Notes under the pieces: generated by a model
Told to the model about the DNA's origin: nothing
The model's input: the letters and a program-made list of their open reading frames with translations, nothing else
The model's database searches: none
Position numbers and translations under genes: made by a program
Source: Pseudomonadota bacterium
GTDB taxonomy: Bacteria; Pseudomonadota; Gammaproteobacteria; Pseudomonadales; Moraxellaceae
Assembly (NCBI GenBank): GCA_021833365.1
Contig: JAKBFV010000010.1
Location: forward strand, 1-47,715
Direction of reading: 5' to 3'
Length of the DNA stretch: 47,715 nt
Shown here: piece by piece, positions 1 through 47,715 of the stretch
Layout: each line of letters opens with the position of its first letter
Numbering within the stretch: position 1 is the stretch's first letter

Positions 1-1
1 A

Positions 2-97
2 GCCTGTGGAGAGGAAGGCGCTGGCGTGTGCCGCAAGGCGCGCGCGAAACCGTCCTCATCGAAGCAGGAAGTCAGCGGCAGATTTGCTCGGACATGA
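2..97 (+). pseudogene. C-terminal tail of an IS200/IS605-family TnpB, cut by the window edge
   Basis: Reading from base 2 gives ACGEEGAGVCRKARAKPSS, then SKQE, and a TGA at 95-97. The A-C-G-E block followed some 20 residues later by K-Q-E is the usual end of TnpB proteins, after the zinc finger. The same ACGE block recurs in the second TnpB remnant ending at 913, so this is a separate element copy. Only the last ~31 residues are visible, and no right-end hairpin follows the stop, so this copy has probably lost its terminus. Whether the upstream part is intact lies outside the window. Confidence 0.6.
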
Positions 98-263
98 GCA
101 GGTTTGCGTAGGTCTGGCGGAACGGTGAAAGGATGCGCTCGTTGCCCTTGGCGCGAATTTCTACCTTGTGAGTACCATCGGGTAGACGCACATCCAACGG
201 CAGACGTACGGCCTGGGTGCGGTTATTGACGAAGACGGTTCCGATTGACCCGTTGCGCGACAA
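72..263 (-). pseudogene. VapB-like antitoxin remnant
   Basis: The protein core GTVFVNNRTQAVRLPLDVRL followed by KVEIRAKGNERILSP matches the AbrB-type swapped-hairpin fold of VapB antitoxins, which bind the operator and neutralise a VapC PIN-domain ribonuclease. It is about 63 residues if read from a TTG at 263. The 5' end abuts the left hairpin of the IS element at 265, so the native start and promoter are displaced. The 3' end runs into the TnpB tail, and the usual acidic toxin-binding C-terminus is absent. No vapC is visible. I read it as a dead antitoxin trapped between two IS fragments. A PemI/MazE-type AbrB protein is an alternative. Confidence 0.55.
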
Positions 264-264
264 G

Positions 265-284
265 CCCCGCCGTTCAGGGCGGGG
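265..284. repeat. Left-end hairpin of the IS605-type remnant
   Basis: CCCCGCC and GGCGGGG form a 7-bp stem around the loop GTTCAG. Such subterminal imperfect palindromes are recognised by the Y1 transposase of IS200/IS605 elements. It lies directly at the truncated 5' end of the vapB-like remnant and so marks the insertion point. Confidence 0.65.
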
Positions 285-325
285 AAGGATAGCGCGGGCG
301 GCGTAGCCGCCCCTGCCTTGGTCTT

Positions 326-562
326 TCAGTGCGGCATCTGCTGTTGTTCGATATACTGGCGCACAATACTGATGGGGGCGCCGCCGCATGAGGCGGCGAA
401 GTAGCTGGGCGACCACAGCCTGCCTTTCCAGTAGCGCCGCCGGATGTCCGGGCGCTGCTTGCGCAGCATCCGGCTGGAAACGCCCTTGCGGCTATTCACC
501 AGCGAGGAGATCGAGACTTTGGGCGGATACTCCACCAGCAGATGCACATGGTCATCCTCGAC
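326..562 (-). pseudogene. tnpA: tnpA (Y1 HUH transposase), N-terminus deleted
   Basis: The translated part keeps the HUH metal-binding motif in DDHVHLLVEYPP and the conserved GRLWSPSYFAASCGG block. It also keeps the catalytic tyrosine in VRQYIEQQ near the C-terminus. A full TnpA is about 140-150 residues. Here roughly the first 55-65 are missing, and reading on upstream (towards higher coordinates) enters antisense tnpB sequence that is not transposase-like. The chemistry residues survive but the N-terminal core strands do not, so activity is unlikely. Confidence 0.75.
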
Positions 563-913
563 CAGGGCTGGTTCGAGTTCCGCCGCCAGTTGGACTACAA
601 ACTGGCGTGGAGCGGCGGCTGGCTCATCGCCGTACCGCCGCAGAACACGAGCCAGACCTGTCCAGTCTGCGGTTGCGTGAGCGTCGGCAACCGGACGACA
701 CAGGCGAAGTTCGCTTGCGTCGATTGCGGCTTCGAGGACAACGCCGATGTCGTCGGCGCGATCAACATTCTGGCGCGGGGACACCGCGTTGCAGCCTGTG
801 GAGAGGTGGTGCAGTCAGGCTCCTCTAACCCACCGAAGCGACTATGTGCGGAGTCATCCATGCGTAGCACCGTAGGAATCTCCGGCCTTCAGGCCGGGGA
901 GGATGTCAACTAG
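554..913 (+). pseudogene. tnpB: tnpB C-terminal fragment (RNA-guided nuclease remnant)
   Basis: The fragment begins with ILDQGWFEFRRQLDYKLAWS and continues to a four-cysteine zinc finger (CPVCG, then CVDCGFEDNADVVGAIN) that carries the third RuvC-like motif D in NADVVGA. TnpB proteins are about 370-400 residues and are RNA-guided endonucleases ancestral to Cas12. Only the last ~120 residues remain, so RuvC motifs I and II are gone and the product cannot cleave. The right-end hairpin lies inside the last codons, the region where the guide (omega/re) RNA of intact elements is made. Confidence 0.75.
882..897. repeat. Right-end hairpin of the IS605-type remnant
   Basis: CCGGCCT and AGGCCGG form a perfect 7-bp stem with a 2-nt centre, within the last codons of the tnpB fragment. 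Position and shape match the right-end hairpin of the family, and it is not identical in sequence to the left hairpin. Confidence 0.6.
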
Positions 914-923
914 ATCGACTAGG

Positions 924-950
924 CCATGATAAGCAAGCTTGCTATCATGG
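924..950. promoter_or_regulatory. Near-perfect palindrome before the TPR lipoprotein gene
   Basis: CCATGAT (924-930) pairs with ATCATGG (944-950) around the perfect 12-bp palindrome AGCAAGCTTGCT (932-943). One unpaired A at 931 is the only asymmetry. It lies between the IS remnant and the start codon at 974. It could be an operator, or a cruciform or terminator-like remnant. There is no T-run, so a terminator is unlikely. The function is unknown. Confidence 0.4.
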
Positions 951-973
951 CTGCGCACGAGAAGAGTACCATC

Positions 974-2671
974 ATGGTGAAATGGCGTTTAGGGTGTATC
1001 GCGGCGTTGTTTATCGGCCTCAGCGGCTGTGTCACGCGGCCTTCGCCGCCCGTCGCTGCACTGGCGCCGGTGGCCTTGCCGCCGCGACCCATGCCGGCGA
1101 CGACCTTGCTCGACTTATTACAGGCCGAGCAACTGATCGACGCCCACCAGGCCGCCGCCGCCCTGCCTATCTACGAGCGGCAAGCGATGCAGACGCGCGA
1201 TCCGCATATTCTCGAACGTGCCACCAGCCTCGCCATCGTCACCCATCACGACCGCCGCACGCAGACCCTGGCGCAGCTCTGGCTGCAAGTCGACCCCAGC
1301 AGCCTGAAAGCGGAAAGCGCCCTCGCCGGCGCTCTGTGGCGGCAAGGCCACTATGAAGCGGCGGGGCATGACCTGCAGGACATCCTGCAAAGAGCGCCGA
1401 ATACCAGCTTTGAAGACCTCGTGTTATCACAGCCCGGCCAGGACGATCAGGATCGTCAGCGCCTGCTGGCGACCCTCAACCACTTGGTCGAGGCCCTGCC
1501 GGACAATCCCCAGGCCCTCTATGCACGCGCTTTCTGGTACGCCCATCGCGGCGACCTGCAACGTGCCCAGGCTGACTGTGAGCGCATCATGGGAGAAGAT
1601 CCGGGCTTTCTTGCCGCCTATCTGCTCGATGCTCGTCTTCTCGAAATGCAGGGACATCTCGCCGCCGCCGTCAGCACGCTGCAGAGCGCCGTCAAGGAAC
1701 ACCCTGACGCTTATGTCGCACGTCAGTCCATCGCCGCCTTGCAGCTGCGTCTCGGTCATCCGCTCGCCGCTGAACAGGACTACCTGCAGCTGGCCGAGGA
1801 TGTGCCTGCCGACGGCGACTTCTGGCTGGCGCACGCCCTGCTCGCGTTTCAAAATCATCACGACGCGAGCGCGCGTGCCTCCCTCGAACGCCTGTTGAGC
1901 TTGGGCGAACACCTCAATGACGCCCACTTCTATCTCGGCCAGCTCGATACCCATGACCACCATGATGCCGCCGCCCTGCAACACTTCGAGGCGGTCGGCA
2001 TCGGCCCCGACTATGTCGCGGCGCAACAGAGCGCCACCGATCTACGCGTCAAAATGGGACAAAGCGCGCAAGCGCTGCAACATCTGCAGGAAGCCGCCAC
2101 TGCCCACCCCGAGTTCGCCTCGGACGCCGCCGTGATGAGCAGTGACATCCTCAGCACCGAAGGACACTACGCCGAAGCGGCGCATCTCCTCGATCTGCGT
2201 CTGCACGACGATCCGCACAATCCCGACCTGCTCTACAGCCGTGGCATGCTGGCGGTCGAGCTCGATGATCTCCCCCTGTTCGAGCGCGACATACGCGCGG
2301 TGCTGGCGCAGAACCCGGATAACCCCATCGCCCTCAACGCACTCGGCTACACCCTCGCCGAAAAGACCAACCGCCTCGACGAGGCACGCGGCTATATCGA
2401 GCACGCCCTGCGCCTGACCCCCGATGATGCCGCCATCATCGACTCCCTCGGCTGGGTGGAGTTCCGCCAGGGGCATCTGCAGCAGGCCATCGCGCAGATC
2501 CAGAAAGCCTGGGATATGAGCCACGATGACGAGATCGGCGCCCATCTCGGTGAACTTCTTTGGCGCCAGGGCAATGTGAGCGCCGCACGCGCCATCTGGC
2601 AGCAATCCCTGCGCAGCGCCCCCGGCAGCCGTTTCGTCCTCGAAACCGAGAAACGCCTGGGGGCCCTGTGA
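974..2671 (+). CDS. TPR-repeat outer-membrane lipoprotein upstream of lolB
   Basis: The start is taken at the ATG that gives a classical lipoprotein signal: MVKWR, a hydrophobic stretch, then the lipobox LSGC with Cys 18 of the precursor as the acylation site. Upstream in-frame ATGs would bury that signal. After a proline-rich linker, the remaining ~500 residues are helical repeats of tetratricopeptide type. The clearest are near the C-terminus, around NPIALNALGYTLAE and DAAIIDSLGWVEFRQGHLQQ, the latter carrying the TPR G-W-x2-F/Y pattern. Orthologues sit directly before lolB in many gammaproteobacteria and have no firmly assigned role. An outer-membrane scaffold is inferred. The stop overlaps the lolB start in GTGA, suggesting translational coupling. 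Confidence 0.85.
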   Translation: MVKWRLGCIAALFIGLSGCVTRPSPPVAALAPVALPPRPMPATTLLDLLQAEQLIDAHQAAAALPIYERQAMQTRDPHILERATSLAIVTHHDRRTQTLAQLWLQVDPSSLKAESALAGALWRQGHYEAAGHDLQDILQRAPNTSFEDLVLSQPGQDDQDRQRLLATLNHLVEALPDNPQALYARAFWYAHRGDLQRAQADCERIMGEDPGFLAAYLLDARLLEMQGHLAAAVSTLQSAVKEHPDAYVARQSIAALQLRLGHPLAAEQDYLQLAEDVPADGDFWLAHALLAFQNHHDASARASLERLLSLGEHLNDAHFYLGQLDTHDHHDAAALQHFEAVGIGPDYVAAQQSATDLRVKMGQSAQALQHLQEAATAHPEFASDAAVMSSDILSTEGHYAEAAHLLDLRLHDDPHNPDLLYSRGMLAVELDDLPLFERDIRAVLAQNPDNPIALNALGYTLAEKTNRLDEARGYIEHALRLTPDDAAIIDSLGWVEFRQGHLQQAIAQIQKAWDMSHDDEIGAHLGELLWRQGNVSAARAIWQQSLRSAPGSRFVLETEKRLGAL

Positions 2672-3276
2672 AACGCTACGCCGATGCCATGCTCAGCTTG
2701 AGCATGCTGCTCCTCAGCGCCTGCGCCACGCCGCCACCACGCCCGGCTTCAGCGCCACAGGACTGGCAGCCGCGCATGGCATGGTTGCAGGGCTGCGCGC
2801 ACTGGCAACTGAGCGGCAAGATGGGCCTGCACCTGCAACACCAGGCAGGATCGCTCTATATCGACTGGCGCGACGATGGCCGGCACTGGGATCTGCAGGC
2901 GAGTGGGCCGCTCGGTGAAGGCGCCGTACACCTCTATGGCGATCCGCACCACGCCGTCCTCGACCGCGGCGCCGCCGGTCAGCAGCAGGCCGACTCGGCA
3001 GAAGACCTGCTCGCCCAGCAGATGCAGCTGCACGCCCCCATCTCCTCCTTGCGCCTATGGCTGCTCGGCCGTCCCGCCCATAGACCGGCACGCGTCCGCC
3101 TCGACGCCAGCGGACGTCTGCGCGAACTACAGGAGCAGGGCTACCGCGTCGAGTATCTGCAATTCAGTCAACAAGATGGCAGCGATCTCCCGAGCCGCAT
3201 CCGCATCCATGGCCCGCAGCTCGATATGCTGCTGGTCATCCATCACTGGACGCTGCCAGCGAGTTGCCAGGCATGA
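2668..3276 (+). CDS. lolB: Outer-membrane lipoprotein receptor LolB
   Basis: LolB takes lipoproteins from the periplasmic carrier LolA and inserts them into the inner leaflet of the outer membrane. The 202-residue product begins VKRYADAMLSLS and has a lipobox (LLSAC), making LolB itself a lipoprotein. The body shows the family pattern W-x-L-S-G-K-M in the first strand (WQLSGKMGLHLQ), then SLYIDWRDDG, a region rich in short beta strands, and a C-terminal IRIHGPQLDMLLVIHHW. The GTG start overlaps the previous stop; an internal ATG at 2689 would still leave a short signal peptide. The 3' end overlaps ispE by four bases (ATGA), so lolB and ispE are probably coupled. Confidence 0.88.
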   Translation: MKRYADAMLSLSMLLLSACATPPPRPASAPQDWQPRMAWLQGCAHWQLSGKMGLHLQHQAGSLYIDWRDDGRHWDLQASGPLGEGAVHLYGDPHHAVLDRGAAGQQQADSAEDLLAQQMQLHAPISSLRLWLLGRPAHRPARVRLDASGRLRELQEQGYRVEYLQFSQQDGSDLPSRIRIHGPQLDMLLVIHHWTLPASCQA

Positions 3277-4145
3277 GTTTTTCACTGCCGGCACCGGCCA
3301 AGATCAATCTCTTTTTGCATATTCTCGGACGCCGCAGCGACGGCTACCATGAGCTGCAGACCCTCTTCCAGTTCCTTGAGTACGGCGACACCCTCCATGT
3401 CAGCCTAGCCCGCGAGATCAGTTTCACCTGTGATCAGGAAGCCCTGGCCGGCCCTGACAATCTGGTCTGGCGCGCCGCCACCGCCCTGCGTCAAGCGACC
3501 GGGTACGCTGGCGGTGCGCACATCACGCTGCACAAGACCCTGCCCTGCGGTGGTGGTCTCGGCGGCGGTTCCTCGGATGCTGCCACCACCCTGCTCGCGC
3601 TCAATGAGCTTTGGCAGACGGGGTGTTCGCTCAGCGCGCTCGCCACCATCGGCCTCAGCCTCGGTGCCGACGTCCCCGTCTTCGTCGCCGGTCAAGCCGC
3701 CTGGGCTGAGGGCATCGGCGAGCGCCTGACGCCAGTGGCGGACCTGACAGAGCCGTGGATGCTGGTGCTGACGCCGCCGACATCCGTCGCCACTGCACTG
3801 ATTTTCAACGACCCTGCATTGACACGCGACACGCCCGCCATTACATTATCGGCCTTCCTGGCCCAGGGGGGGCGCAACGACTGTGAGGACACCGTCTGTC
3901 GCCACTTCCCTGCGGTAAGATCAGCTCTGTCGTGGCTACGGCGATTTGGATCGGCTGCCATGACCGGTACAGGTGCCTGCGTCTTCCAGGCCTGTGCCGA
4001 TGAGGCGACGGCGCGCCATCGCCTGCAAACGGCGCCTTGTGCCGGTTTCGTGGCGAAAGCGCGCACGCGCTCGCCGTTGCACGAAGCCCTGGAGCGGCTG
4101 CAGAGTGATCGACAGGTCAAGTTTAGGGGCGTCGCCAAGCGGTAA
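3273..4145 (+). CDS. ispE: 4-diphosphocytidyl-2-C-methyl-D-erythritol kinase
   Basis: IspE phosphorylates CDP-methylerythritol at the 2-hydroxyl with ATP, the fourth step of the MEP isoprenoid pathway. The 290-residue protein has the GHMP-kinase ATP-binding loop [19 protein letters not shown] near residues 90-110. The N-terminal substrate motif is [23 protein letters not shown], in which the lysine of AKINL is active-site conserved. The third GHMP motif is MTGTGACVF. The ATG overlaps the lolB stop. The last seven codons, including the TAA, lie inside the tRNA-Gln gene, so the C-terminal residues RGVAKR are read from tRNA sequence. Confidence 0.95.
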
Positions 4146-4199
4146 GGCAGCGGGTTTTGATCCCGCCATACGGTGGTTCGAATCCATCCGCCCCTGCCA
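4125..4199 (+). tRNA. tRNA-Gln (anticodon TTG)
   Basis: A full cloverleaf can be drawn. Acceptor arms AGGGGCG and CGCCCCT pair, and the D arm is GCC-AAGCGGTAA-GGC. The anticodon stem GCGGG/CCCGC holds the loop TTTTGAT with anticodon TTG, and the T arm GGTGG-TTCGAAT-CCATC follows. Genomically encoded GCCA completes the 3' end. The acceptor and D arms overlap the end of ispE. Its position between ispE and prs is the usual gammaproteobacterial arrangement. Confidence 0.95.
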
Positions 4200-4228
4200 G
4201 TTTTTTTGTCCCAGCAGGTAGCCGTAGC

Positions 4229-5179
4229 ATGCCCAATCTCGTCGTTTGTACCGGCAATGCCAATCCCGAGCTCGCCGAGAAAGTCGTCAATCATCTGCAC
4301 ATCCCCCTGGCGTCGGCGCAGGTCGGCCGCTTCAGCGACGGCGAGATCCAGGTCGAGATCAATGACAATGTGCGCGGCAAGGACGTCTTCATCATTCAGT
4401 CGACCTGCAATCCGACCAATGACAATCTGATGGAACTGGTGGTCATGGCCGATGCCCTGCGTCGCGCTTCCGCCGGTCGCATCACCGCTGTCGTGCCCTA
4501 CTTCGGCTATGCCCGTCAGGATAGGCGCGTGCGTTCGGCGCGCGTCCCGATCACCGCCAAGATCGTCGCCGACATGATCACCACCGTCGGCGTCGACCGC
4601 TTGCTCACCGTCGACCTGCATGCCGATCAGATCCAGGGCTTTTTCGATATCCCGGTCGACAACGTCTATGGTTCACCGGTGCTGCTCGCCGACATCGAAC
4701 GCCAGCGCAGCGATAACCTCATGGTCGTCTCGCCCGACGTCGGTGGTGTGGTGCGCGCCCGTGCCGTCGCCAAACAGCTCGATGATGCCGATCTCGCCAT
4801 CATCGACAAACGCCGCCCGAAAGCCAATGACGCCCAGGTCATGCACATCATCGGCGACGTCGCCGGTCGTGACTGCGTCATCGTCGATGACATCGTCGAC
4901 ACCGCCGGCACCCTGTGCAAGGCCGCCAATGCACTCAAGGAACAAGGTGCACGCAAGGTTCTCGCCTACTGCACGCATCCGGTGCTGTCCGGCTCGGCCA
5001 TCGCCAACATCGAGGCCTCGCAGCTCGATGAGCTGGTCGTCACCGACACCATTCCCTTGTCGGCACAGGCCATGGCCTGCCCGCGCATCCGGCAGCTGAC
5101 GATCTCGGCTCTGCTGGCGGAAACGGTACGACGCATCAACAATGAAGAATCGATCAGTGCCATGTTTGAGCGCTTCTAG
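4229..5179 (+). CDS. prs: Ribose-phosphate pyrophosphokinase
   Basis: Prs transfers pyrophosphate from ATP to ribose 5-phosphate, giving PRPP for nucleotide, histidine, tryptophan and NAD synthesis. At 316 residues it is the normal class I length. Visible motifs are the metal/ATP region [12 protein letters not shown], the flexible-loop segment [14 protein letters not shown], and the PRPP loop [14 protein letters not shown]. The ATG at 4229 gives the standard N-terminus [19 protein letters not shown]. An in-frame ATG upstream would start inside the tRNA and is rejected. A hairpin with a T-run follows before rplY. Confidence 0.96.
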
Positions 5180-5216
5180 CGCTGGCACTGCCTGAATACG
5201 GCTACGGCCGTGTGGT

Positions 5217-5243
5217 GGAGGACTGGTCGCAAGTCCTCCTTTT
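5217..5243 (+). terminator. Probable intrinsic terminator after prs
   Basis: GGAGGACT (5217-5224) pairs with AGTCCTCC (5232-5239) and is followed by TTTT. The rplY Shine-Dalgarno starts soon after, so it may act as a partial terminator or attenuator setting L25 levels rather than a complete stop. Confidence 0.55.
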
Positions 5244-5264
5244 ACTTTGCAGAGGAGTTGTTTC

Positions 5265-5858
5265 ATGTCGCAAATCGCCAACCTCACCGCCAAGCTGCGG
5301 ACGCATGAAGGGAAAGGTGCGAGCCGCCGCCTTCGTCGCCTGGAGTCGCGGGTACCCGCCATCGTCTACGGTGGCACACAGGCACCGGTGTCCATCTCGC
5401 TCGAGCTCAAGACTCTGGTCAAGGCGCTCGAAAACGAAGCCGTCTTTTCGCAGGTGCTGAACCTCGATATCGAAGGCAAGATCGAGCCGACCATCATCAA
5501 GGCCCTGCAGCGTCATCCGACCAAGAATACGCCGACGCACGTCGATTTCATGCGCATCGATGCGCTCGCCAAGATGGTCATGCGCGTCCCCCTGCACTTC
5601 ACCAACCAGGACAACTGCGTCGGTGTCAAGACCAACGGTGGCGCCATCACCCACTACTGCTCGGATGTCGAAATCGCCTGCTTGCCAGCACAGCTGCCTG
5701 AGTTCATCGAAGTCGATATGACACACGTCGATGTCGGTACCACCTTGCATCTGTCCGACCTCAAGCTGCCGGAAGGTGTCGAGATCCCGGCACTCGCTCT
5801 CGGTCACGACCACGATCAGCCGGTCGCCAACGTGCACAAGGTCAGCGTCGGCGAATAA
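5265..5858 (+). CDS. rplY: 50S ribosomal protein L25, long (CTC/TL5) form
   Basis: L25 binds the E-loop of 5S rRNA in the central protuberance. The start ATG has a strong AGAGGAG ribosome site at 5251. The 197-residue product has the N-terminal L25 domain ([20 protein letters not shown]) and a C-terminal CTC-type beta domain ending VANVHKVSVGE. It is therefore the two-domain form, unlike the 94-residue enteric protein. A gene for L25 between prs and pth is common in this class. Confidence 0.94.
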   Translation: MSQIANLTAKLRTHEGKGASRRLRRLESRVPAIVYGGTQAPVSISLELKTLVKALENEAVFSQVLNLDIEGKIEPTIIKALQRHPTKNTPTHVDFMRIDALAKMVMRVPLHFTNQDNCVGVKTNGGAITHYCSDVEIACLPAQLPEFIEVDMTHVDVGTTLHLSDLKLPEGVEIPALALGHDHDQPVANVHKVSVGE

Positions 5859-5876
5859 TCGCTCGAGGACAGCAGC

Positions 5877-6467
5877 ATGACGGGAATACGCCTGATCGTC
5901 GGCCTCGGCAACCCCGGCCCCGAATATGCGCAGACCCGTCACAATGCTGGTGCTTGGCTGGTCGCCGACTGGGCGCGTCGCCTCGGCGTCGAACTGCGTC
6001 AGGAAGCGCGCTTTCACGGTGAGATCGCGCGTTATCAAAGCGGCGCACACGATGTGCGCCTGCTCCTGCCGACGACCTTCATGAATCGTTCCGGCCAGTC
6101 CGTCCTCGCCGTCGCCACTTTTTTTAAGGTTTTGCCGCAAGAGATCCTCGTCGCCCATGATGAGCTCGACCTGCCACCGGGCGTCGCCCGTCTCAAGGTC
6201 GGCGGTGGCCACGGCGGCCACAATGGCTTGCGCGACATCATCGCCACACTTTCGCAGCAACAGGGTTTTGCGCGTCTGCGCATCGGCATCGGCCACCCCG
6301 GCCAGGCCAGCCAGGTCAGCAACTTTGTCCTGCAACGCCCGCCGCACAGCGAGATGCAGCGCATCGAACAGGCCATCGATAGCACCCTCGCCTTACGTGA
6401 ACGCCTGCTGACAGGCGATTTTGCTGGCGTCATGAATCAACTCAACGGTCTCAAAACCACTCCATAG
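5877..6467 (+). CDS. pth: Peptidyl-tRNA hydrolase
   Basis: Pth cleaves the ester bond of peptidyl-tRNAs that drop off ribosomes and recycles the tRNA. The 196 residues match the family in length. The N-terminal signature [19 protein letters not shown] holds the catalytic histidine. FMNRSGQSV supplies the conserved asparagine and [10 protein letters not shown] the aspartate. [13 protein letters not shown] is the substrate-binding glycine-rich segment. A GAGGA ribosome site precedes the ATG. ychF follows after ten bases, a pairing conserved widely in bacteria. Confidence 0.95.
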
Positions 6468-6477
6468 GACGCATCTC

Positions 6478-7569
6478 ATGGGCTTCAACTGCGGTATCGT
6501 CGGTCTTCCCAACGTCGGCAAATCGACCCTGTTCAATGCCTTGACCAAGGCCGGTATCGCGGCAGAGAATTTTCCCTTCTGCACCATCGAGCCGAATACC
6601 GGCGTCGTTCCCATGCCCGATCCGCGCCTCGACGCCCTCGCTCTCATCGTCAAGCCTGAACGCGTCGTCCCCACCAGCATGGAGTTCGTCGACATCGCCG
6701 GTCTCGTCGCCGGTGCCTCGAAGGGTGAAGGGCTGGGCAACCAGTTTCTCGCTAACATCCGCGAGACCGACGCCATCGCTCACGTCGTGCGCTGCTTCGA
6801 AGATGACAACGTCATCCACGTCGCGCAGCAGATCCATCCGCTCAACGACATGGACACCATCAACCTCGAACTCGCCCTCGCCGATCTCGACACTTGCAGC
6901 AAGGCGCTCAATCGCGTCAGCAAACAGGCCAAGGGAGGGGACAAGGAAGCGATGGCGCTGAAAGGCGTGCTCGAACGCATCCTGCCCGCCCTCGAGGAAG
7001 GCCAGCGCGTGCGCACGCTCGGTCTGTCGGACAGCGATCTGCAGACCCTCCGCCCGCTCTGTCTGATCACCACCAAACCCGTGATGTACATCGCCAACGT
7101 CGCTGAGAATGGCTTCGACAACAACCCGCATCTCGACGCCGTGCGCCGCTACGCGCAGCAGGAAAATGCTGTCGTGGTGCCGGTCTGCAACAAGATCGAA
7201 GCAGAAATCGCCGAACTCGAGGACGATGAGAAGAGCGAATTTCTGAGCAGCATGGGGATGGCAGAACCCGGCCTGAATCGGGTGATCCGCGCCGGCTATG
7301 AACTGCTCGGCCTGCACACCTACTTCACCGCCGGCGTCAAGGAAGTACGCGCCTGGACGGTGGCGATCGGCGCCACCGCCCCCAAGGCCGCTGCGGTCAT
7401 CCATACCGACTTCGAGAAAGGCTTCATCCGTGCCGAGGTCATCGCCTACGCCGACTTCATCCGTTATCAGAGCGAACAAGGTGCCAAGGATGCCGGCAAA
7501 TGGCGTCTTGAAGGCAAGGACTACATCGTTCAGGATGGCGACGTCATGCACTTCCGTTTCAACGTCTGA
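6478..7569 (+). CDS. ychF: Ribosome-binding ATPase YchF (OLA1 family)
   Basis: YchF is a P-loop protein of the Obg superfamily that prefers ATP to GTP and binds ribosomes; it is linked to oxidative-stress responses. The 363 residues include Walker A in GLPNVGKST (near residue 10), the G2 region PFCTIEPN, the G3-type DIAGLV, and a non-canonical nucleotide-base motif region around NVAEN. A C-terminal TGS domain ends [16 protein letters not shown]. It closes the housekeeping block, and the sequence immediately downstream is island-like. Confidence 0.95.
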
Positions 7570-7698
7570 CTTGTTTTTCAAGACAACTTTGGACTTCCTT
7601 GGACGAATCTCGGAACTAAAAGTAAAATAAAACAACAAGTTGTATTGGCCTCGATGGTCTGGCGAGGCCCAGGATGGGCCTGAGTGTTCCAGAAAAAC

Positions 7699-7738
7699 GG
7701 GGGTAGTCTGAGGGGTATTTTCAGCTAGAGTGGGGGTA
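7699..7738. repeat. Degenerate GGGGGTA repeats, candidate integrase arm sites
   Basis: GGGGGTA occurs at 7699-7705 and 7732-7738, with GGGGTA at 7712-7717. All lie in the same orientation just before an integrase start codon. Clustered short direct repeats of this kind next to P4-type (DUF4102) integrase genes are usually arm-type binding sites of an attachment region. The stretch 7570-7690 between ychF and these repeats holds no gene that I recognise. It contains two TTGGAC boxes, at about 7589 and 7600, that could be core-site elements. Confidence 0.4.
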
Positions 7739-7756
7739 TGAAACACTCTGCCGGAG

Positions 7757-8074
7757 ATGCTCGTGCCCAAGGACCTCCTCACTGACGCCAAGATCAGAAC
7801 AGCAAAGCCCGCTGATGCCGCCTACAAGCTAGGCGACGGAGGTGGGCTTTCCCTATTGGTCAATGAAACGGGCTCAAGGCTTTGGCGCCTGAAATTCCGC
7901 CTTGGTGGAAAGGAAGGGCTGTTCTCCATCGGTGCCTATCCGGCTGTCGGGCTAGCCGACGCCAGAGCGGCGCAAGATGCCGCCAAAGAGCTGATCAGGT
8001 GCGGCAATTGGGGCAGAACGTTGGCTGGGGCGTGGGCGACGACTTCGACCATTTCTGGTCGGAGGCCGGTTTAG
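7757..8074 (+). pseudogene. P4-type tyrosine integrase, N-terminal fragment
   Basis: The first 80 residues match the arm-DNA-binding DUF4102 domain of P4-like integrases: LLTDAKIRTAKPADAAYKL, then DGGGLSLLV, LWRLKFRLGGKEGLFSIGAYP and the helix LADARAAQDAAKELI. Homology stops at about 7996, after which the frame runs into unrelated sequence and ends at 8074. The core-binding and catalytic domains with the R-H-R-Y residues are entirely absent, so the protein cannot recombine DNA. The break marks a deletion that joined the integrase to the tail of another gene. Confidence 0.75.
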
Positions 8075-8088
8075 CGGGTGAGGAATAA
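7999..8088 (+). pseudogene. Unrecognised C-terminal gene fragment joined to the integrase remnant
   Basis: In a different frame from the integrase, codons ending GWGVGDDFDHFWSEAGLAGEE stop with TAA at 8086-8088, two bases before the ATG of the AlbA_2 gene. The acidic, aromatic composition, the stop and the tight spacing look like the true end of a gene that once preceded and was co-expressed with the AlbA_2 gene. Its 5' part was lost in the deletion at about 7997. I do not recognise the family. Confidence 0.4.
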
Positions 8089-8090
8089 CT

Positions 8091-9629
8091 ATGAGCAAAC
8101 TCCCGATCAATCTCAATGATCTGCTGCGCCAGCGTACGGTCGAGGGCGAGCGCATCGAGTACAAGGCAGGGTGGAATCCAGATGCGATCATCCGTACCGT
8201 GTGCGCATTCGCCAACGACTTCGAAAACCTCGGCAGCGGTTATGTGGTGATCGGGCAGGATTGTGATGCCAATGGCCAACCTGTGTTTCCACCCGTGGGG
8301 TTGGCGGACAGCCAACTGGACAAAATTCAGCAGGAATTGTTGGCCGCCTGCCAGTTGATCCAGCCGCCGTACTTTCCGGTGTTGAGCATTGAGGAAGTAG
8401 AGGGTCGCAAGCTGATCGTGTTGTGGGCACCTGGGGGGCAGAACCGGCCTTACAAAGCGCCGGAAGCCGTCACGGCCAACAAGAAGACGTGGCGCTATTA
8501 CATCCGGCGCTATAGCAGCACGGTCGAGGCCAAGGGCGAGACTGAGCAGGAGTTACTGAGCCTGGCGGCCAAGGTGCCGTTCGATGATCGATACAACCAG
8601 TCGGCACGGATGAATGACCTGTCCAAGCCGTTGATGCAGGCCTTTTTGCAGGAGGTTGGCAGCACGCTGGCTGACGATGCGCCCGGCATGTCGGTCGAGG
8701 CTCTGGCGCGGCAGATGAACGTAGCTGGCGGCACCACAGAATCTCCGTGGCCCAAGAACGTGGGCCTATTGTTTTTCAATGAAACTTCAGAACGATTTTT
8801 CCCAAGCGTGCAGATCGATGTAGTCTGGTTTCCCGAGGGCGCGGGCGGGGACCGCTTCGAGGAAAAAATCTTCAACGGGCCGCTGGCACGGATGACGCGT
8901 GAGGCCTTGAGCTACATCCAACGCAACTACCTGCGCGAGACGATCATCAAACACCCGGACCGCGCAGAGGCCACGCGGGTCTGGAATTTCCCCTACGCCG
9001 CCATCGAGGAAGCCTTGGTCAACGCGGTCTATCACCGCTCCTATGAAGAGCGCGAACCCATAGAAGTGCGCATCAGCAATGAAGAACTGGCCATCTTGAG
9101 CTTCCCCGGCCCGGATCGATCGATTCGGCTGGAAGATTTTCAGGCGGGGCGTGCGGTCAGCCGCCGCTACCGTAATCGGCGGATCGGAGAGTTCCTGAAA
9201 GAACTGCAGATGACCGAAGGGCGCTCCACTGGCATCCCGAAAATTTTGAAGGAAATGGCAGCCAATGGCTCGCCCGCGCCATTATTCGAGACGGACGATG
9301 ACCGCCTCTCGTTCGTGATCCGCCTGCCGCGTCATCCTTTGTCTCTGGCCCCGACCGTTGGTGGGGGGGAAGTCACAGGGGAAGTCACAGGGGAAGTCGA
9401 GCGCCTATTGCGCTCCGTGGATGGCGAGATGTCTCGGCAGCAAATCCAGGCCGCGCTTGGTCTGAAGGGCGAAGAGCACTTCCGGACGGCGTACCTCAAA
9501 CCGGCACTAGTCGCAAAGGTGATTGAGATGACCCTGCCTGATGCGCCCCGAAGCAGTAAGCAGCGTTACCGCCTGACGGCCCTCGGGCAACGCTGGCTGG
9601 ATACACATTCCGGAGGCAATGAACCATGA
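8091..9629 (+). CDS. AlbA_2 (Schlafen-type) DNA-binding / GHKL ATPase-like protein
   Basis: The 512-residue protein opens with an AlbA_2 domain: GERIEYKAGW, then AIIRTVCAFANDFENLGSGYVVIG. The middle (about residues 290-410) resembles the HATPase_c_4 domain, with N-box-like EEALVNAVYHRSYEEREPIE followed by LAILSFPGPDRS and GRSTGIPKILKEM. A duplicated EVTG linker (about residues 424-432) precedes a C-terminal winged helix (LLRSVDGEMSRQQIQAALGL). Proteins of this layout are annotated as ATP-binding transcriptional regulators or RecG-like; several occur in defence and mobile loci. The natural target is unknown. It has a GAGGA ribosome site and lies in the island next to Fic (convergent). Confidence 0.8.
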   Translation: MSKLPINLNDLLRQRTVEGERIEYKAGWNPDAIIRTVCAFANDFENLGSGYVVIGQDCDANGQPVFPPVGLADSQLDKIQQELLAACQLIQPPYFPVLSIEEVEGRKLIVLWAPGGQNRPYKAPEAVTANKKTWRYYIRRYSSTVEAKGETEQELLSLAAKVPFDDRYNQSARMNDLSKPLMQAFLQEVGSTLADDAPGMSVEALARQMNVAGGTTESPWPKNVGLLFFNETSERFFPSVQIDVVWFPEGAGGDRFEEKIFNGPLARMTREALSYIQRNYLRETIIKHPDRAEATRVWNFPYAAIEEALVNAVYHRSYEEREPIEVRISNEELAILSFPGPDRSIRLEDFQAGRAVSRRYRNRRIGEFLKELQMTEGRSTGIPKILKEMAANGSPAPLFETDDDRLSFVIRLPRHPLSLAPTVGGGEVTGEVTGEVERLLRSVDGEMSRQQIQAALGLKGEEHFRTAYLKPALVAKVIEMTLPDAPRSSKQRYRLTALGQRWLDTHSGGNEP

Positions 9630-9723
9630 CTGTTGAGTCACTTCCCAACCTCACCCGCCTCCCCCGGTGTCAGGATAGTTGTCGCCCGCCGCGCGTCGGG
9701 TCAACAGCTAGGCGTAGTACAGG

Positions 9724-10812
9724 CTATGATAAGGCGTCAGCGTCTGTTGCATCAGGTATGCCCCCCGCCTTGACTTGCGACCATTTCGCCCCGCGTCCCT
9801 TTCCTGTTGGGGCGATCACCCCCTCGGCTTTCATGGCGCGCAGGATTACGCGTACCATGTCGCGGCTGATGCCGGGGCAGGCATCCTCGATCTCCGAGAT
9901 GGAGAAGGGCAATTGGCGTTTGAGAATTTCAGAGCGAACGCGGTCGCCCTTGGCGCCACGGCCGCGCTCGATGGTGCCCACGCGCTCTTCAAATTCCTTG
10001 TAGGCACGCAGCAGCGCACCCCAGAAGTAGTCGAGCCACGGGGCGATGTCGTGTGCGGCCTCGTGCCAGTCCTGGGAACTGGCTTCCAGCGTTTCGTAGT
10101 AGCTTTCCTTCGATTCTTCGAAGATGCGCTCCAGGCTGATGAAGCGGCCCACTGCATAGTCGAAGTGATAGAGCAGCTGCAGGGTGAGCAGGCGTGCCAT
10201 GCGGCCGTTGCCATCCGGGAAGGGGTGGATGCACAGGAAGTCGAGGATGGCCAGCGGCACCAGCACCAAGGGGTCTGCCAAGTGCTGATCCAAGGCCAAG
10301 CGGTAGCGCGCGATCAGGTCCGCCATCGCAATGGGGGTGAGGTGCGCCGCGACTGGTCGAAAACGGATGCGCGAGCTGCCATCGGGGTGACGCTCGACGA
10401 TGTCATTGTTGCTGGCCTTCCAGTGCCCGCCTGGTTGCGGCATGTAGCGGTACAGCATGCTGTGCAGCTGCAGGACCGTGCCCTCGGAAAACGGCATTTG
10501 CTCGCCGCTCTCATGGATCAGACTGAGGGCATCGCGATAGCCTGCCACCTCTTGTTCGGAACGGCTTTGCGGCGTGGCATTCTTGAGCACCAATGACTTG
10601 AGCCGGTGCGCGGCGACGACCACGCCTTCCAGGCGGTTCGACGACTCGGTGGACTCGACCACTGCCACTTGCCGCAGGTCGCTCAAGACCTCCGGCGACT
10701 GCGCCACGAAGAGCTGCTGCTTGCCCCTGTACTCACCTAGGGCGCGCAACGTCGCCAGTTGCTGCGCGTCGAAGCGCAGCTTGGCGAGGTAGTCTGGCAA
10801 GAGTGATTGCAT
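9724..10812 (-). CDS. Fic-family protein adenylyltransferase with N-terminal inhibitory helix
   Basis: The active-site signature HPFPDGNGRMARLL is complete (HPFxDGNGRxxR). The histidine activates the target hydroxyl and the GNGR binds ATP phosphates during AMPylation. An inhibitory helix motif [S/T]xxxE[G/N] appears upstream as SNRLEG, so it is a class II Fic with built-in autoinhibition. The C-terminal ~75 residues look like a winged helix (ISEIEDACPGISRDMVRVILRAM), the Fic-HTH architecture. I place the start at 10812 (MQSLLPDYLAKLRFDAQQL). A farther ATG at 10866 would lie among operator-like repeats and adds a poor Cys-rich stretch. The gene is convergent with the AlbA_2 gene, and the 94 bp between them hold no gene. 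Confidence 0.88.
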   Translation of the reverse strand: MQSLLPDYLAKLRFDAQQLATLRALGEYRGKQQLFVAQSPEVLSDLRQVAVVESTESSNRLEGVVVAAHRLKSLVLKNATPQSRSEQEVAGYRDALSLIHESGEQMPFSEGTVLQLHSMLYRYMPQPGGHWKASNNDIVERHPDGSSRIRFRPVAAHLTPIAMADLIARYRLALDQHLADPLVLVPLAILDFLCIHPFPDGNGRMARLLTLQLLYHFDYAVGRFISLERIFEESKESYYETLEASSQDWHEAAHDIAPWLDYFWGALLRAYKEFEERVGTIERGRGAKGDRVRSEILKRQLPFSISEIEDACPGISRDMVRVILRAMKAEGVIAPTGKGRGAKWSQVKAGGIPDATDADALS

Positions 10813-10837
10813 GCAGCAGCATCCGGGTACAAAAGAA

Positions 10838-10906
10838 TGGGGTAATGCTACAGCATATGAGGGCATTCTCGATATTCATTACCCCAATAAAACTGCAATT
10901 ACCCCA
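10838..10906. promoter_or_regulatory. Three TGGGGTAAT boxes upstream of fic
   Basis: TGGGGTAATG at 10838-10847 is matched by a perfect inverted copy CATTACCCCA at 10877-10886. A third copy, ATTACCCCA, lies at 10898-10906. The two copies in the same orientation are 20-21 bp apart (two helical turns), which suits dimers binding one DNA face. They lie directly upstream of the fic start. The Fic protein's own winged helix is the obvious candidate ligand (inference). Confidence 0.5.
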
Positions 10907-10962
10907 TATCCGCTGCATGCTTTGAGTTGATGTGAGTCTGTGCTGTGACTGCCGGATGTAAG

Positions 10963-11004
10963 TTGACACGATCCTGTTGACACGATCCTGTTGACACGAT
11001 CCTG
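10963..11004. repeat. Three tandem copies of a 14-bp unit beside an IS3 scrap
   Basis: TTGACACGATCCTG is repeated exactly three times (10963-10976, 10977-10990, 10991-11004), and a fourth partial copy TTGACAC starts at 11005. Every unit contains the -35 hexamer TTGACA. The array sits at the outer end of the IS3-type fragment and may have grown by slippage of an IS terminus. Confidence 0.8.
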
Positions 11005-11146
11005 TTGACACAGGAGGGTGCGGATAATTTCTTGGACTTGTTGACGTCGTTAACCCCAAGTGCTCACGGTACTCGATGGGACTGCGATAGCCAAGAGAGC
11101 TCTTGATCCGCTTCTCGTTGTACCACCGCATGATCGCTCGCGGCAG
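11005..11146 (-). pseudogene. IS3-family transposase, C-terminal fragment
   Basis: The segment reads PRAIMRWYNEKRIKSSLGYR, then SPIEYREHLGL, the characteristic end of IS3-family OrfB integrase-core transposases. Upstream in this frame a TAG lies at once beyond position 11146, and nothing of the DDE catalytic core is left. The downstream residues run into the 14-bp repeats, suggesting that the IS end is near 11005. The whole 343-bp gap between fic and hipB is thus operator boxes, repeats, this scrap and the hipB promoter. Confidence 0.7.
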
Positions 11147-11163
11147 CTATCGCAGCCATCTGC

Positions 11164-11192
11164 TTTCAAGAATAAATAAAGTACACTATAAT
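11164..11192 (+). promoter_or_regulatory. Putative hipBA promoter with overlapping inverted repeat
   Basis: A consensus -10 box TATAAT (11187-11192) lies 17 bp after a weak -35 (TTTCAA, 11164-11169). An imperfect inverted repeat (AAAGTAC ... GCACTTA) surrounds the -10 box, the position expected for an operator through which a HipB-like protein represses its own operon. The -10 is clear; the operator is inferred. Confidence 0.5.
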
Positions 11193-11230
11193 GGCACTTA
11201 TGTAATTTTTTGGCGTTAAGGGTCATAAAA

Positions 11231-11542
11231 GTGACTTTTAATCTCTCGACTTCCGCTGAAATCCTGCACGCGCTGGGTGTTCGTCTGCGCGAGCAGCGGC
11301 TTGCCCAATCGCTGACGCAGCGTGAACTGGCGCAAATGGCCGGACTGTCGCTGGGGGCATTGCGCAAACTCGAAAGCGACGGCCAGTGCTCCCTAGAAAC
11401 GCTGGTCCGCGTCGCGCAGGCACTGGGCTTGCTGGAGGCGCTGGACGATCTCTTCGTGCTCAAACGGCAATCCATCGCCCAGATGGAGCAGGTGGATCTG
11501 GTGAGCCGCCGCCAGCGTGCGCCACGTAAGAGAACATCATGA
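11231..11542 (+). CDS. hipB: HipB-like antitoxin, XRE-family DNA-binding protein
   Basis: The 103-residue protein has a Cro/C1-type helix-turn-helix: LREQRLAQSLTQRELAQMAG, then LSLGALRKLESDGQCSLETL. In hipBA modules the antitoxin dimer binds operator DNA and holds the HipA kinase in an inactive complex. I choose the GTG at 11231 because AAGGG lies eight bases upstream; a TTG at 11210 is possible but has no ribosome site. The stop overlaps the hipA start (ATGA). The C-terminal tail RRQRAPRKRTS is basic and probably flexible. Confidence 0.85.
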   Translation: MTFNLSTSAEILHALGVRLREQRLAQSLTQRELAQMAGLSLGALRKLESDGQCSLETLVRVAQALGLLEALDDLFVLKRQSIAQMEQVDLVSRRQRAPRKRTS

Positions 11543-12762
11543 AGCTGCTGACCGTACATTATTGCGGTTGGGGAGAAGACTGGCCGTTGGGACGGTTGGC
11601 CGATGACGGTCAATCCCTGCTCTTCGAATATTCTCCCGAAGCCCTGTCTCAGGGCCTGGAACTGTCGCCCTTGCACCTCAAGCTGCGTGCAGATGCCTAC
11701 GGCAGTTTTCCGACCCATTTGCATCGCCTTCCGGGCCTGATCGCCGACAGTCTGCCGGATGGCTGGGGTTTGCTGCTGATGGATCGCCTATTCCGTCAAC
11801 ACGGCTTGCGCCATCCCGGACCCCTGGACCGGCTGGCCTTCATTGGTGAGCGCGCGATGGGCGCGTTACGCTTCGTTCCGGCAAGCGACGCCGGCATCCG
11901 GGAGCCCGACTGGTCCTTGCTGGCGCTGGCCAAACAAAGCCGTCTCGCGCTCGCCGGCGCGGCGGAGGCAGCCCTGCGCGAGCTCGCGCTCACCGGCAGC
12001 TCACCGCAAGGGGCTCGACCCAAGGCCTTGGTGCAGTATGACGCAACGACCGGGCAGGTCAGCACCCGTCCAGATGCGCCCGGCAGTCCTTGGCTGGTCA
12101 AGTTCCCGGCGCAGAACGAACACAAGGAGGTCTGCGTCATCGAGCAGCTCTATGCCGAGTTGGCTCGTGATTGCGGACTGGATATGCCCGAAAGTCGCTG
12201 GTTCGACCTTGGCCATGAACTGGCCGCCTTCGGCGTCGTGCGCTTCGACCGGGAGGGTGGGCAACGCGTCCCGGTGCACAGTCTGGCTGGATTGTTGCAG
12301 GTGGATTTTCGCCTGCCCGGTGCCACCGACTACACCGCCTTCCTGCGGGCTACCCGCTTCCTGACGCGCGACGAGCGCGAAGTCGAGAAAGCCTACGCGC
12401 GAGCAGTCTTCAATGTGCTCTTCCACAACCGTGACGACCATCCCAAGAACTTCGCGTGGCGTCTCGGGCCTGACCGGCGCTGGCGTCTGGCACCGGCATT
12501 CGACCTGACCTTCAGCGAAGGCCCGATGGGCCAGCATCACCTGGACGTTTGCGGCGAAGGTGCCGTCATCGAACGCCGGCATCTATTGCGTCTGGCGGAG
12601 GAAGGTGGCGTCGCAACGAAACGGGCGGAGGAGGTCATCGACCGGATGTTGCTGCAGGCAAGCTCATTAGGTGAGCGATTTGAGCGTGCTCCGATTAGGC
12701 AGATGCTGGTGCAGCAGATAAAATCCACCATTGATGCCTGCCGCTGGCGCCTGGAAAGCTGA
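11539..12762 (+). CDS. hipA: HipA-like serine/threonine kinase toxin
   Basis: HipA kinases phosphorylate aminoacyl-tRNA synthetases (GltX in E. coli) and cause growth arrest and persistence. The 407 residues carry the N-terminal HipA block LPGLIADSLPDGWGLLLMDR and a P-loop-like segment TGSSPQGARPKALV. The catalytic loop is NRDDHPKNF (D and N of the NxDDHxKN pattern), and LAPAFDL provides the metal-binding aspartate. All key kinase residues are present, so the toxin should be active. The serine pair in the GSSPQG loop matches the region autophosphorylated in E. coli HipA. Translation is coupled to hipB. The protein target here is unknown. Confidence 0.9.
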   Translation: MKLLTVHYCGWGEDWPLGRLADDGQSLLFEYSPEALSQGLELSPLHLKLRADAYGSFPTHLHRLPGLIADSLPDGWGLLLMDRLFRQHGLRHPGPLDRLAFIGERAMGALRFVPASDAGIREPDWSLLALAKQSRLALAGAAEAALRELALTGSSPQGARPKALVQYDATTGQVSTRPDAPGSPWLVKFPAQNEHKEVCVIEQLYAELARDCGLDMPESRWFDLGHELAAFGVVRFDREGGQRVPVHSLAGLLQVDFRLPGATDYTAFLRATRFLTRDEREVEKAYARAVFNVLFHNRDDHPKNFAWRLGPDRRWRLAPAFDLTFSEGPMGQHHLDVCGEGAVIERRHLLRLAEEGGVATKRAEEVIDRMLLQASSLGERFERAPIRQMLVQQIKSTIDACRWRLES

Positions 12763-12793
12763 ATCCGAGATCGTGTCCCAGGAAGTGGTGTAA

Positions 12794-13042
12794 CAGAAGT
12801 TCATCCAGGAAGGTCGGGGCTATGTGACCTGGAATGAGCTGAACCTTGACCTATCCAAGCTGCAGCAGCGCGGCGAGTTGACCGCTGAAATGACCCAGCG
12901 CCACCTGGAGGCCAAGCCCAAGGCTGTACTGAACTGGGTCAGTCAGGTCTGGCCCTTCGCCCACGAGATGCAGTGCAGAAAGGCCGAAGGCGCCAGAGAA
13001 AACAGGATGAGAAAGCCACTCGTGCGTGGGATCAGCCAATAA
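12794..13042 (+). other. Unrecognised open segment, probable gene remnant
   Basis: An open frame follows a TAA at 12791 and reads QKFIQEGRGYVTWNELNLDL and onward to WPFAHEMQ. A GTG at 12824 could start it, but there is no good ribosome site. Reading upstream of the TAA in the same frame stays plausible (EIVSQEVV), so it could be a longer gene broken by one stop. After 12990 the frame enters the 46-bp repeat copied from the efflux gene, where the original end is lost. I do not recognise the family. Confidence 0.3.
12991..13036. repeat. 46-bp direct repeat, left copy
   Basis: It matches 14884-14929 at 44 of 46 positions, in the same orientation. In the right copy the segment encodes part of the last membrane helix of the efflux protein (TSGFLILFSLA on the minus strand). 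The left copy still reads L-I-P-R-TSGFLILFSLA but is cut on both sides. The homology stops exactly where the SDR stop codon region begins. Confidence 0.85.
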
Positions 13043-13769
13043 AGCGACCACCACCATCAATATGCAAGACTTCGGCATTCATATAGCCGTTGCTCAACAG
13101 CAAGATCATTGCCTCCGCGACTTCCTCCGGATACCCGGCGCGACCACCCGGCAATGTATCGCTTGCCTGCTTGAATATCGCGGCGCGACCCTCAGCACCG
13201 AATGAATCAAACAGTGGCGTCTCGATGAGGCCGGGCGCGATGACATTGACACGAATCGGCTTGAGTTCGAGAGCGAGAGCGCGCGCGAGCGCCTCCACTC
13301 CGCGGACGGCTGCCGCAACGACCGCTGTGCCGTTACCGGATGGACGGTCCGAATACTGGCCACCCGTCAATACGATCGAACCCGTGCGAGGTATCAGTGG
13401 CAGCGCCGCCTTGATGGCATAGAGTGGGCCCGCGATACGTTCATCGATCGCCACCAGCAGCTGATCTGGATCCGTATCGATCAATCGACCGGCCTGCAGG
13501 CCACCGGCAGTGATCACGAGATGATCGACCCGCGTCATAGCATCGAATACGGCTTCAACGCTTTTTCTGTCTGCGATGTCGGCGACCGCTATCTGTGCGC
13601 CGCCGATTTCACCAGCAGCAGCTGCCAGCTTCGCTGGCCTGCGCCCTACGATCGTGACGATCGCCCCCCTCGTTTTTACGGCCATGGCGGTGGCAAGACC
13701 AATGCCTGTGCTTCCGCCAAATACGACGACATGGGCGCCGTCCAGAGATGTTCGCGCTACGGTAGTCAT
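13032..13769 (-). CDS. Short-chain dehydrogenase-like protein lacking the YxxxK motif
   Basis: The 245-residue Rossmann protein has the cofactor loop GGSTGIGLA (about residues 19-27), a VADIADR segment for adenine binding and NAG-like ITAGG. The C-terminal PIRVNVIAPGLIETP and IDGGGRFIG are classical SDR. Where the catalytic Tyr-x3-Lys should stand the sequence is GNGTAVVAAAVRGVEAL, with Thr and Ala at the two positions, and the usual catalytic Ser region is TGGQYSD. A subgroup of SDRs shares this pattern and its reaction is unclear. It has an AGGA ribosome site, is divergent from the LysR gene and is probably controlled by it. Its last codons overlap the left 46-bp repeat. Confidence 0.85.
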   Translation of the reverse strand: MTTVARTSLDGAHVVVFGGSTGIGLATAMAVKTRGAIVTIVGRRPAKLAAAAGEIGGAQIAVADIADRKSVEAVFDAMTRVDHLVITAGGLQAGRLIDTDPDQLLVAIDERIAGPLYAIKAALPLIPRTGSIVLTGGQYSDRPSGNGTAVVAAAVRGVEALARALALELKPIRVNVIAPGLIETPLFDSFGAEGRAAIFKQASDTLPGGRAGYPEEVAEAMILLLSNGYMNAEVLHIDGGGRFIG

Positions 13770-13811
13770 GATAATTTTTCCTGAGTAAATGGGGCCAGAC
13801 GAACGTTATGC

Positions 13812-13833
13812 CATTCCAGATAACGCCGGAATG
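13812..13833. promoter_or_regulatory. Inverted repeat between SDR and LysR genes, candidate operator
   Basis: CATTCC (13812-13817) and GGAATG (13828-13833) form a perfect inverted repeat with a 10-bp centre in the 85-bp divergent intergenic space. LysR-type regulators usually bind dyads of this size between themselves and their target gene. The assignment is by position only. Confidence 0.45.
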
Positions 13834-13854
13834 CGCGATAATTGAATATAGGTC

Positions 13855-14784
13855 ATGCCTCAGGAGAATGACTTGGACTCACTTCAGGCGATGCGTTTGT
13901 TCACGCGGGTTGTCGAGTTAGGCAGCTTTTCGGCCGTAGCCCGCGAGGAAAATACCGGCCAGCCCACGATCAGCAAGGTCATCTCTGCGCTGGAGCATCA
14001 CCTCGGGGTTCGGTTGCTCGAAAGAACAACGACCAGCTTGACGCTGACCGGCGAGGGTCAGCGCTTCTATGAACGTAGCAAGCGCGTCATCGAGGAGTAT
14101 GCCGAGGCGGTAGCGGATGCACGAGGTCAGACGCTGCGCTTTGCCGGAACACTGCTGGTCAATGCGCCCGTCGGGCTGGGCGAACTGCGCCTCAATGCAC
14201 TACTCCTCGAGTTTCTTTCGGACTACCCCGAGATCGAAATCGAGCTGATTCTGAATGACCGCATGATCGATCTGGTCGAAGAAGGTGTCGACATAGCCAT
14301 ACGACTGGGCGACAACCTTCCGCCTCACGTCGTTGCACGCCATATCGCGTCGTCACCGCGGGTTCTGGTGGCGACGCCCGAGTACATCAAGCGCACACGA
14401 AAAGTCCAAAGACCCGAAGACCTGACACAACACGAATACATTCGCTATGCCGGACTCGCCTCCGGAAGCAAGATGGAATTTTGCCATGCTGCTGAAAAAG
14501 TTGTCGTCACGACCACAGGTCGCTATCGAGTCAACAGTTCGCTGAGCTTGCGCGAGTGCTTTCTCAAAGGGACAGGATTGGGGACGGCTCCAGCATGGCT
14601 GGTGCAGGATCTGATCGACACCGGTGAGCTGATTCAGCTGCTCCCCCAATGGCAGATGGCCTCTCAGCCCGCCTATCTCGTGTACCCGTCGCGCCGATAC
14701 CAACCCCTGAGGACGCGGGCCTTGCTGCAATTCATGGCCGGTAGAATCCCGAAATTGCCCGGGTTTCGTGACCCAGGGACTTAA
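13855..14784 (+). CDS. LysR-family transcriptional regulator
   Basis: The N-terminal winged HTH reads SLQAMRLFTRVVELGSFSAV, followed by QPTISKVISALEHHLGVRLL and ERTTTSLTLTGEG, the LysR signature of the CrgA/PecT-like subgroup. The effector domain follows from about residue 95 (GTLLVNAPVGLGELRL, then EGVDIAIRLGDN). The ATG at 13855 is possible, but the TTG at 13873 has an AGGAG six bases before it and gives the usual MDSLQAMRLF start. It probably regulates the divergent SDR gene. The inducer is unknown. It converges on the efflux gene, whose stop lies 57 bp away. Confidence 0.88.
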   Translation: MPQENDLDSLQAMRLFTRVVELGSFSAVAREENTGQPTISKVISALEHHLGVRLLERTTTSLTLTGEGQRFYERSKRVIEEYAEAVADARGQTLRFAGTLLVNAPVGLGELRLNALLLEFLSDYPEIEIELILNDRMIDLVEEGVDIAIRLGDNLPPHVVARHIASSPRVLVATPEYIKRTRKVQRPEDLTQHEYIRYAGLASGSKMEFCHAAEKVVVTTTGRYRVNSSLSLRECFLKGTGLGTAPAWLVQDLIDTGELIQLLPQWQMASQPAYLVYPSRRYQPLRTRALLQFMAGRIPKLPGFRDPGT

Positions 14785-14841
14785 GCAAAGCCTCTGGTGT
14801 CAGGATCCTGGCTGAGCCGACGGGCGGTCAGCGGCAGGGCT

Positions 14842-16035
14842 CTAGCGCGCCTGCCAGTCGTTTTCATGGCGGGCGAGCAGCCACGCCAGAGAAAACAGGA
14901 TGAGAAAGCCACTCGTGAGTGGAATCAGCGTGTTGTCATAGAGCTGACCGATGAGGGTCGCCAGCAGCAAAGACAGGATGGAGGAGACCGCGCCGATGAT
15001 GGCCGATGCCATGCCAGCGACGTGCCCCATGGGCTCCATGGCAATGGCGTTCAGATTGCCGAACATGACGCCAAAGGCGAAGAACAGGAGCACGGCATAC
15101 ATCATGAAGGCGCGCAATGTGGTGGCCGTGCCATTCAGCTGCAGGAGCAGAAATAACAGCGAGATCACCGCGACCATGGCCATGCAGGCGAGGGTGACGC
15201 GCCGCATGCCGAAGCGCGCGACGATACGTGAGTTGACGAAAGAAGCGGTGCTGGTAACGCCGGCGAGGATGGCGAAATACAGGCTGAAGCGGCCACCGCT
15301 GAGGCCGAACTGCTGCATGAAGATCTGCTGTGCGTTGCCCAGATAGGCGATCAAGGCGCCAAAGCAGAGCCCGGCACAGAGCAGATAGATCAAGGTGGTG
15401 CGATGGCCCAGCACTTCCCGGAAGCCCTGCGCAAAGGTCTGCCAGCGCAGCGGTAGGCGGTGCTCCGGCGCCAGGGTCTCATCGAGGCGCCAGGCGATCC
15501 ACAACGATGTCAGCAGCGCATAGACGATGTAGACGAGAAAAATCGTGCGCCAGCCGGCCCAGGTGATGATGGTCTGACCGATGGCCGGCGCCAGGGCCGG
15601 CGCCACCATGAAGACCATCATGATGACGGACATGACTTTCGCCATCTGCGCTCCACTGAATTTGTCGCGCACCACGGCCAGCGCCGCGACATAGGGCCCG
15701 GACATGCCCAGGCCCTGAATCAGGCGCCCGACCAGAAAAACACTGAAATCAGTAGCGCGATAGCACAGCAGGCTGCCGATGAAGTACAAGGCGACGCCGG
15801 CGAACAGGATGCGCTTGCGTCCAAGCGCGTCCGAGAGTGGGCCAGCCAGCACCTGACCCAAGGTCATGCCGAGAAAGACGCTGGTGATGACCCACTGCAC
15901 ATGGTTGGCCTGGGTCAGCGCAAAAAAACGAGCGATCGGGCCGAGAGCGGGCAAGGTGGCGTCGATGGAAAAAGAGACGATCGACATCAACAAGGCCATC
16001 AGCAGCGAAAATTCGCGCCCTTGCAACTCCTGCAC
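14842..16035 (-). CDS. Bcr/CflA-type multidrug efflux MFS transporter
   Basis: This 397-residue protein has 12 hydrophobic segments and belongs to the drug:proton antiporter group DHA1. The loop 2-3 motif A is GPLSDALGRKRILF, and motif B around GRLIQGLGMSG is also present. The N-terminal SIVSFSIDATLPALGPIARFF and the TM5 antiporter-type stretch MMVFMVAPALAPAIGQTI match Bcr/CflA proteins. Translation starts at a GTG preceded by GGAGG at a good distance. The substrate cannot be told. Its 3' end is the source of the 46-bp repeat, and it is divergent from the nitronate monooxygenase gene. Confidence 0.88.
   Translation of the reverse strand: MQELQGREFSLLMALLMSIVSFSIDATLPALGPIARFFALTQANHVQWVITSVFLGMTLGQVLAGPLSDALGRKRILFAGVALYFIGSLLCYRATDFSVFLVGRLIQGLGMSGPYVAALAVVRDKFSGAQMAKVMSVIMMVFMVAPALAPAIGQTIITWAGWRTIFLVYIVYALLTSLWIAWRLDETLAPEHRLPLRWQTFAQGFREVLGHRTTLIYLLCAGLCFGALIAYLGNAQQIFMQQFGLSGGRFSLYFAILAGVTSTASFVNSRIVARFGMRRVTLACMAMVAVISLLFLLLQLNGTATTLRAFMMYAVLLFFAFGVMFGNLNAIAMEPMGHVAGMASAIIGAVSSILSLLLATLIGQLYDNTLIPLTSGFLILFSLAWLLARHENDWQAR
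14884..14929. repeat. 46-bp direct repeat, right copy, inside the efflux gene
   Basis: This is the in-gene copy of the repeat at 12991-13036. The two mismatches are at repeat positions 35 and 40, and only one changes the encoded residue (Leu here, Arg in the left copy). Confidence 0.85.
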
Positions 16036-16120
16036 TTTTCATCCTCCAAGCCTGTGACCACGCTTCAGCACCGGCCTCGATCAGCGGTGGAAGTCGGTCA
16101 TCATGATAAGCCTCGTGCTA

Positions 16121-16147
16121 GGCTGTGTCATCCGTACTCACACAGCC
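16121..16147. promoter_or_regulatory. Inverted repeat before the nitronate monooxygenase gene
   Basis: GGCTGTGT (16121-16128) and ACACAGCC (16140-16147) are perfect inverted arms around 11 bp, placed 20 bp before the start codon in the 132-bp gap between the two divergent genes. It could be an operator or an mRNA leader hairpin. There is no T-run, so it is not a terminator. Confidence 0.4.
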
Positions 16148-16167
16148 CCCTAAACTGGAGATCGCCG

Positions 16168-17238
16168 ATGACACTTGCACCCGTGCTCGAACGCCTGGGG
16201 CTGCGTCACCCCATCATTCAAGCGCCGATGGCGGGAGTCGCCACCCCGGAGCTCGCCGCCGCCGTCAGCAATGCCGGTGGCCTCGGGTCCCTGGGTCTTG
16301 GTGCGAGTTCGCCAGCACAGGCGCAGCAGATGATCACGGCGACACGTGCGCTCACCGCCCAGGCCTTCAACGTCAATGTCTTCTGCCATCGTCCAGCGCG
16401 CCGTGATGACGCGCGCGAGGCCGCTTGGCTGGCGCATCTGGCGCCTCTTTTTAGCGCGATGGGTACAAAGGTGCCGGAGACGCTCAACGAGATCTACCGC
16501 AGTTTTCTCGTCGACGCCGCCATGTTCGAGGTCCTGCTCGACCTGCGCCCTGCCGTCATCAGTTTCCACTTCGGCCTGCCCAGCGCCCCCCAGATCGAGG
16601 CCCTGCACGCAGCGGGCATCGTCCTCATGGCGACGGCAACCCAGCCCGATGAGGCTCAGCGCCTAGCGGCGGCGGGCATCGATCTGCTCATCGCACAGGG
16701 CATGGAAGCGGGAGGGCATCGCGGCTTGTTCGACACCGATGCTGTCGATGCCGGACTCAGCACCAGCGTCCTCACCCGTCTGCTCGTGCACCAGACATCC
16801 CTTCCCATCATCGCCGCCGGTGGCATCATGGACGGTGCCGGCCTCAGCGCCGCACTGGCACTCGGCGCCGTCGCCGCTCAGCTCGGCACAGCCTTCATCC
16901 TCTGTCCCGAGTCAGCGGCAGACGCCGGCTACCGCGAAGCTCTGTTGAGTCCAAGGGCGGCCATGACACGCCTCACCGACGCCCTCTCCGGGCGGCCAGC
17001 ACGCGCTATCGTCCAGGGCTTCATCAACGCAACAGCCAGCGGTCCGCGCCCTGCCGACTACCCCCTCGCCTACGACGCCGCCAAACAACTGCACCGTCTG
17101 GCGAGCCTGCGCGGTTCCCAGGAGTTCGCCGCGCACTGGGCCGGCCAGGGGGCGCCGCTGGCGCGCTCTATGCCTGCCGCCGACCTGGTCGCCACACTGG
17201 TCGCAGAATGGCAGGCAGCGGGGCGCTGCGACGGATAG
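16168..17238 (+). CDS. Nitronate monooxygenase (2-nitropropane dioxygenase family)
   Basis: These FMN enzymes oxidise alkyl nitronates, such as propionate 3-nitronate, to carbonyl compounds and nitrite. The 356-residue protein has the family N-terminus HPIIQAPMAGVATPELAAAV, the GGLGSLGLG loop, and GIDLLIAQGMEAGGHRG with the conserved active-site His. The FMN phosphate site is PIIAAGGIMDG, then ALALGAVAAQLGTAFI. The start is the ATG with GGAG seven bases before it; a long upstream open frame is only the antisense of the efflux gene. It lies at the edge of the island, convergent with the ribosomal cluster. Confidence 0.9.
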   Translation: MTLAPVLERLGLRHPIIQAPMAGVATPELAAAVSNAGGLGSLGLGASSPAQAQQMITATRALTAQAFNVNVFCHRPARRDDAREAAWLAHLAPLFSAMGTKVPETLNEIYRSFLVDAAMFEVLLDLRPAVISFHFGLPSAPQIEALHAAGIVLMATATQPDEAQRLAAAGIDLLIAQGMEAGGHRGLFDTDAVDAGLSTSVLTRLLVHQTSLPIIAAGGIMDGAGLSAALALGAVAAQLGTAFILCPESAADAGYREALLSPRAAMTRLTDALSGRPARAIVQGFINATASGPRPADYPLAYDAAKQLHRLASLRGSQEFAAHWAGQGAPLARSMPAADLVATLVAEWQAAGRCDG

Positions 17239-17270
17239 GCTCACCGGTTCGGGCAGCGGATACGCAGCAA

Positions 17271-17297
17271 GAAAAAGCCCCGGACATGGCCGGGGCT
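17271..17297 (-). terminator. Intrinsic terminator of the alpha operon
   Basis: On the minus strand AGCCCCGG pairs with CCGGGGCT around a 6-nt loop and is followed by five T (A-run at 17272-17276 on the + strand). It lies about 20 bp past the rplQ stop and ends the 30-kb supercluster. Confidence 0.85.
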
Positions 17298-17317
17298 CGG
17301 GCTTACAACGCAGCGGA

Positions 17318-17680
17318 TCAGACCTCGCGGTCGACCAGCTCGACATAAGCCATGGGCGCATTGTCACCCGGACGGAAGCCGGCCTTGAGGATGCGCAGAT
17401 AACCGCCCTGACGCTCCTTGTAACGCGGACCGAGCACGGTGAAGAGCTTGCCGACGACTTCCTTGCTGCGCGTACGCGCAAAGGCCAGGCGACGGTTGGC
17501 GACGCTATCGACCTTGGACAAGGTGATCAAGGGCTCGGCGACGCGACGCAGTTCCTTAGCCTTGGGCAAGGTCGTGCGGATGAGCTCGTGCTCGAACAGG
17601 CTGACCGCCATATTGCGGAACATCGCATGGCGATGGCTGCTGTTTCGACCCAGTTTCACACCACTATTACGATGACGCAT
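17318..17680 (-). CDS. rplQ: 50S ribosomal protein L17
   Basis: L17 is an early-assembling protein near the peptide-tunnel exit side of the large subunit. The 120 residues start [20 protein letters not shown], the family signature. The C-terminus [20 protein letters not shown] is also typical, with no long enteric-style tail. It is the last gene of the alpha operon, 25 bp after rpoA. Confidence 0.96.
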
Positions 17681-17705
17681 GGCAACACCTCAAACCTGAT
17701 TCAAC

Positions 17706-18710
17706 TCAACGACTACGGAAATTCAGGCGGTCGTCATTACGAAGGCTGGCGGGCGGCCAGCTTTCCAGACGCATGCCCAGGGACAAGCCCTTGGAAGCGA
17801 GGACATCCTTGATTTCGGTCAGCGACTTCTTCCCCAGATTCGGGGTCTTCAGCAGCTCGACCTCGGTGCGCTGCACCAGGTCACCGATGTAGTAGATGTT
17901 CTCAGCTTTCAGACAATTGGCCGAACGCACGGTCAGCTCGAGATCATCGACAGGCTTGAGCAGCTGCGGGTCGACTTCTTCACGCTCAGCCACCGGTTCC
18001 GGCATATGATCGCGCTGCAGGTCGACGAAGACGGCGATCTGCTGCTGCAGGATGGTCGCGGCGCGACGAATGGCTTCCTCGGGATCGATGGTGCCATTGG
18101 TCTCGAGATCGATGACCAGCTTGTCGAGGTCGGTGCGCTGTTCGACGCGCGCGCTCTCGACGACGTAGGCGACGCGACGCACCGGGCTGAACGAAGCATC
18201 GAGCTGCAGACGACCGACAGGGCGGGTCTCAGACTCGGCGAAACGGCTGTCCGCCGTCTCAAAGCCACGACCACGAGCAATCTTCAGGCGCATACGCAGC
18301 TCGCCCTGCGGACCGATATGGGCGATGACGTGCTCGGGATTCATCAACTCGACGGCATGGTTGAGCTGAATGTCCGCTGCCGTGACCACCCCTGCACCCT
18401 TGCGATGCAGTTCCAGCTGAACTTCGTTCTGCTCATGCAGACGGAGGGCCAGACCCTTGAGGTTGAGCAGGATCTCGATGACGTCTTCCTGCACACCTTC
18501 GATGGCACTGTATTCGTGTTCAACACCGTCGATCTCGACTTCCACCACCGCCGCACCGGGCATGCTGGACAGGAGGATGCGACGCAAAGCGTTGCCCAGA
18601 GTGTGGCCAAAGCCACGCTCGAGGGGCTCCAGAGTCACCTTCGCATGACGCGGCGAGATGGCTTGCACTTGGATTGTGCGTGGAGTCAAAAATTCACTTG
18701 CACCGGACAT
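17706..18710 (-). CDS. rpoA: RNA polymerase alpha subunit
   Basis: The alpha dimer nucleates assembly of beta and beta' and contacts activators and UP elements through its C-terminal domain. The 334 residues comprise an N-terminal dimerisation domain ([29 protein letters not shown]), a linker near residue 235, and the alpha-CTD. In the [21 protein letters not shown] and [20 protein letters not shown] hold the DNA-binding arginine and the helix-hairpin-helix. The ATG at 18710 is preferred over a GTG two codons upstream, since GAGG sits five bases from the ATG. Confidence 0.97.
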
Positions 18711-18726
18711 AGGCACCTCGGGAATC

Positions 18727-19350
18727 TTACTTCGAGTAGAGTTCGACGATCAAACTCTCGTTGATTTCCTGGTACAGATCGCTGCGCTCGGGCACGGCCT
18801 TGAACTGTCCCACCATCTTGTCGGCGTCGACTTCGACCCAGGATGCAGTGCCGCGCTGTGCCGCCAGTTCCAGGGCATTCTTGATGCGCACCTGCTGACG
18901 CGCGCCATCATGAATGGCAACGACATCGCCCGGACGCACCTGCTGGCTCGGCACGCTGACGCGCTTGCCATTCAAGGTGATGTTGCGATGTGAGACGAGC
19001 TGACGTGCTTCAGCACGCGTCGCGCCGAAACCCATGCGGTAGACGACGTTGTCAAGGCGGCCTTCGAGCAGCTGCAACAGACGCTCACCGGTGGCACCCT
19101 GCTGACGGGCAGCTTCCTTGTAGTAGTTGACGAACTGACGTTCGAGAACACCGTAGATACGACGCACCTTCTGCTTTTCACGCAGCTGCAGGGCGAAGTC
19201 GGAAACGCGTCCCTTGCGCGACGGGCCGTGCTGGCCGGGAGCGGTTTCATGCTTGCACTTCTGTTCCAGCGACTTGACGCCGCTCTTCAGGAACAGATCC
19301 GTTCCTTCACGACGCGCCAGCTTGCACTTGGGTCCGATATAACGAGCCAT
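18727..19350 (-). CDS. rpsD: 30S ribosomal protein S4
   Basis: S4 is a primary 16S rRNA 5'-domain binder and, in E. coli, the translational repressor of the alpha operon. The 207 residues show [20 protein letters not shown] and the S4 RNA-binding domain [20 protein letters not shown] followed by [15 protein letters not shown] full zinc-knuckle Cys set is absent, as in enteric S4. Confidence 0.96.
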
Positions 19351-19377
19351 CTATTCTACCTCTGTTCAGGCCGGGCG

Positions 19378-19764
19378 TCAGACGCGACGCTTCTTGGGGG
19401 GGCGGCAGCCGTTATGGGGGATCGGCGTGACATCGGTGATGCTGCTGATCTTGTAACCCACAGCGTTCAAGGCACGCACCGCAGACTCACGGCCGGGACC
19501 AGGCCCCTTGACCATGACGTCGAGATTCTTCAGTCCATACTCGAGTGCCGCCTTACCCGCCGTCTCAGCCGCCACCTGGGCTGCGAACGGGGTCGACTTG
19601 CGCGAGCCACGGAATCCCGAGCCACCCGAAGTCGCCCACGACAAGGCATTGCCCTGACGATCGGTGATGGTGATGATAGTGTTGTTGAAGGACGCGTGGA
19701 TATGAGCGACGCCATCCGACACCGTACGGGTGATCTTCTTGCGAGTGCGCGTATCTTTAGCCAT
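19378..19764 (-). CDS. rpsK: 30S ribosomal protein S11
   Basis: S11 sits on the platform of the small subunit near the mRNA exit. Its 128 residues contain [15 protein letters not shown] and end [18 protein letters not shown], both family signatures. It lies between rpsM and rpsD, as usual in the alpha operon. Confidence 0.97.
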
Positions 19765-19786
19765 GACGATAGCTTCCCGTATTCAC

Positions 19787-20143
19787 TTATTTCTTGATGG
19801 CTTTACGCGGGCCCTTACGGGTACGCGCATTGGTCTTGGTTCGCTGACCACGCACCGGCAAACCACGGCGGTGACGCAATCCACGATAGCAACCGAGATC
19901 CATCAGTCGCTTGATGTTCATATTGACTTCGCGGCGCAGATCGCCTTCGGTCGAGATCTTAGCCACCTCGGCACGAATGGCATCGAGCTGCACATCGCTC
20001 AGTTCTTTGACCTTGCTCGATGGCTTGATCGCCACCGCCGCAAGAATCTTTTCAGACGTCGTGCGGCCAATGCCAAAGATATAGGTCAAAGAGATGACCA
20101 CATGCTTGTTGTCAGGAATATTAACGCCGGCTATACGAGCCAT
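19787..20143 (-). CDS. rpsM: 30S ribosomal protein S13
   Basis: S13 occupies the head of the 30S subunit and bridges to 23S rRNA and L5. The 118 residues begin [20 protein letters not shown] and include the [20 protein letters not shown] rRNA-binding stretch. It is the first gene after the alpha-operon promoter; the 5' leader is where S4 would act if regulation is as in E. coli (no pseudoknot was checked). Confidence 0.97.
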
Positions 20144-20191
20144 TCACCTTCACTCCACTAGACGCTGACGGACGGCCGCGAAAGGGGCGCG

Positions 20192-20220
20192 ATTCTATCG
20201 CCAGACGAACCAAAAATCAA
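20192..20220 (-). promoter_or_regulatory. Sigma-70 promoter of the alpha operon
   Basis: On the minus strand TTGATT (-35, 20215-20220) and TAGAAT (-10, 20192-20197) are separated by exactly 17 bp. It lies between rpmJ and rpsM, giving the alpha operon its own initiation site besides read-through from the spc operon. Confidence 0.75.
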
Positions 20221-20225
20221 GCCCC

Positions 20226-20342
20226 TCACCCCTGGCGCTGCTTATGCCTCGGCTCAGAACTGCAGATCACCCTTACCACACCATTGCGGCGCACGATTTT
20301 GCACGACCCGCAAATCTTTTTCACAGACGCTTGCACCTTCAT
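20226..20342 (-). CDS. rpmJ: 50S ribosomal protein L36, zinc-binding form
   Basis: This gene encodes 38 residues: [20 protein letters not shown], then [18 protein letters not shown]. Cys11, Cys14, Cys27 and His33 form the zinc site of the C+ type. L36 stabilises 23S rRNA near the base of the central protuberance. It sits between secY and rpsM, its standard place, and ends 83 bp before rpsM. Confidence 0.95.
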
Positions 20343-20361
20343 GACTCTACTCCACGTTGCA

Positions 20362-21720
20362 TTACTTGATCTGTCCGCTCGGACCGTAACTTTTCAGATT
20401 GGCCTTGCGCAACAGAGAATCGTATTGATGCGACATCATGTGCGACTGCACTTGCGCCATAAAGTCCATCACCACCACCACCACGATCAGCAGGGAGGTC
20501 CCTCCGAGGCTGAACGGTGCGTGCAGAGAGACCTGCAAAAACAGCGGCAAGAGACACACAGCGATCATATAGGCGGCCCCGATCAGGGTCAGACGCCCGA
20601 TGACACCATCGATGTAGCGCGCTGTCTGGTCGCCCGGGCGTATCCCCGGTATGAAGGCGCCACTCTTCTTCAGATTATCGGCGACATCCTTGGGATTGAA
20701 CATCAGCGCCGTATAGAAGAAGCAGAAGAACACGATCAAGATGGCAAACAGCAGCAGATAGAGAGGCTGACCCGGCGACAGACTGAGAGAGATGTCGGTC
20801 AGGGCGCGCTGCCACCAGGACGGATGGCTGCTATGTGCAAACCATGTCGCCAGGCTGGCCGGAAAGAGCAGGATGGAGCTGGCGAAGATGGCCGGGATGA
20901 CGCCCGCCATATTGATCTTGAGCGGCAGATGGCTTTGCTGCGCTGCATAGATCTTGCGACCGGTCTGGCGCTTGGCATGATTGATGGTGATGCGCCTCTG
21001 CGCCCTTTCCATGAACACGACCGCGGCCACCACCGCCACCGACAGCACGAGCAGGACGATGAGCACGAGCGGGCTCATGTCACCCTGACGCGCCGACTCC
21101 AGGGAACGACCGATGGCCGCCGGAATCCCGGCGACGATACCGGCAAAGATGAGCATGGAGATGCCATTGCCGACACCGCGCTCGGTGATCTGCTCACCCA
21201 GCCACATGAGGAACATGGTGCCTGCCACCAGGCTGACCACCGCCGGCAGGAAAAAGGCGACGCCCGAGGTCAGGGTGATACCCTGGCTGACGAGACCGGC
21301 GCACATACCGAAGGACTGCACCAGGGCGAGGCCGACCGTGCCATAGCGGGTGTACTGATTGATCTTGCGACGCCCCGCCTCGCCTTCCTTCTTCAAGGAT
21401 TCGAGTTCGGGCAACACCGTGGTCAACAACTGCACGATGATCGACGCCGAAATATAGGGCATGATACCGAGCGCGAGGATACTCATACGCTGCAAGGCAC
21501 CGCCGGAGAACATGTTGAACATCGACAAGATGGTGTTCTTGTTTTGTTCAAACATGCGCGCCAGACGCTCGGGATTGATGCCCGGAACAGGAATATGCGT
21601 GCCGATGCGGAAGACGAGCAGGGCGATCAACAAAAACCAGAGACGCGACCAAAGCTCGGAGAGCCCCGCCTGCATACCCGGCTTTTGCAGCATCTGACGC
21701 GCTTGTTCCCGGCGATCCAT
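20362..21720 (-). CDS. secY: Sec translocon channel subunit SecY
   Basis: SecY forms the protein-conducting channel with SecE and SecG. The 452 residues have ten hydrophobic helices. [20 protein letters not shown] matches the TM2 signature region, while a cytosolic loop with [20 protein letters not shown] is the SecA/ribosome contact loop. It is two bases downstream of rplO, within the spc operon. Confidence 0.97.
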
Positions 21721-21722
21721 GC

Positions 21723-22157
21723 TTATTCCTCGACGTTGCCGCCGGCGGCGAGCAGAGCTGCGCGCGCACCCTTGGTCACAGCGACGCCCTTGACCTGATA
21801 GGCACGGTCGACCGAGCCGGACAGGATGATACGCGCCTTGAGCTTGTCCTTACGCACCAAATTGGCGGCTTTCAGGCTGGCGAGGGTGATCTCGGCACCT
21901 TCCAGCTTGTTGAGCTCGGACAGGCGCACTTCCGCCGTATCCGCCGCCGTCAGCGAGGTGAAGCCGAACTTGGGCAGACGACGATAGATCGGCATCTGGC
22001 CGCCTTCAAAACCCGGACGCACCTTGCCTGAACCACGCGAGGTCTGACCCTTGACGCCCTTGCCGCCGGTCTTGCCGAGGCCCGAGCCGATACCGCGACC
22101 GACGCGGCGTGCGGGTTTCTTGCTACCTTCCGCGGGGGAAAGATCATTCAGCTTCAT
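21723..22157 (-). CDS. rplO: 50S ribosomal protein L15
   Basis: The 144-residue protein has the glycine/arginine-rich N-terminal extension [18 protein letters not shown] that penetrates 23S rRNA. It also has the globular signature around [20 protein letters not shown]. The start overlaps the rpmD stop by four bases, indicating coupled translation. Confidence 0.97.
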
Positions 22158-22345
22158 GACAGCTCCTCGACACGAACGAGATAAGCGACAGCGTTCACCA
22201 TGCCGCGAACTTCCGGGGTGTCCTTGAGTTCGACACAGTGACCGATACGGCGCAGACCGAGTCCACGCAGGGTGTCCTTATGCGCCTGCAGGCGATGCGC
22301 CTTGCTACGCACTTGGGTGACACGGATTTTCTTGCCTTCGCTCAT
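22154..22345 (-). CDS. rpmD: 50S ribosomal protein L30
   Basis: L30 is a small alpha/beta protein on the large-subunit surface, absent from some bacterial phyla. The 63 residues include [20 protein letters not shown] and [15 protein letters not shown], the family pattern, with about three extra N-terminal residues compared with the enteric protein. Confidence 0.95.
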
Positions 22346-22348
22346 GGC

Positions 22349-22852
22349 TTACCCCAGGATCTCTGCGACGCTCTTGCCACGCTTCTCGGCCACCTTGGCG
22401 GCTGAAGTCATGGCCTTGAGGCCGGCGAATGTCGCGTGCACGACGTTACAGGCATTGGTGGAACCGTAGCACTTGGCGAGAACGTCACGCACACCGGCGA
22501 CTTCGAGGACGGCGCGCATGGCACCGCCAGCGATGACACCCGTACCTTCCGAGGCCGGCTGCATGAAGACGCGCGAAGCGCCATGCTGACCGGTGACCGG
22601 ATGCTGCAGGGTCGAGCCCTTGAGATCGACGCTGATCATATTGCGACGCGCTGCTTCAAGTGCCTTCTGGATCGCTGCCGGCACTTCACGCGCCTTGCCA
22701 CGACCAAAGCCGACACGGCCATTGCCATCGCCGACGACGGTCAAAGCGGTGAACGAGAAGATACGGCCACCCTTCACCACTTTGGCCACACGATTGACCT
22801 CGACCAGCTTCTCGGTGAAGCCTTCGGTCTGTTGCTGTTCGATCTTTGCCAT
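22349..22852 (-). CDS. rpsE: 30S ribosomal protein S5
   Basis: S5 is a fidelity protein at the back of the 30S subunit and part of the mRNA entry helicase. The double-stranded-RNA-binding-like N-domain shows [20 protein letters not shown], then [20 protein letters not shown]. The C-domain [20 protein letters not shown] is typical. Its length is 167 residues. No insertion or deletion is seen in the spectinomycin loop region VVKGGR. Confidence 0.97.
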
Positions 22853-22861
22853 GACGACCTC

Positions 22862-23212
22862 TTAGAATTCCAGACCCGCTTCACGCGCGGCATCGGCAAG
22901 AGCCTTGATGCGACCGTGATACTTGAAGCCCGAGCGATCGAAGGCAACAGCGGTAACTCCTGCCTGACGCGCTCTCTCGGCGATCAGCTGGCCGACCTTG
23001 CGCGCCGCCTCCTGATTGCCGGTGGCGCCATCACGCAGCGCCGCTTCGACGGTCGAGGCCGTCGCCAGCACCGCACCGCCATCGGCCGAGATGACCTGAG
23101 CGTAAATATGACGCGGAGTACGGTTCACGCACAGGCGAACGGCACCCAACTCCCGAATATGCAGCCTGGTGGCGCGAGCGCGACGCAGACGTGCTTCTTT
23201 TTTCTCGTGCAT
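22862..23212 (-). CDS. rplR: 50S ribosomal protein L18
   Basis: L18 binds 5S rRNA with L5 in the central protuberance. The 116 residues have the basic N-terminus [20 protein letters not shown] and the end [20 protein letters not shown], followed by EAGLEF. It lies between rplF and rpsE. Confidence 0.97.
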
Positions 23213-23227
23213 GTCGACTACCTTCCT

Positions 23228-23761
23228 TTACTTCTTCTTCGCCTCTTTGCGGAGGATGACCTCTTCCGCATACTTGACACCCTTGCCCTTGTAAGGCTCA
23301 GGCGGACGGTAGGCGCGCACATTGGCGGCCACTTGGCCGAGTAACTGCTTGTCGGCCGACTTGAGGATGATCTCGGTCGGCGTCGGCGTTTCGACGCTCA
23401 CGCCCTCGGGCAGCTGATGATCGATGGGGTGCGAATAGCCGAGCGCCAGATTGAGTACGCTGCCCTTGGCCTGCGCCTTGTAACCGACGCCGACCAGCTG
23501 CAGGCGACGCTGGAAACCCGTCGACACACCGGTGATCATGTTATTGAGGATGGCCCGCGCCGTCCCCGCCTGCATCCAGCCGATCGGCGACTCCTGCACC
23601 GGCTTGAGCTGCAGCTGACCATCGGCCTGCGCCAGATGGACGTGTTCATTCAGTTGCGCCTTCAGGGTGGCCTTCGGCCCCTTCACCTGAACTTCGCGTC
23701 CGCTCAGGGTGACTTCAACACCCTTGGGAACGACGATAGGATTTTTAGCTACACGTGACAT
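23228..23761 (-). CDS. rplF: 50S ribosomal protein L6
   Basis: L6 lies near the factor-binding site and the sarcin-ricin loop. Two repeated RNP-like domains are visible in the 177 residues, with the C-terminal signature PEPYKGKGVKYAEEVILRKE. The N-terminus MSRVAKNPIVVPKGVEVTLS is typical. Confidence 0.97.
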   Translation of the reverse strand: MSRVAKNPIVVPKGVEVTLSGREVQVKGPKATLKAQLNEHVHLAQADGQLQLKPVQESPIGWMQAGTARAILNNMITGVSTGFQRRLQLVGVGYKAQAKGSVLNLALGYSHPIDHQLPEGVSVETPTPTEIILKSADKQLLGQVAANVRAYRPPEPYKGKGVKYAEEVILRKEAKKK

Positions 23762-23772
23762 GGCGACCTCGA

Positions 23773-24171
23773 TCAGGAGACCAGGCAGATCACTTCACCG
23801 CCCACGTTCGCCTGACGGGCGGCGCGGTCGGTCATGATCCCCTTGCTGGTGGAAACAACGGCGATGCCCAGGCCCTGCTTGACCCGCGGCAGCGCACCCT
23901 TGGCCTTGTAGACACGCAGACCAGGACGGCTGACACGGCGGATCTCCTCGATCACCGGCTTGCCTTCAAAATACTTGAGCTCGATGGACAGCACCGGCTT
24001 GGCGGCGTCATCATCGTTGACCGCGAAATCGGCGATGTAGCCTTCGTCCTTGAGCAGTTGCGCCAGGGACTTCTTCAGCTTGGAAGACGGCATGGCGACA
24101 TTCGCCTTGTGCGTCTGCTGGGCATTACGGATACGCGTGAGCATATCGGCAACGGTATCTTGCATACTCAT
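23773..24171 (-). CDS. rpsH: 30S ribosomal protein S8
   Basis: S8 binds the central domain of 16S rRNA and in E. coli represses translation of the spc operon at rplE. The 132 residues start [18 protein letters not shown] and end with the signature [20 protein letters not shown]. An ATG two codons in is possible, but MSMQD is the common form. Confidence 0.97.
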
Positions 24172-24182
24172 GCTCTTCTCCC

Positions 24183-24488
24183 TTACCAGCTGGCCTTGAC
24201 CACGCCCGGCACATCGCCGTTCATGACCGCTTCGCGCAGTTTGTTACGGCCGAGACCGAATTTACGGAAAAAGCCGTGCGGACGACCGGTCAGACCACAG
24301 CGGTTGCGCAGGCGCACCGGATTGGCATTGCGCGGCAGCAACTGCAAACGCAGCATGGCATCCCAGCGCTCTTCTTCACTGGCCTTGCTGCTCTTGATCA
24401 CAGCCTTCAATTCTTCACGCTTTTTGGCGTACTTAGCCACCGTCTGCTGGCGCTTGAGTTCGCGGTTCTTCATGCTCTGCTTAGCCAC
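24183..24488 (-). CDS. rpsN: 30S ribosomal protein S14, long zinc-free form
   Basis: The 101 residues carry the S14 core [20 protein letters not shown], then [18 protein letters not shown]. The CxxC...CxxC zinc ribbon of the short form is missing, so this is the zinc-independent type. The protein sits in the 30S head close to S3 and S10. Confidence 0.97.
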
Positions 24489-24497
24489 GGCGACACC

Positions 24498-25034
24498 TCA
24501 TTTGAACGGGAAATTGAAGGCACGCAGGAGCGCACGGCCTTCTTCATCGGTACGCGCCGTGGTCGTGATGGTCACGTCCATGCCGCGCAGCCGATCGATC
24601 TTGTCGTAATCGATTTCCGGGAACACGATCTGTTCCTTGAGGCCCAGGCTGTAGTTACCACGACCATCGAAGGCCTTGGCACTGAAACCACGGAAGTCGC
24701 GAATACGCGGAATGGCGACATTCACCAGGCGATCGAGAAACTCGTACATGCGATCGCCGCGCAGGGTGACCTTGCAACCGATCGGCCAGCCTTCACGAAT
24801 CTTGAAGCCGGCGATGGACTTGCGCGCCATGGTGACGATGGGTTTCTGGCCAGAAATGAGCTGCATATCGGCCACAGCGCCATCGATCATTTTACGATCC
24901 TGTGCGGCGCTGCCCACTCCCATATTCAGTGTGATCTTGGTGATGCGCGGGATCTGCATCACGTTTTCGAGGCCGAGCTCTTCACGCAGACGCCCGGCGA
25001 TCTCGTTTTTATAGACCTGTTTCAGTCTGGCCAT
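24498..25034 (-). CDS. rplE: 50S ribosomal protein L5
   Basis: L5 binds 5S rRNA and contacts the P-site tRNA. The 178 residues begin [20 protein letters not shown] and contain [18 protein letters not shown], the L5 signature. The end [20 protein letters not shown] is typical. Confidence 0.97.
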
Positions 25035-25045
25035 CTTTACGACCC

Positions 25046-25366
25046 TTACTTGGTATCGACGACTTCGCCGTTGGATTTAAACACTCGAACCTTGCTACCG
25101 TCTTCAAGCACCTTGAAGCCGACACGATCCGCCTTCTGCGTCGCCGGGTTGAACAGAGCGATATTGGAGACGTGCAGGGGCTTTTCGAGCTCCTGGATGC
25201 CGCCTTGCTCATTGCGCGCGGGATTCGGGCGCACATGCTTCTTCACGACGTTGACGCCACTGACCACGACTTTGTCGTCGAGCACACGCAGCACCTTGCC
25301 ACGCTTGCCGCGATCTTTGCCGGTCAGAACGATGACTTCGTCATCGCGTTTGATCTTCGCTGCCAT
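25046..25366 (-). CDS. rplX: 50S ribosomal protein L24
   Basis: L24 is an assembly initiator at the tunnel exit. The 106 residues carry a KOW motif, [20 protein letters not shown], followed by the [15 protein letters not shown] segment. It lies between rplN and rplE. Confidence 0.97.
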
Positions 25367-25376
25367 TATTACGTCC

Positions 25377-25745
25377 TCACACCACTTCCGGAGCCAGGGA
25401 AATGATCTTCATGAACTGCTCCGAACGCAGCTCACGCGTCACCGGTCCAAAGATGCGGGTGCCAATGGGGGCCTTCTGATTGTTGAGAAGGACCGCTGCA
25501 TTGTCATCAAAGCGAATGACCGAACCGTCCGGGCGGCGAACACCACGCTTGGTGCGCACCACGACGGCATTCATCACGTCGCCTTTCTTGACCTTGCCGC
25601 GCGGAATCGCTTCCTTCACAGTCACCTTGATGATGTCGCCCACGGTGGCATAACGACGGCGCGAGCCGCCCAGCACCTTGATGCACAACACGCGACGAGC
25701 GCCGCTGTTGTCGGCCACATCAAGCATCGATTCGGTCTGTATCAT
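25377..25745 (-). CDS. rplN: 50S ribosomal protein L14
   Basis: L14 forms intersubunit bridges and is the docking site of RsfS. The start is set at the ATG giving [20 protein letters not shown]; a longer open frame upstream extends into the intergenic region after rpsQ and lacks similarity. Its length is 122 residues with the ending [11 protein letters not shown], normal for the family. The 82-bp gap after rpsQ is the largest inside the spc block and may hold its promoter or leader, which I could not define. Confidence 0.97.
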
Positions 25746-25827
25746 CACAAATCTCCAAAACCGCCGGGCGCCCCATAAAAGGGGCGCATATCCTAACGCA
25801 GAAAACCCATACTCTGCAAGGCTCGCC

Positions 25828-26109
25828 TTACGAGCGCGCCGCGCTTTCCAGGATTTCATCCAATGCCCAAGCCTTGGTCTTGGAGATCGGGCGACACTCA
25901 ACGATGGCCACCAGATCGCCTTCATGGCAGCTATTGGCGGCATCGTGCGCATGGATGCGCGTACTGCGCGTCACATACTTCCCATACTTCGGGTGCTTGA
26001 CCTTGCGTTCGATCAGAACGACGATGGACTTGTCCATCTTGTCGCTCACCACGCGCCCGGTCAGGCGACGGATGACTTTCTGACCCATTTCAGTGGCATT
26101 GTCGGTCAT
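25828..26109 (-). CDS. rpsQ: 30S ribosomal protein S17
   Basis: S17 is a primary binder of the 16S 5' domain. The OB-fold core [20 protein letters not shown], then [15 protein letters not shown], is clear. At 93 residues it is a little longer than the 84-residue enteric protein because of the N-terminus [10 protein letters not shown]. It is the last gene of the S10 operon. Confidence 0.96.
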
Positions 26110-26112
26110 GGC

Positions 26113-26301
26113 TTAACCCTGCTTCTCGGTAAGGACGGTCTTCACACGCGCAATATCCTTGCGTACCTGGCCCATCGCCTGGGTACGGGACAGCTGGCCG
26201 CTGGCCTGAGCCATACGCAGCTTGAACTGCTCGTGACGCAGCCGTTCCAGTTCCTGACGCAGCTCGACGCTGCTTTTTTCTCTCAGTTCAATCGCCTTCA
26301 T
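26113..26301 (-). CDS. rpmC: 50S ribosomal protein L29
   Basis: L29 is a two-helix protein at the tunnel exit next to L23, where it helps bind SRP and trigger factor. The 62 residues show [20 protein letters not shown] and the signature [20 protein letters not shown]. It is separated from rpsQ by three bases. Confidence 0.96.
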
Positions 26302-26317
26302 TTCAGCACCCCGTTCC

Positions 26318-26731
26318 TCACATCACCGTGCGCGTCACGATGGTCGTCTTCAAAGGCAGCTTCGCAGCCGCCAGAGCGAAGGCTTCGCGCGCCAGATTTT
26401 CCGGCACCCCTTCGATCTCGTAGAGCATCTTGCCGGGCTGCACTTCGGCCACCCAGTACTCGACGTTGCCCTTGCCGTTGCCCATACGCACTTCCAGGGG
26501 CTTTTCCGTGATCGGCTTGTCCGGGAAGACACGGATAAAGATCTTGCCACCGCGCTTGACGCGACGAACGATGGCGCGACGCGCCGCTTCGATCTGGCGG
26601 GCGGTGATGCGACCACGCTCGATGCTCTTCAGGCCGATGAAGCCGAAGTCGACCTCATTGCCACGCTGAGCCATGCCACGGTTGCGTCCCTTATGGACTT
26701 TACGAAACTTCGTACGCTTAGGTTGCAGCAT
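26318..26731 (-). CDS. rplP: 50S ribosomal protein L16
   Basis: L16 is a late-assembling protein by the peptidyl-transferase centre and A-site tRNA. The 137 residues start [20 protein letters not shown] and contain [20 protein letters not shown], the L16 signature with the arginine hydroxylated in some bacteria. Confidence 0.97.
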
Positions 26732-26737
26732 TTTCCA

Positions 26738-27466
26738 TCAACCCCTGTCGTTCTTGGCCGGACGCTTCTTGGCAGCGCGCGGCTCTTCACTCGGAGCCTG
26801 GGCCGCCTGGGCAGCCATCGCCGCCACCTGCGTCATACCACCGAGGATTTCCCCCTTGAAGATCCACACCTTGACACCGATGGTGCCATAGGTGGTCTCA
26901 GCACGCGCCGTCGCATAGTCGATGTCGGCGCGCAGGGTATGCAAGGGCACACGGCCTTCGCGATACCACTCTGTACGCGCGATCTCGGCGCCACCGAGGC
27001 GTCCGGAGACTTCGATCTTGATGCCCTTGGCGCCGGCACGCATGGTGTTCTGCACACCACGCTTCATGGCACGACGGAACATCACACGGCGCTCGAGCTG
27101 GGAAGCGATGCCTTCGGCGACCAGACGCGCTTCGAGGTCAGGCTTCTTGATCTCTTCGACATGCACCGCGACCGGACACGCCATGATCTTGGTGAGAGCG
27201 GCGCGCAGCTTGTCGAGATCCTCATACTTCTTGCCGATGACCATGCCCGGGCGTGCCGTGGCGATGCGCACTTCGGCGCGTTCGGACGGACGCAGGATGG
27301 TGATGCGACCGACCGAGGCCGTCTTCAGCTTGCTGAACAGATAGTCGCGGGCACGCAGATCGGCCAGGAGAAAGCGGCTATAGTTCTTCGGGCTGGCATA
27401 CCAGGTCGAGTTGTGCGCACGCACCACGCCCAGACGAATACCGACGGGATTGACTTTCTGACCCAT
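26738..27466 (-). CDS. rpsC: 30S ribosomal protein S3
   Basis: S3 forms the mRNA entry tunnel with S4 and S5. The 242 residues have an N-terminal type II KH domain and a C-terminal S3 domain ([20 protein letters not shown]). The KH loop that normally reads G-x-x-G (IGKKGED in E. coli) is IGKKYED here, so the second glycine is tyrosine. The C-terminal tail is rich in Ala and Lys. Confidence 0.97.
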
Positions 27467-27478
27467 GATCTACTCCCG

Positions 27479-27808
27479 TTATTCCGACACTTTCAAGGTG
27501 ATATGGCAGGTGCGCTTGCTGATGCGATCAGCACGGCCCTTGGCACGCGGCTGTATGCGCTTCAAGGTCACACCCTCGTCGACATAGACCGTCGACACCT
27601 TCAGCTCGTCGACATCGGCACCGAAGTTGTGCTCGGCATTGGCGATCGCCGAGTCGAGCACCTTCTTCATGTAGTGCGCCGCCTTCTTTTCAGTGAAGGC
27701 GAGAATATTGATCGCCTGACCGACACGCTTGCCGCGAATCAGATCAGCGACCAGACGGGTCTTTTGTGCGGAGATCGGAGCACCGCGCAGCTTGGCAACA
27801 GCTTCCAT
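27479..27808 (-). CDS. rplV: 50S ribosomal protein L22
   Basis: L22 lines the exit-tunnel constriction with its long beta hairpin. The 109 residues start [20 protein letters not shown] at an ATG with GAGG upstream; a GTG one codon earlier is less likely. The hairpin region [20 protein letters not shown] shows no change suggestive of macrolide resistance. Confidence 0.97.
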
Positions 27809-27813
27809 CACCC

Positions 27814-28089
27814 TTACCTCTTGGCCTTCTTGTCGATACCGTGTCCGCGATAGGTGCGGGTCGGCGCGAACTCACCGAGTTTGTGTCCCACCATATGCTC
27901 GGACACCAGCACCGGAACGTGCTGACGACCGTTGTGCACCGCCAGAGTCAGACCGACCATTTCCGGCAGGATCATCGAGCGGCGCGACCAGGTCTTGATC
28001 GGCTTGCGCGAATTGGCAGCCTGGGCAGCTTCCACCTTGGCCCACAGGTGGTGATCAACAAACGGGCCTTTTTTGAGAGAACGTGGCAC
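27814..28089 (-). CDS. rpsS: 30S ribosomal protein S19
   Basis: S19 is in the 30S head near the A-site tRNA and S13. The 91 residues include [20 protein letters not shown] and the signature [20 protein letters not shown]. Confidence 0.97.
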
Positions 28090-28104
28090 TTTCTACCCCT
28101 CGCC

Positions 28105-28929
28105 TTACTTCACGCGACGATCGCGCACGATCATCTTGTCAGTACGCTTGTTGTTACGGGTCTTGTATCCCTTGGTGGGCTGGCCCCACGGGGTGACCGG
28201 ATGACAACCCTTGTTCCGGCCCTCACCACCGCCATGCGGATGGTCGACCGGGTTCATCGCCATGCCGCGCACCGTCGGGCGGATACCCAACCAGCGCTTG
28301 GCACCCGCCTTACCGTAGGAACGCAGGCTGTGGTCCGAGTTGGACACTTCGCCGAGGGTCGCACGGCAGTCGGTATGGATGCGGCGCATCTCACCAGAGC
28401 GCAGACGCACGATGGCGTACTGGCCATCGCGACCGAGCAGCTGCACGGCAGCACCGGCAGAGCGCGCCAGCTGACCGCCACGACCAGGCTTGAGCTCGAG
28501 ATTGTGCATCATCACCCCGATCGGGATATTGCGGATCGGCAGCGCATTACCCGGACGGATGGGGGCATCGGAACCGGACTGCACCGAATCACCGGCCATC
28601 AAACCCTTGGGCGCCAGGATATAGCGGCGCTCGCCATCGGCGTAGACGATGAGTGCGATGTGCGCGGTACGGTTAGGATCGTACTCGATGCGCTCGACGC
28701 GCGCCGGGATACCATCCTTGTCGCGCCGGAAATCGACGACACGATAGAGCTGCTTGTGACCACCACCGATATGACGGGTGGTGATATGGCCATTGTTGTT
28801 GCGGCCACCGCTCTTCTTCTTCGACTCCACCAGGGCGGCATGCGGGCGACCCTTGTGCAGGTGCGGATGCACGACTTTTTCGACGAAGCGACGTCCAGGT
28901 GACGTAGGCTTACACTTGACGATAGGCAT
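28105..28929 (-). CDS. rplB: 50S ribosomal protein L2
   Basis: L2 is required for subunit association and lies near the peptidyl-transferase centre. The 274 residues carry the signature [19 protein letters not shown] with the conserved histidine (His229 in E. coli), followed by the basic end [18 protein letters not shown]. Confidence 0.97.
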
Positions 28930-28940
28930 GATCTGACTCC

Positions 28941-29240
28941 TTACTCGCCAAGACCCATGAAGTTCAGCTCAACGCCTTCCTTCAGAGTCACATAGGCCTT
29001 CTTCCAGTCGGAACGTCGTCCGAGGCGGGCACCGAAACGCTTGTTCTTGCCCAGCACATTGAGCGTATTGACGCCCACGACTTCCACCGCGAACAGTTTC
29101 TCGACAGCGCCCTTGATCTCCTGCTTGGTGGCATCGGGGAGCACGCGGAAAACGTATTGGTTATGCTGATCGCCGACACGCGTCGCTTTTTCCGAGACGT
29201 GTGGCGCCAAAAGCACCTGATACAGACGTTCCTGGTTCAT
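28941..29240 (-). CDS. rplW: 50S ribosomal protein L23
   Basis: L23 docks trigger factor and SRP at the tunnel exit. The 99 residues show [20 protein letters not shown] and [20 protein letters not shown], the family pattern. The start overlaps the rplD stop by four bases. Confidence 0.97.
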
Positions 29241-29839
29241 CCCAATTCCACCTCAAGCTTCTTGGCAGCGGGCACGGACATCAGCACCTTGTCGAAGCCG
29301 ATCAGGCTGACCGGATTGACACCGCTGGTATCCACCACTTCGATGTGCGGCACATTGCGCGCGGCGAGATACAGATTCTCGTCGACGGCGTCGGTGACGA
29401 TCAGGGCATTATCGACGCCCATGGCCTTGAGCTTGGCCACCAGATCACGCGTCTTCGGCGCATTCACGGTGAACTCATCGATCAGGACGAGACGGTCCTG
29501 GCGCAGGAGTTCGGCGAGTATGCACTGCATGGCACCGCGATACATCTTGCGGTTGACCTTCTGATCGTAATTCTGCGGCGTCGCTGCGTGGCTGCGTCCA
29601 CCACCACGCCAGAGCGGGCTGCGGATCGAGCCAGCGCGGGCACGGCCGGTTCCTTTCTGGCGGAAAGGCTTCTTGCCGCCACCACTGACTTCGGCACGGG
29701 TCTTCTGCTTCACCGTCCCTTGCCGACCACCCGCCAGATAGGCGGTGACCACCTGATGCACCAGGGCCTCATTGAATTCGCGACCAAAGGCGACCTCAGA
29801 GAGTTCCACCGGGGCGCCGGAAACTGTTTTCAGATTCAC
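29237..29839 (-). CDS. rplD: 50S ribosomal protein L4
   Basis: L4 reaches into the exit tunnel and, in E. coli, represses the S10 operon by attenuation and translational control. The 200 residues have the tunnel loop [20 protein letters not shown] followed by [11 protein letters not shown], and the S4-like C-terminal fold ending [12 protein letters not shown]. Confidence 0.97.
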
Positions 29840-29853
29840 GCTCTAGTCCCCCC

Positions 29854-30492
29854 TCAGCCCTTGACCGACGGACGCACGATGACGTCACGCCCAGCCGCAC
29901 CGGGCACAGCACCTTTTACCAGCAGCACATTGCGCTCGGCATCGACCGCCACGACTTCCAGACCCTGGATGGTGACGCGCTCGGCACCGAGATGGCCAGC
30001 CATCTTCTTACCCTTGAACACGCGCCCCGGGCTCTGATTCTGACCCGTGGAACCGTGTACACGATGCGACACTGAGTTACCGTGCGTCGCATCCTGGGTG
30101 CGGAAATTCCAGCGCTTGACACCGCCCTGGAAGCCCTTGCCCTTGCTCTCACCGGTGACATCGACCGCCTGCCCGACGGCAAAGCGATCGACACCGAGGG
30201 AAGCACCGACCTGCAGACCAGCGATCTCATCGCCCTGCGCACGGAATTCCCAGACACCACGTCCAGGCAGCACCTGCGCCTTGGCGAAGTGACCGGCCAT
30301 GGCCTTGCTCACCCGCGAGGCACGACGCTCACCCGTGGTGACCTGCACCGCCTCATATCCATCCACTTCCAGGGTACGAATCTGCGTAATGCGATTCGGA
30401 TCCACTTCGATGACCGTCACCGGCACCGAGACACCAGCCTCGGTGAACACGCGCGTCATACCGATTTTTCGACCGACTAGACCAATTGCCAT
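29854..30492 (-). CDS. rplC: 50S ribosomal protein L3
   Basis: L3 is an assembly initiator whose central extension reaches the peptidyl-transferase centre. The ATG at 30492 gives [20 protein letters not shown]; the longer open frame upstream overlaps rpsJ and is not L3-like. The 212 residues include the loop [20 protein letters not shown], then [20 protein letters not shown], with the glutamine that PrmB methylates. Confidence 0.97.
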
Positions 30493-30533
30493 TGCTACCA
30501 ACCTCGCTCCAACCCTATCGGGCCTGGTTTCGT

Positions 30534-30845
30534 TCAACCGAGACGAATCTGCACATCCACACCCGCCGCCAGCTCCAATTTCATGAGCGCGTCGACGGTC
30601 TTGTCGGTGGGCTGAACGATGTCCACCATCCGGTTATGCGTACGCAGCTCATACTGGTCGCGAGCATCCTTGTTGACGTGCGGCGACGTCAGCACATTGA
30701 AGCGCTCGATGCGCGTCGGCAGCGGAATCGGACCACAGACCTGAGCGCCCGTGCGCTTGGCCGTCTCAACGATCTCGAGAGCCGACTGATCGATCAGACG
30801 ATGATCAAAGGCCTTGAGGCGTATGCGAATTCTTTGGTTAGCCAT
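30534..30845 (-). CDS. rpsJ: 30S ribosomal protein S10 (NusE)
   Basis: S10 is a 30S head protein that also joins NusB in antitermination complexes and binds NusG. The 103 residues start [20 protein letters not shown] and end [13 protein letters not shown]. It is the first gene of the S10 operon, with a leader of about 125 nt and a strong promoter upstream. Confidence 0.97.
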
Positions 30846-30976
30846 GCCACCAACTCCACGCGTTGAATGCAAAACGATCAACACCGAACCTTGTCTTATG
30901 ACAGGAACGGTGATCACCCAAAACTGTCCAGGATCGATGCCCCGGTTGTCTCACCCGCCCATGGGCAGGGTGCGCT

Positions 30977-31005
30977 ATTCTAATGAGGATGACGCCAAAT
31001 GGCAA
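30977..31005 (-). promoter_or_regulatory. Sigma-70 promoter of the S10 operon
   Basis: On the minus strand TTGCCA (-35, 31000-31005) and TAGAAT (-10, 30977-30982) are 17 bp apart, 130 bp before rpsJ. The -35 box and spacer lie inside a perfect 9-bp inverted repeat (30983-30991 and 31007-31015). The leader to rpsJ could carry L4 control, but I did not recognise the E. coli attenuator in it. Confidence 0.75.
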
Positions 31006-31015
31006 GCATCCTCAT
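30983..31015. repeat. 9-bp inverted repeat overlapping the S10 promoter
   Basis: ATGAGGATG (30983-30991) and CATCCTCAT (31007-31015) are perfect inverted arms with a nested GCC/GGC inner pair. The structure lies just after tufA and spans the S10 -35 box, so it could act as the tufA 3' hairpin, as an operator, or both. No T-run follows on the minus strand. Confidence 0.5.
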
Positions 31016-31053
31016 CAAAATATTGCGATGGGGCGACATGCGCCCCGTCACAC

Positions 31054-32244
<1,191 letters not shown>

Positions 32245-32266
32245 GATTGCTATCCTCAAGCTGAAG

Positions 32267-32282
32267 CCCCCGTCAACGGGGG
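32267..32282 (-). other. Small GC hairpin between fusA and tufA
   Basis: CCCCCG and CGGGGG form a 6-bp stem with a TTGA loop on the minus strand in the 49-bp gap. There is no T-run, so a terminator is unlikely. An mRNA-stabilising or processing structure that helps tufA expression is possible. Confidence 0.3.
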
Positions 32283-32293
32283 GCGGTTATCAA

Positions 32294-34429
32294 TTATTCC
32301 TCTTCACCACGACGCGCCGCCGAGTACTTGGCGATCATCGCCTCGGCGATATTACGCGGAGTTTCGGCGTACTTGGAGAACTCCATCGAGAAGGTGGCGC
32401 GCCCCTGCGACATCGAACGCATATCGGTGGCGTAGCCAAACATCTCGGACAGGGGCACTTCAGAGCGAATCGCCTTACCGCCCCCGGGGATTTCATCCAT
32501 GCCCTGGACGACGCCACGGCGACGGTTGAGGTCACCCATGATATCGCCCATATAGTCTTCCGGCGTCTCCACTTCGACCTTCATGATCGGCTCGAGCAGG
32601 ACCGGATCGGCCATGGCGAAGCCTTTCTTGAACGCCATGGAGCCGGCGATCTTGAAGGCCATTTCCGAGGAATCGACGTCATGGTAGGAGCCATCGTAGA
32701 GCACCGCCTTGATGCCGACGATGGGGTAGCCGGCGAGGACGCCGTTGTTCATCTGCTCCTGGATGCCCTTGTCGACGGCATTGAAGTATTCCTTCGGCAC
32801 GACACCACCGACCACTTCGACGGCATATTCGTAGTCCTTGCCCTCTTCCTGGCCATAGATCGGCTCGAGGCGGACATAGACGTGGCCATACTGGCCGCGA
32901 CCACCGGACTGACGCACGAACTTGCCTTCCGCCTCGACCTTCTTGCGGATGGTCTCACGGTAAGCCACCTGCGGCTTGCCGATGTTGGCCTCGACCCCGA
33001 ACTCGCGACGCATGCGGTCGACGATGATTTCGAGATGCAATTCGCCCATGCCGGAGATGATGGTCTGCCCCGACTCTTCATCAGTCTTGACGCGGAAGGA
33101 AGGATCTTCCTTGGCGAGACGACCGAGAGCGTTGGACATCTTTTCCTGGTCAGCCTTGGTCTTCGGCTCGACTGCGACCGAGATGACCGGCTCCGGGAAC
33201 TCCATGCGCTCAAGGGTGATGACCTTGTCTTCGTCCGACAGGGTGTCACCGGTGGTGACATCCTTGAGACCGACGCAGGCGGCGATGTCACCGGCACGGA
33301 TCTCGCTCAGCTCTTCACGCTGGTTGGCGTGCATCTGCAGGATACGACCGATGCGCTCCTTCTTCATCTTCACCGGGTTCCATACGGAATCACCGGACTT
33401 GATGACACCCGAGTAGACGCGAATGAAGGTCAGCGAACCGACGAACTTGTCGTTCATGATCTTGAAAGCGAGCGCTGCGAACGGCTCTTCATCCGAGGGA
33501 TGACGCTCCCCTTCGCTCTCATTCTTGTCGTCGAGATGTCCCTTGATGGCCGGGATGTCATCTGGCGCCGGCAAATAGAGGATGACGGCGTCGAGCATCT
33601 TCTGCACGCCCTTGTTCTTGAAGGCCGAGCCACACAGCACCGGCTGGATCTCGCCGGCGAGGGTGCGCGCGCGGATGCCCTTGTGCAGGTCTTCCTCGCT
33701 GAGCTCACCTTCTTCAAGGTATTTGTTCATCATCTCTTCAGACGATTCCGCCGCACTTTCGACCATCTTGGCGCGCCATTCTGCGGCCTCGGCCTGCAAG
33801 TTCGCAGGAATGTCACGCGCTTCGAACTCCATACCTTGCGAGGCTTCATCCCAATAGATGGCCTTCATGGTGACGAGGTCGATGACGCCTTCGAACTTGT
33901 CCTCGGCGCCGATCGGCACGACCATCACCACCGGATTGGCACCGAGGCGGGTACGCATCTGTTCGACGGCACGGAAAAAGTTGGCACCGGTACGATCCAT
34001 CTTGTTGACGAAGGCGATACGCGGTACGCGGTACTTGTTCGCCTGACGCCAGACGGTCTCCGACTGCGGCTGCACGCCGCCGACGGCACAGTAGACCATG
34101 CAGGCACCGTCGAGCACGCGCATCGAGCGCTCGACTTCGATGGTGAAATCGACGTGGCCCGGGGTATCGATGATGTTGATGCGGTGCTCATCAAACTGCA
34201 GCCCCATACCACGCCAGAAGCAGGTGGTGGCCGCCGAGGTGATGGTGATCCCGCGCTCCTGTTCCTGCTCCATCCAGTCCATGGTGGCGGCGCCATCATG
34301 CACTTCACCGATCTTGTGATTCACACCCGTGTAGAACAGGATGCGCTCAGTCGTCGTCGTCTTGCCAGCATCGATATGGGCACTGATGCCGATATTGCGA
34401 TAGCGGTCCAGCGGGGTGGTTCTTGCCAC
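32294..34429 (-). CDS. fusA: Elongation factor G
   Basis: EF-G drives tRNA-mRNA translocation and, with RRF, ribosome recycling. The 711 residues have G1 AHIDAGKTT, switch [17 protein letters not shown]3 DTPGHVDF and G4 [10 protein letters not shown], then domains II-V ending near [20 protein letters not shown]. The start is a GTG with AGGA upstream. Gene order rpsL-rpsG-fusA-tuf is the classical str operon. Confidence 0.97.
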
Positions 34430-34452
34430 GATAGAATCCTCGTCAGGCCTGG

Positions 34453-34923
34453 TCAGAATCGATAGTGCGCGAAGGCCTTGTTGGCTTCGGCCATACGATG
34501 TACGTCTTCTCGCTTCTTGACCGCTGCGCCCTTGCCTTCGGCGGCATCGATCAACTCACCCGCCAGGCGCAGGGCCATGGTCTTTTCGCTACGCTTCTTG
34601 GCAGCGTCGACCAACCAGCGCATCGCCAGGGCCGTGCGACGGGAGGGACGCACTTCCACGGGAACCTGGTAGGTGGCACCGCCGACACGGCGCGCCTTGA
34701 CTTCGACGACAGGACGCAGCTTCTCCAGCGTATCCTCGAAGAAACGCACGGGATCCCCTTTCTGCTTTTCCTGGATACGTTCCAGGGCACCGTAGACGAT
34801 CTTCTCAGAGACCGACTTCTTGCCACGCTCCATCACCTGGTTCATGAACTTGGCGATGATCTGGCTTCCAAACTTGGGATCCGGCAGCACTTCACGGGCT
34901 GCAACGACGCGTCTTCTTGGCAT
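34453..34923 (-). CDS. rpsG: 30S ribosomal protein S7
   Basis: S7 nucleates assembly of the 30S head and, in E. coli, represses the str operon. The 156 residues begin [20 protein letters not shown] and contain [20 protein letters not shown], the signature. It has no long C-terminal extension. Confidence 0.97.
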
Positions 34924-34996
34924 GACTCTACACTCTCTCTATCTTCAGGTGGTTCCGGGACTCCGCCATGCGTGCCCGGCCTTACTCGCCCCGCAA

Positions 34997-35371
34997 TTAC
35001 TTCTTGGGACGCTTGGCGCCGTACTTGGAACGGCTCTGCTTACGATCTTTGACGCCGGCGCAGTCGAGCGACCCGCGCACGGTGTGATAGCGCACACCTG
35101 GCAGATCCTTGACGCGACCACCACGAATCAGGACAACGCTGTGTTCCTGAAGATTGTGGCCTTCGCCGCCGATGTAGGAAATGACCTCGAAGCCGCTGGT
35201 CAAACGCACCTTGCACACCTTGCGCATGGCCGAGTTCGGCTTCTTCGGGGTCGTCGTATAGACGCGCGTACAGACGCCGCGCCGTTGAGGGCTGCCCTTC
35301 AGAGCCGGCACGTCGCTCTTGCTAGCGACGTCCTTGCGCCCTTTGCGCACCAATTGATTCACAGTTGCCAT
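34997..35371 (-). CDS. rpsL: 30S ribosomal protein S12
   Basis: S12 sits at the decoding centre. The start is set at the ATG giving [20 protein letters not shown]; the longer open frame upstream runs through the promoter. The 124 residues include [20 protein letters not shown] and [17 protein letters not shown]. Both lysines whose mutation gives streptomycin resistance (Lys43 and Lys88 in E. coli) are wild type. Confidence 0.97.
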
Positions 35372-35440
35372 ATGGCCTACTCTCCCGTTGTGACACCGAC
35401 AGGCCCACAAATATGGACCTGCCCCATTAAAAGGCTGCAC

Positions 35441-35469
35441 ATTCTATAGCCCGATGGCACCGGCGTCAA
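35441..35469 (-). promoter_or_regulatory. Sigma-70 promoter of the str operon
   Basis: On the minus strand TTGACG (-35, 35464-35469) and TAGAAT (-10, 35441-35446) are separated by 17 bp, about 70 bp before the rpsL ATG and just after the rpoC stop. It is the best -35/-10 pair in the window. Confidence 0.8.
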
Positions 35470-35497
35470 TGCCAGCACCACCGCAATACCCCGATGC

Positions 35498-39706
<4,209 letters not shown>

Positions 39707-39786
39707 AGGCCTATCTCCATGAGGAGTTGTTCTTGACCGGCGGGACTCTAGGCGAGCCCGCCGGTATCGGTTCGTCTACGCCAGGC

Positions 39787-43857
<4,071 letters not shown>

Positions 43858-43939
43858 CGTGGTCCTCAGCTCTGAATCTCGAACCCTGGTCACCCGCCCC
43901 GGCGGGGGGCGAGACGGTACAACTGCGCTCTGCTTCGTG

Positions 43940-43974
43940 GCAGCCTATGCACTGACGCGCAAGGCATAGGCTGC
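43940..43974 (-). promoter_or_regulatory. 11-bp stem in the rplL-rpoB leader, possible RNase III site
   Basis: GCAGCCTATGC and GCATAGGCTGC are perfectly complementary around 13 nt. In E. coli the transcript between rplL and rpoB is cut by RNase III in a stem at this place. The same role here is inferred from position and the uninterrupted helix. Confidence 0.5.
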
Positions 43975-43975
43975 G

Positions 43976-44014
43976 ACAACAACAAAAGGCCGATGACCTT
44001 CGCAGGTCATCAGC
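43976..44014 (-). terminator. Attenuator between rplL and rpoB
   Basis: On the minus strand GGCTGATGACCT pairs with AGGTCATCGGCC (12 bp, one G-U pair) around GCGA and is followed by TTTTGTTGTTG. The shape is an intrinsic terminator with a broken T-run, suited to partial read-through so that polymerase subunits are made below the level of L12. Confidence 0.75.
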
Positions 44015-44064
44015 CAGGCGCGGTCCAGGCTCACCACATCACGCGGCCAGCCCATGCCTATGCC

Positions 44065-44442
<378 letters not shown>

Positions 44443-44483
44443 GTTCATCAACTCCACTGAATAGGTAAAATTTCAGGCTGCCA

Positions 44484-45008
44484 TCAGGCGGCCTTTTGAT
44501 CCTTGACGGCCGCCACAGCGCGGGCAAACTTCGACGGCACCTCGTTGAGGGTGCGCGCGAGCTTGCTGACCGGCGCCTGCATGAGTCCGAGCAGCATGGC
44601 CAGAGCCTGATCGCGGGTCGGCAATGTCGCCAGGACGTCGATGTCCTTGGCTTCATAACGACGGCCTCCCACGGCGAGGGCTTTGACTTCCAGACGCTGG
44701 TTGTCTTTCGCAAAGGCCTTGAACAGACGGGCAGCTGCACCCGGATCCGACATGGACAATGCAAAGATGGTCGGTCCCACCATATCGGCGTGCAGGCACT
44801 CGAACTCAGTACCTGCGGTCGCACGACGCGCCAGGGTATTACGTACGACACGCACGTAGACGCCCTGTTCGCGAGCCTGAGCGCGGAGCTTGGTCATCTG
44901 CCCCACAGTCAGGCCACGGTAGTCCGCGAGCACCGCAGACAACGCAGCGGAGGCTGCCTGACTGACTTCGGCGACGATTTGTACTTTATCGTCTAGCTTC
45001 AGAGTCAC
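44484..45008 (-). CDS. rplJ: 50S ribosomal protein L10
   Basis: L10 anchors the L12 dimers on 23S rRNA and, as the L10-L12 complex, represses its own mRNA. I start at the GTG (MTLKLDDKVQIVAEVSQAA) with GGAGG eight bases before it; an ATG farther upstream lies in the structured leader. The 174 residues contain LADYRGLTVGQMTKLRAQAR and VVRNTLARRA, as usual. Confidence 0.94.
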   Translation of the reverse strand: MTLKLDDKVQIVAEVSQAASAALSAVLADYRGLTVGQMTKLRAQAREQGVYVRVVRNTLARRATAGTEFECLHADMVGPTIFALSMSDPGAAARLFKAFAKDNQRLEVKALAVGGRRYEAKDIDVLATLPTRDQALAMLLGLMQAPVSKLARTLNEVPSKFARAVAAVKDQKAA

Positions 45009-45029
45009 AATTACCTCCCATTGACGGAA

Positions 45030-45186
45030 GATCGCAGATGCGATCACCTCGTGTCTTTCGACACGCCCCTGACGGGGCCATCGCGGGTTTCAGCTCAGTC
45101 GAGGATGAAACACCGCGTCTACACAGGCGATTAAGCGGGTCACCCCGCCCCTGTGGTCTTTGACGCGCCACGGCGAACCGTGGCCT
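45030..45186 (-). promoter_or_regulatory. L10 (rplJ) autoregulatory mRNA leader
   Basis: On the minus strand the leader contains GCGTCAAAGACCACAGG, a small stem, then CTTAATCGCCTGTGTAGACG. The CAAAGACC...CAGG / CTTAAT.CCTG.GTAGACG pattern is that of the gammaproteobacterial L10-L12 binding leader with its kink-turn. Further hairpins lie nearby: GCCACGG with a TTCG loop (45167-45184), CGTGTC-GAAA-GACACG (around 45049-45064) and GATCGC/GCGATC close to the Shine-Dalgarno. Confidence 0.75.
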
Positions 45187-45202
45187 TCAAAGTTCTGCTC
45201 GC

Positions 45203-45901
45203 TCAGGCGACGCTCAAAGCCGCCTGATCGATCACCAGGCCCGGACCCATGGTCGTGGACAAGGTGAGTTTCTTGATATAGATACCCTTCGAGGTCGCCG
45301 GCTTGGCCTTCTTCAGGTCGGCCAGGAGCGCCTCGACGTTCTGCCGGATGGCTTCGGCGCTGAAGCCGACCTGTCCCACCGGCGTATGGATGATACCGGC
45401 CTTGTCGACGCGATAGCGCACCTGGCCACCCTTGGCATTGCGCACGGCGGTCGCCACATCGGCGGTCACCGTACCGACCTTGGGGTTGGGCATCAGGCCA
45501 CGCGGACCGAGGATGGTGCCGAGCTTGCCGACGACGCGCATGGCATCGGGCGTGGCGATGACGACGTCAAAATTGAGATCGCCACCTTGAATGCTGGCGG
45601 CGAGGTCGTCGAAACCGACGATGTCGGCACCGGCTTCACGCGCGGCATCAGCATTGGCGCCCTGGGCGAAAACCGCAACCCGCACCGTCTTGCCGGTACC
45701 GGCGGGCAGCACCGAAGCGCCACGCACGACTTGATCGGACTTGCGCGGATCGACGCCGAGGTTGACGGAGATGTCGATCGATTCCTTGAATTTCGCCGCC
45801 GGCAGGGCGTCGATGACGGCGACGGCCTCTTCGACACTGTATTGCTTACCGGCCTGCACCAGGGCAGCGATGGCCTTTTGCCGCTTGCTCAAATGTGCCA
45901 T
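45203..45901 (-). CDS. rplA: 50S ribosomal protein L1
   Basis: L1 forms the mobile stalk guiding deacylated tRNA out of the E site and is the classic repressor of the L11 operon. The ATG at 45901 gives [20 protein letters not shown] and 232 residues, the normal length. The signature [20 protein letters not shown] is present. rplK ends one base upstream of the start. Confidence 0.97.
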
Positions 45902-45902
45902 G

Positions 45903-46334
45903 TCAGACTCCCTCCACATCAATGCCCATGGAACGCGCGGAACCGGCGATGGTGCGCACGGCCGCATCGACGTCAGCGGCGGTCAGATCGGGCTTCTTCA
46001 GCGCCGCGATCTCTTCCAGCTGGGCGCGCGTGACCTTACCGACCTTCTGCGAGTTCGGGCGCGGCGAACCACTCTTCAGAGCCAGGGCCTTCTTCAGCAG
46101 CACGGAAGCCGGCGGCGTCTTCAGAATGAAAGTGAAGGAACGGTCGGAGTACACCGTGATGACCACGGGCGTCGGCAGACCCACTTCCATCTTTTGCGTG
46201 GCAGCATTGAAGGCCTTGCAAAATTCCATGATGTTGACGCCCTTCTGACCGAGGGCCGGACCGACGGGTGGAGAGGGATTCGCCTTGCCTGCAGGGATCT
46301 GCAGCTTGATGTAGGCGTCGATTTTCTTGGCCAT
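45903..46334 (-). CDS. rplK: 50S ribosomal protein L11
   Basis: L11 binds the GTPase-associated centre of 23S rRNA and is needed for RelA activation. The 143 residues begin [20 protein letters not shown] and have the thiostrepton-site prolines in [20 protein letters not shown]. Confidence 0.97.
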
Positions 46335-46401
46335 GTCTTACTCCGTGGGTACGAACGCCTCGCGGCTCCCCGATCAATTCAGCCCCGCAGGGCCAGGATG
46401 C

Positions 46402-46935
46402 TCAGGTCTTTTCGACCTGATTGAATTCAAGTTCCACCGGCGTCGAGCGCCCAAAGATCATCACCGCCACCTGCAGACGGCTCTTCTCATAATTGACTTC
46501 TTCGACCGTGCCATTGAAATCCGCGAAAGGACCATCGATGACGCGCACCACCTCACCCGGCTCGTACAGGGTCTTGGGACGCGGCGAATCGGCATTCTGG
46601 TGCACGCGATTGAGGATGGCGTCGGCTTCACGATCGGAGATCGGCGCCGGCTTATCGGCCTTGCCACCGATGAAGCCCATGACCTTCGGGCAATCCTTGA
46701 CCAGATGCCAGGCTTCTTCGCTCATCTCCATCTGCACCAGCACATAGCCGGGGAAAAACTTGCGTTCGCTCTTGCGGCGCACGCCATTCTTCATTTCGAC
46801 GACGTCTTCCGTCGGCACGAGAATCTCACCGAAACGGTCTTCCATACCCGTCTCACGGGCACGGTCGCGCAGAGCGCGCATCACCTGCTTCTCAAAGCCG
46901 GAATAAGCGTGTACGACATACCAGCGCATAGTCAT
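46402..46935 (-). CDS. nusG: Transcription elongation factor NusG
   Basis: NusG suppresses RNA polymerase pausing and links it to Rho or S10. The 177 residues have the NGN domain ([32 protein letters not shown]) and a KOW domain ([20 protein letters not shown]). Two in-frame ATGs two codons apart can start it. Confidence 0.97.
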
Positions 46936-46945
46936 GAACCGCCCC

Positions 46946-47314
46946 TCAACCGATGATGCTATGAATGATCCAGCCGAAGAGCGCGTCGGCGCCCCACAGG
47001 ATCAGGGACATGACGGCGACGACAGCGAGGACGAGCAGAGCTGTCTGCCAGGTCTCCTGACGCTGCGGCCAGACGACACGCAGAGCCTCGGCGCGCGCCT
47101 CGCGCAGCATACCGAGAAAGATCCCACCCTGGCGCGTCTGCACAGCGATGCCGCCAGCGACACCGGCGAGGACGACCAGCGCGACGACGCGCGCGAGGAG
47201 GAACTGCCCGGACCAGTGGGTGTTGGCGACCACGGCAACGACCGCCAGGGCGACGACGACCAGCCACTTGAGCAGATCCGCTTTATGATCGACCTGTCCC
47301 GTCTGGGCACTCAT
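46946..47314 (-). CDS. secE: Sec translocon subunit SecE, three-helix form
   Basis: SecE clamps the SecY channel. The start is the ATG giving [20 protein letters not shown]; the longer open frame upstream runs through tRNA-Trp. The 122 residues have three membrane helices (about 15-35, 40-60 and 90-115) and the conserved amphipathic segment [20 protein letters not shown]. Three helices is the gammaproteobacterial type; most bacteria have one. Confidence 0.95.
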
Positions 47315-47333
47315 GACAACCCCACTTTCAAGA

Positions 47334-47409
47334 TGGCGGGCCAGGAGGGACTCGAACCCCCAACACCCGGTTTTGGAGACCGGTGCTCTACCAATTGAAC
47401 TACTGGCCC
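47334..47409 (-). tRNA. tRNA-Trp (anticodon CCA)
   Basis: On the minus strand the acceptor GGGCCAG/CTGGCCC, the D arm GTTC-AATTGGTA-GAGC, the anticodon stem CCGGT/ACCGG with loop CTCCAAA and the T arm GGGGG-TTCGAGT-CCCTC form a full cloverleaf. CCA is encoded. A place between tufB and secE is typical of this group. Confidence 0.95.
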
Positions 47410-47424
47410 AATAAACTTCGCACA

Positions 47425-47453
47425 AGACAAAGGGCCCGGACGCACCGGGCCCT
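47425..47453 (-). terminator. Intrinsic terminator after tufB
   Basis: AGGGCCCGG and CCGGGCCCT (9 bp, perfect) around 5 nt are followed on the minus strand by TTTGTCTT. It lies 12 bp past the tufB stop and separates tufB from tRNA-Trp. Confidence 0.8.
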
Positions 47454-47464
47454 CAGCGAGCACC

Positions 47465-47715
<251 letters not shown>

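Follow-up and report, generated by a model that had tools for sequence, protein, structure and literature searches.

We consider it probable that the 512-residue protein encoded in the window, here called P0001 and related to the antiviral Schlafen proteins of animals, is a portable Schlafen-type accessory of defense loci, whose upstream partner is exchanged and which serves as a back-up tRNase-like effector or as a regulator. The window is the whole stretch of DNA that was analyzed, 47,715 nucleotides from a member of the Moraxellaceae. In it the Schlafen gene has lost a DUF6155-like neighbor from its upstream side; this loss is real, but the lost gene is one among many interchangeable neighbors. 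The features on which the argument draws are as follows:

7757..7993, + strand: N-terminal remnant of an integrase, about 79 codons, with an Arm-DNA-bind_3 domain (Pfam PF13356, E 1.8e-19)
7999..8088, + strand: 3' remnant of a DUF6155-like gene, 29 codons and stop; the tail is shared with loci L002, L004, L049, and L066
8091..9629, + strand: intact gene for P0001, a Schlafen(AlbA_2)-HATPase-winged-helix protein of 512 aa (open reading frame, with homologues in 80 loci)
8142..8531, + strand: SLFN_AlbA_2 domain of P0001, residues 18-147 (Pfam E 3.3e-11)
9057..9314, + strand: HATPase_c_4 (GHKL-like) domain of P0001, residues 323-408 (Pfam E 5.4e-11)
9393..9578, + strand: Fic-like_C winged helix of P0001, residues 435-496 (Pfam E 1.2e-23)
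9626..9667, + strand: probable 5' remnant of a gene for a two-CxxC protein, about 14 codons (35 bp matched to L004 at 83%, E 1.5e-4)

An upstream and a probable downstream remnant of former neighbors of the Schlafen gene

The Schlafen gene in the window still has some 90 bases of an earlier upstream neighbor, which is DUF6155-like. The frame of this tail closes with a TAA stop at 8086-8088, followed by CT and then by the ATG of P0001 at 8091, as had been noticed from the sequence itself, and its 29 residues agree with the C-termini of the ORFs preceding the Schlafen homologue at 28/29 positions in L004, 27/29 in L049, and 25/29 in L002. In these three loci and in L066, the DUF6155-like ORF is of full length (182-196 aa) and is set off from the Schlafen gene by the same 2-bp gap. 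The tail is not a chance frame, and the sequence-only reading was right that an upstream partner has been lost here and that other genomes keep the arrangement intact. DNA homology of the window begins at 7993 against L002 and L004 and at 7998 against L049 and L066; the first ~150 codons of the DUF6155-like gene are missing, and in their place stands the integrase fragment (7757-7993), fused directly to the tail. Residues 3-79 of that fragment find a 53% match in a plasmid integrase. The upstream ORF has a weak similarity to Pfam DUF6155 (PF19652; E 0.017, with a score of 15.4 bits where the cut-off is 27) and matches at 27-29% plasmid proteins that carry the DUF6155 annotation; as its score falls below the cut-off, we call it DUF6155-like. 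A literature search on DUF6155 found no paper. Structure prediction from four similar sequences gave a model composed entirely of helices with a mean pLDDT of 58, which made it unfit for structure searches, and it was dropped as a query.

In L002 and L004, the gene after the Schlafen homologue encodes a protein of 75-76 aa with two CxxC pairs, and L009 and L031 have at this position a protein matched across 74 residues. About 14 codons in the window resemble the start of this two-CxxC gene, after which the likeness ends. Judging from this similarity, the window probably retains some 40 bases of a two-CxxC gene that once followed downstream, a scar weaker than the upstream tail. L025 carries a two-CxxC remnant of 34-35 residues. 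Comparison of the two-CxxC protein with Pfam gave weak matches to HypA and DUF5679, both below cut-off. A former HsdR behind P0001, guessed from the downstream start sequence, was discarded, the ORF at this place in L002 and L004 being the 75-76-aa two-CxxC protein. Start remnants of HsdR do lie behind the Schlafen gene in three other loci, L026, L037, and L045 (of which L045 has an MmeI-type gene upstream), and they resemble the window's scars in kind.

Domain architecture of P0001

The three Pfam domains of P0001 (SLFN_AlbA_2, HATPase_c_4, and Fic-like_C) all exceed their curated cut-offs, with SLFN_AlbA_2 at 44.2 bits against 25.3. These matches and an AlphaFold2 model (mean pLDDT 81.6, pTM 0.53) confirm the AlbA_2, GHKL-like, and winged-helix domains that had been read from the translation. 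Searches of NCBIfam returned no family for P0001, and those of Pfam no Fic domain. The model resembles the tRNase domain of SAMD9 (Z 12.1, rmsd 3.5 over 156 residues), its region 238-421 has structural matches to histidine-kinase ATPases and SpoIIAB, and its residues ~428-512 match MarR-type winged helices; Foldseek additionally relates it to human SLFN11 (E 3.6e-3). The SAMD9, kinase, and winged-helix matches of this predicted model point to a likeness of fold, and the functions that they suggest are putative.

According to the available part of PMC5862951, the active site of SLFN13 is formed by three acidic residues (E, E, and D). P0001 shares with the rat protein the spacing of the two glutamates: E18 and E23, present in 48/48 aligned homologues, have the five-residue spacing of E205 and E210. 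Residue 59, a candidate for the third position picked by rough spacing, is acidic in all 48 (D in 40, E in 8). In the HATPase region, E307, N311, G340, T380, and G381 are likewise found in 48/48 aligned homologues. GHKL domains usually carry glycine motifs; these are altered in the alignment of P0001 homologues, and ATP binding by P0001 is therefore not assured. The linker before the winged helix (window 9363-9400) consists of four-residue tandem repeats (TGEV, TPQV, TEQV, IHDT), seen as 12-bp repeats in the DNA of the window, and the repeat number varies between homologues.

Probable exchange of upstream partners

Six peptide patterns were used to find homologous loci, and 80 were kept of 145 confirmed relatives, so the sample leans toward close relatives; many of the loci come from metagenome assemblies. 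Their genes were called with a simple in-house caller that missed some, such as the HsdS of L038. Directly upstream of the Schlafen gene lie HsdS (L024, L027, L038, L044, L065, L068, and L077), McrC (L003, L009, L014, and L018), HerA (L041, L057, and L060), and a range of other partners, namely, Dsr1 (L011), Cas3f (L012), PtuB (L015), YhcG (L040), an MmeI-type IIG enzyme (L045), PDC-S14 (L042), PDC-S06 (L051), PDC-M05A (L052), a type I methyltransferase (L059), and PrimPol (L032); NERD is also among the upstream partners recognized by Pfam or PADLOC. Other upstream genes are by these scans unrelated to defense: AbrB-type (L043 and L047), glycosyltransferase (L073 and L076), phosphatase (L025), Hsp70 (L013), and FMN oxidoreductase (L063). 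The HsdS labels of L024, L044, L068, and L077 derive from clustering with genes that PADLOC or Pfam had confirmed; those of L060 (HerA), L047 (AbrB), L076 (glycosyltransferase), and L081 (YgjP-type) derive from likeness to scanned relatives; and those of L050 and L010 derive from matches below the Pfam cut-off. With HsdS, McrC, Dsr1, PtuB, Cas3, HerA, MmeI-type, YhcG, and further genes in this position, the homologues have no conserved upstream neighbor, an outcome that the sequence-only reading had itself named as its refutation. Coupling to the upstream gene is frequently close: 27 of the 64 called same-strand upstream genes (at least 80 aa) lie at -10 to 20 bp.

The link to defense that had been suspected holds for the many homologues with a defense gene directly upstream, but some neighbors are nondefense genes and the statistical contrast is suggestive. 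PADLOC models were matched at E<=1e-10 by no fewer than 12 of the 38 proteins encoded immediately upstream; the 38 are all 44 such proteins minus six HsdS, and the 12 comprise 10 from per-protein scans, to which the tally adds a third HerA member and a second MTase_I member. In a control set of 56 genes, each 7 kb or more away, 36 PADLOC models were matched, never two genes by one model, and two control names (PDC-S05 and PDC-S23) appear among the 25 models listed. The control matches most likely represent two genes, and since the tally does not fix the control gene number, the contrast between upstream and control genes is suggestive only.

On a tree of 81 protein rows built by a quick method, HsdS, McrC, and HerA are each scattered: HsdS (7 rows) requires 7 changes, McrC (4 rows) 4, HerA (3 rows) 3, and DUF6155-like (5 rows, window included) 4, and AbrB and glycosyltransferase (two rows each) form single clades. 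All partner labels together, with 42 of the 81 rows labeled "other" for having no assigned partner, partly because they were unscanned, require 35 changes where shuffling gives a mean of 38.3, which indicates slight clustering of partners on the tree. Among 18 loci that we chose from the 80, the homologous DNA starts within -30 to +10 of the ATG in 130/146 different-partner pairs, with 7 same-partner pairs excluded and unlabeled loci treated as differing from all. The 16 exceptions include at least seven listed pairs that involve L056, whose contig starts inside the gene, and two with L018 at offsets of -33 and -47. The upstream partner differs even between Schlafen copies that are ~85-90% identical in DNA. 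Terminal sequences such as the copies of a mobile cassette would share were considered and none was seen, the flank matches between loci with different partners being short and few of them upstream; nor did these flanks reveal any conserved sequence that would show how the Schlafen gene moves.

The DUF6155-like gene as one partner among many

It is quite improbable, in our estimate, that the DUF6155-like and Schlafen proteins form a dedicated two- or three-gene defense or toxin-antitoxin module that happens to be broken in the window. In its favor, the identical order and 2-bp gap recur in L002, L004, L049, and L066, whose records name different families or genera (L004 and L049 are metagenome assemblies and L066 is a cultured strain), and L002 and L004 have the two-CxxC gene in common as a third member. 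Yet these are the only 4 of 80 loci with a DUF6155-like gene beside the Schlafen gene, and L049 and L066 are near-identical (99.7% over 2247 bp). Moreover, 3 of the 4 have an interrupted Schlafen gene, broken by a stop in L004 and by frame changes at different places in L049 and L066, against 6 of the 76 other loci (Fisher p 0.004; treating L049 and L066 as one locus gives 0.026).

The DUF6155-like gene also keeps other company. It directly precedes an AEP-TOTE primase-helicase in six loci, recognized by Pfam in L101 and L102 and by the look of the N-terminus in L103, L139, L140, and L141, and it precedes a TacA-like gene in two: on contig C58 of the window's own genome, where the listed frames include no open GNAT frame beside the TacA-like antitoxin gene, and in one same-genus genome, where a GNAT gene is also present. 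L104 and L105 (DUF6155-like, at least 45% identity) and L142 (44%) have neither a TOTE nor a TacA-like neighbor. These other neighbors and the 4/80 count rule out the DUF6155-like gene as the sole partner of the Schlafen gene. The Schlafen frame in the window is intact with no adjoining DUF6155-like gene, which argues that the DUF6155-like protein is not a needed antitoxin, although a full DUF6155-like copy elsewhere in the same genome makes protection in trans possible; the genome holds, in addition, a second 3' remnant of the gene in front of a Fic gene. The gene is uncommon, occurring in 5/390 genomes of the order (single-protein search) and 13/369 of the class (alignment search), counts in which the window's genome and one other of its genus are included. 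A pattern search of viral contigs gave 11 matches, of which 0 were confirmed as relatives. The former two-gene system posited from the window thus stands as far as the lost upstream gene and its intact counterparts in 4/80 loci are concerned, and is not supported as a fixed pair. The case also cautions that a short distance to the upstream gene, conserved in a few genomes, does not on its own make a two-gene system.

Parallels and possible function

The domain order of P0001, Schlafen followed by a minimal histidine-kinase ATPase and a wHTH, is the architecture described in PMC12839542. The available part of that paper connects Schlafen RNases that carry a minimal histidine kinase and a wHTH as fusions with BREX and BREX-related loci, across 1017 taxa or more, and counts them among back-up effectors. 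The architecture is already known beside BREX; the present analysis adds the wide range of partners and the scars, which suggest exchange. The P0001 family shares with those proteins the close linkage to defense loci but differs in its neighbors, which here are type I R-M, McrBC, SIR2, HerA, Septu, and others. With SLFN13 (PMC5862951) and SAMD9/SAMD9L (PMC11221667; PDB 9o0d and 7ksp, Z 12.1 and 11.8), as far as the accessible text of these papers goes, P0001 shares the AlbA_2 fold, and it differs from them in that its AlbA_2 domain shares one protein with a GHKL-like domain and a winged helix.

The PDB relatives of P0001 are filed only as RecG-related or uncharacterized. DIP2311 of Corynebacterium diphtheriae (PDB 3lmm, uncharacterized) matches residues 4-417 of the model (Z 21.2 over 355 residues, whole rmsd 14.0), and a RecG-related N-terminal domain (2kyy) matches 133 residues of the N-terminal part at Z 11.7, both at a low sequence identity of 16-29%. 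The winged helix is closest to the C-terminal one of the Fic protein Dde_2494 (4rgl; Z 12.5, rmsd 1.2, 71 residues, 45% identity), from which P0001 differs in being without a Fic domain. P0001 also matches the PADLOC pAgo model (E 1.9e-17, residues 31-404), in keeping with the Schlafen AlbA_2 domains that occur in some long pAgos and pAgo operons in the available text of PMC6299218; since positions 55-428 of 1121 are covered, this is not a match to the whole pAgo model.

Based on the acidic residues of AlbA_2, the fold matches, and the standing of such Schlafen RNases as back-up effectors in the available part of PMC12839542, we favor a role of P0001 as a back-up effector. Close relatives of its gene lie directly behind varied and unrelated genes, many of them for defense, and differ in their upstream partner; the ATPase and winged-helix parts might sense an infection signal or the failure of the neighboring system, whereupon a tRNase-like activity would be released and translation would stop. 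P0001 may also regulate its own operon. The main rival is that it is chiefly a transcriptional regulator, in which AlbA_2 binds nucleic acid and the winged helix reads DNA to switch its own operon. The MarR-like winged helix and the frequent close coupling to upstream genes are consistent with this. However, the acidic residues of the putative Schlafen-type active site are kept in 48/48 homologues, and at the loci that were closely inspected the gene is not the first of its operon: it lies between hsdS and hsdR in L027 (hsdM-hsdS-Schlafen-hsdR-YgjP) and behind mcrC in L003. We rate a mainly regulatory role as rather unlikely.

More tentatively, and with considerable doubt, we raise the possibility that Schlafen-HATPase-wHTH genes are general plug-in guards, that is, single ORFs repeatedly joined start-to-stop codon behind any defense operon and firing when the system is inhibited, the two scars of the window then recording one such exchange. 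If one Schlafen gene does serve many unrelated defense systems, it would offer a general test of the back-up-effector idea, with the prediction that the Schlafen protein acts when the primary system is blocked.

Surroundings of the gene in the window

Within the window itself, P0001 is not linked to a core defense locus, the integrase remnant lying upstream and Fic and HipBA genes downstream. The site behind ychF (window 7570) is variable among relatives, and in G001 and G019 homology goes no further than the stop of ychF; cas1/cas2 were recognized by eye behind ychF in G019. The locus might be inert debris, with the gene left as an orphan amid deletions at this variable site: its upstream neighbor and the integrase are truncated, the downstream neighbor probably so, an IS3-type remnant is nearby, and the two same-genus genomes searched hold no copy of the Schlafen gene. 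The 512-codon frame is nevertheless unbroken, and the protein is 94% identical to its nearest relatives, so we consider debris possible but doubtful. Judging by the unbroken frame alone, our guess is that the orphan copy still acts.

Downstream of P0001, a SoFic-like Fic gene (window 9724-10866, - strand) matches a gene of an Acidovorax plasmid (NZ_AP029020.1) at 93% identity across 1110 bp. Close to it is a HipB-like and HipA-like gene pair (11210-12762), near which the IS3-type integrase remnant lies (~11060-11131, - strand). A run of 28 identical bases, perhaps an IS end, is found at window 12769-12796 and at positions 607-634 of contig C93 of the same genome (G000), where the copy is near an ORF that, judged by eye, resembles a transposase end.
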